This document shows positions 1-64,000 of a stretch of DNA of 64,000 nt, piece after piece (position 1 is the first letter of the stretch; the number at the start of each line of letters is the position of its first letter). This stretch comes from an uncultured cyanobacterium. GTDB lineage: Bacteria > Cyanobacteriota > Cyanobacteriia > PCC-6307 > Cyanobiaceae. The position numbers were made by a program, and so were the translations under genes. Below the pieces are notes generated by a model. It ran no database searches and was not told where the DNA came from. It saw nothing but the letters and a program-made list of their open reading frames with translations. The stretch spans positions 1-64,000 of the forward strand of contig CAIZQU010000018.1 in assembly GCA_903935205.1 (NCBI GenBank). Direction: 5' to 3'.

Positions 1-2
1 CT

Positions 3-44
3 GATCTGGTCGCCGGCCTGCTGGAGGTGAACCTCAGGGACTGA
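3..44 (+). CDS. Possible 3' end of a truncated upstream gene
   Basis: An open frame enters from the left edge and ends at a TGA at bases 42-44 (last residues LLEVNLRD). It converges on the end of the RNase J gene, so it would be the tail of a plus-strand gene. Only 13 codons are visible, so no product can be named and the reading frame may be fortuitous. Confidence 0.3.
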   Translation, partial: DLVAGLLEVNLRD

Positions 45-48
45 GGGA

Positions 49-2055
49 TCAGCCGGCCAGGGCGGCGGAACGGCGGCGGCGGGTGCGACCCGCCGGTTCC
101 CGGTCGTCCGCAGGGGCGGCCGCGGCCGAGGTGGCCGCCGCTGGCGCGGCGGTGGCAGGCGCGGCGGTGGCGGGGCTGGCCGTGGCTGAAGCGGTGGCGG
201 TACGGCCGGCATCCCGCACGACTTCCCGGGAGATCTCGCGTCCGCCATCGCGGCGGGAGCGCTGGGGTTGCCGGTTGTCGGGCTCGGCATCGGCGCGGCC
301 CTTGTAGGCCGGGGTGCCGGCTGGGGCTGGCTGCACCAGACAGATGATCAAGGGCTCGACCTGAAGCTCCCGGCGCAGGCGCCGCTGCAGACCCAGCTCC
401 ACCTCCCGCTGCACGCCGACCCAGTCAACATCGGGGGCCTTGCCACCGCTGTTGCGGCAGAGCTGACTCCAGCGGTTCTCCAGCACCCAGGTGATCTCGC
501 GCTCGGCCCAGATCGAGAGCCGGCGGGCGTCGGCGGTGGTGACGACGCCGCGGAGGTTGACGCGGGGAGGGGCGGCCATCACGCCATCGGTGCTGATCAC
601 CGCCAGCAGGGTGATCACGCCATCTTCGGCAAGCTGCTGGCGCTCCTTCAGCACCCTGGCATCGACGATGCCGTTGCGGGAGGCATCGAGCAGCTCAATC
701 CCGGCCTTGACCGGATCACCCCGACGAATGGCATCGGGGGTGAGCTCCACCACATCGCCGTTGTCGATGATCAGGGTATGGTCGGCGGGAACACCCATCG
801 ACTGGGCGGTCTTGGCGTGGGCGACCAGCATGCGGTGCTCGCCATGGACAGGCACGAAGAACTTGGGCCTGGTGAGGGCAAGCATCAACTTCTCATCCTC
901 CTGGCTGCCATGGCCGGAGACGTGAATGCCCTCCCCCTTGCCATAGACAACCCTGGCCCCAAGCATCATCAGGCGATCGATGGTGTTGACCACCGAGATT
1001 GTGTTGCCGGGAATCGGACTGGCGGAAAAGATGATGGTGTCACTGGTTTTAACCTGCACCTGGGGATGCTCGCCCCGCGAGATGCGGCTCAGGGCCGCCA
1101 GCGGCTCGCCCTGGCTGCCGGTCATCAGCAGCAGGGTTTCACGATCGGGCAGGTCGCGGATCTGCTTGATCGGCACGAACAGATCATCGGGGCAGCGCAT
1201 GTAGCCAAGCTCGCGGGCCTTGGCGATCACATTGAGCATCGAGCGGCCCAGCAGGCCAACCTTGCGACCATGCTTGAGAGCGAGCTCAAGGATCATCGAA
1301 ACCCGATGCACCGAGCTGGCGAAGGTGGTGACGATCACCCGACCTTCGGCATTGGCGATATGGCGATCGAGATTGGGATACACCGAACGCTCCGGCGGCG
1401 TGAAACCCGGCAGCTCGGCATTGGTGGAGTCGGAGAACAGGCAGAGCACACCCTGTTCGCCGTAGTGGGCCATGCGCTGAATGTCGAAGTACTCGCCATC
1501 GACAGGCGTGTGGTCAAACTTGAAATCGCCGGTGAACACCACCACCCCAACGGGGGTGGTGATCGCCAGGGAAAAACTATCGGCGATCGAGTGGGTATTG
1601 CGGATGAATTCCACCTGGAAAGAGGCGCCTACCTTCACCACTTCGCGAGGGCTGACGGTCTGGAGGATGGTGCGATCCATCACCCCGGCTTCCTCCATCT
1701 TGCCGGTCAGCATCGAAAGGGCAAGCCGGGGCCCATAGATGATCGGGATCTGGAAATTCTTGAGGTGATGGGGAATGCCGCCAATATGATCCTCATGCCC
1801 ATGGGTCACGATCATCGCCCGAATTCGCTTCTGGTTCTCGCGCAGATAGCTGGTATCGGGAAGCACCACATTGACACCGTGCATACCATCGCTGGGAAAA
1901 GCGAGGCCGGCATCGACGAGCATCAGATCATCGCCATACTCGAACACACAGGTGTTCTTGCCGATCTCATGCAGGCCCCCGAGGGGAATGACGCGCAGAC
2001 AGGGCTTTGCTTTGCCATTGGATCCTTGTTGATGGGATGCATTCAAATTGGTCAT
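49..2055 (-). CDS. rnj: Ribonuclease J (metallo-beta-lactamase/beta-CASP RNase)
   Basis: Endo/5'-exoribonuclease of mRNA decay and rRNA maturation. The N-terminal metallo-beta-lactamase domain carries the zinc motif HGHEDH at residues 85-90, followed by GDFKFDHTP and a beta-CASP region with FASSVHRV and TGSQGEP. A further SGHGSQED and PVHGEHR complete the catalytic set. The roughly 100 C-terminal residues are a low-complexity Ala/Thr/Pro and Arg-rich tail ending in RTRRRR; such cyanobacterial tails are poorly conserved. At 668 aa it is longer than a ~550 aa Bacillus enzyme because of this tail. The ATG at 2055 precedes a well-conserved start and is 71 bases downstream of dapA on the same strand, so the genes may be co-transcribed. 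Confidence 0.95.
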   Translation of the reverse strand: MTNLNASHQQGSNGKAKPCLRVIPLGGLHEIGKNTCVFEYGDDLMLVDAGLAFPSDGMHGVNVVLPDTSYLRENQKRIRAMIVTHGHEDHIGGIPHHLKNFQIPIIYGPRLALSMLTGKMEEAGVMDRTILQTVSPREVVKVGASFQVEFIRNTHSIADSFSLAITTPVGVVVFTGDFKFDHTPVDGEYFDIQRMAHYGEQGVLCLFSDSTNAELPGFTPPERSVYPNLDRHIANAEGRVIVTTFASSVHRVSMILELALKHGRKVGLLGRSMLNVIAKARELGYMRCPDDLFVPIKQIRDLPDRETLLLMTGSQGEPLAALSRISRGEHPQVQVKTSDTIIFSASPIPGNTISVVNTIDRLMMLGARVVYGKGEGIHVSGHGSQEDEKLMLALTRPKFFVPVHGEHRMLVAHAKTAQSMGVPADHTLIIDNGDVVELTPDAIRRGDPVKAGIELLDASRNGIVDARVLKERQQLAEDGVITLLAVISTDGVMAAPPRVNLRGVVTTADARRLSIWAEREITWVLENRWSQLCRNSGGKAPDVDWVGVQREVELGLQRRLRRELQVEPLIICLVQPAPAGTPAYKGRADAEPDNRQPQRSRRDGGREISREVVRDAGRTATASATASPATAAPATAAPAAATSAAAAPADDREPAGRTRRRRSAALAG

Positions 2056-2126
2056 TTAGGGAGGAAGAAGAGAGGAAATCGATCGGGAGACTGCGGGCCT
2101 GGACGGAGCCGCTGCAAGCCATGGCG

Positions 2127-3056
2127 TCAGGTGGGACGCAGGGCGGCCAGGATTGAGGAGAGACGTTCACGCACGGTCGTATCCGCACTGACAAGAGGAA
2201 GTCGGGGGGCTCCAACGGGCCAGCCGCAGAGCTCAAGGGCGGCTTTGACCGGAATCGGATTGGTGGTGCAGAAGAGGGCCTGGCAGAGGGGCAGCAAGGC
2301 CTGATGCCGCACCAGGGCATCGGCATGGTCGCCCGCCAGGAAGGCTTGAATCAGGGCGCGGATCTGCGGTCCTGCCACATGGCTGGCCACGCTCACCACC
2401 CCAACAGCTCCCACGGCCATCATCGGCAGGGTCAGGGCGTCATCGCCGCTGTAGATCGCCAGCCGCTCGCCACAGTGCTGGCGCAGGCGACTGACCTCCT
2501 CCGTGGTACCGCTGGCGGCCTTGTAGGCGACCACGTTGTCGCATGCGAGCAGACGCGCCGTGGTGGTGGGATCGAGACTGCAGCCGGTGCGGCCGGGGAT
2601 GTTGTAGAGCATCAGCGGCAACTGCGGCGCCGCCGCGGCCACGGCGCGGAAATGGGCTTCCAACCCCTCCTGGGGCGGCCGGTTGTAGTACGGCACGACC
2701 ACCAGCGCCCCATCGGCCCCTAAGGCGGCCGCCTCGGCCGTGGCCTCCACCGCCTCGGCGGTGCAGTTGCTGCCGCTGCCCGCCAGCAGCTGGGCCCTGC
2801 CCCCCACCGCATCCTTGACAGCGGCGAACAGGGCGTGCTGTTCGGCCCAGCTGAGGGTCGGCGATTCGCCGGTGGTGCCGCACAACACCAGGCCATCCGA
2901 GCCCTGGGACACCAGGTGATCGGCCAGGCGGGCCGCCAGGTCGAGATCGATGGCGCCATCGGCGCTGAAGGGGGTGACCATCGCCGTGAGCACCCGGCCG
3001 AAGGGAATGCCCGGGGCCGGAGCGGTGCTGATGGCGCTGGCGCTCGTCTGGCTCAA
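2127..3056 (-). CDS. dapA: 4-hydroxy-tetrahydrodipicolinate synthase
   Basis: Condenses pyruvate with aspartate semialdehyde in lysine/diaminopimelate synthesis. The TIM-barrel markers are GTTGE (about residues 60-64), the YNIPGRTG motif with catalytic Tyr151, and the Schiff-base lysine in VAYKAASG (Lys179). The length, 309 aa, is normal with a short N-terminal extension. It overlaps the asd stop codon by four bases, and asd makes its substrate, so the two are translationally coupled. Confidence 0.96.
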
Positions 3057-4132
3057 GCCCCTTCCTCCTGACGCAGCAGTTCGGCGATCTGAATCGCGTT
3101 GAGGGCCGCCCCCTTGCGGATCTGGTCGCCGCAGAGCCAGAGCTCCAGCGCATGGGGCTCGCTCAGGTCCTGGCGGATGCGGCCAACGGCGACCGGATCG
3201 CGGCCGGTCACATCGGTGGGCATCGGGAAGCGATTGGCGCTGAAGTCCTCAATCAGCTCGACACCGGGGGCCTGGGCCAGCAGGGCCCGGGCCTCCTCGA
3301 CGGGGAAGGGCTCGTTGAACTCGATATTGACCGCTTCGGAGTGGGCTCGCAGCACGGGCACCCGCACGCAGGTAGCCGAGAGGCGCAGATCGGGCAGATC
3401 CATGATCTTGCGGGTCTCATGGAGCATCTTCAGCTCCTCCTCGCAGTAGCCGCTGGGCTGCAGCGGTGAGTTGTGGAGGAAGAGGTTGAAGGCCAGGGAA
3501 TGGGGAAGAACGGTGCTGACCGGCTCACCGCCCTCCAGCACCGTACGGCTGAGCTGGCGCAGCTCCTCCATCGCCCGGGCGCCGGCCCCGCTGGCCGACT
3601 GATAGGTGCTGACCACAACCCGACGCATCGGGCGGCGGGCCGCCAGGGGGGCCAGGGCCAGGGTGAGCAGGATGGTGGTGCAGTTGGGGTTGGCGATGAT
3701 GCCCCGGTGCGCGAAGGCCGCCTCGGGGTTGACCTCCGGCACCACCAGGGGCACCTCCGGATCGAGGCGGAAGGCGCTGGAGTTGTCGATCATCACGGCC
3801 CCGGCCGCCACCGCCGCGGGGGCCCAGGCGCGGGAGATCGATCCACCGGCCGAAGCCAGCACCAGATCGACACCGTCGAAACAGCCCTCGCGCACCGGCT
3901 GAACCTCCAGCCGCTCCCCGCGCCACGGCAGCGGCTGGCCGGCGGACCGGGGCGAGGCCAGGGGGATCAGCTCGGCCACCGGAAATCCCCGCTCCTCCAG
4001 CAGGGCCAGCAGCTCCTGGCCGACAGCTCCGGTGGCGCCGAGCACGGCCACCCGCAAGGGGCGGCTGGGGAGGCGAACCGGCGGAGTGGCCGGGGCGGGA
4101 TCGGTGGCGGAGTGGGGGGAGAGGGTGGTCAA
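3053..4132 (-). CDS. asd: Aspartate-semialdehyde dehydrogenase
   Basis: Reduces aspartyl phosphate to aspartate semialdehyde, the branch point to lysine, methionine and threonine. The NADP fold starts at [15 protein letters not shown]. The catalytic cysteine lies in ANPNCTT and the catalytic histidine in LRAHSEA. The open frame runs upstream to 4393, but that part is Pro/Arg-rich and unlike the family. I prefer the TTG at 4132 (about 359 aa), which lies 29 codons ahead of the Rossmann strand. No better ATG or GTG is visible near it, so the start is uncertain. It overlaps dapA by four bases. Confidence 0.92.
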
Positions 4133-4589
4133 GGGATGGGGCTGGGCAGGGGGCTGGAACGCGAGCGTGAAGCGGCGTGGATGGGTTGTGGATGGATGCG
4201 GGCTGCAGGTGAGGCCCTGGTCCGGAGAAACCTGCCCTTGAGGGTGGCCGCATCCATGGGGAAGGCGGCGCTGGCGGAACGGGGCTGGCGGGGCCGCGCC
4301 GGCAAGGGGGCGGTGCGGAGGGGGAGCTGGGGCGGGCGTGACCTTGGGCGGTTCTGGGCAGCCAGGCTTGGAAGCGGGGCTGCAGGACCCCATGAGCGGG
4401 GGTCCTGTTCAAAGCCCTGGTCCGGAAAGCGGGATGCCCCTGATGGATCCCGGCCACGGGGGCAGGGATTCAAGGGCGGACCAGGGGGGGGATATCGACT
4501 CGCCGTTGCGTCTGGATAACAATACGTCGCCGGGTGGCGAAACGGTGACTTTCTAGGATCGCGGATTGCCCAGTCGCCAGGCCGCTGCC
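4133..4589. other. Intergenic region between divergent asd and tig
   Basis: About 457 bases separate the divergent asd and tig starts and should hold both promoters. I see no convincing gene. The 12-mer CCCTGGTCCGGA occurs twice in direct orientation (near 4215 and 4422), each followed by a purine-rich stretch; its role is unknown. The long frames crossing the region are Pro/Arg/Gly-rich products of high GC. Confidence 0.4.
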
Positions 4590-6095
4590 ATGAGTTCCGC
4601 CGCCAGCTCCGCCCCCGCCGTCGCCCAGGCCTCGGCGCCGGCCCCAGCCAAGCCCGGAGCCGGTCTCACGGTCAGCACCAGCCCACGCCCCGGCAGCCGC
4701 CTGGCCGTCGCCCTGGCGGTGGAGGCCGAGCGCTGCCAGGCCAGCTACAACAGGGCCCTCGATCAGCTGAGTCGCAGCGTTCGCCTGCCCGGGTTCCGCC
4801 AGGGCAAGGTCCCCCGTGCGGTGCTGCTGCAGCAGATCGGACCCCAGCGGGTGCGGGCCACCGCCCTGGAGGAGCTGGTCGACGCCGTGTTCCGCGAAGC
4901 GGTGGAGCAGGAAAAGATCGCCGTCCTCGGCCGACCGGTGCTGGAGGACGGATTCGAGGCGGTGCTCGAGCGCTTTGAGCCCGGCGCTGCGTTGAGCTTC
5001 ACCCTGGAGCTCGATGTCGAACCCACCCCCACCCTGCGGGCCACCCGGGGCCTGCAGGCGGAGGTGGAAACGGTGGCCTACGACCCGGCCCGGCTCGAGG
5101 AGCTGCTGGAGCAGTCGCGCCGCCAGCTGGCCAGCCTGGTGCCGGTGGAAGACCGCCCTGCGGCCAGCGGCGATGTGGCCCGCATCGCCTTCACCGGCAC
5201 ATACGTCGATGACGGCAGCGCCATCGAAGGCGGCAGCAGCGAGGGGATGGAGGTGGAGCTGGAGGAGGGCCGGATGATTCCCGGCTTCGTGGAGGGCATC
5301 CTGGGCATGGCCAGCGGTGAGACCCGCACCGTCTCCTGCCGCTTCCCCGAGTCCTATCCCCAGGCGGATGCGGCCGGCCGCGAGGCCAGCTTCGCCATCA
5401 CCCTGCTGGACCTCAAGGCCCAGGAACTGCCGGCCCTCGACGACGCTTTCGCCCAGCAGGCCAGCGACAAGGCCACCCTGGCCGAACTGCGGGCCGATCT
5501 GGAAAGCCGCCTGCGGGAGGAGGCCGAGCGGCGTCAGCGCAGCGCCCGCCACGACGCCCTGCTGGCGGCCCTGGTGGAGCAGCTGGAGGTGGACTTGCCG
5601 GAAACCCTGATCAATGAGGAGATCCGCGCCCTGATCGAGCAGACCGCCGGCCAGATCGCCCAGCAGGGCATGGATGTGAAGAAGCTGTTCACCCCCGATC
5701 TGGTGCGCAGCCTGATGGACACCTCCCGGCCCGAGGCGGAGAATCGGCTGCGCCGCAACATGGCGCTGCGGGCCTTGGCCAGCGCCGAGTCGATCGCGGT
5801 GGACGACCAGGCCCTCGAGGCCAGGATCCGGGAGGTGAGCCGCGACCTCAACGAGCGCAGCCGCGTCGATCCGGCCCGACTGAGGGCCGCCGTGGCGGAC
5901 GACCTGCTGCGGGAGGCCCTGCTGACCTGGCTGGAGGAGAACAGCAGCATCAGCGAAAAGGCCCCCGCCGAGGGGACAGGCGAGGAAGCGGAAGCTGGCG
6001 CTGAGGCCGCGCGCCCGGCGGATCGGGAGGGGAGCGCCGCCGCTGAGGTCAAGGCTGAAGAGCCGGCAACGCCCCCCCAGCCGGCTGCCGGCTGA
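4590..6095 (+). CDS. tig: Trigger factor (ribosome-associated chaperone)
   Basis: Binds nascent chains at the ribosome exit tunnel and has prolyl-isomerase activity. The ribosome-docking signature GFRQGKVP lies at about residues 68-75. An FKBP-like PPIase domain (from [10 protein letters not shown]) and a long helical C-terminal chaperone domain follow. An Ala/Glu/Pro-rich acidic tail of about 45 residues ends the protein. The ORF track starts at a TTG at 4566; I chose the ATG at 4590, which starts a low-complexity lead typical of this lineage. The gene heads the tig-clpP-clpX order common in bacteria, pairing folding with proteolysis. Confidence 0.95.
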
Positions 6096-6356
6096 GTCGT
6101 AGCCCGGCGCGCCGCCTCCCGGTGGTGACGCCGGATCGATGGCCCGACTGCGAAGCCTGGCGCCGGCGGCCCCTCCGCGCTCCGACCGGATCGACGGATC
6201 CACAGCCTGGTAGCAGCGGGGTGAGGCGCAGCAGAACGCCCCGGCCGACCCGCCCGGCCCCCAGAGCGGGCCAGCCTCCAGAGCGACCCCTCTCCCCGGG
6301 GGCCCCGCCGCTGCCCATAGATTGAAGTGAGGTCCCCTCCGGAGAAGCTGCGCCGC

Positions 6357-7121
6357 GTGATCCACCTCCCCACCGACGCCCTGCCCCCAGCCCCTACGAC
6401 GACAGGGGCGGCGGCTGGCCTGCCTGGCCTTGCCGCGGGACCACTGGAGGGTATGCGGCCCCACCCGGTGCACAACCGCTGGGCGGGTCCACGGCCCTGG
6501 AATGCCCTGCCGGGAACGGCACCCCAGGCGAGTCCGGGGGTGCTGCCGACGGTGGTCGAGCAGTCCGGCCGTGGCGACCGGGCCTTCGACATCTATTCGC
6601 GCCTGCTGCGCGAGCGAATCATCTTCCTGGGCAGCGGCATCGATGACCAGGTGGCCGATTCGTTGGTCGCCCAGCTGCTGTTCCTGGAAGCGGAGGATCC
6701 CGAGAAAGACATCCAGATCTACATCAATTCTCCAGGCGGCTCGGTCACGGCAGGCCTGGCGATCTACGACACCATGCAGCAGGTGAGCCCCGATGTGGTG
6801 ACCATCTGCTACGGACTGGCCGCAAGCATGGGAGCCTTCCTGCTTTCCGGAGGCACCAAGGGCAAACGCCTGGCCCTTCCCAATGCCCGGATCATGATCC
6901 ACCAGCCCCTCGGCGGCGCCCAGGGCCAGGCGGTGGATATCGAGATCCAAGCCCGCGAGATCCTGTATCTCAAGGACACCCTCAACGGCCTGCTGGCCGA
7001 GCACACCGGCCAGCCCCTGGCCAGGATCGCTGAAGACACGGACCGCGACTACTTCCTTTCGCCGGCGGAAGCGGTTGAATACGGCCTGATCGACCGGGTC
7101 GTCGAGGACACAGCGGCCTGA
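6357..7121 (+). CDS. clpP: ATP-dependent Clp protease proteolytic subunit
   Basis: Serine protease ring of the Clp machine. The catalytic serine is in GLAASMGAF, the histidine in MIHQPLGG and the aspartate in the EDTDRDYF segment. The tract [22 protein letters not shown] is the canonical ClpP core. The N-terminus is ambiguous: the track starts at GTG 6327, a GTG at 6357 follows a GGAG at 6341-6344, and an ATG at 6453 would give a 222-residue protein of ordinary length with the HPVHNRW lead seen in picocyanobacterial relatives. The mature chain is unaffected. clpX follows 220 bases downstream. Confidence 0.93.
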
Positions 7122-7341
7122 GCGGAACCCACAGGTCCCGGGCAGGCCCATCCCTCCCCAGGCACCCTGCCCTCAGAACCAGCTCCGGTGACTTTCTTAA
7201 GGAACCGCTGACGAACGGGCGGCCAAGGGTGATCCTGAAACCAGGGGGGTGCTACGGACAGCACTCCTGCTCCTGCCCCAGCCAAGGCTGCCCCTGGCCC
7301 CTGGACCACCCGCCTCCAGCCATCACCGCCCCCGACGCCTG

Positions 7342-8697
7342 ATGCCGAAGTTCGACGCCCACCTGAAATGCTCCTTCTGCGGCAAGTCCCAGGACCAGGT
7401 GCGCAAGCTGATCGCCGGACCGGGGGTCTACATCTGCGACGAGTGCATCGACCTCTGCAACGAGATCCTCGATGAGGAGCTGGTCGAGGGGCACAGCCAC
7501 CCTCCAGGCAGGGCGGCGGTGGAATCAAACCGCAAGAGCCCGGTGCGCAAGCCGAGCAAACCGGTGCCCACCCTGGCCCAGGTGCCCAAGCCCCAGGAGA
7601 TCCGAGCCTTCCTCGACCAGCAGGTGGTGGGACAGGACGAGGCCAAGAAGGTGCTGGCCGTGGCGGTCTACAACCACTACAAGCGACTGGCCTGGCAGGG
7701 GGATGGCAAGGGCGAGAGCGACCACAGCGGCGCCCGCCTGCACAAGTCAAACATCCTGCTGATCGGTCCCACCGGCTGCGGCAAGACCCTGTTGGCCCAG
7801 TCCCTGGCGGAGATGCTCGATGTGCCCTTCGCCGTGGCCGATGCCACGACGCTCACCGAAGCCGGCTACGTGGGCGAGGACGTGGAGAACATCCTGCTGC
7901 GGCTGCTGCAGAAGGTCGACATGGATGTGGAGCAGGCCCAGCGCGGCATCATCTACATCGATGAGATCGACAAGATCGCCCGCAAGAGCGAGAACCCCTC
8001 GATCACCCGCGACGTTTCCGGTGAGGGCGTGCAACAGGCCCTGCTGAAACTCCTGGAGGGCACCGTCGCCAACGTACCTCCCCAGGGTGGTCGCAAACAC
8101 CCCTACCAGGACTGCATCCAGATCAACACCAGCCAGATCCTGTTCATCTGCGGCGGAGCCTTCGTCGGCCTCGAGGATGTGATTCAGAAACGGATGGGGC
8201 GCAATGCGATCGGCTTCCTGCCCGAGGGCGGCCAGGCCAGGGCGCGCCATGGCAAGGAGAAGCTGGCTGCCGAGGCCCTGCGTCATCTGGAACCCGATGA
8301 TCTGGTCCGCTACGGGCTGATCCCGGAATTCATCGGCCGCCTGCCGGTGGCAGCGGTGCTTGAGCCCCTCGATGCCAGGGCCCTGGAGGCGATTCTCACC
8401 GAGCCGCGCGATGCCCTGGTCAAGCAGTTCCAGACCCTGCTGAGCATGGACAACGTGCGCCTTGAATTCGAGCCGGGGGCGGTGGAGGCGATCGCCAGCG
8501 AGGCCCACCGCCGCAAGACCGGAGCCCGAGCCCTGCGCGGCATCGTCGAGGAGCTGATGCTCGATGTGATGTACGACCTCCCCTCCCGCCGCGATGTCAA
8601 GAGCTTCACCGTGACCCGGGAGCTGGTGGAGCAGCGCAGCAAGGCCCAGGTGGTGCCGCTGGCGGGTGGTGATCGCGAGGAGCAGGCCAGCGCCTGA
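7342..8697 (+). CDS. clpX: ATP-dependent Clp protease ATP-binding subunit ClpX
   Basis: AAA+ unfoldase that feeds substrates to ClpP. The N-terminal zinc domain has CSFC (residues 10-13) and CDEC (32-35). Walker A is GPTGCGKT at 142-149, Walker B is [11 protein letters not shown], and the ClpP-contact and sensor regions follow in normal order. I chose ATG 7342 (451 aa) because the residues added by the 7249 start ([10 protein letters not shown]...) are not zinc-domain sequence and the [15 protein letters not shown] start is the conserved one. Confidence 0.96.
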
Positions 8698-9242
8698 GCC
8701 GGCCGCCCTGGAGCCAGGCCGGAGTCGGTGTCAAACGTCTGGGGCGGGCCGCCGCAGGGCGCACAGGCCCGGCAGTCTATTGCGCGTCGCTGTATGGGCC
8801 CCAGATCCATGGGGCCATCCCGCCCTTGAGCCAACAGGGGCCGCAGATGGATCTCATCAGCATCGAGATTGCGGCGCCGTGCCGATGGGCAGAATGATGG
8901 CGCCGCAACTGATCTCGCGATCAAGGCGCTGAGGTGTTCTGGATGCCCCTCGTCTCAGGATGAGGCCGTGATAAGCGCCCGATCGGATCTGTCTTTGTTC
9001 AGGGCCTGGTCTGCCGCCCGATGCGCCACAGGCTCCTGTGTCGTGGACCGTGAGAACGCCCGGAGGCGCCCACCAGCCAATAGGGAGAACGCGGGGGGCA
9101 GGCCTCACCGCCCTCCGGACCCTGGACCAGCCTGAGGGTGTGCTGACCCTCGGGTGGTGCAATCCCCACCGGCCCTGGGGAGCTGGACGACCGGCGACCG
9201 GGCGATGCTGGACCCCGATCCGTTCGGGAGCCTTCCAGCACC
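8698..9242. other. Non-coding stretch after clpX
   Basis: About 545 bases without a gene I can support. The open frames here are Arg/Pro/Gly-rich and overlap on all strands, as expected of high GC. A short interrupted palindrome (CCGGCC / GGCCGG) just after the clpX stop could be part of a terminator. The start of the following LRAT-like gene may extend somewhat into this region. Confidence 0.4.
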
Positions 9243-9974
9243 TTGGCCGTCGCCGACCACCTGCAGGCCCCCCGCCAGCACGGCCTGTTCAACCACCACG
9301 GCATCGATCTGGGCGACGGCAGCGTCGCCCATTACCTCGAAGGGCGCGCCATCCTGCGCAGTCCGCGGGAGGAGTTCAGCCGAGGCCAGCCGATCAGCAC
9401 GGTCGACTATCCGCAGGGCAGCTGTTCACCAGCGGGGGTGACCCTCAGGCGGGCGATGGGACGGCTGGGTGAACAGAACTACAACCTGCTGTTCAACAAT
9501 TGCGAGCACTTCGCCCATTGGTGCAAGACCGGCCGCCACCGCAGTTCCCAGGTGGAGGACTGGCTGCACACCAGCAGCCTCGGCGCCCTGGCCTTCGGAC
9601 AGTTTGTGCCGGCGGCGTTGCTCACCGGAGTGCGGATGCTGCTGCGCCAGGGGATCACCGTGGAACCAGGCCACCTGGAAAAGGGGCGCGAGGTGGCCAG
9701 CAGAACCCTCGAGCAGCTCGACGGCCTGCGCGCCAGGCTCCAGGGGCGGTTGGAGGAGGAGCTGGCCAAGGCAGAGCTGCGCTGGGGCAGCAGCAACCAA
9801 CCCACCGACCAGTTCGTCCAGCTTCGCCTCGCCGCTCAGAAGCTGGCCGACCAGCTCAGCCAGGTGGAAGAACTCGAAGCCCGGCTGGAGAGGATGCTGG
9901 AGGTCAGGAGCGCCGCCAACCACGAGGAACCGCCAGCCCTGGGCCAGCCATCGCTGAAGGGTCCCGAGCGCTGA
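9243..9974 (+). CDS. LRAT-domain (NlpC/P60-like) protein
   Basis: Resembles lecithin:retinol acyltransferase-family papain-like proteins, which act as acyltransferases or thiol hydrolases on lipids. The conserved histidine region is FNHHGIDLGDGSVAHY and the nucleophile is in NNCEHFAHWC, the NCEHF box of the family. A central hydrophobic stretch (ALAFGQFVPAALLTGVRMLL) could contact membrane. The C-terminal ~90 residues look like a coiled coil (QLSQVEELEARLERMLE). The start is a TTG at 9243; the frame stays open upstream, so the true start may be earlier. It lies beside a methyltransferase and decayed mobile DNA, suggesting an accessory gene. The substrate is unknown. Confidence 0.7.
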   Translation: MAVADHLQAPRQHGLFNHHGIDLGDGSVAHYLEGRAILRSPREEFSRGQPISTVDYPQGSCSPAGVTLRRAMGRLGEQNYNLLFNNCEHFAHWCKTGRHRSSQVEDWLHTSSLGALAFGQFVPAALLTGVRMLLRQGITVEPGHLEKGREVASRTLEQLDGLRARLQGRLEEELAKAELRWGSSNQPTDQFVQLRLAAQKLADQLSQVEELEARLERMLEVRSAANHEEPPALGQPSLKGPER

Positions 9975-10053
9975 CAGCATCGACAGGCTGCCAGCGCCAG
10001 GCTCCAGGCCCGTGGGGCCGCACAGCCCCCACCCACCACGCCGATCACCAGCC

Positions 10054-10641
10054 ATGAGCAACACCGCCGAGCAGAACCCCAGCTTCCGCCTGTTCGATGG
10101 CGACGACGGGCTGTTCCGGCAAGAGGTCAGCAACTGCCGTGTCTACGGCGAATACGGCTGCGGAAGTTCCACGATCTGGGTGGCCCACCACAGCAGTGCC
10201 AGGATCCTGGCCGTGGATTCTTCACCCGCCTGGATCGCCAGGGTGCGCGAGAGTACAGCCGACCAGGCCGAGCGGATCACGATCGATGCGATCGATCTCG
10301 GCGAACTGGGCGACTGGGGCTACCCCACCACCTACCGCCACCGCCATCGCTTCCGCGACTATGTGCAATCCCCCTGGCGTCACGGAGACCAACACCCCGA
10401 TCTGGTGCTGATCGATGGCCGCTTCCGGGTGGCCTGCTTTCTGCAATCCCTGCTGGCCGCCGAAGCCGGCACGGCCATCCTCTTCGACGACTACAGCGAA
10501 CGTGCCCACTACCACCTGGTGGAAGAGTTCTGCCCGATCGAGCGAAGAGAGGGCCGCCAAGCCATGTTCCGAGTGCCGGCGGAGTTGGATCGGGAGAGAA
10601 TCGAAAAAGAGCTGGAGCTTTTTCTGATGGTGAGGGAATGA
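10054..10641 (+). CDS. Class I SAM-dependent methyltransferase-like protein
   Basis: A Rossmann methyltransferase signature is visible: motif I VYGEYGCGSSTIW, followed by the acidic strand end ILAVDSSPAWI, and later a LVLIDGRFRVAC strand. Proteins of this shape are often found near polysaccharide genes, but the substrate cannot be read from the sequence. I use ATG 10054 (195 aa); the 14 extra residues of the longer frame are low complexity. Downstream are IS66 and glycosyltransferase remnants, so it may be the surviving piece of a cell-surface glycan locus. Confidence 0.65.
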   Translation: MSNTAEQNPSFRLFDGDDGLFRQEVSNCRVYGEYGCGSSTIWVAHHSSARILAVDSSPAWIARVRESTADQAERITIDAIDLGELGDWGYPTTYRHRHRFRDYVQSPWRHGDQHPDLVLIDGRFRVACFLQSLLAAEAGTAILFDDYSERAHYHLVEEFCPIERREGRQAMFRVPAELDRERIEKELELFLMVRE

Positions 10642-10747
10642 GGACTGATCTGCCGAATGTGTTCAGGGGTCGGAACTTCCCCCGCGGGACTGCATGCCTG
10701 ACAGCTCATCGCTGAGCGATCAAGAAGCAGTGCTCTGTGCTGCTGAT

Positions 10748-11330
10748 TCAGGGATCCGGTAACAGTGATGGCGTCACCCCACAACGGTGATGGGCGATCC
10801 AGGCCTGCTCCAGGGACGTCCAGACATCACGCCCCGGCTGTTGCAAGGTCGTGGTGACAGTGAGCAGCCGGCTGCGGCAGATCGCACCCTGGCGGGATTG
10901 GACGCCCCGGCTGTTGCTTGGCAAACCATTGATCTTGCGCTGAATCACCGACTGGCGCAGGGCGCGCTCGGCGGCATTGTTGGTGGGCTCGATTCCACGG
11001 GTCTCCAGGAAGGTCCAAAGGGCATCGGCCACCTGGAGAATCTGGCGGCAGGTGCGCACCGTCCTGGCCCACGGCGTTCGCTCGCCCCGATGACAGCCCA
11101 GCTCCACCACCCGCTGCAACGTGGCCACGAAGACCTGACGGATGGGCCCCAGGCTTGCTGCAAGCTGGGCCAGTCGATCGTTCCGGCCTTGTAGCGGTGC
11201 CAATGGTCAAACAGCTGTTGCTGTAGGCCCAGAAGCTGTGCTCCGAACCCAGCGCTGGCGCCCGGCCTTTCAGCAATTTCTGAGATCCCGGCCGGCGCGG
11301 TGTCCATCGCATGCAGTCTCTGCCTGAGAT
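10748..11330 (-). pseudogene. IS66-family transposase remnant, frameshifted
   Basis: The 3' part encodes an IS66 DDE-transposase C-terminus: RTCRQILQVADALWTFLE, GIEPTNNAAERALRQSVIQRK and QSRQGAICRSRLLTVTTTL. The preceding piece LFDHWHRYKAGTIDWPSLQQA lies in another minus frame and must shift near 11145 to join GPIRQVFVATLQRVVELG. A third frame carries the next upstream fragment (LLKGRAPALGSE). The N-terminal two thirds of the transposase and the accessory genes of an IS66 element are missing. I did not find terminal inverted repeats. It is a dead insertion-sequence remnant. Confidence 0.8.
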
Positions 11331-11626
11331 GCAACTGGGGAATCGGGTCTCCCGTCAAGAGTTCGGCAGAACCGTTATTCACCCCGAGCCGTCACGCCCC
11401 CCCCCTGAACGGATACCGGATTTTACACCAATCCAGGAGACTCGGCCTGAACCAGGCAGCCGCACGCTCCGATTTCACGTTTGCGGATGGCCAGGGATGA
11501 GACCCATGGCTTCAGACGCCATAACCGCAGTGAATGTGTTTCTGCTCACGCCAAACAGTGGCTCAAACAACTGAGCGGACAAGAGCCTCAAATCACAACA
11601 AAGCACCAACCAGCATCGAAGAAATG

Positions 11627-12407
11627 GGGCCCAGAGCGAGTTTTTTTTGCTGTTCCACATTACAATCGTGCATCTATTCATGAGGCGCGCCTACAGTCCA
11701 TTGCCAACCAAGCCTGCAGGAACCTTGAGCCCATTGCATTGGACGATTGTGCGAACGATCATTCTGTTGCGGCCATCAAGAGCTTGTTCTGATCTGGGTT
11801 GCCGAATCAATGGACGACACCAGCAGGGCTGGCCTTGAGAAATGTTCGAACAGCGCCGAAAGCCTCGGCAGAAGATCAAGAGTCATCCCGTTCAAGCACA
11901 TACAGGCATGCACCCCTTGCCACGCAAACAGCATGGTCAAGGGCGCCATTGATTGATGGTCCTCGGCGATGATGGCCAACACTTCCATGGCCTTGGCACC
12001 GAGCAATCAGAGCGCATACTCAACCGTGCCATCGCGCGACCCTCCATCCGAACAGCGAACCTCAAAGCAGCGGCTTTTCTGCTCTACAAAGGAGTCGAGA
12101 CCAACAGCCACCATGCTTCTACCGCCCAAGAAAGCACCTGATCAGGCAGCAAGCTCCGCAGGGTGCCATTGCGCCTCGATTGGGTCGCCGCAAAAGCCTT
12201 TGCCAGCCTTGGGACTGGGTGGTCCCGAGATCCGCTGCGGAGCTCGCTGCCTAATCAAGAGAAAGCATGGGCAACAAAATCAGCGGAATAGACCCTTATC
12301 TCGACCTTTTGCCTGCCACATTTCTTCGCAAATTGGGCATTCAGAAAGCAAGAAATACGGGAGCAACATCTCGGTCAGAGGAAAACAGCCAAGAGACGGC
12401 AACCTGA
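11627..12407 (+). pseudogene. Decayed family-2 glycosyltransferase
   Basis: Successive fragments in different plus frames line up with a GT2 domain. First VFFAVPHYNRASIHEARLQS...LEPIALDDCAND (frame of 11481), the nucleotide-sugar strand with the DD pair. Next SRVIPFKHIQACTPCHANSMVKGA (frame of 11747), then VLGDDGQHF...ILNRAIA (frame of 11953), resembling the DxD region. A protein-like tail, GNKISGIDPYLDLLPATFLRK, ends at 12407. At least two frameshifts and the loss of start context make it non-functional. The region is visibly more AT-rich than its neighbours. Confidence is moderate because the match is by eye. Confidence 0.5.
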
Positions 12408-12459
12408 GGTGCTGCAAAGCAGAAGTCGGATCAGCAACCCGCCCAGTCACAATACCCCC

Positions 12460-14451
12460 ATGATCCAGCCCTATGAGCCCCTCCATCACAAGTACCGCCC
12501 GCAGCGGCTTTCGGAGCTCGTGGGGCAGGAGGCCATCGCCGCCACCCTGGCCAATGCCCTGCGCAGCGGCCGCATCGCCCCCGCCTACCTGTTCAGCGGG
12601 CCCCGCGGCACCGGCAAGACCTCCAGCGCTCGCATCCTGGCTCGCTCGCTCAACTGCATCGCCAGCGCTGGTCCGACCCCTGAACCCTGCGGCAGCTGCG
12701 AACTCTGCCGATCCATCGCCGCCGGCAATGCCCTGGATGTGATCGAGATCGATGCCGCCTCCAACACCGGCGTCGACAACATCCGCGAACTGATCGAGCG
12801 CTCCCGCTTCGCGCCGGTGCAGGCCCGCTGGAAGGTTTATGTGGTGGATGAATGCCACATGCTCTCCACCGCAGCCTTCAACGCCCTGCTCAAGACCCTG
12901 GAGGAACCGCCGCCGCGGGTGGTGTTCGTACTGGCCACGACCGATCCTCAGCGGGTCTTGCCCACGATCCTCTCCCGCTGCCAGCGCTTCGATTTCCGCC
13001 GCATTCCCCTGGAGGCCCTCGAGCAACATCTCCGTTGGATCGCCACACAGGAGAGCATCGGGATCAGCCCCGAGGCCCTGCGGTTGGTGGCCCAGCGCGC
13101 CCAGGGAGGCCTGCGTGACGCGGAAAGCCTGCTGGATCAGCTCAGCCTGCTGCCTCCGCCTGTGGACGTCGAGGCGGTCTGGGAGCTTCTTGGGGCCGTT
13201 CCCGAACAGGAGCTGCTGCAGCTCGCCCAGGCCATGGCCGCACGGGAGCCCCTCGGCGTGGTGGAAACCTGCCGCGACCTGATGGATCGGGGGCGCGAAG
13301 CCGGAGCCGTTCTCCAGGGCCTGGCCAGCCTGCTCCGGGATCTGCTGCTGGCCGGCGTGGCACCGGATCGGCTGGAACTCACCAGCGTCTCGCCGAGCCT
13401 GCGGCCAGAGCTGCCAGGAGTCGCCCGCGCCATCGGCAAGGCGCGCCTTCTGCACTGGCAGGCCCAGCTCAAGGGCAGCGAGCAGCAGCTCCGTCACAGC
13501 GTGCAGCCCCGCCTGTGGCTGGAGGTGCTGCTGCTGGGGCTGCTGGCGGAGGCGCCCACCGGCTCCGCGGAAGCTGGGACCTCGATCCCAGCAGGGATCA
13601 GGGTTGGTGCGACACCATCGGCTCCACCGGCGGCATCGGAACGGTCGCCGGTCGAGCCCCGACGGGCGACCTCTGCGGAGTCGGAAACCCAGCCAGCGGC
13701 GAGTTCCAAGCCGTTGTCTGTCGCTGCCGAGGCCGACAACCGCAACCCTGCCGCCATGGGCGACAGTGCTGGCGCAACCGCTCCCGAAGCGGCGGGCCAC
13801 CAGCAGAACCTCGGCGAATTGTGGCATCAGATCCTGGCCAGCCTCGAGCTGCCCTCGACCCGGATGCTGCTGTCGCAGCAGGCCCATCTGCACCGCCTCG
13901 ACGATCGGCGGGCCGTGGTGCGGGTGGCCGGCAACTGGATCGCCATGGTCCAGACCCGGCGGCCCCTTCTCGAGAAGGCGATGGCGAGGGCACTCGGCAG
14001 TCCGCGGGCGATCACCCTGGAGGCCGGTGAGCAACGCGACGCTCCTGAAGCAACCGCCGGCCCGGTTGCTTCGTCCCCCTCCTCCTCTTCAGGGCCCCCA
14101 CTCAGGGCTTCTCAGCCTGCCGCTGCACCACAGCAGCCCCATGGGCCAGCAGAGCGCCCCACCCCAGCCACGGAACCAGCACCTCAGCCCGCATTGGAAC
14201 GGGCCCCCCAGCCCCCCGGGGAGAGCAACCCAATCGCCGTTCCTGCGGCACCAGCTCACAACCTGCAGGCCGACCCTCCATCCAGCGCAGCAACGACACC
14301 CCTACCCGACAACCACGGGAACAGCACGGCTGAGAGTGAGCCAGCCGCAGCTCAGGCAGCAGACCAGGGCTCGCAATCCCGGATCGATGAAAAAGCCAGA
14401 CTCTTTGCCAGTTTCTTCAATGGCGAAGTGATCTCTGGAGATGGGGCCTGA
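12460..14451 (+). CDS. dnaX: DNA polymerase III subunits gamma and tau
   Basis: Clamp-loader ATPase of the replisome. It begins MIQPYEPLHHKYRPQRLSELVGQ, with Walker A GPRGTGKT at residues 47-54, zinc-binding cysteines including CGSCELC, Walker B VYVVDECHML and the sensor region LEEPPPRVVFVLATTD. After about residue 370 there is a Pro/Ala/Ser-rich linker with a short conserved segment (ELWHQILASLELPSTRMLLSQQA), then a low-complexity tail. At 663 aa it is a tau-length product. There is no intein, unlike dnaX of some filamentous or other cyanobacteria. I chose ATG 12460 over 12409 because the extra residues are unlike the family. Confidence 0.94.
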   Translation: MIQPYEPLHHKYRPQRLSELVGQEAIAATLANALRSGRIAPAYLFSGPRGTGKTSSARILARSLNCIASAGPTPEPCGSCELCRSIAAGNALDVIEIDAASNTGVDNIRELIERSRFAPVQARWKVYVVDECHMLSTAAFNALLKTLEEPPPRVVFVLATTDPQRVLPTILSRCQRFDFRRIPLEALEQHLRWIATQESIGISPEALRLVAQRAQGGLRDAESLLDQLSLLPPPVDVEAVWELLGAVPEQELLQLAQAMAAREPLGVVETCRDLMDRGREAGAVLQGLASLLRDLLLAGVAPDRLELTSVSPSLRPELPGVARAIGKARLLHWQAQLKGSEQQLRHSVQPRLWLEVLLLGLLAEAPTGSAEAGTSIPAGIRVGATPSAPPAASERSPVEPRRATSAESETQPAASSKPLSVAAEADNRNPAAMGDSAGATAPEAAGHQQNLGELWHQILASLELPSTRMLLSQQAHLHRLDDRRAVVRVAGNWIAMVQTRRPLLEKAMARALGSPRAITLEAGEQRDAPEATAGPVASSPSSSSGPPLRASQPAAAPQQPHGPAERPTPATEPAPQPALERAPQPPGESNPIAVPAAPAHNLQADPPSSAATTPLPDNHGNSTAESEPAAAQAADQGSQSRIDEKARLFASFFNGEVISGDGA

Positions 14452-14463
14452 TCCGCTGCACAT

Positions 14464-15975
14464 TCAGGTGCCAGAGGATTCGGTGGCGATCTCGATATCG
14501 ATGGGCCTGTCCTCGTTGTTGGGATCGGGATCAGGGGTGAGATCCATTCCCCCTGCGCCATGGGCCGTCTTCGCCCAGACCAGAGATTTTGGCAGCAGAG
14601 CCATCTTCAGCACCACCCAGGGGATCACCACAAACCAGTGGATCAGATAAACGATCCCCAGAGCCAGGTTGAACGGAGTGGGTCGAGGCAGCTCCGGGCC
14701 CTCGCTGGGGCGTGCGCACCCCCTGGCCATCGAGAATCCCGACAGACCGAGGGCGACCACCGAGAAGGGCCACATCCCCGGCGGCGTGCCGCTGATCACG
14801 GCTCCGAGGAGATCGGCCACCGCCATCACCGGCAGCACGTACTGCAGCACGAAGAAGGCGGCAAGATCAATCTTCTGGCTGCGGTTCAGGCGGTCGGAGA
14901 GCAGCTGATCGCTGTAATCGAAGAAGCGTTGCAGGCCGCCCTCGGCCCAGCGCTGGCGCTGGCGCCACAGGGCCGGCAGGGTGAGCACAGCCTCCTCGCA
15001 CACCGGCGGGTCCCAGAGCACACCCACGGGCAGACCGGCCAGCAGCAGCCGGAAACTCAGATCGAGGTCGTCAGTGATCGTTGCCTCGTTGAAGCCACCA
15101 GCCCTCTGCACGGCATCGCGGCGGAGCAGCTGACCATTGCCCCGCAGTTCCGCCACCCCACCGCGGGCCAGTCGTCCCTCCTGAATCGTGGCATCGAGCG
15201 CCATCTCCATCGCCTGGGCGCGGGTGAGCCAGTTCTGAGCCGCGTTGACCTCCGCCTTGCGCAGCTGCACCGCCGCCCAGCCCCCGGACTCGGCAAAGGC
15301 AATCGCCCGCTCGAGCAGATCAGGCGTCAGATCGGCATCGGCATCGAGAACCAGCATCCAGCGCCCCTGAAGCTGCTCCATCACCAGATTGAGCGCCGCC
15401 GACTTCCCTCCCCCGGCATCTCGGCTGCGGCGCAGCACCCGCAGACCGGGATGCTGGGTCTTCAGCTCGGCCAGGCGCTGGGGGGTGCGATCCTCGCTGC
15501 CGTCATCGATCACCCAGAGGCGCAGCTGCTCCTCTGGCCAGCGCAGCCGCATCACACGCTCCACCAGGCGGCCGATCACCGCTTCCTCATCCCGGGCCGC
15601 CACCACCACATCCACGGCCGGTGATGGGAGTGGAGCTGGGGACCCTGCCTGGGGGATGATCCCGGCCACCTTCGGCAGCGGAGGCGGGGCAAGAGGATCG
15701 CTGATCGCTGGCGGCACTGTCACCGGCACCGACGCGCTCGGCGTCAGCCCGGGCCCGACAGGATTCTCCGGGTTGCGGGGCCTGACCAAGACGGTGCGCA
15801 CCGCGTAGACCCCGAGCAGGCCCGCCAGTCCCAGGGAGGGCAGCAGCCGTGCCAGAGGCCCGAGCGCATGGGGTAAAAGCCCTGCGGCCAGGCAGGTGAT
15901 CAGAAAGAGCGCAGCCTTGGGGCGGCGATCGTCGGAGCTGCCGCCGCCCATGACCGCTCCCAAAAGATTGGGCAA
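14464..15975 (-). CDS. Membrane family-2 glycosyltransferase, MgdA-like
   Basis: Probably 1,2-diacylglycerol 3-beta-glucosyltransferase, the first step of cyanobacterial galactolipid synthesis. The protein starts with a DRRPKAALFLITCL membrane lead like that remembered for Sll1377. The catalytic domain has WVIDDGSEDRTP, VLDADADLTP, the acceptor region ATITDDLDLS and the processive-type QRQRWAEGG box. C-terminal membrane segments include AAFFVLQYVLPVMAVADLL and FNLALGIVYLIHWFVVIPWVVL. A Pro-rich linker of about 60 residues separates the N-terminal helices from the catalytic domain. It could also be another GT2 of similar build. It converges on dnaX with a 12-base gap. Confidence 0.75.
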   Translation of the reverse strand: MPNLLGAVMGGGSSDDRRPKAALFLITCLAAGLLPHALGPLARLLPSLGLAGLLGVYAVRTVLVRPRNPENPVGPGLTPSASVPVTVPPAISDPLAPPPLPKVAGIIPQAGSPAPLPSPAVDVVVAARDEEAVIGRLVERVMRLRWPEEQLRLWVIDDGSEDRTPQRLAELKTQHPGLRVLRRSRDAGGGKSAALNLVMEQLQGRWMLVLDADADLTPDLLERAIAFAESGGWAAVQLRKAEVNAAQNWLTRAQAMEMALDATIQEGRLARGGVAELRGNGQLLRRDAVQRAGGFNEATITDDLDLSFRLLLAGLPVGVLWDPPVCEEAVLTLPALWRQRQRWAEGGLQRFFDYSDQLLSDRLNRSQKIDLAAFFVLQYVLPVMAVADLLGAVISGTPPGMWPFSVVALGLSGFSMARGCARPSEGPELPRPTPFNLALGIVYLIHWFVVIPWVVLKMALLPKSLVWAKTAHGAGGMDLTPDPDPNNEDRPIDIEIATESSGT

Positions 15976-16110
15976 CTCTAAAGGGCTGCTCCTTCAGGCA
16001 GCGGCGTGAGCCGGGGGGGATTGCCGAAAGCCGCGGCGCCAGGCCTCCTGCCGCGGCCCGGACCATGACCGATCGGCCGGGCCCCGTTCCCCCGGTCGCC
16101 GTGATCCGCT

Positions 16111-17754
16111 TCAGCTCCCCTCGAGGGCCGGGGCGATCGCCTCCAGGGGCTGGAGCGTCGCTCCGGGGTAGTAGTGGCGCAGGATCCGCTCGCTGCTCCA
16201 GCCGCGGCGGGCCAGATCGATCGCCCCCGCCTGGGAGAGGCCGGCGCCGTGGCCGAAGCCTCCCCCCACCAGGCTCCACAGCCCGGGAGCGGCGGGACTG
16301 AGGCTGAACAGGGTGCTCGGCAACTCCCGCAGGGTGCGGCGGATGGCATCGCGGCGGAGCACGGTGCGGCCCGTGGCCCCCTCGATCTGGAGGGCCAGCA
16401 CCCGCCCGCTCGGCCCCCGCTCCAGCACCGCCAGCCCCCGCACCGCTCCGACCCCCTGCCCCCGGGCCGCCAGGGCCTCGGCCAGCCGGGCGGCACTCAG
16501 CTGGCGGCGCCAGCGAAAGCGCGGATGGTCGGCGCCATAGGCCCCGCTGCCATCAGCCAGCAGGCGCGGCAGGCTGGCCGCCGGCAGCGGCAGCGGCGTG
16601 CGGGCGGCGAAGGCGGCGTCGCCGTCGGCGAAGGCGGTCAGGTAGGGCAGGGGGGCCGCCTCCCAGGCCTCCTCAAGGCCCGCCGCCACACCTCCGTTGC
16701 TGGCGTGATACACCGCATGGATCGGTTCGCCGGCGGCGGTCATCACCAGGGAGCGGCTGGCCGCGATCGCCCCACGCACCGCCGCTCCGGCCTGGCGGGG
16801 ATCGCTGTAGACCTGGCACTGGGTGTCGGCGCAGAGGTGGTAGCCATCCACCCGGTAGCGGATCCGGTTGCGCACCGCCCAGGTGCGGGCGAGCACCGCC
16901 TGGGCGGCAAGGGCGGCGGGGGGCGAGCCGGCACCGATCTCGTGGGGCACCACCCCCTGCAGATAGCGCTCCAGCGGCACCTCCTCCACCAAAGTCCAGC
17001 CGCCATGGGCATCAGCCTGCAGACGGAAGCTGCCGCTGTGCACCCCCTCGCCCCAACGCAGACCCTGGGGCGCCTGGATGCGGATCGGTCCAGCCAACAC
17101 CCGCTCGGCTCCGGCCTGGAGCAGCACCGGCACCAGGCGGCCGGTCTCGCGGCGCTCCACCAGCCTCGCCTCCAGCTGGGGCGGCGGCGCCGCTCCCGCC
17201 GGGGCCCACACCTCCCAGTCGCCGGGACGGGCGATCAGGGCCGGCACCCCGGCTTCCCGCCAGCGACGGGCCGCCGCCTCGGCACTCTCGTAGCTGGCGA
17301 AGGGTCCCAGAACCTCGCGCCGCAGCAGCAGGGGCTCGGGCAGGGGCTGCCAGCGCCAGCGCAGCAGGAATCCGGGACCCTGCAGCTGGACCCCGGCGCC
17401 GTCCTCCAGCATCAGGGTTCCGGCGGCCGCCGTGAGCCGCAGGGGGGGGAGGCTGGCGGCGGCGGCCTGGGTACCGGCCCCCAGGCGGGAGGCCAGGGCC
17501 ACCCAGAGCACCGGATCAGATCCCCGCAGGGGCGGCGGCGGCGGCACCGGCCAGTGCAGGGCCGCGGCCTCCGGCGGCAGGGTGGGGGGTGCCGGCGGCG
17601 GGGCCGGCCGATCCGAGGCCCGGCAGCCGACCGGCAGCAGCAGCAGCAGGGCGCCGAACAGCCAGGCACCGCCGCGGCTCAGGGATGGGCGGGACCGGAC
17701 GGGGCGGGCCTGGCCGACGGGCGGCCGGGGGCTGGAGAACGGGCGGAGCGGCAT
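16111..17754 (-). CDS. SpoIID/LytB-domain secreted protein
   Basis: An N-terminal membrane or lipoprotein-type signal ([18 protein letters not shown]) is followed by a Pro-rich spacer, an SPOR-like region ([26 protein letters not shown]) and then a SpoIID domain. The domain shows [35 protein letters not shown] and the closing [33 protein letters not shown]. Relatives in other bacteria are lytic enzymes on peptidoglycan; the cyanobacterial role is not established. ATG 17754 gives 547 aa; the 781-codon frame reads back through rpmI and rplT and is not credible. It is divergent from rpmI by 75 bases. Confidence 0.85.
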
Positions 17755-17829
17755 GGGGCTGGGAGCCGGGGGCTTGGAGGAGGGGGAAGCCGCGTCGTAC
17801 TCTGCTTGTTTGTGCCCGCTGCCCCCGCA

Positions 17830-18027
17830 ATGCCGAAGCTCAAGACCCGCAAAGCAGCCGCGAAGCGGTTCCAGGTGACCGGCAGCGGCAAGTTCATGCG
17901 GCGCCACGCCTTCCGCAATCACCTGCTCGATCACAAGAGCGCCAAGCGCAAGCGCTGGCTGGGCACCATGGCCGTCGTCGACGAGCGCGACGCCGACAAC
18001 GTGGCGCGCATGCTGCCCTACGCCTGA
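17830..18027 (+). CDS. rpmI: 50S ribosomal protein L35
   Basis: 65 aa, starting [20 protein letters not shown] and ending ARMLPYA, the standard bacterial L35. It is buried in a long artefactual frame in the ORF track. rplT follows after 84 bases, the usual order; infC is not in this operon here. Confidence 0.97.
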
Positions 18028-18111
18028 TCCGCCGGCCCGGCGACGGCGGCTGCCTTTGCCGCTGCGCCAGCACCACGCCCGCACCCGATTCCCCACCCAC
18101 CGTTCTGATCC

Positions 18112-18459
18112 ATGGCCCGCGTCAAGAGGGGCAACGTCGCCCGCAAACGCCGCAACAAGATCCTTCGCCTTGCCCGGGGCTTCCAGGGCAGCAACGGCAG
18201 CCTCTTCCGCACCGCCAATCAGCGGGTGATGAAGGCCCTTTGCAACGCCTACCGCGACCGCCGGCGCCGCAAGCGTGATTTCCGCCGCCTCTGGATCGCC
18301 CGGATCAATGCCGCAGCCCGCCTGCACGGGCTCAGCTACAGCCGCCTGATCGGCGGTCTGAAGAAGGCCGATGTGCGCCTCAACCGCAAGATGCTGGCCC
18401 AGCTGGCCGTGGCCGACCCCGCCAGCTTCGCTGCCGTGGCCACTGCCGCCGGCCACTGA
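18112..18459 (+). CDS. rplT: 50S ribosomal protein L20
   Basis: 115 aa. Starts [21 protein letters not shown] and contains FRQ-type RNA-binding helices ([31 protein letters not shown]). L20 is an early 50S assembly protein and often represses its own operon in other bacteria. It sits between rpmI and a TPR gene 11 bases downstream. Confidence 0.97.
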
Positions 18460-18470
18460 GCCCGGCTGTC

Positions 18471-19118
18471 ATGCAGGATCTGCTTCCCCAGACCTATCTG
18501 ATCGGCCTGATCCTGCTGCTCGCCGCCGTCGCCGTGGTGGTGGGACGCCAGGTGCTGCGGGTTCAGCGGGATGAACGCACCCTCGCCCGCCTCGGCGGCG
18601 AGGGCGTCAGCAGCGGCGGCACCGACGCCTCCACCCTCTACGAACTCGCTTCGGTGCAGCTGCGCAAGCGGCTCTACGGCCAGGCCACCGACACCCTCAA
18701 ACAGGCCCTGCGCCTGGCCCAGGCGGAGAAGGCGCCCGATGAGGCCAGGGCTCTGATCGAAAATGCCCTCGGCTTCGGCCTGGCTGCCCAGAATCGTTTT
18801 CCGGCGGCGATTCGCCACTACCGCTCGGCGTTGCAGTGCAAGCCCGACTATCCCGTGGCCCTCAACAACCTGGCCTATGCCCTCAGCAAGCAGGGCGAGG
18901 CCGAGGAGGCCAAGGTCCTCTATGAACGCACCCTGAGCCTTGATCCGGGCAACGGCACAGCCCGCAAAGGACTGCGCAGCCTTGAGCGCCGTCGCGGCAT
19001 TCCCCGTGGCCCCGGAGGGGGTGGTTCCGGCGGGGGTGGCACCGGCGCCGGCGAAGGCGGCAGGCCCGCTGCAGAGGGCCGCAGTGGCGAGCGCAAGGGT
19101 TTCAGCAAGGCGGTCTGA
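18471..19118 (+). CDS. TPR-repeat membrane-anchored protein
   Basis: One N-terminal membrane helix (TYLIGLILLLAAVAVVVGRQVL) is followed by three tetratricopeptide-like repeats between about residues 55 and 165 (KRLYGQATDTLKQALRLAQ, NRFPAAIRHYRSALQCKPDYPVALNNLAYALSKQG, EEAKVLYERTLSLDPGN). The C-terminus is Gly/Arg-rich. It directly follows rplT and is probably co-transcribed; similar TPR genes lie beside rplT in other cyanobacteria as far as I recall. The partner protein is unknown. Confidence 0.8.
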   Translation: MQDLLPQTYLIGLILLLAAVAVVVGRQVLRVQRDERTLARLGGEGVSSGGTDASTLYELASVQLRKRLYGQATDTLKQALRLAQAEKAPDEARALIENALGFGLAAQNRFPAAIRHYRSALQCKPDYPVALNNLAYALSKQGEAEEAKVLYERTLSLDPGNGTARKGLRSLERRRGIPRGPGGGGSGGGGTGAGEGGRPAAEGRSGERKGFSKAV

Positions 19119-19137
19119 CTCCGGCCTGATCAGCCAG

Positions 19138-19170
19138 CCACCGACCAGCTGGCCATCAGCTGGTCGGTGG
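19138..19170 (+). terminator. Hairpin after rpmI-rplT-TPR operon
   Basis: A perfect 14-bp inverted repeat (CCACCGACCAGCTG / CAGCTGGTCGGTGG) with a 5-base loop begins 19 bases after the TPR stop. There is no U-tract, as is common for cyanobacterial terminators. It also lies at the 3' side of the opposing gene at 19329 and could act in both directions. Confidence 0.7.
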
Positions 19171-19328
19171 GGCCCAGACCATTGATCGAGCGGGCAGCCG
19201 TGGCCCTTCGCCCTTGCCTGCCGACCAGCTTCCGACCTGTGCCATCGAGGCTCTCGCGCCCCGTGCACCTACCCAGAGAATCTGGAGCGGCATCCCGGTC
19301 GGGGCCCGTGTGAGGTCCGGTGCCGAAA

Positions 19329-19886
19329 TCACCAGAGGCCGCGGATCGGCTCGGCTCCAGGGGCCGGCGGAAGGGCGCGCCTGGCGATCGGCGACAACAC
19401 CAGCCGCCCCCCCATGGCCGTCAGTCGATCGGCCTTCCAGCCGGCCAAGGTCATCCCCTGCACGCCCTGAAAGGATCCACCGGGCTGCAGGCTCGGCCCC
19501 GGGTCTGATCCGAGCACCAGCAGGTCCAGCTGATCGGAACGGGCGTTGAAATTGCCCTGAACAGGAGAGACCCGATCCGCCACCCGAATCTCCCCGACCA
19601 GCACGACCATCTGCCCGGCGGCACTGACCTGCTCCAGCGACAACTCGACCGCCTGGGGGCCACTGCCGTCGAAGGGAACGTAACTGCCGCTCCAGAAGCG
19701 GGGCATCTGGTCGCGGAGCAGGGCGGCCCGCCCGATCGGATCGAAGGTCTCCACCGGTGAGGACTCGATCAGGGGCAGCACAGCGCCCCCGGGGCCACTG
19801 GGCAGGGGGGCTCGGTAAGCGTCGCTGGGCAGCGGCGTGGCGGCCACCAGCAGGGGCAGAGCCATCGGAGCGATCGGCATCGGCAT
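19329..19886 (-). CDS. Conserved-type secreted protein of unknown function
   Basis: I do not recognise a named family. ATG 19886 gives 185 aa with a plausible signal peptide (MPMPIAPMALPLLVAATPLPSDA). The rest is beta-rich and reads as a folded domain (FWSGSYVPFDGSGPQAVELSLEQVSAAGQMVVLVGEIRV). The longer frame to 20018 overlaps the divergent thiG gene and is less likely. It may be an envelope or lumen protein. Confidence 0.6.
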   Translation of the reverse strand: MPMPIAPMALPLLVAATPLPSDAYRAPLPSGPGGAVLPLIESSPVETFDPIGRAALLRDQMPRFWSGSYVPFDGSGPQAVELSLEQVSAAGQMVVLVGEIRVADRVSPVQGNFNARSDQLDLLVLGSDPGPSLQPGGSFQGVQGMTLAGWKADRLTAMGGRLVLSPIARRALPPAPGAEPIRGLW

Positions 19887-19945
19887 GGCGGCGAATCTCA
19901 GGCCAGAGCGCAGACTAAAGGGAGTCACCGCCCGCGCCGCCGGTC

Positions 19946-20851
19946 TTGAACGCCCCCGCCCCCGGATCCGCCGCGACCGCCCCCGCCCCGAACCCGGCGA
20001 CGACCGACCGGCCAGCAACCCTGGTCGACGCCACCGCCCCCCAGCAGCCCGCCGAAGCCGATGGGGGCCTCTGGATCGGGGGGCGCCGCTTCCGTAGCCG
20101 GCTGATGACCGGCACCGGCAAATACCCGTCCCTGGCGCTGATGCAGGCCAGCCTGGCGGCGAGCGCCTGCGAGATCGTCACGGTGGCGGTGCGGCGGGTA
20201 CAGAGCCAGGCCCCGGGCCACGGCGGCCTGATGGAGGCGATCGACTGGAGCCGCATCTGGATGCTGCCCAACACCGCCGGCTGCGCCACCGCCGAGGAGG
20301 CGATCCGGGTGGCCCGGCTGGGCAGGGAGCTGGCCAAGCTGGCAGGCCAGGAGGACAACACGTTCGTCAAGCTGGAGGTGATCCCGGACAGCCGCCACCT
20401 GCTGCCCGATCCGATCGGCACCCTGCAGGCCGCTGAGCAGTTGGTGAAGGAGGGATTCACGGTGTTGCCTTACATCAACGCCGACCCACTGCTGGCTCGC
20501 CGCCTTGAGGAGGCCGGCTGCGCCACCGTGATGCCCCTGGGCTCGCCGATCGGCTCCGGCCAGGGCATCCGCAATGCCGCCAACATCGCTCTGATCATCG
20601 AGGAGGCCCGCGTGCCGGTTGTGGTGGACGCCGGCATCGGCGTGCCGAGCGAGGCGGCCCAGGCGATGGAGATGGGGGCCGATGCCCTGCTGATCAACAG
20701 CGCCATCGCCATGGCCGGCGATCCGGTGGCGATGGCCCGTGCCATGGCCCTGGCCTGCGAAGCGGGCCGCAGCGCCCTGCTGGCCGGCAGGCTGCCACTG
20801 CGGGCCGATGCGAGTCCGAGCTCACCGGGACAGGGCCGGCTGGGCCGCTGA
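19946..20851 (+). CDS. thiG: Thiazole synthase
   Basis: Forms the thiazole phosphate moiety of thiamine from deoxyxylulose phosphate, dehydroglycine and ThiS thiocarboxylate. Visible markers: [19 protein letters not shown], the Schiff-base lysine in VKLEVIPD, and the phosphate site motifs [12 protein letters not shown] and [31 protein letters not shown]. The start is a TTG at 19946 with a 35-residue low-complexity lead; translation may start later. thiL, later in the same vitamin pathway, is far away at the window's end. Confidence 0.95.
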
Positions 20852-20878
20852 GGGCCTGAGCCACCTGCCCGACGGCCT

Positions 20879-20905
20879 CGCCCCGGGGGAGCTCGCCCCG
20901 GGGCG
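20879..20905 (+). terminator. Hairpin after thiG
   Basis: A perfect 10-bp inverted repeat (CGCCCCGGGG / CCCCGGGGCG) with a 7-base loop starts 27 bases after the thiG stop. It has no T-run, so it is a candidate terminator by position and stability only. Confidence 0.6.
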
Positions 20906-21040
20906 CTGGACCCAGCGACCCCAAGCCAGAACCCTGATGGGGGCTGTGACGCCCCGTGAAGCGTCTGTGACAGATCCGGGGCTTGGCGCGGCGATCGGTC
21001 CTGGGCTCCATAACGTTCCCGCACGTTCACCATCCAAGCC

Positions 21041-21205
21041 ATGCAGGTCACCGAAGAAGACGGCGGCAGGCTCAACGCCTTCGCCAAGGAACCGCGGATG
21101 GTGGTCATGGAACAGGGAGAGAACACCGGCCCGGGACGGCCTCTGCTGATCGGCGGCCTGCTGCTGGTGCTGCTGTTGATGGGGGTGGCCGCCGGCATCA
21201 GCTGA
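21041..21205 (+). CDS. psb34: Psb34-like (Ssl1498 family) photosystem II assembly protein
   Basis: A 54-residue gene too short for the ORF track. It begins MQVTEEDGGRLNAFAKEPRM, matching the EDGGxLNxFAxEP signature of the Ssl1498/Psb34 family, and ends with one membrane helix (LLIGGLLLVLLLMGVAAGIS). Psb34 is a single-helix protein bound to CP47 in PSII assembly intermediates in other cyanobacteria. The conserved stroma-side N-terminus and helix are both present. It stands alone between thiG and sqdB. Confidence 0.8.
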   Translation: MQVTEEDGGRLNAFAKEPRMVVMEQGENTGPGRPLLIGGLLLVLLLMGVAAGIS

Positions 21206-21490
21206 GCCCAGCGGAAGACCCGGCCCCGGGCTGGGGCTGGGGCTCGGATCACCCTCCGGATCGCGACCCCGGCCCCGCTGGCAGAGGATCCCTGCGGGCG
21301 GAGTTCATCGGCGGCCCCGCAGCGGCGAAGCGAGGCCCGATCAGAGCCAAAAGCCAGCGCTGGAGGGGGCCTGGGCCTGGCCGCAGCCCCCTCCCGGCGG
21401 TTCCGGCAACGGCCATTCGGGGGCTGTTGGCGGCCCCTCCGGATGCCTGTAGTAGCTTGCCTGCGGGCAATGGCTAGGCCAGGAGACAGG

Positions 21491-22687
21491 GTGAAGGTTC
21501 TCGTTCTCGGCGGCGACGGCTTCTGCGGGTGGCCCTGCGCGGTGAACCTGGCGGAGGGTGGCCACGACGTGGTCATCGTCGACAACCTGAGCCGCCGCAA
21601 GATCGACATCGACCTGGAGGTCGAGTCCCTGACCCCGATCGCCACGATCAGCGAGCGCCTGCGGGCCTGGGAACAGGTGGGCGGCCGGGCGATGCGCTTC
21701 GTTCAGCTTGACATCGCCCGTGAGTACGACCGGCTGCTGCAGCTGCTCCGCAGCGAAAGACCCGAGGCGGTGGTGCACTTCGCCGAGCAGCGGGCCGCCC
21801 CCTATTCGATGAAGAGCAGCGCCACCAAGCGCTACACCGTCGACAACAACGTCAACGGCACCCACAACCTGCTGGCTGCGATCGTCGAAAGCGGGCTGGA
21901 TATCCACATCGTCCACCTCGGCACGATGGGGGTCTATGGCTATGGCTCCCATCGCGGCGCCACGATCCCCGAGGGATACCTCACCGTCGAGGTGCCCCAG
22001 GCCGATGGCAGTCGCTTCACCGAGAAGATCCTGCACCCCACGGATCCGGGCAGTGTCTATCACATGACCAAAACCCTGGATCAGCTGCTCTTCTATTACT
22101 ACAACAAAAACGATGCGATCCGGGTCACCGATCTGCACCAGGGCATCGTCTGGGGCACCAATACCGCCCTCACCGACCGGGATCCCCGTCTGACCAACCG
22201 CTTCGACTACGACGGCGATTACGGCACCGTGCTGAACCGCTTCCTGATGCAGGCCGCGATTGGCTATCCGCTCACCGTTCACGGCACCGGCGGCCAGACC
22301 CGCGCCTTCATCCACATTCGCGATTCTGTGCGCTGTGTGCAGCTCGCCCTGGAGAACCCGCCGACCAGCGGCGAGAAGGTCAAGATCTTCAACCAGATGA
22401 CCGAGAGCCACCAGGTCGGCCAGCTCGCCCAGAAGGTCGCCGCCCTGACCGGCGCCGAAATCCGCTATCAAGCCAATCCCCGCAAGGAGGCGATCGAGAA
22501 CGACCTGATCGTCGACAACCGCTGCTTCCTGGAGCTTGGCCTCCAGCCCACCACCCTCGATGACGGCCTGCTCAAGGAGGTGGTGGAGGTGGCACGGCGC
22601 TGGGCCGACCGCTGCGACCGCTCCCGGATCCCCTGCCTCTCGGCCTGGACGAGCCACCAGGCGGAAGCCCTGACCACCCAGGGCTGA
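21491..22687 (+). CDS. sqdB: UDP-sulfoquinovose synthase
   Basis: Makes UDP-sulfoquinovose from UDP-glucose and sulfite, the headgroup donor of the thylakoid sulfolipid SQDG. An extended SDR fold: NAD motif VLGGDGFCGWPCAVNLA, the substrate region FAEQRAAPYSMKSS, LGTMGVYGYG and the catalytic YHMTK. The frame is open to 21443, but a GTG at 21491 follows an AGGAG at 21481 at ideal spacing and starts the Rossmann strand directly, giving 398 aa as in the family. sqdX follows 15 bases downstream, forming a two-gene operon. Confidence 0.96.
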   Translation: MKVLVLGGDGFCGWPCAVNLAEGGHDVVIVDNLSRRKIDIDLEVESLTPIATISERLRAWEQVGGRAMRFVQLDIAREYDRLLQLLRSERPEAVVHFAEQRAAPYSMKSSATKRYTVDNNVNGTHNLLAAIVESGLDIHIVHLGTMGVYGYGSHRGATIPEGYLTVEVPQADGSRFTEKILHPTDPGSVYHMTKTLDQLLFYYYNKNDAIRVTDLHQGIVWGTNTALTDRDPRLTNRFDYDGDYGTVLNRFLMQAAIGYPLTVHGTGGQTRAFIHIRDSVRCVQLALENPPTSGEKVKIFNQMTESHQVGQLAQKVAALTGAEIRYQANPRKEAIENDLIVDNRCFLELGLQPTTLDDGLLKEVVEVARRWADRCDRSRIPCLSAWTSHQAEALTTQG

Positions 22688-22702
22688 TCGGGACGAACGC
22701 CA

Positions 22703-23839
22703 GTGAGGATCGCCTTTTTCACTGAAACCTTCCTGCCGAAGGTCGATGGCATCGTCACCCGGCTGACCCGCACCCTGCCCCATCTGGTCGAGGCGGGTGA
22801 CGAGGTTCTGATCTTCTGCCCGGAGGGGGCCCCGGCCGACCATGCCGGCGCCCGGGTGGTGGGCGTGCCGGCGATGCCGCTTCCCCTCTACCCCGAACTC
22901 AAGCTGGCCCTGCCCAGGCCGGCGGTGTCCGAGGCGCTGGACCGCTTCCGGCCCGACCTGGTGCATGTGGTCAATCCGGCCGTGCTGGGGCTGGGTGGCA
23001 TCTGGCTGGCCAAGACCCGCCAGCTGCCCCTGGTGGCCAGCTACCACACCCATCTGCCGAAATATCTGGAGCACTACGGCATGGGGATGTTGGAGCCCCT
23101 GCTCTGGGAACTGCTCAAGGCGGCCCACAACCAGGCCGAGCTCAACCTCTGCACCTCCACCGCCATGGTCGACGAGCTGGCGGCCAAGGGCATCGCCCAC
23201 ACGGCTCTCTGGCAGCGCGGGGTCGACACGGCCCTGTTCCGACCGGAGCTGGCGGATCCGGCGATGCGCGCCAGGCTCCACGGCCAGCACAGCGACACCG
23301 GCAACCTGCTGCTCTACATCGGCCGGCTGTCGGCCGAGAAGCAGATCGAGCGGATCCGTCCGGTGCTCGACGCCCTTCCCGACACGCGACTGGCCCTGGT
23401 CGGCGATGGTCCCCACCGTCAGCAGCTGGAGCGGATCTTCGAGGGCACCGCCACCACCTTCGTCGGCTACCTGAGCGGTACCGCCCTGGCCTCGGCCTAT
23501 GCCAGCGGCGACGCCTTCGTCTTTCCCTCCAGCACCGAAACCCTGGGGCTGGTGCTGCTGGAGGCCATGGCGGCCGGCTGCCCGGTGGTGGGGGCGAACC
23601 GGGGCGGCATCCCTGACATCGTCAGCGACGGTGTGAACGGCTGCCTCTATGACCCCGATGCCCCCGCCACCCTGATCACCGCGGTGCAGCGGTTGCTCGG
23701 GGATGCCTCCACCCGCTCCCAGCTGCGTCAGGCCGCCCGGCTGGAGGCCGAGCGCTGGGGCTGGGCGGGCGCCACCGAACAGCTCAGGGCCTACTACCGC
23801 CAGGTGCTGGAGCGCCGCCCCCTGGCGTTGACCAGCTGA
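22703..23839 (+). CDS. sqdX: Sulfoquinovosyltransferase (SQDG synthase), GT4 family
   Basis: Transfers sulfoquinovose to diacylglycerol, completing SQDG. It starts with a GTG giving RIAFFTETFLPKVDGIVTRL, a typical GT4 N-terminus. The donor-binding half has LLYIGRLSAEKQIERI, LVGDGPHRQQLE and FVFPSSTETLGLVLLEAMAAGCPVVGANRGGIPDIV with the E-x7-E pattern. Coupled to sqdB. Confidence 0.95.
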   Translation: MRIAFFTETFLPKVDGIVTRLTRTLPHLVEAGDEVLIFCPEGAPADHAGARVVGVPAMPLPLYPELKLALPRPAVSEALDRFRPDLVHVVNPAVLGLGGIWLAKTRQLPLVASYHTHLPKYLEHYGMGMLEPLLWELLKAAHNQAELNLCTSTAMVDELAAKGIAHTALWQRGVDTALFRPELADPAMRARLHGQHSDTGNLLLYIGRLSAEKQIERIRPVLDALPDTRLALVGDGPHRQQLERIFEGTATTFVGYLSGTALASAYASGDAFVFPSSTETLGLVLLEAMAAGCPVVGANRGGIPDIVSDGVNGCLYDPDAPATLITAVQRLLGDASTRSQLRQAARLEAERWGWAGATEQLRAYYRQVLERRPLALTS

Positions 23840-23948
23840 ACCGCATCAGCCCCCCGCGCGGCCTGAGCCCCCCGCATCCCGCAGGCCATGGAGCCCCCTC
23901 GGCAGGGCGCTGGCCAAGGGCTGGGGCCCCCAGACTGCCCCTGGCGGC

Positions 23949-25736
23949 TCAGGGAGTGTGCGCTGCCGGAGCCGCTCCCTCAACGGGCTTGGCGGCGGAG
24001 CCGCGGTGGAACCAGGCCTCCATCATCGTCTTGACCATCGGGGCGGCCACGGTGCCGCCGTAGCCGCCGGAGTTTTCACCGAAGGCCACGATCACCAGAT
24101 TCGGTCGACCCGCCGGCGCGTAGCCACCGAACCAGGCGTGGTCTGGCCGGGGTGGATCCTCGCCCGTGCCGGTCTTGCCCGCCACGGGCGGCAGGCTGGT
24201 GTCGTTGAGGATGGTGGCGGTGCCCTCGGTGACCACCATCCGCAGGCCCTCGCGCAGCACCCTCAGGGTTTCGGGCTTGAGGCCGATCCAGGTGCGTTTC
24301 AGGGGCCGCTGCACCAGATGGGGAGTGACCAGCCAGCCGCCGTTGGCAACCGCGGCGTAGAGACGCGCCATCTGAATCGGGGTCACGGTCACGGCCCCCT
24401 GGCCGATCGAGGAGGTGATCGTGTCGACCGAGGTCCACGGTTCGCCGATCACCTTGCGCTTCCAGGCCGGATCACCGAGCAGACCAGCGCTCTCCTCATC
24501 GCGCAGCTCCACACCGCTGCGGCTGCCATAGCCGAGGCGACGCGACGCCAGAAACAGCTGGTCGGGACCGACCCGCAAGCCCATCAGGTAGTAAAAGCTG
24601 TTGCTGCTCACCGCCAGGGCCTTCTGGAAGCCGATCGCTCCAAAGGCCCCGTGATCGCCGTAGCACTGGCCGTCGTAGCAGAAGGAGCCGACGGTCGGCA
24701 GGGTGCTGGTGGGGGTGAAGCGACCCGATTCCAGACCGGCGATGGTGGAGACGATCTTGAAGGTGCTGGCCGGTGGATAGGCCTGCAACGCCCGGTTGAG
24801 CATCGGCGCCTCGGGACGGTTGAGATCGTTCCACTGGGTCGTGGTGGGCCCATCGGAGAAGATGTTGGGATCGAAGCCCGGCCGGCTGGCCATCGCCAGA
24901 ATCTCGCCGGTCTGCGGATCAAGGGCGACGATCGCCCCCTTGCCGACGTGATCGAGGGCCCGCTCGGCAGCCCGCTGCAGGTTGAGGTCGATCGTCAGGC
25001 GCAGGTCGCGGCCGGGGCGGGCCGGCTTGTCGCCGAGCACCCGTTGGACCCGGCCGGCGGCGTTCACCTCCAGCTGCTGGCCACCCCACTCGCCGCGCAG
25101 GTGGGATTCATAGACGCTTTCCAGCCCGGCCCGGCCGATACGATCCCGCAGCCGGTAACCCTTCTCGCGCAGCTTGTCGTATTCCTCTTCGGTGATGTTG
25201 CTGGTGTAGCCGATCAGGTGGGCCGCCAGGCGGCCATTGGGGTAGGCGCGCAACACATCGATCGACACCTCGGCTCCGGGGAGGGAGGCGGCCTGCTCGC
25301 GGAAGCGCAGCACCTGCAGGGGTGTGAGGGGACCCGCCAAGGGGATGTGGAAGTCGTCGTCGCTGTCCTTGCCGAGGCGACGCCGCTGCTCCAGCTGGCT
25401 GGCGGGAACCGCAAGCAGTTGCGCCAGCCGGTCCCGCAGGGCCGGCCACTGGCGCTCGCTGACCAGCCGTGGCTGGAGATAGAGGCTGTAGGTGAGCCGG
25501 TTGGTGGCCAGCACCTGGCCGTGGCGATCGAGCAGGCGGCCGCGCACCGGATCGCGGGGGATCAGGCGAATCCGGTTCTCATCGGCCATCGCCTTGTGCT
25601 GAGTGCCGTGCACCAACTGCAACCAGCCCAGGCGGCCGATCATCGCGGCCGAAATCAGCAGCACCAGGGCCAGCAACAGGCCGGGCTGGCGACCGACACC
25701 GACCTGGCGGGAGGCTCCGAAACCGGTCGCGGCCAT
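23949..25736 (-). CDS. mrdA: Penicillin-binding protein 2 (peptidoglycan transpeptidase)
   Basis: Cell-elongation transpeptidase. One N-terminal membrane helix (GLLLALVLLISAAMIGRLGWLQLV), a dimerisation/pedestal domain (DPVRGRLLDRHGQVLATNRL) and the transpeptidase domain with serine motif PASTFK, SSN and KTGTGE. 595 aa. The start ATG shares a base with the stop of the upstream small gene (TGATG), so translation is coupled. No rodA follows here. Confidence 0.94.
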   Translation of the reverse strand: MAATGFGASRQVGVGRQPGLLLALVLLISAAMIGRLGWLQLVHGTQHKAMADENRIRLIPRDPVRGRLLDRHGQVLATNRLTYSLYLQPRLVSERQWPALRDRLAQLLAVPASQLEQRRRLGKDSDDDFHIPLAGPLTPLQVLRFREQAASLPGAEVSIDVLRAYPNGRLAAHLIGYTSNITEEEYDKLREKGYRLRDRIGRAGLESVYESHLRGEWGGQQLEVNAAGRVQRVLGDKPARPGRDLRLTIDLNLQRAAERALDHVGKGAIVALDPQTGEILAMASRPGFDPNIFSDGPTTTQWNDLNRPEAPMLNRALQAYPPASTFKIVSTIAGLESGRFTPTSTLPTVGSFCYDGQCYGDHGAFGAIGFQKALAVSSNSFYYLMGLRVGPDQLFLASRRLGYGSRSGVELRDEESAGLLGDPAWKRKVIGEPWTSVDTITSSIGQGAVTVTPIQMARLYAAVANGGWLVTPHLVQRPLKRTWIGLKPETLRVLREGLRMVVTEGTATILNDTSLPPVAGKTGTGEDPPRPDHAWFGGYAPAGRPNLVIVAFGENSGGYGGTVAAPMVKTMMEAWFHRGSAAKPVEGAAPAAHTP

Positions 25737-26125
25737 CAGCCCAGCCGCTGCTCCAGCGCGTCGAGGCGGGCGGCGATCCGAACCAGGGCCTCAAGCAGCT
25801 CGGTGGGATCGTCTGCGGCAGCGGCAGCGCCGGTGTTGGCCAGCGGCTCAACCGCCGCGGGCTCGGCCGGCACATCCCGCACCTCAACCTTCATCACCGG
25901 ATTGCCCAGGCCCGGCTGCAGCCGATCCAGGGTCTCCCGCAGCTGGCTGGCCGCCGGTTCCCCTTCGCGGCGGAGGCGATCAAGGGGATCGGCGCCACCG
26001 CCTTCGAAGGCTGCCAGCACCTCCCGAGGCCCGCCCTTGCGGACCCGCTCAACCACGGCCATCCCCACCGGCAGCACCTCCTGCATCAGGGTGAGCCGCA
26101 GGGCATCAAGGGGGTCGGAGGCCAT
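25736..26125 (-). CDS. Small protein of unknown function upstream of mrdA
   Basis: 129 aa, starting MASDPLDALRLTLMQEVLPVGMAVVERVRKGG and ending in an acidic helical segment (DDPTELLEALVRIAARLDALEQRLG). I do not recognise a family. The one-base stop-start overlap with mrdA is strong evidence that it is translated. The central region has a charged helix (DPLDRLRREGEPAASQLRETLDRLQPGLGNPVMKVEV). A cell-wall link is only suggested by position. Confidence 0.7.
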   Translation of the reverse strand: MASDPLDALRLTLMQEVLPVGMAVVERVRKGGPREVLAAFEGGGADPLDRLRREGEPAASQLRETLDRLQPGLGNPVMKVEVRDVPAEPAAVEPLANTGAAAAADDPTELLEALVRIAARLDALEQRLG

Positions 26126-26210
26126 GGCGGCGCCAGGGGTGGAGTCCCAGTCTGCCCTGCCTGGACCGGGTAGGGGCCCGCAGCAGGAGCGATCCGGAAG
26201 GCGGCCGTGC

Positions 26211-26840
26211 TCAGGGGATGAGGGCTGGTGCCACGCCGGGAGCCACCAGCAGGGGCTTGCAAGGCCGCTGGCTGCCGAACCACCAGCCGCCGGCAGCGCT
26301 GAGCACCAGGGCCAGGCCGATGGGCAGCAGGGCCCGACGGGTGGCCGGCAGGGCCAGCCATTCACTCCAGTCGCGCAGCACCCGATCGCGATCGAAGCGG
26401 CGCCGCTCGCGCAGCTCCTGCTGCTCCCGCCGCCGCAGGGCCTTCTCCACCCAGCGCTCAAAGGCCCGCTTCTTGGTGATCGCCATCTTGCGCTCCACCT
26501 CCAGCAGCTGGCCGGGATTGAGCTCGGGGTTGAAGGTGCCGATCAGCTCCAGGGTCTTGAGGAACATTTCGACCGCCCCATCCTTGATGGCGCGATCCTG
26601 GGGATCGAGCAGGGCCCAGTCGAGCTCGGGATAGAAGCGCAGGCGGTTGGCCTCGATCTGCTCTTCGCCGAGCTGGCCGGGCTCCCGCAGCCAGCGATCG
26701 GTGTTGGCGTCAAAACGGCGCCAGTACAGGAAGGGATTGAGGTAGATGGTCTTACCGCCGACCAGGATGCTGTCCTGCTGGAGGCGCCGCTGCAGCAGCG
26801 AATCCGGATCGGCGGTGGCGGCGGAGGTCACGGCGTTCAC
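26211..26840 (-). CDS. Membrane-anchored conserved cyanobacterial protein, unknown function
   Basis: 209 aa. A soluble helical domain with a distinctive start region (DSILVGGKTIYLNPFLYWRRFDANTDRWLREPGQ) and a basic coiled-coil stretch (KALRRREQQELRERRRFDRDRV) is followed by one C-terminal helix (ALLPIGLALVLSAAGGWWFG). This is a tail-anchored or single-pass topology. No enzyme motifs are seen. It is 85 bases upstream of the mrdA pair on the same strand. Confidence 0.7.
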   Translation of the reverse strand: MNAVTSAATADPDSLLQRRLQQDSILVGGKTIYLNPFLYWRRFDANTDRWLREPGQLGEEQIEANRLRFYPELDWALLDPQDRAIKDGAVEMFLKTLELIGTFNPELNPGQLLEVERKMAITKKRAFERWVEKALRRREQQELRERRRFDRDRVLRDWSEWLALPATRRALLPIGLALVLSAAGGWWFGSQRPCKPLLVAPGVAPALIP

Positions 26841-27010
26841 GGGGCCGGGTCGGGTCGGGTGCCCGATGGTATCGGCGGGTGCGGCCGCGGGCCAGCCCGA
26901 GGGGCGAAGGGTTCGGATCGGATTGATCAGCTCGGATGATCAGCCCGGCCGCAGGGCTGGGGTGGCCACGGGCTTGAGGGCGAGCAGGCCAGGCCTGGCG
27001 GCAGCCGTCG

Positions 27011-28630
<1,620 letters not shown>

Positions 28631-28656
28631 CGCGTTGTTGAACCGTTGTCCCAACC

Positions 28657-29880
28657 CTAGTGGTCACCCCTCGGAGCGCCAGCCCGTGGGAGCTCCGGCA
28701 GGCCCAGATCGGCCAGCAGGGCGGTGCCGATCGGACCGGCCACCCGCAGACGGCGGCTGCGGTCGAACAGGGCCGCCCCCAGGGCCAGGGCGGGGGCGCC
28801 ATGGCGCTGCAGGTAGGCGGCGGCGCTGGTCTCGATCGCGGCAGCCAGGCGCTGGCGCAGCCGTTCGGCCAGCTCGGGATCGGCCTGCTCCAGGCCCGAC
28901 AGGGCCGCCTCCGCCGTGGGGGCCGCATGCAGGACCGCCAGGGCCTCCCCCGCCAGCCCCTCCAGGGCCGCAAAGGCGGTGAGCACCGCGGCCCGGCCAT
29001 CGGCGAGGTGGTGGTGGGTGTGGAAGATGCCGCCGGCCAGCTTGAGCAGCTTGCCCTGGTAGCCGAACAGCAGCAGCCGCCGCACCCCCGCCTCGGCCGC
29101 CGCCACCAGCACCGGGCCGATCCAGTTGCCGCACTTGAGCAACAGGTCGGCGGGCAGGCCGAGGCGGGGGGCCAGATCCAGGCCGTTCTCGCCGATCACC
29201 AGCACCAGATCGCCGGCAAAGGCCGGGTCGGCGCAGCGGCGCTCCAGCTCGGCCAGGGTGGCCTCCAGCTGATCCGGGGAGGCCCCGGCCTGGACCGCGG
29301 CCCGGGTGCCGATCAGGGCCAGCCCCTCCACCACCCCGAAGGCCGCATTGCTGGTGCGCTCCGCCAGGCGCCGGCCGGCGGGCAGCACCACCCGCAGCCG
29401 CAGGGCGCGGCCGGGGGGCAGCAGCGGACGCAGGTTGGCCTCCAGCAGCCGGCGGGCATAGGTGGAGAGGCAGGCCTGGCCGCTGGCGGCCAGCAGGCCC
29501 ACGCCCTCCCCGGCGTCGATCGTCAGCCAGCCGTCGCTGGCGCCGGCGGGCACTGGCTGGGGCTCCAGCCGCGCCAGCACCCAGACCGCCAGGCCGCGGG
29601 TGAGATCGAGACCTGGGCCGGGATCGCAGCGGCTCTGACCCAGGGCCCAGCCCTCCAGCAGCGGCGCGGCGGCCTCCACCGGTATCGCCGCCCGGCCCGG
29701 CGGCTCCAGCAGCTCAAGATCGACAGCGCCGCCGATGGCCTCACCCAGCAGCACCCCGTTGGCGGCCCTGGCGGCCGCCGCCAGCCAGACCGGCAGGGTG
29801 TAGCCGCTGCGGTCGGGGCCGGCTTCGCCCTGGCCAGGGGGATCCGGAGGGGCGGGCGGGGGCATGGGGCCTCGGGTCAT
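28657..29880 (-). CDS. cbiD: Cobalt-precorrin-5B C1-methyltransferase
   Basis: Acts in the anaerobic corrin ring pathway to (pseudo)cobalamin. Family features: the start region [66 protein letters not shown] and [27 protein letters not shown]. At 407 aa the length is normal. It lies directly upstream of guaA and divergent from the aminotransferase gene. Confidence 0.93.
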
Positions 29881-29990
29881 CGTTTTTTATGGTGGTCGAT
29901 TGTGCGCACGGCCACCCCGCTGCGGCCGCGCCCACCCAGCTCCCCACCTCCCTTCCGCCGCAGCGCCTCCGGCGTCGCGCCATCACCGCC

Positions 29991-31142
29991 ATGCAGGACA
30001 AACTCACCCTGATGATCCCCGGCCCGACCCCGGTGCCGGAAACGGTGCTGCAGGCCCTGGGCCGCCATCCGATCGGCCACCGCAGCGCCGATTTCCAGAA
30101 GATCGTCAAACGCACCACCGAGCAGCTGCGCTGGTTGCACCAGACCAGCGGCGAGGTTCTGGTGATCACCGGCAGCGGCACGGCGGCGATGGAGGCCGGC
30201 ATCATCAACACCCTCAGCCGCGGCGACCGGGTGCTCTGCGGCGACAACGGCAAGTTCGGCGAACGCTGGGTGAAGGTGGCCAAGGCCTATGGCCTCGATG
30301 TGCAGGTGATCAAGGCCGAATGGGGCCAGCCGCTGGATCCGGAGGCATTCCGAGCGGCCCTGGAGGCGGACGGGGCCAAGGCGATCAAGGGTGTGATCCT
30401 CACCCACTCGGAGACCTCCACCGGGGTGATCAACGACCTGCAGACGATCGCCGGCCACGTGCGGGCCCATGGCACCGCGTTGACGATCGCCGACTGCGTG
30501 ACCAGCCTCGGCGCCACCGACGTGCCGATGGACGCCTGGGGCGTGGATGTGATCGGCTCCGGATCCCAGAAGGGCTACATGATGCCGCCGGGCCTGAGCT
30601 TCGTGGCGATGGGCGAGCGGGCCTGGCAGGCCTATGAGCGCTCGGATCTGCCGAAGTTCTATCTCGATCTCGGCAAGTATCGGAAATCGGCGGCTGACAA
30701 CAGCAATCCATTCACGCCGGCGATCAATCTCTACTTCGCCCTTGAGGCCGCCCTGGAGATGATGGAGAGCGAAGGACTGGAGGCGATCTTCGCCCGCCAT
30801 GCCCGGCACCAGCGGGCCACCAGCGCCGCGATGAAGGCGATCGGCCTGCCCCTCTATGCCGCCGAGGGCCATGGCAGCCCGGCGATCACCGCCGTGGCAC
30901 CCGCGGGCATCGACGCCGAGACGCTGCGCAAGGAGGTGAAGAACCGCTTCGACATCCTGCTGGCCGGGGGTCAGGACCACCTCAAGGGCAAGGTGTTCCG
31001 GATCGGTCACCTCGGCTTCGTCTGCGACCGCGACATCCTCACGGCGGTGGCGGCGATCGAGGCCACCCTGCAGGACCTGGGCCTCGGAACGGTGGCCACC
31101 GGCGCCGGCGTGGCGGCGGCGGCGGCGGAACTGGCCCGCTGA
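29991..31142 (+). CDS. Serine/alanine-glyoxylate aminotransferase family protein
   Basis: PLP-dependent class V aminotransferase, probably transaminating glyoxylate with serine or alanine in photorespiration. It begins MQDKLTLMIPGPTPVPETVL, has TGSGTAAMEAGIIN, and the PLP lysine in GSGSQKGYMMPPG. I chose ATG 29991 (383 aa) because the 34 extra residues from 29889 are unlike the family. The alternative soluble-hydrogenase small-subunit name attached to some relatives is historical. Confidence 0.9.
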   Translation: MQDKLTLMIPGPTPVPETVLQALGRHPIGHRSADFQKIVKRTTEQLRWLHQTSGEVLVITGSGTAAMEAGIINTLSRGDRVLCGDNGKFGERWVKVAKAYGLDVQVIKAEWGQPLDPEAFRAALEADGAKAIKGVILTHSETSTGVINDLQTIAGHVRAHGTALTIADCVTSLGATDVPMDAWGVDVIGSGSQKGYMMPPGLSFVAMGERAWQAYERSDLPKFYLDLGKYRKSAADNSNPFTPAINLYFALEAALEMMESEGLEAIFARHARHQRATSAAMKAIGLPLYAAEGHGSPAITAVAPAGIDAETLRKEVKNRFDILLAGGQDHLKGKVFRIGHLGFVCDRDILTAVAAIEATLQDLGLGTVATGAGVAAAAAELAR

Positions 31143-31160
31143 ACCGGCCGGCGGCCGGTT
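31142..31160 (+). terminator. Hairpin at the end of the aminotransferase gene
   Basis: An 8-bp perfect inverted repeat (AACCGGCC / GGCCGGTT) with a 3-base loop begins on the last base of the stop codon. A second short palindrome (GGCGCC-AGC-GGCGCC) follows about 30 bases on. It separates the gene from tRNA-Gly downstream. Confidence 0.55.
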
Positions 31161-31295
31161 GCGCCAGGGGCGAGGCGGGGGCTGGGCGCCAGCGGCGCCG
31201 ATCCGCCCCAGCACTGGCGCAACAAGGTGAACGTGCTAAATTGCCGGGGTTGGATCCTGAGTTAGACACAGATCCAGCCCAGGCAAATAAGCCTT

Positions 31296-31367
31296 GCGGG
31301 TGTAATTCAGTGGTAGAATGTCAGCTTCCCAAGCTGAACGTCGCCGGTTCGAATCCGGTCACCCGCT
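31296..31367 (+). tRNA. trnG-CCC: tRNA-Gly (anticodon CCC)
   Basis: A cloverleaf is read directly. The acceptor stem GCGGGTG pairs with CACCCGC over seven bases, the anticodon stem TCAGC/GCTGA encloses loop TTCCCAA, and the T arm is CCGG-TTCGAAT-CCGG. The anticodon CCC reads GGG. CCA is not encoded. Its 3' half is duplicated at 32568-32612, marking it as an integration site. Confidence 0.95.
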
Positions 31368-31368
31368 T
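31324..31368 (+). repeat. Putative attachment site copy 1 (tRNA-Gly 3' half)
   Basis: A 45-base segment from the anticodon stem through the tRNA end (GCTTCCCAAGCTG...CACCCGCTT) recurs at 32568-32612 with a single C-to-T difference in the T loop. Direct repeats of a tRNA 3' end are the normal footprint of site-specific integration of an island. The intact gene is at the left end. Confidence 0.7.
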
Positions 31369-31628
31369 CTCTGTTCAGGGCTGGAGATTTGGCGTGTTTC
31401 CGGTGATCATCTTGCTCGGCAGTGGCAGGCAGAGCGCCCGTGGCTGATCGCTGATGCACGGCGATGCCCACGATTGACGCAAGCTTCTCACAGGGTTTCT
31501 CACCGCTGGGTCGCTTCAAGGCCTGGTTTGACCGTCTTTGATCAATCCGGGCCTCCGCCGTGCATCGACCGGATCCAAGACCTGTTACGCGACCTATGAT
31601 GTGGTCATGAACTGACCTGGTCCCCCTG

Positions 31629-31883
31629 ATGGCGCACCGCGTGCTGACCGAGACCGCCGTAAGCATCTCGGAACACAAAAAGAACCCGATGGCCACCGTG
31701 GCGGCCGGTGAGGGGATGGCGGTCGCGGTGCTCAACCGCAATGAACCGGCCTTCTACTGCGTTCCAGCCAAGGCCTACGAGGAGCTGATGGATCTCGTGG
31801 ACGACCTGGAGCTGGGGCGCATAGCAGATGCGCGGCTGGCGGATGGCCAGGAGCCGCTGCGGGTCAGCCTCGATGCCCTATGA
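31629..31883 (+). CDS. Phd/YefM-family antitoxin
   Basis: 84 aa. The N-terminal DNA-binding part (VSISEHKKNPMATVAAGEGMAVAVLNRNEPAFYCVPAKAYEELMD) is the Phd/YefM/StbD fold; the acidic C-terminus should wrap the toxin. It overlaps the RelE-type toxin gene by 11 bases, antitoxin first, as is usual. It probably represses its own promoter. It sits inside the tRNA-Gly bracketed element and could help keep it in the genome. Confidence 0.88.
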   Translation: MAHRVLTETAVSISEHKKNPMATVAAGEGMAVAVLNRNEPAFYCVPAKAYEELMDLVDDLELGRIADARLADGQEPLRVSLDAL

Positions 31884-32154
31884 GCTGGCCTTTCATCACG
31901 AGGCCCTGCGGGAGTGGCGGACCCTGAGTGCAGGGATCCGGGAGCAGTTCAAGAAGAAGCTGGCCGAACGGCTGATCGAACCGCGGATTCCAGCCAGCAA
32001 ACTGCGCGGATCCAGTCATCGCTACAAAATCAAACTTCGCGCTGCTGGATTTCGCCTCGTCTACGAGGTGCGTGATCGCGAGCTGCTGGTGCTGGTTGTG
32101 GCGGTGGGAAAGCGAGAGCGCAATGCTGTCTACCGCGAGGCTGACCAACGCTGA
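31873..32154 (+). CDS. RelE/ParE-family toxin
   Basis: 93 aa, starting MPYELAFHHEALREWRTL. It has the RelE pattern of a basic helical N-terminus, KLRGSSHRYKIKLRAAGFRLVYEV in the beta sheet, and a C-terminal VVAVGKRERNAVYREA with R and Y residues placed as in ribosome-dependent mRNA endonucleases. ATG 31873 is used because it overlaps the antitoxin; the longer frame from 31828 is its out-of-frame read-through. Confidence 0.88.
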   Translation: MPYELAFHHEALREWRTLSAGIREQFKKKLAERLIEPRIPASKLRGSSHRYKIKLRAAGFRLVYEVRDRELLVLVVAVGKRERNAVYREADQR

Positions 32155-32179
32155 AGTTCATGCTCCATGTTCATGCCCC

Positions 32180-32456
32180 ATGGCCGACGCCGACCCCTCA
32201 GAGTTGGATCAGCTGCGCCGGGAAAACGCTCGCTTGATTGGGCTGCTGGAGGCGCACGGCATCGCCTGGCGCTGCAGCGGACCTGCCTCAACGGTACCCG
32301 CGCCGATCTCGGAGGCAGCCGCAGCTGGCGGTGCCGGCGGCGCTGGAAATCTCCCGCTCCGGGGAAGGTGCTCACGCGTGGGTGTTCTTTGAGGAGGCTG
32401 TAGCAGCCCGGGAGGCTCGCCAGCTGGAGGCAGCTCAACAGGGAGCTGCAGCATGA
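32180..32456 (+). pseudogene. Remnant of a TOTE conflict-system primase-helicase
   Basis: The first piece (MADADPSELDQLRRENARLIGLLEAHGIAWR) resembles the coiled N-terminus of large TOTE conflict-system archaeo-eukaryotic primase/helicase proteins. The second, in another frame, VPAALEISRSGEGAHAWVFFEEAVAAREARQLEAA, resembles their primase core around the histidine motif GxHAW. The intervening zinc and catalytic-acid region and all of the downstream helicase and nuclease are gone, and the frame shifts between the pieces. It is therefore a deletion relic, not a working gene. The match is by recall of family sequences. Confidence 0.6.
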
Positions 32457-32567
32457 CCAAACCCACCCACTCTCATAAGGCCTGGACCGACAAAGGGGGT
32501 CACGTCACAGCCATGCAAGCTCTTAAGACTCACTGCCGTGCAGGCGCTCTCGTTGATTACCCGAGAA

Positions 32568-32612
32568 GCTTCCCAAGCTGAACGTCGCCGGTTTGAATCC
32601 GGTCACCCGCTT
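32568..32612 (+). repeat. Putative attachment site copy 2 (partial tRNA-Gly)
   Basis: The same 45 bases as 31324-31368 with one mismatch. The upstream half of the tRNA (acceptor 5' strand and D arm) is absent, so this copy cannot be a functional tRNA. Weak similarity continues for about 20 bases past the repeat in both copies (CAGG-CTG-AGATT). Confidence 0.75.
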
Positions 32613-32703
32613 TCAGTTTCAGGCTGAAGATTGCTGAAGCGGCACAGGCCTGGAGCTTTGTGAATACGGCTTAGCTCTGCAGGCCTCGGCTCGGATCATT
32701 GGC

Positions 32704-33126
32704 TTACTCCAGTGCTGGCCCCATCCCGAGGGCAACCGCGGCCTGCTGCATCCGGCCATCGAAGCTAGCCAGCTGGGTGCAGCGGCTGTGCAGCGCCACC
32801 GCGAGATGCAAGGCATCACCCGCCCGCAGGCCGAGGGCCGAATCCTGGAGCAGCTCGGCCGCCTGGCGAAAGCGTTCGCGATCGAGGGAACGCAGTTCCA
32901 CGCCGCCCTGCAGGAGGCGCTCGAACTGCTCGCCAGCGGCCTGGCGGGCCTCAACACTGAGGCCGTGGTGGCGCTGCTTGATCCCCAGGGCGCTGTGGGT
33001 TTCGGTGATCAGCCAGTCGCTGCTGATCAGAGGGTCGCGCGATTGGGCAAACCAGTCGAGCGCTTGGGCACTGCGTTCTTCCGGAGTCAGCAAAGCCACG
33101 ACCACGCTGGTGTCGAGATAGATCAT
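32704..33126 (-). CDS. vapC: VapC-family PIN-domain toxin
   Basis: 140 aa. It starts MIYLDTSVVVALLTPEERS with the first PIN aspartate; SDWLITETHSAL has the conserved glutamate and GLRAGDALHLAVAL the third acidic site, with ASFDGRM near the end. PIN toxins cleave tRNA or rRNA. It lies 13 bases downstream of an AbrB-type antitoxin, forming a VapBC module. I use ATG 33126; the frame stays open to 33153. Confidence 0.88.
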   Translation of the reverse strand: MIYLDTSVVVALLTPEERSAQALDWFAQSRDPLISSDWLITETHSALGIKQRHHGLSVEARQAAGEQFERLLQGGVELRSLDRERFRQAAELLQDSALGLRAGDALHLAVALHSRCTQLASFDGRMQQAAVALGMGPALE

Positions 33127-33139
33127 CGATGGGTCAGCG

Positions 33140-33475
33140 TCAGCAGCGTTCACCGCCGCGGCATTCCTCGATCACCGAAGGGGTGAGAGGCATGGTGGCC
33201 TGAAGCCGGCGCAGATCCGTAGCCAGGGCAGAGCGATCCAGCTGGCGCCGAGGCTCCAGGCTCAGGCGGCCATCAGGCCCAACGACGATGTCGATCTGAT
33301 CGCCCTCCTGCAGTCCCGCCTGCCGCAGGCAATCGGCCGGGAGCCTGACCGCCAGGCTGTTCCCCCAGCGGCGGATCGCCTGCGGGAAATGCTGGCTGGC
33401 GTCAGCCGAGCGATCTTGAGGCCTGAACTGTGTCACGGAACGCCTTCGGCCGTTCACGGCCACCTGTAGAGACAT
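33140..33475 (-). CDS. vapB: AbrB/MazE-type antitoxin (VapB)
   Basis: About 111 aa. The swapped-hairpin DNA-binding domain reads RRWGNSLAVRLPADCLRQAGLQEGDQIDIVVGPDGRLSLEPR. The C-terminal segment (LQATMPLTPSVIEECRGGERC) should bind the VapC that follows. ATG 33475 is assumed; the first 35 residues are not family-like, so translation may begin later. Immediately upstream is a broken excisionase-like HTH gene. Confidence 0.8.
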   Translation of the reverse strand: MSLQVAVNGRRRSVTQFRPQDRSADASQHFPQAIRRWGNSLAVRLPADCLRQAGLQEGDQIDIVVGPDGRLSLEPRRQLDRSALATDLRRLQATMPLTPSVIEECRGGERC

Positions 33476-33479
33476 GACT

Positions 33480-33745
33480 CTACGTCCGGTTGGTGGCATT
33501 CCGTGCTGCAGATGCCGCCGGCTCCAGCCGGTAATGGTGGCCTCCACAGTCTCCAGGTGCCATGGCAGCGGCCCCCGGCCCTGGGTGCAGCCCCAGCGGC
33601 GGTCGTGCTTGCCGGGGGTGAGCGCCCCGCAGCCGCAGTTGGCGGAGGGTCTCGCGGCCCATCCCCAGAGCAGCGCAGGCTGTTGCCGTCGTGACCCAGA
33701 CCCGCTGACGGGTGGGCGTTGTGGCGGTGTCCCTCAGGCTCCCCC
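33480..33745 (-). pseudogene. Frameshifted excisionase-like small HTH gene
   Basis: The frame RVWVTTATACAALGMGRETLRQLRLRG looks like an Xis/MerR-type helix-turn-helix. In the next frame the sequence continues ALTPGKHDRRWGCTQGRGPLPWHLETVEATITGWSRRHL, which completes a small protein of the type found beside integrases in picocyanobacteria. Joining them needs a one-base shift near 33621-33632. No integrase gene is in the window. The family assignment is from memory and could be a generic HTH. Confidence 0.5.
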
Positions 33746-33856
33746 CGGCTGGGGGCGGAGGCGCTGGAGGGTCTCGATCAACCGGAAGCGGCGATAGCTC
33801 TTGACCTGGCGCGGGGCCCCAGCCACAACTGCTGATGGTCTTGCGGACTGCACGGC

Positions 33857-34297
33857 TCAGCGGTCGCGAATGATGCACAGATGGGCGAGCCCTGCGGCAG
33901 GCACCACGTCTGCGGCGATTCTCTGGTCAAAGGTGGCGAAACGGCCGCCATGGTGAACAGCCAGCGCCAGAAGATAGGCGTCGGTGATCTGACGCGGACC
34001 GAGCAGCCGCTCCCAGCGAATCAGGCCGTTCTGAAGCAGGCTGATGGGCTCGGGCAGGAACGCATGGCTGGGATGGCGGCAGGCCTCAGCCAGGCGTGCG
34101 GCCACCGCAGCCGCCGGCTGGGGGTTGGGATAGGTGGGCTGGGCCATGATCCGCACCACACCGTTCTCGATGATCGGGCAGGTCGCCCAGCCGTGATGCA
34201 GCTCCTGCTGCAGCCAGCGGGTGGCGGTGGCGTGCAGCACATGGCCCTGATCCAGCAGGGCGATGATCACGTTGATGTCGAGCAAAGCCCGAGCCAT
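33857..34297 (-). CDS. vapC: VapC-family PIN-domain toxin (second module)
   Basis: 146 aa, with [19 protein letters not shown] carrying the first PIN aspartate, IIENGVVRIM the glutamate and QITDAYLLALAVHHGGRFATFDQRI the distal acidic residues. This belongs to the VapC subgroup with the DxNVxIALLD start. Its ATG shares a base with the stop of the upstream antitoxin (TGATG), showing translational coupling. Confidence 0.9.
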   Translation of the reverse strand: MARALLDINVIIALLDQGHVLHATATRWLQQELHHGWATCPIIENGVVRIMAQPTYPNPQPAAAVAARLAEACRHPSHAFLPEPISLLQNGLIRWERLLGPRQITDAYLLALAVHHGGRFATFDQRIAADVVPAAGLAHLCIIRDR

Positions 34298-34548
34298 CAG
34301 AGGCCGGCCTCATCGCGCAGCTGATCGATCTGTTCGTTGCTGACCACCCGGCCGTGCTGGGCGGCAAAGGGTCGGAACCCGGCCACCGTCGGGGAGGAAT
34401 CGCCAGCGGGCAGGCCCTGATCGGCCCGCCCGTTCAAAGCGGCACGCAGCAGCCGCGACACCATCTGGCCCGCCGTCGTTCCCTGGCGGCGGGCCAGTTC
34501 CTTCGCGGCCGCCAGCACGTCGTCCTCGATGTCGAGCGTGGTGCGCAC
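34297..34548 (-). CDS. vapB: Ribbon-helix-helix antitoxin (VapB type)
   Basis: 83 aa. The N-terminus [38 protein letters not shown] is a ribbon-helix-helix DNA-binding domain. The C-terminal part ([13 protein letters not shown]) is a toxin-binding helix. It is coupled to the PIN toxin downstream and divergent from hsdM, so its operator may overlap the hsdM promoter. Confidence 0.88.
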
Positions 34549-34642
34549 AGGCGGATCGAAGCCAAAGGCATTTTACATCAACGCATCAGCGCATCAAGCG
34601 CTTCTACGCCAGAGCAGGCGACAGAATGGCCCCAGGCCCCAG

Positions 34643-36760
34643 GTGCACGTGAGCGATTCGGCAGCCAGCCCAGCCCCCAGCGCGGCCGAGGACGACCTGG
34701 GCGACCTGCTGCTGGAGGTGCTCCCCCCGGACGGCAGCACGATCGGCAATGGTTCGGCGCGGGAGGCGTTGAGCCGGGCCGCCGAACGGCCGATCGGGGA
34801 GGAGGAGTACGCGGCCATCCGGGATCGGGCCTTCAGCCTGGGGCTGGTGGTGAAGGGCCGGGGCCGGGGCGGCTCGATCGGCCTGGCGGAGGGCATCGAA
34901 GGCGGCAGCCGCTATGCGGCACCAGCAGCGCCGGCGGCGGGCAGCGGGCAGGGGCGGACGAAGAGCGTTGGCCGTGGCGGTGCCCGTGGCGGTGGCGCTG
35001 GACGTGGCAACGGCAGCGGTCCGGCGTCCATCTTCCAGATCGGCCAGAAACTCACCCTCACCCAGTTGGAGAGCTTCCTGTGGAAGAGCGCCGACATCCT
35101 GCGGGGCAGCATGGATGCCTCGGAATTCAAGGACTACATCTTCGGGATGCTGTTCCTCAAGCGCCTGTCGGATGCGTTTGAGGAGGCCCGGGAGGACGTG
35201 GTCCGCTACTACCTGGGCAAGGGCCGAAGCCAGGAGCAGACCGAGGCCCTGGCCGAGGAGCACGACGAATACAACGAAACCTTCTTTGTGCCGCAGCGGG
35301 CGCGCTGGCGCAACCTGAAGGATCTCAAGCACGACATCGGCGCCGAGCTGATGAAGGCCACCGATGCGATCGAAGAGCAGAACCGGATGCTGGAGGGGGT
35401 GCTGAGCGCGATTGATTTCAACAACAAGAACAAACTCAACGACCGCAAACTGCGGGATCTGCTTTCGCACTACAGCACGTTCCGCCTGCGCAACGCCGAT
35501 TTCGAGCGGCCCGACCTGATGGGGGCGGCCTATGAGTATCTGATCAAGATGTTCGCCGATTCAGCGGGCAAGAAGGGCGGTGAGTTTTACACACCGGCGG
35601 AGGTGGTGCGGCTGCTGATCGCCCTGATCAAACCGCGGGCAGGAATGAGTGTGCTCGACCCCACCTGCGGATCGGGGGGCATGTTGATCCACACGCGCAA
35701 CTACCTGGCGGAGCACGGCGAGAACCCGGCGAACCTGCAGCTGTTCGGGCAGGAGATGAACCGCAGCACCTGGGCGATCTGCAAGCTCAACATGTTTCTG
35801 CATGGCATCTTCAGTGCCGACATCCGCAGCGGCGACACGCTGGGCGATCCGCGGCATCTCAAAGATGGCGAGTTGAGGCGCTTCCATCGGGTGATCGCCA
35901 ATCCGCCGTTTTCGCTCAAGAACTGGGGCCGCGACCTGGCGGAACACGATCCTTACGGGCGCTATCGCTTCGGCCTGCCGCCCAAGGATGCGGGCGACCT
36001 GGCGTTTGTGCAGCACATGATCGCCTCGCTGAACCAGGAGGGCGTGATGGGGGTGGTGGTGCCCCATGGTGTGCTGTTCCGCGGCGGCCAGGAAGGCGAA
36101 ATCCGCAAGGGAATCCTGGAGGATGACCTGATCGAAGCGGTGATCGGGCTGCCCGCCGGCTTGTTCTACGGCACGGGCATTCCGGCGGCGCTGTTGATCC
36201 TCAACAAGGCCAAGCCGGCCGAACGCCAGGGCAAGGTGCTGTTCATCAATGCCGAGCTCGATTACCAGGAGGGCAAGAACCAGAACATCCTCCGGGAGCA
36301 GGACATTGCCAAGGTGGTGGGCTGCTTCGACGCCTACAACGAGATCAAGCGGTTCTCCCGGGTGGTGCCACTGGAGGAGATCCGGGCGAACAACCACAAC
36401 CTGAACATCCGCCGCTATGCCGACACATCACCCCCACCGGAACCGTTTGATGTGCGAGGCATCCTGCACGGTGGGGTGCCGATCAAGGAGATCGAAAGCG
36501 AGGCCATCCAGGAGATTCTGGAGGGATTTGATGTGAGCGTGGTGCTGGTGCCGAAGGATGGGGAGTATCTGAAGTTTCGGGAGGACATCACCGAGAAATC
36601 GCAGATTCGCCAGCATCTGGAGGAGGCTTCGGATGCGGTGATTCAGCAGTTCGAGCGCTGGTGGGAGAAGTATGGGGTGTCGCTGGCCCAGATTGATGCG
36701 GAGGCGAAGGAGGCGGAGGCGGTGATGCATGGGTACTTGAGGGAGTTGGGGTATGAGTAG
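34643..36760 (+). CDS. hsdM: Type I restriction-modification DNA methyltransferase subunit
   Basis: N6-adenine methylase subunit of a type I system. Core motifs are [14 protein letters not shown], the SAM motif [10 protein letters not shown] and catalytic NPPF, with the helical HsdM_N domain ([36 protein letters not shown]) before them. Ahead of this lies an unusual ~150-residue extension: a winged-helix-like module ([22 protein letters not shown]...[17 protein letters not shown]) and an RGG-rich linker. The track start 34529 overlaps the antitoxin gene; GTG 34643 or 34649 is more likely. It overlaps hsdS by 8 bases. Confidence 0.93.
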
Positions 36761-37982
36761 CGAGCTCTCGACAGCCTCTGACTACACCATCCGCCCACTC
36801 GGCGACTTCTTTGACATTGTCAAGGTGCGCAGTGATGCATCTCTTCCGATTTATTCAGTCACCCTTCGGGATGGGATGCAGAGAAGAGATGAGCTAGGCA
36901 GGATTATTCAGTCTGACCTGAAAAGCGAAGACAATCTCTTTGCCGCCAAGAATGACGTCTGTTACAATATGATGAGAATGTGGCAGGGCGCATGCGGATT
37001 GGCGCCTGAGAATTGCCATGTATCTCCTGCGTATGTTGTTTGCAGGCCGAAAGAGGGCCTGGATCCCAGATTCGCGGCTTACCTGCTGAAAAGCGAGCAG
37101 GCACTTAAGCAATTTATAGATAAGTCCCAAGGGGTTACTTCTGATAGATGGCGACTCTATCCTGAAGAGTTTGCCAAGATCAGGCTGCCTATCCCCCCAC
37201 TCCCCGAGCAGAAGAAGATCGCCGAGATACTCTCTGGGATTGACACAGTTATTTGGAATCACAAGGCGAGAGCAAAGAAGTGCGAAGAGCTAATTGCTGC
37301 AACCGAAGAAAGAACTTTTGAGGTCTTTAGAAAAGACGATTTAGGCCAGCAAGATCGGGCAGGACGCAATGCCAAGGAAGTGATTGCACTCGGAGATATT
37401 TTTGAATTCAGGAATGGGCTTAATTATTCCAAGGCAAATACTGGCAGAGGATTGAAGGTTGTAGGGGTTGGAGATTTCAAGAATTATCGCACACCAAAAT
37501 ATGAGTCACTGGGAGAACTGTCTCCAGAAGGCCTTGATTTCGACTTATCCCTGTTACAAGAGGGCGATTTCCTTTTTGTGAGGTCTAACGGCAATCGCCT
37601 ACTAATAGGCAGATGTCTATCTATTGAAAAGATTCCCACGGGAGCCCCTGTTGTACATAGTGGTTTCACGATCAGGGCACGGCCTAGGAATCAACACGCT
37701 TATTCAAATGACTACATCAAGCAGTTGCTCCAGAGTCGCATATTCCGAAGATCAGTTGCAGAACTTGGAGGTGGTACCAACATTTCCAATCTCTCCCAAG
37801 ACATCCTTTCCGAAACCATGATCGCTCTGCCGTCAATTCAAAGGCAGGAGAAGGAATCATCTGGCCTGCTCGCCATCCAAGGATTTTATGAACATACTCA
37901 AAATAAAGTTATCCGATTGGAGGCGATGAAAGTTGCCGTCTCATCAGACCTCCTCTCCGGCCGCAAGCGGGTCACCGTCTAA
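36753..37982 (+). CDS. hsdS: Type I restriction-modification specificity subunit
   Basis: Sets the recognition site of the complex. There are two target-recognition domains: [17 protein letters not shown] to [22 protein letters not shown], and [19 protein letters not shown] to [11 protein letters not shown]. Each is followed by a conserved helical spacer. The first half's [13 protein letters not shown] box is the standard TRD end. The gene is clearly more AT-rich than hsdM and hsdR on each side, as expected where TRDs have been exchanged. No half-gene or invertase is seen nearby. Confidence 0.93.
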
Positions 37983-37984
37983 CC

Positions 37985-40971
<2,987 letters not shown>

Positions 40972-40975
<4 letters not shown>

Positions 40976-41679
40976 GCGCCATCCCGCAGGAGCTGCTGGG
41001 GCTGCGGGTCGAGGTGGTGCGCTCGCTTCGGCGCACCGCTGCCCTGCAGATCGTGGGCTCGGAGCTGCAGGTGCGGGTGCCCGCGCAGCTGGCGGATGAT
41101 CGGATCGCCGCGATCCTTCAGCAGAAGCGCCCCTGGATCCGCTCCAAGGTGGCCCAGCTGCAACAGTTGCCGCCCCATCGGCCCAGGGAAGCGGTGAGCG
41201 GTGAATCCTTTCCCTACCTCGGCCGTCATTACCGCCTCAAGGTGCAGGAGGGACATCCGGTGGGAGTGTGCCTTTCCGGCGGCCTCCTGCGGGCCACCGT
41301 TCGCCCCCAGGAGCAGGGAGACCAGCGCCGCGCCCGCATCCGCCACTACCTGGAGCGGTGGTATCGCGGCCGTGCCCTGGAGCGCCTGCAGGACAAAGCC
41401 GATCGCTACGGACGGCAGATGGGCGTGACGCCCGCCAGCGTCAGCGTGCGGGCCTTCCGCTCCCGCTGGGGCTCCTGCGACAGACAGGGAAAGGTGGTGT
41501 TCAACTGGCACATCATCAAGGCACCGCACCCCGTGGTGGATTACGTGGTGATCCATGAGCTGGCCCATCTGGTGCATGCCAATCACTCCAGGGCTTTCTG
41601 GCAGCTGGTGGAACGCCACTGCCCCGCCTTTGCGCTTCACCGCACCTGGCTGAAGGACCAGGCCCTGAGGCTGCTGTGA
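40972..41679 (+). CDS. YgjP-type (DUF45) metallopeptidase-like protein
   Basis: 235 aa. The zinc motif is HELAHLVHANHS with the preceding signature RSRWGSCDRQGKVVFNWHIIKAP. The N-terminal half is a small beta domain. The GTG at 40972 overlaps the hsdR stop (GTGA), so it is translated as part of the restriction operon. Genes of this family are frequent neighbours of type I systems, but their job there is not known to me. The open frame to 40846 is hsdR read out of frame. Confidence 0.9.
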
Positions 41680-41893
41680 ACAGCCTCGCGAACACCAACG
41701 ATCCGAGCCATCCCCTGCTGCTGCCACGCCAGCCCAGCCGTCCCCATGCTTGCTGTTGGACGGGTAGCTGGACAGTGCCGGCCGCCTGGGAAGACGATCT
41801 CTCCGGGCAGGGTCAGGAGCGCAGACAGGGGAAGCGGAACAGGCAGAAGCCAGTGCAATCGCAGCGACATATTGAAAGAAAGCCTGGCCTGGA

Positions 41894-42970
41894 TTAGCGG
41901 AACTGAGGAAGCTTGTTCGCATCAAAACCACGACGCAAGGCCTCGCCAATGCTAAGACCGATCGGCAAGTCACCAGAGAAGGCGCTTCCAGTTGTTCGCT
42001 TGTAGAGCTTCGATTCGACCAGTCGATAGGTGCTGGCAGGAAGGGGAATATCTCCGGATGCTGCGACAATGCGAAGAGCGTTGCGAACAGCATAGCTGGT
42101 GAATCTCTGCAAATCAGGCCTGGCCGCGAGGGCCTTGTCGTTGACATAGACAAACAAAGGCCGCGAAAGCGGCTGATAGCGCCCCGACTGAACATTGGCA
42201 ACAGACGGATGAACCGCGCCAGAAGAGGAGGCAACAGCAAGGGCCCTGAGTTTATTCTGGCTACCCCTATAGTAACTGAATCCGAAATAACCAAGAGCCT
42301 TTACATCCTGCGACACACAGCTAACGATAACATTGTCATCCTCGCTAAAAGCGTAATCCCGCCTTGAATTATCAGTGTCACCATTAATAGCCTTGTTAAA
42401 ATAGTCGTAGGTACCCGAGTCCCTGCCAGGTCCGCAGAGCTTGATCGGGAGCCGCGGCCAGTCGCGGTTCACATCGTTCCAGGTACTGACTTTTCCCTCA
42501 GCTTGCCGCCCCCACAGCCGGGCCAGTTCCTTGACGGTGATCTGTCTGGCCCATGTGTTAGCAGGGTGCACCACGATGGAGATGGCATCAAAGGCGATCG
42601 GCAGCTCAATGAAGCTGATGCGATTGCCAGCACAAGCCTTGAGCTCCTTGGCGTTGATCGGCCGGGAGGCGTTGGCGATCTCGAGCTGGCCAAGACAGAA
42701 GCGCCTGAAGCCATCACTGGTTCCGGTCTCCTTGAGATCGACCCTGGTGCTGTTGCCTGACGCCTGGAAGGATCGGATCGCCTCCTTCATGAACGGGAAC
42801 ACCGTGCTGGAGCCGCCGATCCGGATACTGGAGGGGGGCCTGGTGCTGCCGTTGCCTCCAAGAGCAAGAGCCAGCGAAGCGGCCAAGGGTGTAGTCGTCA
42901 TGGTTGTGGCGATCGCTGCCGCAACCTGAATCCCGAAGAAAACGCTTCGAGACACCCGGCTGGAAGTCAT
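41894..42970 (-). CDS. PstS/SphX-like phosphate-binding protein
   Basis: Periplasmic substrate-binding protein of a phosphate ABC transporter. ATG 42970 gives 358 aa with signal peptide VFFGIQVAAAIATTMTTTPLAASLALA. Phosphate-site segments are IRIGGSSTVFPFMKEAI, GTSDGFRRFCLGQLEIANASRPI and GRDSGTYDYFNKAI. It has no pstCAB genes beside it, as for orphan SphX proteins. The upstream palindrome at 43002-43033 contains an ArsR-type box also found before gap, implying control by the neighbouring arsR. It could alternatively bind arsenate. Confidence 0.88.
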   Translation of the reverse strand: MTSSRVSRSVFFGIQVAAAIATTMTTTPLAASLALALGGNGSTRPPSSIRIGGSSTVFPFMKEAIRSFQASGNSTRVDLKETGTSDGFRRFCLGQLEIANASRPINAKELKACAGNRISFIELPIAFDAISIVVHPANTWARQITVKELARLWGRQAEGKVSTWNDVNRDWPRLPIKLCGPGRDSGTYDYFNKAINGDTDNSRRDYAFSEDDNVIVSCVSQDVKALGYFGFSYYRGSQNKLRALAVASSSGAVHPSVANVQSGRYQPLSRPLFVYVNDKALAARPDLQRFTSYAVRNALRIVAASGDIPLPASTYRLVESKLYKRTTGSAFSGDLPIGLSIGEALRRGFDANKLPQFR

Positions 42971-43001
42971 GGGGCGGATCAGGGGAGGGAACAAACCTCC
43001 A

Positions 43002-43033
43002 CTTAACCCATCAACCGTTATTGATGGGTTAAG
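43002..43033. promoter_or_regulatory. Palindromic operator upstream of pstS-like gene
   Basis: A perfect 13-bp inverted repeat (CTTAACCCATCAA / TTGATGGGTTAAG) with a 6-base centre lies 32-63 bases upstream of the pstS start. Its core ATCAA-N6-TTGAT is the same as the box before gap. The outer arms CTTAACCC also look like half of a cyanobacterial Pho box. An operator is more likely than a terminator because of its position before a start codon. Confidence 0.7.
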
Positions 43034-43502
43034 GATGGGGCGACTGTCACGGAAGGTCATCCTGGAGCTGAATCAACCGTCGTGCAGCGCCACTGACTCC
43101 CAATCCTGACTCCCAATCCCGGATTCAACCACTGGTGTCGAGCCCCTGCGAGCACTGCTGCGGGCCAGACAACGCCTGCAGGCCAAAAGATGGCAAGTTA
43201 CAACGACACGGCCCGAAAGTGCCCGGAATTGGGCCATCACTGATCCCAAGAGTCGACAGCTCCTCTCGTTCGCCATCAACGTCCACTCTCTCCTCGCCAG
43301 CAGGGAACCGATGCCAAGGCAATGATCTGGCCTGCTCCATGTGAGGCGATCAGATCCTCCGCTCAGATCCAGCCAACCGGACAGTTCACCGTGAAAATCG
43401 TGGCAGTGGACGGGCATGGGCAGAGATGGCACCAATACCGCCACCATCGCCGACATGGTCCACACCGGCAGCAGCTTGTCGGGCCTGGAGGGCCATCACA
43501 GC
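43034..43502. other. Intergenic stretch between pstS-like gene and arsR
   Basis: About 470 bases. The frame 43073-43465 on the minus strand is open but Arg/Cys-rich and matches nothing I recognise; it could be a decayed gene. No repeat or RNA gene was seen. Confidence 0.35.
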
Positions 43503-43868
43503 TCAGGAGCAGGGATTCGCAGGGGCCGGCGACACGGCAGCGAGCTGGTCCAGCCAGTCGCGCAGCAGCAGCAGGGAGTCAGGCTCCAGGCGGTAGTAGA
43601 TCCAGCGCCCCTCCTGGCGGGCGCGGATCAGGCCCGCCTCCTTGAGCACCTTGAGATGAAACGACAGTTTCGACTGGGCCAGATCCAGATCGCCCGTGAG
43701 GTCACAGACGCAGCGTTCACCATGCTGCAGGGCCTGCACCACCTGGAGACGGATCGGCTCGGCCAGGGCGCGCAACAGCTGCTGCGCCTGATCGGGAGCC
43801 AGCGGCTCAGCGGTTGACACAGGTGCGGCAGTGGCTTCCACGATGGATCGGACTGGAGCTGCTGGCAC
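43503..43868 (-). CDS. arsR: ArsR-family metalloregulator
   Basis: 121 aa winged-helix repressor. The As(III)/Sb(III)-sensing cysteines are in ERCVCDLTGD (Cys53, Cys55), matching the ELCVCDL motif of classical ArsR. The recognition helix region is LAQSKLSFHLKVLKEAGLIRARQEGRWIYYRL. It is divergent from the gap-arsJ operon; arsenite binding should release its operators before gap and probably before the pstS-like gene. Confidence 0.93.
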   Translation of the reverse strand: MPAAPVRSIVEATAAPVSTAEPLAPDQAQQLLRALAEPIRLQVVQALQHGERCVCDLTGDLDLAQSKLSFHLKVLKEAGLIRARQEGRWIYYRLEPDSLLLLRDWLDQLAAVSPAPANPCS

Positions 43869-43912
43869 GAGTCTGTCGGCAAAGGGGGCTGCGATCGAGA
43901 AGCGACAGCACC

Positions 43913-44020
43913 GAGGCGAGGCGAGGCGAGGCGAGGCGAGGCCAGGTCAGGTCAGGTCAGGTCAGGTCAGGTCAGGTCAGGTCAGGTCAGGTCAGGTCAG
44001 GTCAGGTCAGGTCAGGCGAG
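43913..44020. repeat. Pentanucleotide tandem repeat in arsR/gap promoter region
   Basis: Six units of GAGGC (43913-43942) run directly into 14 units of CAGGT (43943-44012), then degenerate GAGGC-like sequence. The array lies between the arsR start and the gap operator, so it is in the arsR leader or promoter. Pentamer slippage would change promoter spacing in 5-base steps. All reading frames through it give QVRSG-type repeats that are not a real protein. Confidence 0.95.
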
Positions 44021-44047
44021 GCCGATGTGACGCGGAACACCCGGTCC

Positions 44048-44063
44048 ATCAACCCTAGTTGAT
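44048..44063. promoter_or_regulatory. ArsR-type operator before gap-arsJ
   Basis: The inverted repeat ATCAA-CCCTAG-TTGAT lies 42 bases before the gap ATG at 44105. It shares both ATCAA/TTGAT arms and the 6-base spacing with the box upstream of the pstS-like gene. The arrangement fits ArsR/SmtB-family operators. Confidence 0.75.
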
Positions 44064-44104
44064 CTATGGTTGCAGCGTTGGCCGGCGCTTCCGCTTCCCA
44101 GTCC

Positions 44105-45148
44105 ATGAAAATCGGCATCAACGGCTTCGGGCGCATCGGCCGCCTGGTCTTCCGTGCCCTGTGGGGGCGTCCTGGGATCGAACTGGTCCACGTCAATGAC
44201 CCCGCCGGCGATGCCCACACCGCCGCCCATCTGCTGGCGTTTGACTCGGTGCATGGCCGCTGGCAGCAGGCTGTTCAAGCCAATAAAGCCTTGTCTGGAA
44301 ACAGCCAGGGTTTCTTCGTGGGCACCACGCCTGTGAGCACCACCCAGGAGAAAGATCCCACCGCCGTGCCCTGGCGCCAGGCCGGTGTGGAGATGGTGCT
44401 CGAATGCAGCGGCAAGTTCAAGACGCCGCAAACCCTGCAGCCCTATTTCGACCAGGTGGGCCTGGAGCGTGTGGTGGTCGCCTGTCCCGTGAAGGGCGAG
44501 ATCGCCGGCGCCGAGGCCCTGAACATCGTGTTCGGCATCAACCACCACCTCTATGACCCCGGCCTGCACCGGCTGATCACCGCCGCCTCCTGCACCACCA
44601 ACTGCCTGGCACCGGTGGTGAAGGTGGTGCACGAAAGCTTCGGCATCGAGCACGGCTCGATCACCACCCTCCACGATGTGACCAACACCCAGGTGGTGGT
44701 GGATGGCTTCAAGAGCGATCTGCGCCGGGCCCGCTCCTGCATGCAGAGCCTGATCCCCACCACCACCGGCTCCGCCAAGGCGATCGGGATGATCTTCCCC
44801 GAGCTGCAGGGCCGCCTCAATGGCCATGCCGTGCGCGTACCGCTGCTCAATGCCTCACTCACCGATGCGGTGTTCGAGCTGAAGCGCTCCGTCACGGTGG
44901 AGGAGGTGAACCGGGCCTTCGAGGAGGCCGCCAACGGTCCACTCCAGGGAATCCTGGGCTACGAAACCCGACCGCTGGTGTCGGTGGATTATGTGAATGA
45001 TTCCCGCAGCGCCATCGTCGACGGCCTCTCAACCATGGTGGTGAACGGTACCCAGCTCAAGGTCTACGCCTGGTACGACAACGAGTGGGGCTACAGCTCA
45101 CGCATGGCCGATCTGGTCAGCCATGTGGCACTGCTGGATCAGCGCTGA
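44105..45148 (+). CDS. gap: ArsJ-associated glyceraldehyde-3-phosphate dehydrogenase
   Basis: In ars operons this GAPDH uses arsenate in place of phosphate, making 1-arseno-3-phosphoglycerate that ArsJ exports. NAD motif [16 protein letters not shown]; catalytic cysteine in [10 protein letters not shown] (Cys163); the C-terminal [14 protein letters not shown] is standard. ATG 44105 starts exactly at the conserved [12 protein letters not shown]; the upstream ATG at 44066 would touch the operator. arsJ follows 9 bases downstream. This is a second, dedicated GAPDH, not the Calvin-cycle enzyme. Confidence 0.94.
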
Positions 45149-45157
45149 GAACGAACC

Positions 45158-46420
45158 ATGAGCGGCGCACCCAGGTTGTCGGCCCTGCAGCAGTACATGG
45201 TCGTCACGGCCAACTACTGGGCCTTCACGCTCAGCGACGGGGCGCTGCGCATGCTGGTCGTATTCCATTTTCATGGCCTCGGTTACAGCACGCTGGAGAT
45301 TGCCCTGCTGTTTCTCTTCTATGAGTTCTTCGGCATCCTCACCAACCTGTATGGCGGCTGGCTTGGCGGCAGGTTCGGCCTGAGGCTCACGCTCTGGAGC
45401 GGCACCTTGCTACAGGTGGCGGCGCTGCTGATGCTGATCCCGGTGGCGGATAGCTGGCCCAGGTGGTGGAGCGTTGCCTATGTGATGGTCGCCCAGGCGT
45501 TCAGTGGCATCGCCAAGGATCTCAACAAGATGAGCGCCAAGAGCGCCATCAAGACCGTCGTGCCCGAAACCCCTGAAGATCACAACAAGGGGGAGCAGCA
45601 GCTCTTCCGCTGGGTGGCGATCCTCACAGGCTCCAAGAATGCCCTCAAGGGGGTGGGCTTCTTCCTGGGAGGTGTGCTGCTCACCACGATCGGTTTCAAT
45701 GCGGCCGTGGCGGTGATGGCGGCCGGCCTGCTGCTGGCCTTCTGCGGCACTCTCGTGCTTCCGGCGCACATGGGCCGCATGAAGCAGAAGCCTGGCTTCA
45801 GCGCGCTGTTCTCCAAGAGCCAGGGCATCAATGTGCTGTCACTGGCCCGTTTCTTCCTGTTCGGTGCCCGTGATGTCTGGTTCGTGGTGGCCCTGCCGGT
45901 GTTCCTCGAAGCCGCCCTGGGCTGGAAGTTCTGGGAGGTGGGCGGCTTCATGGGCCTGTGGGTGATCGGCTACGGGATCGTGCAGGGCTCAGCGCCGGCT
46001 CTCAGGCGCGCCTGGGGCCAGTCGGCCGCTCCCGGTGTGGCGGCAGTGGAGTTCTGGAGCGCCGTGCTCACGGCCATTCCGGCCCTGATCGCCATCGCTC
46101 TCTGGCGGCAGGTGGGCCATCCCGGTGTGGCGGTGGTGGCAGGGCTGGCCGTGTTCGGGCTGGTATTTGCCATGAATTCCTCGATTCATAGTTACATGAT
46201 CCTGGCCTATTCCGACGCCGAAGCCGTGAGTCTGAATGTGGGCTTCTATTACATGGCCAATGCTGCCGGGCGACTGGTCGGCACGCTGCTCTCCGGTGCC
46301 ATGTTCCTGGCGGGCGGGATGCAGGCCTGCCTGTGGACCTCCACGGCCCTGGTGGCTGCTGCCTTTCTGGTCAGCACCCGCCTGCCCGCGCCGCCGCGCC
46401 AGCTTCAGGCGGCAAACTGA
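45158..46420 (+). CDS. arsJ: Organoarsenical efflux MFS transporter
   Basis: 420 aa with about 11-12 hydrophobic segments. The N-terminus LSALQQYMVVTANYWAFTLSDGALRMLVVFHFHGLGYSTLEIALLFLFYEFFGILTN is characteristic of ArsJ. It exports 1-arseno-3-phosphoglycerate made by the coupled GAPDH, giving arsenate resistance without a reductase. No arsC, arsB or acr3 gene is nearby. Confidence 0.93.
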   Translation: MSGAPRLSALQQYMVVTANYWAFTLSDGALRMLVVFHFHGLGYSTLEIALLFLFYEFFGILTNLYGGWLGGRFGLRLTLWSGTLLQVAALLMLIPVADSWPRWWSVAYVMVAQAFSGIAKDLNKMSAKSAIKTVVPETPEDHNKGEQQLFRWVAILTGSKNALKGVGFFLGGVLLTTIGFNAAVAVMAAGLLLAFCGTLVLPAHMGRMKQKPGFSALFSKSQGINVLSLARFFLFGARDVWFVVALPVFLEAALGWKFWEVGGFMGLWVIGYGIVQGSAPALRRAWGQSAAPGVAAVEFWSAVLTAIPALIAIALWRQVGHPGVAVVAGLAVFGLVFAMNSSIHSYMILAYSDAEAVSLNVGFYYMANAAGRLVGTLLSGAMFLAGGMQACLWTSTALVAAAFLVSTRLPAPPRQLQAAN

Positions 46421-46470
46421 AGGCTGCTGAACACACGCCAAAGCACGATCTGCCCTCACGCTCGCGGCAG

Positions 46471-46489
46471 CCGGGGGACCTGCCCCCGG
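46471..46489 (+). terminator. Hairpin after arsJ
   Basis: A 7-bp perfect stem (CCGGGGG / CCCCCGG) with a 5-base loop, extendable by AGC/GCT pairs with one bulge, about 50 bases past the arsJ stop. There is no U-tract. Confidence 0.55.
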
Positions 46490-46810
46490 GCTCAGCGATA
46501 GCGGCGTGGCTGACTACAGCCATTCCAGCCTGAGAACCTGCAGCGCTGAGGCCAGCAACGCCTATTGGGCCGTAGGGACACCACCCTGCGGCCCGAGGAT
46601 TGAACGGTCTACCGCAGGAGGATCCACCGATGTCGTCCGCGAGGCACCGCTCCCCTGGCTGATGCGGCCCTGGACAAGATCAGCCAAGCGAGATCCCGGC
46701 CTGGGCACGCACTGGCTCGTCAGCCGATCCAACGCGCTGCCGTGATGAAGCCGACCCCTGGCGTGTTCCCGGCAAAGCCTTCCTCACCAGATCTGCAACC
46801 AGCCCGGAGC
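46490..46810. other. Non-coding stretch between arsJ and the outer-membrane gene
   Basis: Roughly 320 bases in which I see no gene, RNA or repeat. The short frame 46506-46745 is not protein-like. Confidence 0.35.
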
Positions 46811-48380
46811 TCAGAACTTCACCGTGAGGTTGACCAGACCGCCGAGCCATGGGGTCAACGACCGGCCGGCGGCGGCCTCGAGGCCGGAGCCGGGGAAGGA
46901 GGCGCCGAAGCCGAGGGTGAGGTAGGTGTTGGCGATCAGCTGGCGCACGTACTCCAGATAGAGATCATCGGAAAGGTGAGGCTGGGGTACGCCGGAAACC
47001 AAGGCCGGCATCCCATCAACGCTGACGATGCGGCCGCCCTGGCCGAACTGCAATGGGCTGTTGCGCTGGGCCGCCGCCACATGCCAATAGGACAGGGTGA
47101 GCTGATCGAGGGGACTGAGACTGAGACTCAGCGCCAGGCGATGGCTGCGAACATTGGTGTTGTAAAAGGTCAGCGCCGCATTGGAACCGGAAGAAAAAGC
47201 GTTGACGCCACCGTCATAGAAGAGCGGATCGAAACGCTCCAGGGTTGCCGTGGCCGGATTGTCGCCGCTGTACTGGCGGAAGGCATAGCTGATCTTCGGC
47301 AGCCAGCGCGCCTTCTGCCACTGATGGCCCAGCTCTGCGCTGATGCCATAGGCGGAGAGATCGATGCGATTGTTCCACTCATAGGCGCCCTCGAGGGCAG
47401 TGTAAAGCCCTGGGATGCGATCGCGAAGCGGCCGGAAGCGCAGATAGGGATTGATCGCCTGGGTTCCCTGGCGGCCATTGTCAATGATGGTCAGCGGCGC
47501 GCGGATGTAGGGAAGATCCGAGGCGCTGACCTGGAGATAGGCAATCCCAGCCGTTTCGTCTCCAGGCTGGGCGGTGAGGCTGTACTCCACCTTCCCCCCC
47601 CAGAGCGTGCTGTCGGGATCGGCGGCGCTGATTTCGTTGTAGTTGAGCAGAAAGCCATCGGCCGACAAGCGACCGCTGCTCAACCGGGCCAGGGCGGTGT
47701 ACTCCCAGGAGCGCCGTGGCGACACCAGCAGGGCACCGCGCTGGTTGCCGTTCTGGGCGCCGAGATCAAGGAGAAAGCCTGAACCGAGGCGGTAGGGCTG
47801 CTGGCCGCCGGAGAGATCGAGGCCAAGGCCGGTTGCAGGATCGCCGAGCCGGAGACCCGCAAAGGCATTCTCCACGGAGATGCGACCCTGATCGCCCTGG
47901 TCGAGCAGGTCGCGGCCGTCGCTGCCGGTGGCGGCGGGCGCAAAACCGGCATACAGGCCCGCGGTTGGCGCCAGCGCCAGGTCGATGCGCAGGCTCGGGA
48001 TCAGCCAGAGCTCATTCCAGAGGCGATCGACGTTGTAGGGCGCGGTGGGGGCGAACACCTCCGAAAGCCCCCAGTAGGCGTGATCCTCCAACACCGGCTG
48101 CGAGCCGGCGAAACAAGCCGAAGCGCACACTCCAGGGACCCTGGCGGAACAGCAGCGGCGTCGGTGGCGCCGGCGGCGCCTCAGGATTCACCGGGATCTC
48201 CGCCTGCGCCAGAACAGGCGGCCATGGATTGGAAATCGGCCCAGCAGATAGCGTGCCAGCGCTGGCTTCAGAGGCCTGAGTAGAGGCGCTGAGAGCCTGG
48301 AGAACGACCAGAAGAGAGGGGGCCAGGCAAGTGCGAATCAGGCCGTGAATAGGGGTATGAAGGCAATGGCTACGGTTCAC
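46811..48380 (-). pseudogene. Outer-membrane beta-barrel (alginate-export-like) protein, frameshifted
   Basis: The main frame (to about 48110) encodes a beta-barrel: alternating strands such as LEDHAYWGLSEVFAPTAPYNVDRLWNE, TFYNTNVRSHRLALSLSLSPLDQLTLSYW and a C-terminal strand ending LVNLTVKF with terminal Phe. The signal peptide and start (LIRTCLAPSLLVVLQALSASTQASEA...FRQGPWSVRFGLF) are in another frame. Removing one base in the TTT of 48111-48113 would give SVRFG-LFAGSQPVLEDHAYW as a continuous protein. A GTG at 48380 is a possible start. This may be a real inactivation or a sequencing error. The cargo is unknown. Confidence 0.7.
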
Positions 48381-48475
48381 ACAGATCGAGGAGATGGATC
48401 GGAATCGGTAGACAGTACCATCGAAACGAATCGGCAAGGATGCCAGCACCCAGCGGCTTGTAGAGCCTGACAACC

Positions 48476-50022
48476 ATGAAGCGAGCGGTCGGCATCCTGT
48501 GGCTGATGATCATCAGCATCGCCCAGCCCGCAACCGCTCAGCCCCATCCCAGGGGGGCAGCAATGCTGGCGGCGATGGCGGCCAGGCACCCAACATTCTG
48601 GTGATCATGCCCGATGATGTCGGCTACTGGAATGTGGGCGCTTATAGCCACGGGATGATGGTGCCCACCCCCAACATCGATCGGATCGCCAAGGAGGGGC
48701 TGCTGTTCACCGATCACTATTCGCAGCCCACCTGCACCCCCGGCCGGGCGGCCTTCCTCACCGGGCAGTTGCCGATCCGCACCGGGCTGACCACCGTGGG
48801 CATGCCCGGCTCACCGATCGGCCTCGACCGCCGCGACCCGACCCTGGCGGAGTTATTGAAAACCAAGGGCTACCGCACGGGCCAGTTCGGCAAGAACCAT
48901 CTCGGTGATCGCAATGAGCACCTGCCGACCGTGCATGGCTTTGATGAGTTCTACGGCAATCTTTACCACCTCAACACAGAAGAAGAACCGGAGCTCGGCG
49001 ACTGGCCCCAGGATGCGGCCTTCAATCAGCGCTACCGCCCCCGCGGCGTCCTCGACGCCCGCGCCAGCAGCAAGGATGATCCGAGCGTGGATCCGCGCTT
49101 CGGGCGGGTGGGCCGGCAGGTGATCCGCGACACCGGCGCCCTGACGCGCCAGCGCATGGAAACGGTCGATGAAGAATTTCTGGACCGCACCAAGCAGTTC
49201 ATCCGCCAGTCGGTGCAGAGCAAGCGGCCTTTCTTCGCCTGGTTCGCCCCGAGCCGCATGCACATCTACACCCATCTCAAAGCCCAGAACCGCCATCTGG
49301 CCGCGCCCCATTCGTCCGAACTCGACATCTACGGCAGCGGCATGATCGAGCATGACGGCCATGTCGGTCAGTTGCTGCAGCTGCTGGATTCACTCGGCAT
49401 TTCCCGCAACACCATTGTCGTCTACACCACCGATAATGGCGCCATGTCGGCCTGGTGGCCCGATGGCGGTGCCACCCCCTTCCGCGGTGAGAAGGCCACC
49501 ACCTGGGAGGGCGGTGTGCGGGTGCCGATGCTGGTGCGCTGGCCGGCGCGGATCGCCGCAGGTCGGGTGTCGAATGGCATCCAGGAGCACCAGGATCTGT
49601 TCACGACCCTGGCGGCGGCGGCCGGGATCCCGGCGGTGCACGAACGGCTGCAACGCAGCGATCGGGTCTACATCGATGGTGTCAACAATCTCGACCACTG
49701 GACCAAAGGATCGGCGTCGGCACGGAACGTGGTGTATTACTACAACGAGCGCGAACTGACCGTGATCCGGATCGGCAACTGGAAATCCCATTTCCAGACC
49801 CGCGATGGCTTTTTTGATCACAACAAGCCATCAGCCTTGATCTTCAATCTGCGCATGGATCCGTTCGAGAAACACGACGGCCAGAAGAACAATGACGTCG
49901 CCATGCGCCTCGGCATCGCCTGGGGCGGCCAGGTTCAGGATGCCCTGCGTCAGCATCAGGCAACCCTGCGCCAGTTCCCACCCCGCCAGATCGGCGCCTC
50001 GCTCAGGCCCGGGGGCCAATAG
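48476..50022 (+). pseudogene. Arylsulfatase, frameshifted at a poly-G tract
   Basis: Sulfatase of the formylglycine type. The domain has NILVIMPDDVGYWN (metal Asp pair), the active-site cysteine in CTPGRAAFLTG, GKNHLGD, and IVVYTTDNGA for calcium. The domain frame has only a GTG at 48499 with no secretion signal. An ATG at 48476 in a different frame gives a good signal peptide (MKRAVGILWLMIISIAQPATAQ), and adding one G to the six-G run at 48552-48557 fuses the two perfectly (HPRGGSNAGGDGGQAPNIL). So the gene is off by one base: phase-variable, inactivated, or a sequencing error. Confidence 0.75.
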
Positions 50023-50087
50023 GCCGGCACCCCGCCGCCAGCTTCGCCGGCCTGGGCCGGCCCCGATCCCCCTTTCCCCCGGCCCCT

Positions 50088-50531
50088 ATGGCCCTTCGCC
50101 CCCTGTCGTTGCCGCCGCTGCCCCAGCTGCCGCCGCGACTGCTGCCGCCGCTGCTGCTCGGCGCCACCTTGCTCGCCCCTGGCCCGCTGGCCCCGCTGGC
50201 TGCGCCACCGGCCCGGGCGGCCGACGACACATTGCCGCAGTCGGTCCAGCAGCTGCGCCGCTTCCCGTTCCAGCCCAACTGCGCCGGCAACACCCAGGAG
50301 ATCGTGGCCTGCCTGTGGCAGCAACGGAACCGGGGCGATGCCACCCTGCAGCGGCTGCTGGGCAGCGTCGAGCTGCGCGAGCAGTGGCGCGCCAGCCGCC
50401 GGCGGGTCTGCGAACGGGCTGCGACCAAGGCGGAGGGCGGCTCGATCCAGCCGATCGTCTGGTTGAGCTGCGAGAACGCCCTCAACACCACCCTGATCGA
50501 CCAGCTCCGCAAGCCATTGCTGGGGCCTTGA
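50088..50531 (+). CDS. Secreted LprI/DUF1311-like small protein
   Basis: 147 aa with a long signal region (LPPRLLPPLLLGATLLAPGPLAPLAAPPARA). The mature part has four cysteines in the pattern NCAGNTQEIVACL...RRVCERAATKAEGGSIQPIVWLSCENALN. The GGSIxP and following C resemble LprI-type lysozyme-inhibitor or DUF1311 proteins, but the match is weak. Follows the sulfatase by 65 bases on the same strand. Confidence 0.6.
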   Translation: MALRPLSLPPLPQLPPRLLPPLLLGATLLAPGPLAPLAAPPARAADDTLPQSVQQLRRFPFQPNCAGNTQEIVACLWQQRNRGDATLQRLLGSVELREQWRASRRRVCERAATKAEGGSIQPIVWLSCENALNTTLIDQLRKPLLGP

Positions 50532-51049
50532 GGGCTTCCGCCGGTGGAGGTGGTGGGGCTGGAGCTGGCCATGGACCAGGAGCCGGCTGGATGACTCAGC
50601 CCAGGCCCGGTCGCGTCTGCCGTGCCCACTCCAGCCGCCGAGCCGGTGCGCGCCTTGGCTACTCCTGGCTCTGTCGCTGACAGACCAGCTCGTCCAGGGG
50701 GTTGGGAACTGACTCGTCAGAGGCCCCTTCAGAGCCCCTTGCCGTTCTTGTCCAGCTCCCGGCGGATGGCCTCCAGCAGCTGCTTCTCGCTGATCGGCAC
50801 CCCACCCTGGGCGATGGACTGCAGGCTCACCAGGTGAGCGATACAGAGGGTGAGGCCTCCGGGACATTCATGGCACCTGGCCCTGTCCTGAAGATCCTCC
50901 TCCGGTTTGGTCAGAGGTGAGCAGGACCAGCTGCACCGACCACCACCGGGGCCTGCTGCAACAGACCGATCGCCCCAGTCCTTCGCACGAAACACCCACC
51001 CTCTCGCCAGCGGCGCAGCCAGCCTGTCCGCATCAGCCGCAAGCCGGCC
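50532..51049. other. Stretch with at most one doubtful small ORF
   Basis: About 518 bases. The minus-strand frame 50729-50995 ends in a protein-like segment (LVSLQSIAQGGVPISEKQLLEAIRRELDKNGKGL), so a short gene of about 45-88 residues could be real, but its start is unclear and I do not recognise it. Nothing else is seen. Confidence 0.35.
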
Positions 51050-51427
51050 TTGACCCCCACCTCAGGGCCCCAGCCCCCCGGCCATCCGAACCAGCCGCCC
51101 GGCGGCGAGACCATCCCCGATGATCGCGGCGGGTGCAACAGCGCCGCCGGCCAGGACCCCAGCGACCTGACCGGCCCAGCAGGCGCTCGATTCGGGGCCA
51201 GCGGCCGCCTGGAGGGCAGCGAGCAGGACCGCCAACCATGGCCGGAGCCAGCGAAGCGTCCGTGGAACGCCAAGGACAAGGAGCTGCTGGCGCTGCTCGA
51301 CCAGCTCGACCCCAGCAGCCTGGAGGATCAGGAGTTGGCCCTGGAGCTGATCCGCCAGCTCGTGGAGCAGCACCTGCGGACGATGATCGAGGGGCGGCGG
51401 GAGGACGGGCACGCCCCAGGCCGTTGA
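51050..51427 (+). CDS. Hypothetical protein with helical C-terminus
   Basis: 125 aa. The first ~65 residues are Pro/Gly-rich. The remainder (WNAKDKELLALLDQLDPSSLEDQELALELIRQLVEQHLRTMIEGRRED) looks like a real helical domain. I do not recognise a family; a later start near the W-N-A-K-D-K segment is possible. Confidence 0.5.
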   Translation: MTPTSGPQPPGHPNQPPGGETIPDDRGGCNSAAGQDPSDLTGPAGARFGASGRLEGSEQDRQPWPEPAKRPWNAKDKELLALLDQLDPSSLEDQELALELIRQLVEQHLRTMIEGRREDGHAPGR

Positions 51428-51643
51428 TCCAGCCCCTGAACGGGCAACGGGCGAGCTGCTGCCCGGGCGATGGCGAGCGCCAGGGCCGGCGGAGAGCCTG
51501 CCCCGCCGCGAGCCCCCCTGGCCTCCGGCTTCGCCCCGCCGCCAACCCGCCCAGAAACCAGCGGCCCCGCGACTGGTCGGCACCGCTACCGCAGCGGCCC
51601 CCGGCCGAGGGGAATGCTGCTAGCAGTGAGTTCTCACGCCCCC

Positions 51644-52114
51644 ATGATCACGATGGTCAGCCCCACCGCCGATTCCGGCCCGTCCTCGGCTCCGGCCGCG
51701 GCCGTGGTGATGGATCCGGCTACCGCCTTCGCCGCCGTCGCCCTTGCTGCGGTCTCCTGGGACGGGGTGCTCACCATGGCCGGCTCCCGCGCCCTGCGCC
51801 ATTCGCTCGACTACCGCCAGCCCTTCCGCGGTTATGGCCAGGAGACGATGGTGAAACTGATGGATACCCTGCTGGCCGAACTGCGGCGGGTGGGACCCCA
51901 GCATCTGATGGTGGAAGCCGCCGAGCAGCTCAGCCCCAGCCAGCGGACCACCGCCTTTGCGGTGGCGGCCGAGATCATGCGCTCCGATGGGCCGCTGCAG
52001 GCCGATGAGCAGAACATCCTCACCAATCTGGCCACCACCCTGTCCCTGAGCGAAGCCGAGACAGCGCCACTCCTGGCGGCGATGGATCTGCTTCATGCCG
52101 ATGTGCTCGTCTGA
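51644..52114 (+). CDS. TerB-like tellurite-resistance/DjlA-type helical protein
   Basis: 156 aa from ATG 51644. The C-terminal half shows the TerB pattern: a hydrophobic helix with AVAAEIMRSDGPLQADEQNILTNLATTLSLSEAE, where the D-G-x-L-x-x-x-E segment resembles the TerB metal-binding motif. The N-terminal part (AVSWDGVLTMAGSRALRHSLDYRQPF) is also helical. TerB-fold proteins are associated with stress responses, but no other ter gene is near. ATG 51614 is an alternative start. Confidence 0.7.
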   Translation: MITMVSPTADSGPSSAPAAAVVMDPATAFAAVALAAVSWDGVLTMAGSRALRHSLDYRQPFRGYGQETMVKLMDTLLAELRRVGPQHLMVEAAEQLSPSQRTTAFAVAAEIMRSDGPLQADEQNILTNLATTLSLSEAETAPLLAAMDLLHADVLV

Positions 52115-52121
52115 ACGGAGC

Positions 52122-52168
52122 CTGCCCCTCAGGAATCGGAGCCACAGCGGCAGATTCCTGAGGGGCAG
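52122..52168. terminator. Bidirectional hairpin between convergent genes
   Basis: A perfect 16-bp inverted repeat (CTGCCCCTCAGGAATC / GATTCCTGAGGGGCAG) with a 15-base loop begins 8 bases after the TerB-like stop and precedes the end of the opposing gene at 52211. It is the strongest hairpin seen in the window. Confidence 0.75.
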
Positions 52169-52210
52169 AGGCGGCTGAACCCCATGCCCATGGCGGTCAG
52201 ATCCCGCACC

Positions 52211-52489
52211 TCAGCGGGGTTTGATCAGCTGCAACACCTGGGGGCCAAGGCCACCGGCACGGCGCTCGAAATTCAGGGCCTTGAGAATCGCCTGGGCGGA
52301 GGCGGCGATGTCACCGGCTTCGGCGCTCTCACGGGCCTGTTCATGCAGGCGGGAGGCCTGGTCGAGCAGGTTGCGTCGGTCGGAGCTGTCGTTGGCCGGG
52401 GGATGGGGACGGCCCGGGGCGATGACGTTGCGCCGTGGTGCCGAGGCAACGGGGAGAGGGACAGGTGGGTGGATCCTGGTTGCTGTCAT
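52211..52489 (-). CDS. Small helical protein of unknown function
   Basis: 92 aa. A Pro-rich N-terminus is followed by a folded helical segment (RRNLLDQASRLHEQARESAEAGDIAASAQAILKALNFERRAGGLGPQVLQLIKPR). No family is recognised. The conserved-looking C-terminus and the strong terminator after it support a real gene. Confidence 0.6.
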   Translation of the reverse strand: MTATRIHPPVPLPVASAPRRNVIAPGRPHPPANDSSDRRNLLDQASRLHEQARESAEAGDIAASAQAILKALNFERRAGGLGPQVLQLIKPR

Positions 52490-52897
52490 GGTGAGCCGGC
52501 GAATCAGGCTGGTCGGCTGGATGGGAGAAGTGAAACAAGGTGATCAGAGGAGAGATGCGGCCAACGGAGAAGGAAACAAAGCCTCTCACCACACCATCGG
52601 TTTGATCAGAGCCACGTTAAGTGGCCGCTCGATAAATGGTGGCCAGCAAGGGCTGCATCGGCGCTTTTTCGCGCTCGCCTGACCCATTAGCTGTTCAAAC
52701 TTCACAGAAGCGATCCCGCAGCACCCGGAACCGGCCTGGACCGCTCTGGCGATCCGATGCAAGCCACTCCCTGAATCCATCGCACAGGACCGGACAGGGC
52801 AGAAGCTCCAGGCCTCAACCGCGACCGGGGAACGCAAGCCGGTCCGCAGCGGTGGCCTGGCTTCCGTTCCAGCGGCAGCGGTCCAACCCCAGCCCCA
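52490..52897. other. Intergenic stretch between two small minus-strand genes
   Basis: About 408 bases, less GC-rich than its flanks. It must hold the promoter of the gene at 52211. I see no supported gene or RNA. Confidence 0.35.
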
Positions 52898-53179
52898 TCA
52901 GGTCCCGGGTTCCTCCTGATTGCCGCCGAGGGCGGCGATGGCATCGCGCAGTTGCTGGGACCGTTGCAGATCGCCGCGGGTGAGGGCAACGGCAAGGGCG
53001 AATTCGAGCTTTTCGAGTTGGTGGTCGCCATCGCCGCCACCAGCGGCCGAGCGACAGAGGTGGACCGAACCGGGCACGGATCCCGGCGATGGACGGGGAC
53101 CGGAAGCCGCGTAGGTGTTGCCTTGTGTGACGGTCTGGCCGTTGCCGTGACCGGCGGAGTGGGATGTGGGGTAAGCCAT
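52898..53179 (-). CDS. Small protein of unknown function, possible UVR-like helix pair
   Basis: 93 aa. The N-terminal half is low complexity; the C-terminus HQLEKLEFALAVALTRGDLQRSQQLRDAIAALGG resembles a UvrB/UvrC-type helical hairpin. It parallels the gene at 52211 in size and layout. Function is unknown. Confidence 0.55.
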   Translation of the reverse strand: MAYPTSHSAGHGNGQTVTQGNTYAASGPRPSPGSVPGSVHLCRSAAGGGDGDHQLEKLEFALAVALTRGDLQRSQQLRDAIAALGGNQEEPGT

Positions 53180-53231
53180 CGCTCACTTTCTTTCCATTCT
53201 GCCACCCCTGACCAGTGGGCGGCAGGGATGG

Positions 53232-53786
53232 TCAGGCGGCGGCTCTGCCGTTCGGACCCTTGAGCAGGGAAGGGTTGGTTCGATAGCCCGTTCCATCCCG
53301 ATCGGCCTCCAGAGCGGTGTCGTGTTCAGCATCGAGTTCAGCACCGAGTTCAGCGAGCAGATCCTCGGCCCGATCCCCCCGTGAATCGGCCTCAACGGCG
53401 GCAGCCCGAACACCCTGCCGATCCAGCGCAGCGGAACCCCCTGGCTGGTCAGCGGCGGAGCGGCCAACGCTCTGGACGGTTGCTCCCGACCCAGCCTCTC
53501 GGTCCGCTGGGCCGGACCTCCCCTCGCCCGCCGCGGCTGCCGCCGAATCCTCCGGCGGGGCCTCCAAGGCACCCTCCAGCAGGGAACGACAGTCGAGCAG
53601 CAGCCGTTCGGCATTGTCCAGGCTGTGGTCCAGGGCGGGATCGGGCTGTTCCGCCTGGAGGCCGATCGCCTCCAGGGCCGCCAAGCGTTGCTCCAGCTGC
53701 ACCAGCCGCTGGGACAACAGATGCAGGGTGCCCGCCAGATCCTCGGCGCTGCGGCTGATCCGGAACGAGACCGATGGATAGGACAT
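53232..53786 (-). CDS. Coiled-coil protein of unknown function
   Basis: 184 aa from ATG 53786 (MSYPSVSFRISRSAEDLAGTLHLLSQRLVQLEQRLAALEAIG). The first 90 residues are a clear coiled coil; the rest is Ala/Gly/Asp-rich linker ending in TNPSLLKGPNGRAAA. The longer 401-codon frame is antisense to the AbrB-family gene and is rejected. No domain assignment. Confidence 0.6.
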   Translation of the reverse strand: MSYPSVSFRISRSAEDLAGTLHLLSQRLVQLEQRLAALEAIGLQAEQPDPALDHSLDNAERLLLDCRSLLEGALEAPPEDSAAAAAGEGRSGPADREAGSGATVQSVGRSAADQPGGSAALDRQGVRAAAVEADSRGDRAEDLLAELGAELDAEHDTALEADRDGTGYRTNPSLLKGPNGRAAA

Positions 53787-53852
53787 GGCAATCCAAGGCT
53801 TTGCTGGAAATGACAACACACCCCGCAGACTGGGGCCAGATCCGAGGCGCCG

Positions 53853-54374
53853 ATGGCGAATCCCTGGCCCCTGCTGCTGCTGGCCCTGGCGGGGGCGGCG
53901 GGTGGAGTGCTGGCCCTCGGCACCGGCATCCCGGCCGCCCCCCTGGCGGGTGCCCTGATCGGCGCCGCCCTCATCAGCCTCAGCGGCCGGGTGGAGGCGG
54001 TGAGCTGGCCGGCGGGAACCCGCACGCTGCTGGAGATCGCCATCGGCACCGTGATCGGCAGCGGCCTCACCGCCGCCGCCCTCGGCGAGCTGCGCCAGCT
54101 CTGGCGGCCGGCCCTGCTGATCACCCTCACCCTGGTGCTCACCGGGCTGGTGGTGGGTCTGTGGTGCAGCCGACTGCTGGGCATCGATCCGGTGGTGGCC
54201 CTGCTGGGGGCTGCGCCGGGGGGCATCAGCGGCATGAGCCTGGTGGGGGCGGAATTCGGTGTGGGGGCGGCTGTGGCGGCGCTGCATGCGGTGCGGCTGA
54301 TCACCGTGCTGCTGGTCTTGCCTCTGGTGGTGAAGCTGGTGCTGCAGGCCAGCGGCCGGCTGCCTGGGGGCTGA
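53853..54374 (+). CDS. AbrB-family (half-length) membrane protein
   Basis: 173 aa, almost entirely hydrophobic with about five to six helices. The GxAPGGISGMSLVGAEFGVGAAVAALHAVRLITVLLVLPL segment is the signature of the AbrB duplication domain. Full-length family members have two such repeats (~350 aa); this one has a single copy, as in some cyanobacteria. Transport substrate unknown. Confidence 0.8.
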   Translation: MANPWPLLLLALAGAAGGVLALGTGIPAAPLAGALIGAALISLSGRVEAVSWPAGTRTLLEIAIGTVIGSGLTAAALGELRQLWRPALLITLTLVLTGLVVGLWCSRLLGIDPVVALLGAAPGGISGMSLVGAEFGVGAAVAALHAVRLITVLLVLPLVVKLVLQASGRLPGG

Positions 54375-54550
54375 GCGGCGCCTGGGCGGCGGCCGGACGG
54401 CGGCTGAGCACCGGCTGAGCGGCGCCGAATGGAGCATGGATCCAGCTCCGACAGCCCCACGCCCCGGCCTGGATGCCTGGACAGCCTGATCTGGGCCGAT
54501 ACCTTGTCCCTGGTTTGCGGCCCTGGTCCGCCCTTCCGACGCCCGCAGCG

Positions 54551-55006
54551 ATGTCCGCCCGTCTCCGCTCCTCCCAACGGCCGGTTGCCCCCCGCCGCCG
54601 GAACCGCCATCGGCTGGCGGCCCTGGCTCTGGTGGGCGGCGCCCTGCTGGGCCAGGGCCTGGGCGGCAGCCCGCCCGCCCAGGCCGCCGAAAACTCCGCA
54701 GGCGAAAAGGGCGCCCAGGTGTACTGCTTCCTGCGCAGCAACGGCAACGTCCATGAGGTGAGCTGGATCGCCGCCTACTCCCTGATCAAGCGCCAGAGCG
54801 CCAGCCTGTTCAAGACATCGCCGGAGCACGCGGCGGTGATGATCACCGAGGCGGTGGTCCAGAACCCGGGCAACTATCCCGATTGCGGTCGCTTCATCGG
54901 CGATCTCTACAGCCGTCGGATCGTTTACGCCAATCCGGCGGCGGCGGGCGGTGGTAGTGCTGGGACAACCAGCCCCCAGACCTCAGGTGAGCGCTACGCC
55001 AACTGA
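54551..55006 (+). CDS. Secreted conserved cyanobacterial protein, unknown function
   Basis: 151 aa from ATG 54551. A signal peptide (RLAALALVGGALLGQGLGGSPPAQAAE) precedes a compact domain, KGAQVYCFLRSNGNVHEVSWIAAYSLIKRQSASLFKTSPEHAAVMITEAVVQNPGNYPDCGRFIGDLY, with two cysteines that could pair. The conserved look suggests a lineage family, but its function is unknown to me. It overlaps the start of the next gene. Confidence 0.7.
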   Translation: MSARLRSSQRPVAPRRRNRHRLAALALVGGALLGQGLGGSPPAQAAENSAGEKGAQVYCFLRSNGNVHEVSWIAAYSLIKRQSASLFKTSPEHAAVMITEAVVQNPGNYPDCGRFIGDLYSRRIVYANPAAAGGGSAGTTSPQTSGERYAN

Positions 55007-55610
55007 TCAGCCGCGGCCGCGACCAGCGGCGGCCTCCGCCGACGCCCGAACATCAAGGCAGCGGCGGGGGTGGTGGTCGAGGTTGCCCCCCCTGCTGATC
55101 GGCCTGATCGCCACCCTGCTCACGGCCTGCGCCGAGGAACCCCTGCCGCAGCGCCGGATCAGCCGGGATGACTGCCTGAACGAGGTGAAGCTCGACGAGC
55201 TGCGGGAGGCGATCGCCCGCTGCGACAAGGTGGTGGCCGCCTATCCGCAGGATCCCCTGCCCCTCAACGAGCGGTTCCTGCTCCATACCCTCGCCGAGGA
55301 CGACCGGGCCGCCTGCCGGGACATCGTCAAAGCCGCATCCCTGGCCCGGCGCCTACCGCCGGAGCGACTGGATGCGATGTTGCGCAGCGATCTGAAGCGG
55401 CGCCTGGCCGACTGCCAGACGGCACCACCCAGCGCTGCGGGGGCCCCCGCTCGGCCCCCAACAGCCCCTGGCCCCCCGAGCAGCGGCGGCAAGCAGGCGG
55501 CCAGGGAGCCGGCGGTCAAACAGAGCGCAGCCGAGGGGCGGGGTGCTGCGGCACAGGGGGGCTCCGCCGCCTCACCAGCGGTCCAGCAGCTCCCGCACCA
55601 GAACCGGTAG
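54987..55610 (+). CDS. Lipoprotein of unknown function
   Basis: A lipobox is visible at LIGLIATLLTACAEE, preceded by an Arg-rich n-region. The mature part (RRISRDDCLNEVKLDELREAIARCDKVVAAYPQDPLPLNERFLLHTLAEDDRAACRDI) is helical with three cysteines and looks like a single TPR-like unit. The C-terminus is low complexity. The GTG at 54987 overlaps the upstream gene by 20 bases; the start is uncertain. It converges on the SNF2 helicase gene with overlap. Confidence 0.65.
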   Translation: MSATPTDQPRPRPAAASADARTSRQRRGWWSRLPPLLIGLIATLLTACAEEPLPQRRISRDDCLNEVKLDELREAIARCDKVVAAYPQDPLPLNERFLLHTLAEDDRAACRDIVKAASLARRLPPERLDAMLRSDLKRRLADCQTAPPSAAGAPARPPTAPGPPSSGGKQAAREPAVKQSAAEGRGAAAQGGSAASPAVQQLPHQNR

Positions 55611-57287
55611 GGCGGCCCGGGGCAGGCGCTGGCGGCGGCTCTGGAACGTCACGGCGATCCGCTCCTCCTTGCTGGAGATCAAGCCATCGACCAGCTGGTC
55701 GGCCACGCCCAGCTGCAACCAATGGCTGGTGAGCATGGCGCCCATGCCGATGCGATGGCAGCGGTCCTCGGCCTGCTCGGCATCGCCGGGGGTCCAGGGG
55801 CGCTCGAGCAGCACCACATGGCGGGCCCGGTGCAGTGTGAAGCCGAGGCCACCGGTGCCGTAGGTGGCGATCAGCACCGGGCAGTCGCCGGCCTGGAAGC
55901 GATCCACCAGCCCCTGGCGCCGGGGCGGCGGCACGGCACCGCTGAGCAGCACCGCCCGGGCCTCGCCGCCGAGCAGGCGTTGCAACAGCCGTGCCGAAGC
56001 CAGGAAGGCGGTGAAGACGACGACCGGCCCCTCCCGCCGGTGATCCAGCTCGTCCAGCAGGGCCAGGGCGGCTGGCAGCTTGCTGCGGGAGGCGATCCGG
56101 CGCAGGGCGGTGAGCACGGCCAGCAGCTCGGCGTCGCGTCGCACCTCGCCGCGCCGGGCCCTCAGGCGATAGGCCTCCACCACACGCTGCAGGCGCTGAT
56201 CGAAACGATCGCCGGCCGCCGGGCTGAGCTGGACCGGCAGCAGCAACCGCCTTTTGGGCGGCAGATCCAGACACTGCTCCTTGCGGCGATGGAGCAGCAG
56301 GGGCCGCAGCAGACGCTGCAGCTCTTCCAGCTGGCTGGCGCCGTTGGCCTGCCAGATGCGTCGCCCCCCCTGCTCGCGCCAATGGCCCTGGCAGTAGCGC
56401 TCCTCAAAGGCCCGGCGATCGTCAGCGAGGGGATGGCCGATGGCCTCCAGCAGGGGCAGCAGCTGGAGGGGCCGGCCGTTTTTCATCGGTGTGCCACTGA
56501 GCAGCCAGATCGCCCGCAGCCGGGGATGGCGGGCCAGGCGGAGGAAGGCCTGGGTGCGACGGGCAGCCCTGTTCTGGGCGTGGTGGGCCTCATCGGCGAT
56601 CAGCACCGTGCCCGCCTCCGGCAGCTGCTGAGGCAGCCGGGCCCAGCTATGGAGTTCCAAGCGCAGGCCCAGGGAGGCCGCCTCCTGGCGCCAGTGGTGA
56701 TGGAGACCCACCGGGGCGATCACCAGGATGCGGCAATCCGCCAGCCGCACCAGGCCGCGGGCCGCCACCAGGGCGGTGAGGGTCTTGCCCAGGCCCATGG
56801 CATCGGCCAGCACGGCGCCGCGCCTGGCCAGCAGCCAGCGCACGGCCAGGCGCTGGTGGGCGAACAGCTGGCGGCCATCGGTGAGGGGCTCCGCCGGGGC
56901 GGCGGCGGCCACCAGGGCACGGTGGGGCGGCAGCGGCGGCAGCGGCTGGAGCAACCAGCCGATCCACTCCGCCAGCTCCTGGCTCACCGGAAACCGGTGG
57001 GCCAGCAACGCCTGAAGCCCCAAGGCGGCGGCGGGGGGAAACTCCCAGCAGTGGCGCCGGCCGTTCCAATGGCCCCGCGGCCGGATCGCCCGCAGCTGGG
57101 CCTGGGTGACGGCATCGAAGGAACAGGCCACCTCGATCAGCCCGGAAGGGCCCAGGCGCAACCCCAGGCCGGTGGATGGGGCTGGGGGGGAGGCCGCGGG
57201 GGGGGCCAAGGGGGCCGGATTGCAGTGACCGACACATTGACACTGGAAAGTCCTGGCAGACTTCACGGCAGCCGGAGCTTTCCGCAT
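55572..57287 (-). CDS. SNF2-family DEAD/DEAH helicase
   Basis: 571 aa from ATG 57287. A HARP-like segment ([35 protein letters not shown]) precedes the SNF2 core: [36 protein letters not shown] in [22 protein letters not shown] and the helicase C-lobe [56 protein letters not shown]. This resembles SMARCAL1/annealing-type helicases. The start codon overlaps that of the divergent HNH gene, so the true start may be further in. Confidence 0.9.
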
Positions 57288-57792
57288 GCAGGCCAGGGAT
57301 GGAGTGTTCCTTGAGGATCTCTGCCCCAAACTGCGAGCGCGGCGCTGGCGCAGCACCCTCCACCTGGCCACCCAGGGTTGCTGCCTGTATTGCGGGAATC
57401 CTTCCGAATCGATCGATCACGTTCACCCGCTCAGCCGCGGCGGCCTGAGCGTGACCGAAAACTGCGTGCCGGCCTGCCTCGCCTGCAATGGCAGCAAGGG
57501 CGACGCCGACGCCTTCAGCTGGTATCGGCAGCAGAGCTTCTACGACCCCCGCCGCGCCATGGCCCTCAAGGCCTGGACCGACGGTGACCAGCCCCTGGCC
57601 CTGCGTCTGCTGAGCTGGGCCAGCCCCGCCGCTACCGCCGGAGGGGGCCGGAGGGCGCCTGGGCCAGGGGCGCAGGCCGGTGCTGGAGCGGCGTCCGGCA
57701 CCGGGTCCGGGAATCGGCAGGAGCACCGCAACCGCTCTCACCAGACCCGACAGGCCTCCACTCCGGCCTGGCGCTGGCAGATCGCCTCCTGA
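57286..57792 (+). CDS. HNH endonuclease-family protein
   Basis: 168 aa. The zinc/HNH region is [41 protein letters not shown], with two CxxC pairs, the catalytic DHV and the N-x-C-x-x-x-N element. The preceding [20 protein letters not shown] and following [19 protein letters not shown] are typical of cyanobacterial members. The C-terminal 50 residues are low complexity and overlap the opposing small gene. It is divergent from the SNF2 helicase, a pairing that may reflect a shared DNA-repair role. Confidence 0.88.
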
Positions 57793-57959
57793 TCGCGGGG
57801 CTGCTCCGGCGCCACCCCCAGAGCAAACGCCACCAGCAGGGCGGCCAGGGCCAGGGGCAGGGGCGGAACCAACGCCTGCCAGACACCCACGGCCAGGGAT
57901 CCCGGCCGGCGGCGCCGGCCCAGCGGGGCGGTGACGGATGCGGACGGCGGCAGGACCAT
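57738..57959 (-). CDS. Small single-helix membrane protein
   Basis: 73 aa from ATG 57959. One membrane helix ([21 protein letters not shown]) is followed by a short tail with two cysteines ([15 protein letters not shown]). The pattern is common among short cyanobacterial proteins. Its 3' end overlaps the HNH gene end. Confidence 0.6.
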
Positions 57960-58105
57960 CGGAGCCCCGGGACGGACCCTGCCCGGGGCGACCCGGCGCC
58001 GCAGGTCACAGCCCGGGGAAGCGGGAGCGGAGCGCAGGCGGGGTGCGGTAGAGAAGGAGGCGAGGGCCATGCCGGTCAACGATCGACGCTGATACAGGTG
58101 TACTC

Positions 58106-59062
58106 ATGACGACGGGTTCTGTCAACGCTTCCCAGGGGGCCCCGATCCCGGCCGCGGTGCGCAACGCCCTGGCCGCGCCGGAGCGAAGGCCTGGACAGGT
58201 GCTGGTGCTGGGCGGCGGCTACACGGGTCTGCGCTTCGGCCGGGCCCTGGCCCAGCTCGGCGTGCGGGTGCTCGTCAGCCGGCGGGAGCCGCCCCCCCAG
58301 CCCGCCGCCACCGGACTGGGCTGGATCGGCTTCGATCCCGACCGCGGCCTGATCCCCGACGCCGATGCCCTGGAGGGCACCACCCACCTGCTGAGCACCA
58401 TCCCCCCGGACCAGGACGGCCGCGATCCGGTGCTCACCCACCTGGGGGAGACACTCAACGCCCTGCCCCTGGCCTGGGTGGGCTATCTCTCCACCACCGG
58501 CGTCTACGGCGACCGTGGCGGCGGCTGGGTCGATGAGGGCAGCCCCACCGATCCCGGCCTGGAACGCAGCCGGGCCCGGCTGGCCTGCGAAACCGCCTGG
58601 TGCCAGCGGGAGCTGCCGCTGCAGGTGTTCCGTCTGCCGGCCATCTACGGGCCGGGCCGCAGCCCCTTCGCGGCCCTGCGCCAGGGCACGGCCCGACTGA
58701 TCCACAAACCGGGCCAGGTCTTCTGCCGCATCCACGTCGACGACATCGTCGGCGCCCTGCTGCACAACCTGGCCCTGGCGCCGTCAGCGCGTCCCAGCCC
58801 CTTGATCCTGGCGGACAACACCCCCTGCCCCTCCAGCGAAACCCTGGGCTACGCCGCCCATCTCCTGGGCTGCAGCCTGCCGGCGTTCCAGTCCTGGGGG
58901 GATCTGGAGGCCGGCCTCAGCCCGATGGCGCGCAGTTTCTGGAGTGAGAACAGACGGGTCAGCAGCCGTTTGCTGCAGGAGGGCCTGGGCTACCGGTTGC
59001 TCTACCCCAGCTATCGGGAGGGCTACCGCGCTTGCCTCAGGGAGGAGGAAGGGGCGGCGTAG
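58106..59062 (+). CDS. NAD-dependent epimerase/dehydratase (atypical SDR, YeeZ-like)
   Basis: 318 aa. The cofactor motif is VLVLGGGYTGLRFGRALAQLG, the middle STTGVYGDRGGGWVDE and IYGPGRSPFAAL with a FCRIHVDDIVGAL segment typical of extended/atypical SDRs. There is no clear YxxxK, as in the YeeZ/SDR_a5 group. Substrate unknown. Confidence 0.82.
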   Translation: MTTGSVNASQGAPIPAAVRNALAAPERRPGQVLVLGGGYTGLRFGRALAQLGVRVLVSRREPPPQPAATGLGWIGFDPDRGLIPDADALEGTTHLLSTIPPDQDGRDPVLTHLGETLNALPLAWVGYLSTTGVYGDRGGGWVDEGSPTDPGLERSRARLACETAWCQRELPLQVFRLPAIYGPGRSPFAALRQGTARLIHKPGQVFCRIHVDDIVGALLHNLALAPSARPSPLILADNTPCPSSETLGYAAHLLGCSLPAFQSWGDLEAGLSPMARSFWSENRRVSSRLLQEGLGYRLLYPSYREGYRACLREEEGAA

Positions 59063-59211
59063 CCCGCCAACCGGCGACGCGTTGCCCCAGCAAGCGCCGC
59101 AGGGAGGGCCGGATGATCGCCGGTGCCCTCTGGACAGATCTGCCTGCACCGCTGCCGACGCACCGGGAGGCTCGTCGCGGTGTGCTCTGGGTCGTCACGA
59201 CCGGCGAGGCT

Positions 59212-59355
59212 CTAGAGCGGATCCTGTGCCCCACCGAAGCGGGTGGGCAGGCCCAGATCGGGTTCGATCCGGTCCCAGTGGATCTCGATCCAGCCCCGCT
59301 GCACCCCCACCGCCAGGGCGGAGACCAGGATGCCCAGCAACAGGAGGCGAAGCAT
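59212..59355 (-). CDS. 47-residue single-helix membrane protein
   Basis: Too short for the ORF track as a separate gene. The sequence MLRLLLLGILVSALAVGVQRGWIEIHWDRI is one membrane helix and a conserved-looking basic/aromatic segment. Its ATG overlaps the pdxA ATG on the opposite strand. It could be a real small gene or a shadow; I favour real because of its well-formed topology. Confidence 0.45.
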   Translation of the reverse strand: MLRLLLLGILVSALAVGVQRGWIEIHWDRIEPDLGLPTRFGGAQDPL

Positions 59356-60406
59356 GGCGCAGTCCCAGAAAACGGAAACCCCATCCAAGCCGGAGCCGGC
59401 GCCCCTGGCGCTGGCCCTGGGGGATCCGGCCGGAATCGGCGCCGAGGTGGCGCTCAAGGCCCTGGCGGCCCTGGCCCGCCAACCCCAGGGGGCGCCCGCG
59501 GTCGTGCTGGTGGGTTGCGGCCGCTGGTTGGAGGAGAGCCATCGGCGGCTGCGGCAGGCGGGCTGCACGGATCTGGCCGATCCCCGGATGTTTGAGCTGG
59601 AGGATCTGCCCCTGGAGGCACCGCTGCAACCGGGACAGGTCGGGGCCCTGGCCGGGGCCGCCAGCTTCGCCTGGCTGACCCGCGCGACCGAGCTGGTGCT
59701 GGAGGGCCGCTGCCGGGCGCTGGTGACGGCACCGATCGCCAAGGCCAGCTGGCAGGCGGCAGGCCATCCCTACCCCGGCCAGACCGAACGGCTGGCGGAA
59801 CTCTGCGGTGTGGAGCAGGCCTCGATGCTGTTCACCGCCCTCCCTCCCCAGGGAACCTGGCGCTTCAACACACTGCTGGCCACCACCCACATCCCCATGG
59901 CGGCGGTGCCAGCAGCCCTGAACCCGGCCCTGGTGGAACGGCAGCTCGATCGGCTGCTCGACTTCTGCCGGCGTTTCAGCAGCAAACCGCGGCTGGTGGT
60001 GGCAGGGCTCAACCCCCACGCCGGCGAAGCGGGGCACCTGGGGCGGGAGGAGAGCGACTGGCTGGAGCCCTGCCTGGAGGAGTGGCGGCGGCGCCACCCG
60101 GAGGTGCGGCTGGAGGGTCCCCTGCCGCCGGACAGCTGCTGGCTGGAGGCCGCCGCCGCCTGGCGGGACGGCAGCGCAGCGGCGGACGGCTACCTGGCGC
60201 TATACCACGACCAGGGCCTGATCCCGGTGAAGCTGCTGGCCTTCGACGCGGCGGTGAACACCACCCTGGGCCTGCCTTTCCTGCGCACCTCCCCGGACCA
60301 CGGCACGGCCTTCGCCATCGCCGGCCAGGGCAGGGCCCGCGCCGACAGCATGGCGGCGGCAATCCGCACGGCGGCGGAGCTGGGGCTGCCGCTCAGGCCG
60401 GCCTGA
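59354..60406 (+). CDS. pdxA: 4-hydroxythreonine-4-phosphate dehydrogenase
   Basis: Vitamin B6 biosynthesis. LALALGDPAGIGAEVALKAL opens the fold. Metal-binding histidines are in GHPYPGQTERLAELCG, NPHAGEAGHLGREE and ALYHDQGLIPVKLLAF; FLRTSPDHGTAF closes the active site. ATG 59354 gives 350 aa. It ends overlapping accB (convergent) by 14 bases. Confidence 0.95.
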   Translation: MAQSQKTETPSKPEPAPLALALGDPAGIGAEVALKALAALARQPQGAPAVVLVGCGRWLEESHRRLRQAGCTDLADPRMFELEDLPLEAPLQPGQVGALAGAASFAWLTRATELVLEGRCRALVTAPIAKASWQAAGHPYPGQTERLAELCGVEQASMLFTALPPQGTWRFNTLLATTHIPMAAVPAALNPALVERQLDRLLDFCRRFSSKPRLVVAGLNPHAGEAGHLGREESDWLEPCLEEWRRRHPEVRLEGPLPPDSCWLEAAAAWRDGSAAADGYLALYHDQGLIPVKLLAFDAAVNTTLGLPFLRTSPDHGTAFAIAGQGRARADSMAAAIRTAAELGLPLRPA

Positions 60407-60866
60407 TCCGCATCAGGGCCTGGCCGAACTCCACCGGGGTGCCGTTCTCGACCAGGATCTCAACCACCTCGCCGCCGACCTCGGCCTCGAGTTCGTTCAT
60501 CAGCTTCATCGCCTCGAGGATGCAGATCGTCTGACCCGGGGAGATGCGGTTGCCCACCTCCACGAAGGGAGGGTCGGCCGGGGAGGGAGAGCGATAGAAG
60601 GTGCCGACCATCGGGGCGGTGATGGTGTGCAGGTCGCTGCGGGCGGCGGGGGCCGGCGGCGGCGGCGGCGAGGGGGCAGCCCCGGGCAGCGGAGCGGCGA
60701 CCGGGGCGGGAGCGGCCGCCTGGAGGACGGTCACCGGCGCTGCGGTGGCGGGGAGGTTGCGGCGAACTTCGAGGTGGAAGTCGTCGCCCTTGAGGGAGAA
60801 CTCCTGGATGTCGCTCTCGGCGAGCAGGGCGAGCAGCTGGCGCAGTTGGTCGTGATCGAGCTGCAT
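60393..60866 (-). CDS. accB: Biotin carboxyl carrier protein of acetyl-CoA carboxylase
   Basis: 157 aa. The biotinylation site is EAMKLMNE with Lys121. An N-terminal helix region (LLALLAESDIQEFSLKGDDFHLEVRR) and a Pro/Ala linker precede the biotinyl domain (ITAPMVGTFYRSPSPADPPFVEVGNRI). It lies four bases after efp on the same strand, the usual cyanobacterial efp-accB pair. Confidence 0.97.
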   Translation of the reverse strand: MQLDHDQLRQLLALLAESDIQEFSLKGDDFHLEVRRNLPATAAPVTVLQAAAPAPVAAPLPGAAPSPPPPPAPAARSDLHTITAPMVGTFYRSPSPADPPFVEVGNRISPGQTICILEAMKLMNELEAEVGGEVVEILVENGTPVEFGQALMRIRPA

Positions 60867-60870
60867 CGTT

Positions 60871-61431
60871 TCAGGACTCCCGACCCAGGTAGGAATCGTT
60901 GCGGGTGTCGATCTTGATCTTCTCGCCGATCGAGATGAACAGGGGCACCATCACCTGGGCGCCGGTCTCGACGATCGCCGGCTTGGTGCCGCCGGTGGCG
61001 GTGTCGCCCTTGACGCCGGGGTCGGTCTGGGTGACCGCAAGAACCACCGAGTTGGGGAGCTCCACCTCCAGTGGCTTGTTGTTCCAGGACACAACGCTGA
61101 CCTCCATGCCCTCCTTGAGATACTTGCGCTGATCTCCGATCTGCTGGGCGGTGAGGCGGGTCTCCTCGTAGGAGGCCATGTCCATGAACACGAAGTTGTC
61201 ACCCTCCATGTAGGTGTGCTGGAGGGTCGACTTCTCCAGCACCGCCTGGGGCACGGTCTCGCCAGCGCGGAAGGTCTTCTCCACCACGTTGCCGCTCTGC
61301 ACCGCCTTGAGCTTGGTGCGCACAAAGGCCGAACCCTTGCCGGGCTTGACGTGGAGGAACTCGATCACACGCCAGACCTGACCATCCAGCTCGATCGAGG
61401 TGCCGGTGCGGAAGTCGTTGCTGGAGATCAT
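60871..61431 (-). CDS. efp: Translation elongation factor P
   Basis: 186 aa. It relieves ribosome stalling at polyproline stretches, relevant to the many Pro-rich proteins here. The domain I loop tip is [16 protein letters not shown] with the lysine at 32. Domains II and III end in [14 protein letters not shown]. Co-transcribed with accB. Confidence 0.97.
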
Positions 61432-61547
61432 TCCGGCGCTTCGGATTCGCCGGATTGTACGTCTGGCTACCGGCCCCAGTCGGGGCGCCCAGCCCCGGCG
61501 CCCCAGGCACCTGTGCCAGAGTCCGCACAGCAGAGGAGCAGGCAGCC

Positions 61548-62678
61548 ATGCGCGCAGCGGGCCACCCCGGCGACCGCGTCGGCGTTTTCCAAGGCCGTCA
61601 CGGTCTCCACCGTCTCACCGGCCTGGTGCTGGCCCTGGTGCTCAGCCTCGGCGGTCTGTTGCTGGCGCCCGCCGGAGCCCTGGCGGAGCTGCCCCAGGGC
61701 AATGCCGTCAAGGACCCCGAGGCGATCCTGCGCAACGCCCTGCCGATCAAGGCCCAGCAACTTCAGGAGCTGCAGCACCGCCTGGAGGCCACCAGCGATG
61801 ACCTGCGGGCCAAGCGCTGGAAGCCGCTGGCCGGTCTGGTGACCCGCTGCCAGTCCCAGCTCAGCGGCCAACGGGCGGCGATCCTGGCGGGCTTCCCGGC
61901 GGACGCCCAGCCCCGAGCCAGCGAGTTGCTCGATCGGCTCGAAACCCAACTTCAGGAGGTGGCCGCCGCCGCCGAAGCCCGCGACCGCGACGCCTTCCTG
62001 GCCGGCCGCCGCGCCGCCCTCTCCAGCATCGGAGCGGCCGAGGGGCTGCTGGTGGGCGACTTTCCCTTCGCGATCCCGGCCGAATTCGATGCCCTGCCGC
62101 GGCTGCTGGGCCGGGCCACGGTGCAGATCAGCACCACCCAGGGCGATCTGACCGCCGTGATCGATGGTTACAACGCGCCCCTGACCGGCGGCGCCTTTGT
62201 GGATCTGGTGCAGCGAAAGTTTTACGACGGGCTTCCCTTCACCAGGGCCGAAGATTTCTATGTGCTCCAGACCGGTGATCCGAAGGGCGACGCCCAGGGT
62301 TACGTGGACGCCAAGACCGGCCAGGAGCGCCATGTGCCCCTCGAGATCCGCATCGTCGGCGATGCCGAACCGATCTACAACCAGACCTTCGAGGACATCG
62401 GCCGCTACAAGGCGGAGCCGGTGCTGCCCTTCGCCACCTACGGCACCCTGGGCTGGGCCCATTCCGACGGCCAGCTCGACGACGGATCGTCGCAGTTCTT
62501 CTTCTTCCTCTATGAAGCCGAGCTGACCCCTGCCGGCCTCAACCTGGTGGATGGCCGCAACGCCGCCTTCGGTTATGTGGTGGAAGGGATGGATGTGCTG
62601 CACGAGCTGGGCGTGGACGACCGGATCGTTTCGGCCCGGGTGATCGAAGGAGCGGAGAATCTCAAACCCCACGCCTGA
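61548..62678 (+). CDS. Cyclophilin-type peptidyl-prolyl isomerase (TLP40-like)
   Basis: 376 aa from ATG 61548, which follows a good AGAGGAG. A signal peptide ([22 protein letters not shown]) leads to a helical N-terminal domain ([20 protein letters not shown]...) resembling the lumen TLP40 proteins, then a cyclophilin domain ([32 protein letters not shown]...SSQFFFFL...[11 protein letters not shown]). Probably periplasmic or thylakoid lumenal. The lead from 61455 is low complexity. Confidence 0.92.
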
Positions 62679-62731
62679 GCAAGCGCGCGCCGGGGTCCGG
62701 GCAGCGGCAGGACGAAAGCAGCGAGAGGCTT

Positions 62732-63955
62732 ATGACCAGGCCCCCATCCCGATCCAGCTCCCGCGCGGAACTCCCTGAGGGGGGTAGGGAGTCGGCTGAT
62801 GATGAAACCCTCGCCGACCTCGGGGAATGGGAGCTGATCCGGAGGCTGGGGGCCTTCGCGCCACCCGGCCAGTTCAGCGACGATGCGGCACTGCTGGCTC
62901 CCTGCGAGGTCGCGCGCTCCGGCAGCCACGGGTGCCGCCGGCTGGTGCTCAACACCGATGTCCTGGTGGATGGGCTCCACTTCAGCGACGCCACCACCAC
63001 GCCGGCGCAGGTGGGCTGGCGGACCGCCGCGGCCAACCTCTCGGATCTGGCGGCGATGGGCTGCACCGAGGTGGAGGGGATCACGGTGGGGCTGGTGGCG
63101 CCCGCCGCAACCCCATGGAGCTGGGTGGAGGGCGTGTATCGCGGCCTCAGCGACGCCCTGGCGGCCTACGGCGGGGTGCTGCTTGGGGGCGATTGCAGCG
63201 GCGGGATGCAGCGGATGCTGGCCGTGGCGGCGGTGGGGAAGTTGCCGCCAATCCAGGAGGGCGCGGGGGAGGACGGATGCGGGCCCTGGGGTGCCATCCG
63301 CCGTGGCGATGGCCGGCCCGGCGACGCCCTGGTCTGCACGGGCCCCCATGGCCTCAGCCGGCTGGGGTTGGCGCTGCTGCAGGGGCACGTTGCCGGCCTT
63401 GAGCGGATCAGCGCGGAGCCTGCTGCTGAGGTGGCAGCCAAGGCAGGAGGCCAGCTGATGGAGGCTGAGCCGCTGCACAGCTCAGGGATGGAACAACCAC
63501 CGGCGCTCCCAGTCGCTCTCATGCACCGGGCGATCGAAGCCCACCAACGGCCGAAGCCTCGCTTCGACGCGGTACGGGCACTCCACCGCAGCCGCCCTGA
63601 AGGACTGCCCTGGCGGGTGGGCGGCTGCGACAGCAGCGATGGCCTGGCGGCGGCCGTGGCGGCGATCGCCAGCAGCAGCGATTGCGGGGCCCTGCTGAAC
63701 CCTGCTGCCCTGCCGCTGGATCCAGCCATGGCCGGCCTCCCCCAGGCGCAGACCTGGTGCCTGGAGGGCGGCGAGGACTTCGAGCTGGTGCTGGCCCTGC
63801 AGCCCGCCTGGGCCGAGGCCCTGGCGGCGGCCCTGCCCGGCTGCAGCCTGATCGGAGAGCTGACAGCGGGCTCGGCCGGCGAGCTGCACTGGGCCGGGCC
63901 CGCCGAGCAGGACGATGAAGCGATCCCCAACAGCGGCTACCGGCACTTCTGCTGA
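62732..63955 (+). CDS. thiL: Thiamine-monophosphate kinase
   Basis: Phosphorylates TMP to the cofactor TPP. Motifs: GEWELIRRL, DDAALL, NTDVLVDGLHF, RTAAANLSDLAAMG (metal and ATP site), GGDCSGG and the C-terminal GGEDFELVLAL. Normal order and 407 aa, slightly longer than E. coli owing to insertions. It starts at an ATG 53 bases after the cyclophilin stop. Confidence 0.95.
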   Translation: MTRPPSRSSSRAELPEGGRESADDETLADLGEWELIRRLGAFAPPGQFSDDAALLAPCEVARSGSHGCRRLVLNTDVLVDGLHFSDATTTPAQVGWRTAAANLSDLAAMGCTEVEGITVGLVAPAATPWSWVEGVYRGLSDALAAYGGVLLGGDCSGGMQRMLAVAAVGKLPPIQEGAGEDGCGPWGAIRRGDGRPGDALVCTGPHGLSRLGLALLQGHVAGLERISAEPAAEVAAKAGGQLMEAEPLHSSGMEQPPALPVALMHRAIEAHQRPKPRFDAVRALHRSRPEGLPWRVGGCDSSDGLAAAVAAIASSSDCGALLNPAALPLDPAMAGLPQAQTWCLEGGEDFELVLALQPAWAEALAAALPGCSLIGELTAGSAGELHWAGPAEQDDEAIPNSGYRHFC

Positions 63956-64000
63956 GCACGGGGCCCGGACCGGCAGCGCTGGCCAGCCGAAAGGTCCGGA

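Follow-up and report, generated by a model that had tools for sequence, protein, structure and literature searches.

A conserved ArsR-type operator appears to connect a periplasmic phosphate-binding protein with ArsJ-dependent arsenate export in a cyanobacterium

In this study, we find that one switch appears to govern both arsenic defence and the supply of phosphate in an uncultured cyanobacterium of the family Cyanobiaceae and in many of its relatives. The locus lies in a 64,000-nucleotide stretch of DNA (contig CAIZQU010000018.1, positions 1 to 64,000), which we refer to as the window. Our results support a model in which a single ArsR represses both pstS and the divergent arsR/gap-arsJ genes, As(III) relieves this repression, and phosphate-linked activators act alongside; we assign this joint reading a probability of about 75%. 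The model builds on what we observed: the identities of the genes, two inverted repeats (boxes), their conservation, and their co-occurrence with arsR. Arsenate enters cells via phosphate transporters.

The four genes lie within a few kilobases of one another, and each product exceeded the cut-off of the curated model used to identify it. The pstS gene (41894..42970, minus strand) encodes a PstS_2/SphX-type periplasmic phosphate-binding protein (TIGR02136, 240.9 bits against a cut-off of 206.6; PBP_like_2) and is an orphan, with pstCAB absent beside it. Judged from aligned promoters of its orthologues, it most likely starts at 42970 rather than 43060, which would place the nearby box upstream of the gene and not inside it. 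The arsR gene (43503..43868, minus strand) encodes an As(III)-type ArsR/SmtB repressor (NF033788, 97.8 bits against 55; PF01022, the ArsR/SmtB winged-helix fold, also matched), whose translation contains GERCVCDL and thus the CVCDL form of the CxC As(III)-binding motif in the DNA-binding region; it is the only arsR of this type that we found in the 3.82-Mb genome. On the plus strand, gap (44105..45148; most likely starting there and not at 44066) encodes the ArsJ-associated glyceraldehyde-3-phosphate dehydrogenase (NF033735, 550 bits against 450), and arsJ (45158..46420) the organoarsenical efflux MFS transporter (NF033734, 582 bits against 400); the two are adjacent, 9 bp apart, in one operon. 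Between arsR and the divergent promoter lies a pentanucleotide tandem repeat of CGAGG and then AGGTC units (43912..44016). An Acr3 arsenite exporter is encoded elsewhere in the genome.

The preliminary description of this DNA had reported boxes with identical arms before pstS and before gap-arsJ, and both proved to be exact copies of ATCAA-N6-TTGAT. Box 1 (ATCAACCGTTATTGAT, 43010..43025) lies 39 bp upstream of pstS and is conserved before ars-linked pstS genes, and box 2 (ATCAACCCTAGTTGAT, 44048..44063) occupies the interval from arsR to gap, standing 41 bp before the gap start. Directly 3' of box 2 is TATGGT (44065..44070, plus strand), which recurs in related gap promoters and may serve as a -10 element. 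These two boxes, flanking arsR, are the only exact copies in the window, where dinucleotide shuffles predict 0.01 and none of 100 shuffles held two. The whole genome contains four exact sites, of which the two outside this pair are intragenic, leaving boxes 1 and 2 as the sole promoter-placed copies. The same pattern, ATCAAN6TTGAT, has been cited as the core ArsR consensus (PMC9137774). Background was estimated from Markov or dinucleotide shuffles together with within-genome controls; a reversed-pattern control was set aside, since the reversal introduces TAG and genes seldom contain it.

What ties the box to ArsR most strongly is its presence and absence across gap promoters. Among 89 picocyanobacterial loci, 88 have a box before gap when one mismatch is allowed (exact in 85/89 distinct promoters), often as two tandem boxes 18–19 bp apart, and the sole boxless promoter (L151) belongs to a locus from which arsR is absent. 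Likewise, in gap-arsJ genomes without detectable arsR, no box was found before gap (0/10).

Box 1 follows a comparable pattern among relatives of the window's pstS. The preliminary description had proposed looking for the box before orphan pstS genes in related genomes, and there it was present, with at most one mismatch, upstream of 18 of the 19 PstS_2-type genes of the family within 3 kb of ars genes, which we call ars-linked, as opposed to 4 of the 35 that are not linked. Fisher's test gives p = 1e-9, although the rows are phylogenetically related, so that this value overstates their independence, and of the 18 boxes at linked genes, three (L081, L098, and L100) are in doubtful positions. 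A maximum-likelihood tree placed the picocyanobacterial PstS_2 proteins in a single clade (100/100), within which the linked, boxed copies occur in several subclades, interspersed with copies that are neither linked nor boxed. Three unlinked genes nested in an ars-linked clade retain AACAAN6TTGAT, and in one genome (G024) an exact box stands at a pstS that lies about 0.8 Mb from arsJ, indicating that linkage alone is insufficient to explain the box. Conversely, many unlinked PstS_2-type genes in arsR-bearing genomes are boxless, so that the coupling is not universal.

These comparisons also bear on whether the box at pstS is a leftover or a chance palindrome, with pstS under phosphate control alone. 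Most unlinked homologues show a Pho box without an ArsR box, and in one related sequence (L038) the right half of the box has decayed, as such a history would predict. However, boxes occur in 22 of 54 promoters when shuffles predict 0.28, and their arms have been kept even though the proteins have diverged to 50–67% identity and even where pstS lies away from ars genes. We therefore consider a leftover or chance box improbable.

The association of pstS with ArsR-type boxes extends beyond the PstS_2-type genes of the family. Outside the family, arsR, pstS, gap, and arsJ are co-directional in about half of 28 ArsJ loci, and the box often precedes pstS in these operons; in several of them, of Nostocales type, it sits inside the spacer between TTGACA and the -10 element. 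In Prochlorococcus-type genomes, the pstS that adjoins arsR-gap-arsJ is a non-orthologous, classical one, and one to three exact boxes precede it in 27 of 30 loci, although several of these genomes are near-identical. In two of the three boxless loci, arsR is absent. Of ten further classical pstS genes, in a set picked for absence of arsR, one carried a box, and of the unlinked copies in arsR-bearing genomes, 7 of 30 did. One genus (g17) shows the counter-pattern, in which the ars-linked classical pstS is boxless and the unlinked copy boxed. A large ArsR regulon was considered for one Prochlorococcus-like genome (G056) and rejected, since its 35 sites are mostly scattered, like AT-rich background, and we make no claim of genome-wide control; four of the 35 do cluster, in a 4.3-kb segment of the ars-pstS locus. 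Taken together, the comparative evidence lends good support to the earlier proposal that ArsR jointly controls pstS and gap-arsJ, in that the box tracks the presence of arsR, linkage to ars genes, and even a non-orthologous pstS.

Hand-read Prochlorococcus loci add boxes before phoB (L130) and ptrA (L130 and L143), and a box at pstS, phoB, and ptrA alike would also fit a different owner, for example PtrA, which we take to be a CRP-family phosphate-stress regulator. Yet gap-arsJ genomes that lack arsR are boxless, the motif equals the published ArsR core, and a separate CRP-type site adjoins the box. In addition, a likely ptrA gene adjoins phoB in the window's own genome, and the genome-wide search found no exact box in this ptrA-phoB-pstS cluster. 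Ownership by another regulator thus seems quite implausible, and ArsR remains our preferred candidate.

As the preliminary description had noted, box 1 is nested in a longer perfect palindrome, CTTAACCCATCAA-N6-TTGATGGGTTAAG, with 13-bp arms (43002..43033), one of only two palindromes of that length in the window. The outer, mirror arm that completes it is specific to the window, and orthologues are not palindromic there, implying that conservation does not extend to the palindrome as a whole. Since arsR and pstS are co-directional, and since the palindrome is predicted to fold well as RNA (-26.5 kcal/mol, z = -5.5), an intervening RNA hairpin acting as terminator or attenuator might be suspected. 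Against this, no T-run follows the palindrome, it lies 470 bp beyond arsR, and orthologues conserve the ATCAA/TTGAT core and not palindromic outer arms. On the basis of the orthologue comparison and fold analysis, we rejected the hairpin as hardly credible.

What the outer sequence may represent instead is a site for phosphate control. Most pstS promoters of the family, boxed or unboxed, contain an 8-3-8 Pho box (CTTAACC repeats), with a mean best score of 11 of 14 against 8 in shuffles, and where an ArsR box is also present, the second half of the Pho box usually lies 0–1 bp from it. In the window, the Pho-box-like half-site CTTAACCC (43026..43033, minus strand, read on the gene strand) abuts box 1 and is common to orthologues. 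The best score of the window's pstS promoter is 11 of 14 (shuffle p = 0.005), although only this proximal half-site is clear and the distal one is weak. The dual PhoB/ArsR control suggested earlier thus appears to hold for the family, whereas at the window's own pstS the proximal half-site makes it a candidate reading. Gap promoters show the same pairing: 18 of 89 carry a composite with 0–2 bp between Pho and ArsR sites (0.2 expected), and most gap promoters of arsR-less genomes, though devoid of the ArsR box, retain a Pho-box-like pair.

The window's gap promoter belongs to another class, with a CRP-type site instead of the Pho-box composite. This site, GTGACGCGGAACAC (GTG-N8-CAC; 44027..44040, plus strand), ends 7 bp before box 2. 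The pattern GTG-N8-CAC occurs in 25 of 85 gap promoters, compared with 0.95 expected, and its spacing is mostly fixed, its end lying 6–7 bp from the ArsR box or one tandem-box length further; PtrA is a candidate for its binder. Such compound promoters, joining an ArsR operator to a Pho or CRP/PtrA-type site, could mean that full output of the export genes and PstS needs both low phosphate and arsenic, and in Prochlorococcus ArsR might act on pstS, phoB, and ptrA themselves, in which case arsenic would gate the phosphate-starvation system. We offer this extension tentatively, at somewhat short of even odds.

These observations suggest how the locus might operate. ArsR would repress two separate promoters, the divergent one of arsR/gap-arsJ through box 2 and that of pstS through box 1, and a build-up of intracellular As(III) would cause it to leave both. 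The placement of the boxes, against the -10-like element in the window and, in several operons of Nostocales type, between the -35 and -10 elements, could allow bound ArsR to block RNA polymerase. Gap would then convert arsenate to 1-arseno-3-phosphoglycerate for export by ArsJ, while the extra periplasmic phosphate-binding protein is made simultaneously. Phosphate-linked activators would set the ceiling, acting in many relatives through the Pho box of pstS and, in some cases, of gap, and elsewhere, the window included, through the CRP-type site at gap, possibly as a target of PtrA; output would peak when phosphate is scarce and arsenic present. Binding by ArsR, its release by As(III), and the identity of the activators are predicted here from promoter architecture and conservation.

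The benefit of the additional PstS may be to help phosphate outcompete arsenate. A different possibility accepts that pstS belongs to the ArsR regulon and supposes that PstS_2 is a periplasmic sink or sensor for arsenate or phosphate with no gain in selective uptake, for example by catching arsenate freed by hydrolysis of exported 1-arseno-3-phosphoglycerate. The orphan state of pstS would fit such a role, as would the binding region of PstS_2, which reads NASRPI (ASRP) and lacks the classical Ser-Asp motif, whereas the two classical PstS of the genome carry Asp at this position; roles in uptake and export have both been listed as open (PMC4284471). On the other hand, relatives of the PstS_2 family with solved structures bear the name phosphate-binding protein, and Pho boxes precede most relatives of this pstS, consistent with a function in phosphate supply. 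We regard a sink or sensor as less likely than not, and selective phosphate uptake under arsenic stress as a putative role.

A shared operator before non-orthologous pstS genes would provide a concrete and testable wiring for the conflict between arsenate and phosphate. The most abundant phototrophs of the oceans live at low phosphate, and the abundance of PstS or SphX, used as a marker of phosphate stress, may in part report arsenic.

The general kind of coupling described here is already known, both from published cyanobacterial clusters and from ArsR1 of Agrobacterium. PstS, Gap3, and MFS genes have been found with ars genes in cyanobacteria, and their co-regulation was suggested (Huertas et al. 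2014, PMC4284471); in Nodularia, arsR-sphX-gap-arsJ corresponds to nsp33490-33520 (PMC3610870, PMC9846622). The pstS-ars coupling proposed in the preliminary description is supported by our comparison, but the gene association and the idea of co-regulation had been published before (PMC4284471, PMC3610870). In the literature that we searched, which misses most subscription papers, we found no published ArsR motif at a cyanobacterial pstS, and the conserved operators, the split arrangement in which pstS has its own box, and the composite promoters were likewise absent from it. What our study appears to add, from sequence comparison, is explicit conserved ArsR operators and composite phosphate/arsenic promoters.

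Compared with known systems, the cyanobacterial ars clusters (PMC4284471, PMC3610870, PMC9846622) contain the same four genes, with ArsR co-regulation suggested from gene order, but are mostly co-directional operons, whereas in the window pstS stands apart as a unit and has an ArsR box to itself; here the operator itself is identified and tracks arsR. In Synechocystis PCC 6803, ArsR also governs arsenic export genes, but its regulon consists of only five genes around arsBHC and no phosphate-binding gene (PMC4010505). The GAPDH-ArsJ efflux of Pseudomonas and Halomonas uses the same two-protein pathway, and the Halomonas arsenic island contains pst genes, although an ArsR box at pstS is not described there and deletion of either pst operon left arsenic resistance unchanged in the strain concerned (PMC5930303). 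In Agrobacterium tumefaciens 5A, ArsR1 binds between pstS1 and phoB1 and represses both (PMC7965956). That system likewise places ArsR at a pst/pho locus near ars genes, induced by As(III), with binding known there and predicted here; it differs in its motifs, its full pst operon, its link to arsenite oxidation, and the phosphate-insensitive regulation reported for it, whereas in many relatives of the window the putative ArsR box is fused to phosphate-type activator sites.

The cluster at 41894-46420 (pstS, arsR, gap and arsJ) appears to have moved horizontally, a reading that its sequence comparisons suggest because ArsJ and Gap lie nearer to those of another genus, g18, than to those of congeners, and because pstS groups in the same way. 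ArsJ matches g18 at 91%, as against 82-87% for the two same-genus genomes compared, and the corresponding values for Gap are 89% and 75-86%; the window's pstS clusters with that of g18, apart from those of its congeners. In genome G118 an intact pstS and an exact ArsR box (ATCAA-N6-TTGAT, the putative ArsR operator) adjoin arsJ fragments (L071, 1978-3658), and a complete arsJ and an arsR lie on a different contig.

Upstream of gap in gap-arsJ loci from genomes that lack arsR (L330, L332, L333, L334 and L335) we found Pho-box-like repeats and no ArsR box. From their sequences, these promoters look as if phosphate control were either left over from ArsR loss or older than ArsR control.

Between arsR and the divergent promoter, the window carries about 21 head-to-tail pentanucleotide units (43912-44016), first CGAGG and then AGGTC. 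The repeat is probably inside the arsR leader, and slippage-driven changes in its length could alter arsR expression. Elsewhere in the window are an HsdR subunit gene (type I restriction) with, after it, a YgjP-like metallopeptidase gene that overlaps it (37985-41679), and a second long perfect palindrome, with 14-bp arms (19138-19170).

Exact ArsR boxes also occur in Prochlorococcus loci, at 12671-12705, 12800-12815 and 15257-15272 in L130, 10711-10726 and 10979-10994 in L143, and 11632-11666 in L165. Such boxes lie upstream of the classical pstS, which is non-orthologous to the window's gene, and, in Prochlorococcus loci read by hand, exact boxes also precede phoB and the CRP-family regulator gene ptrA.
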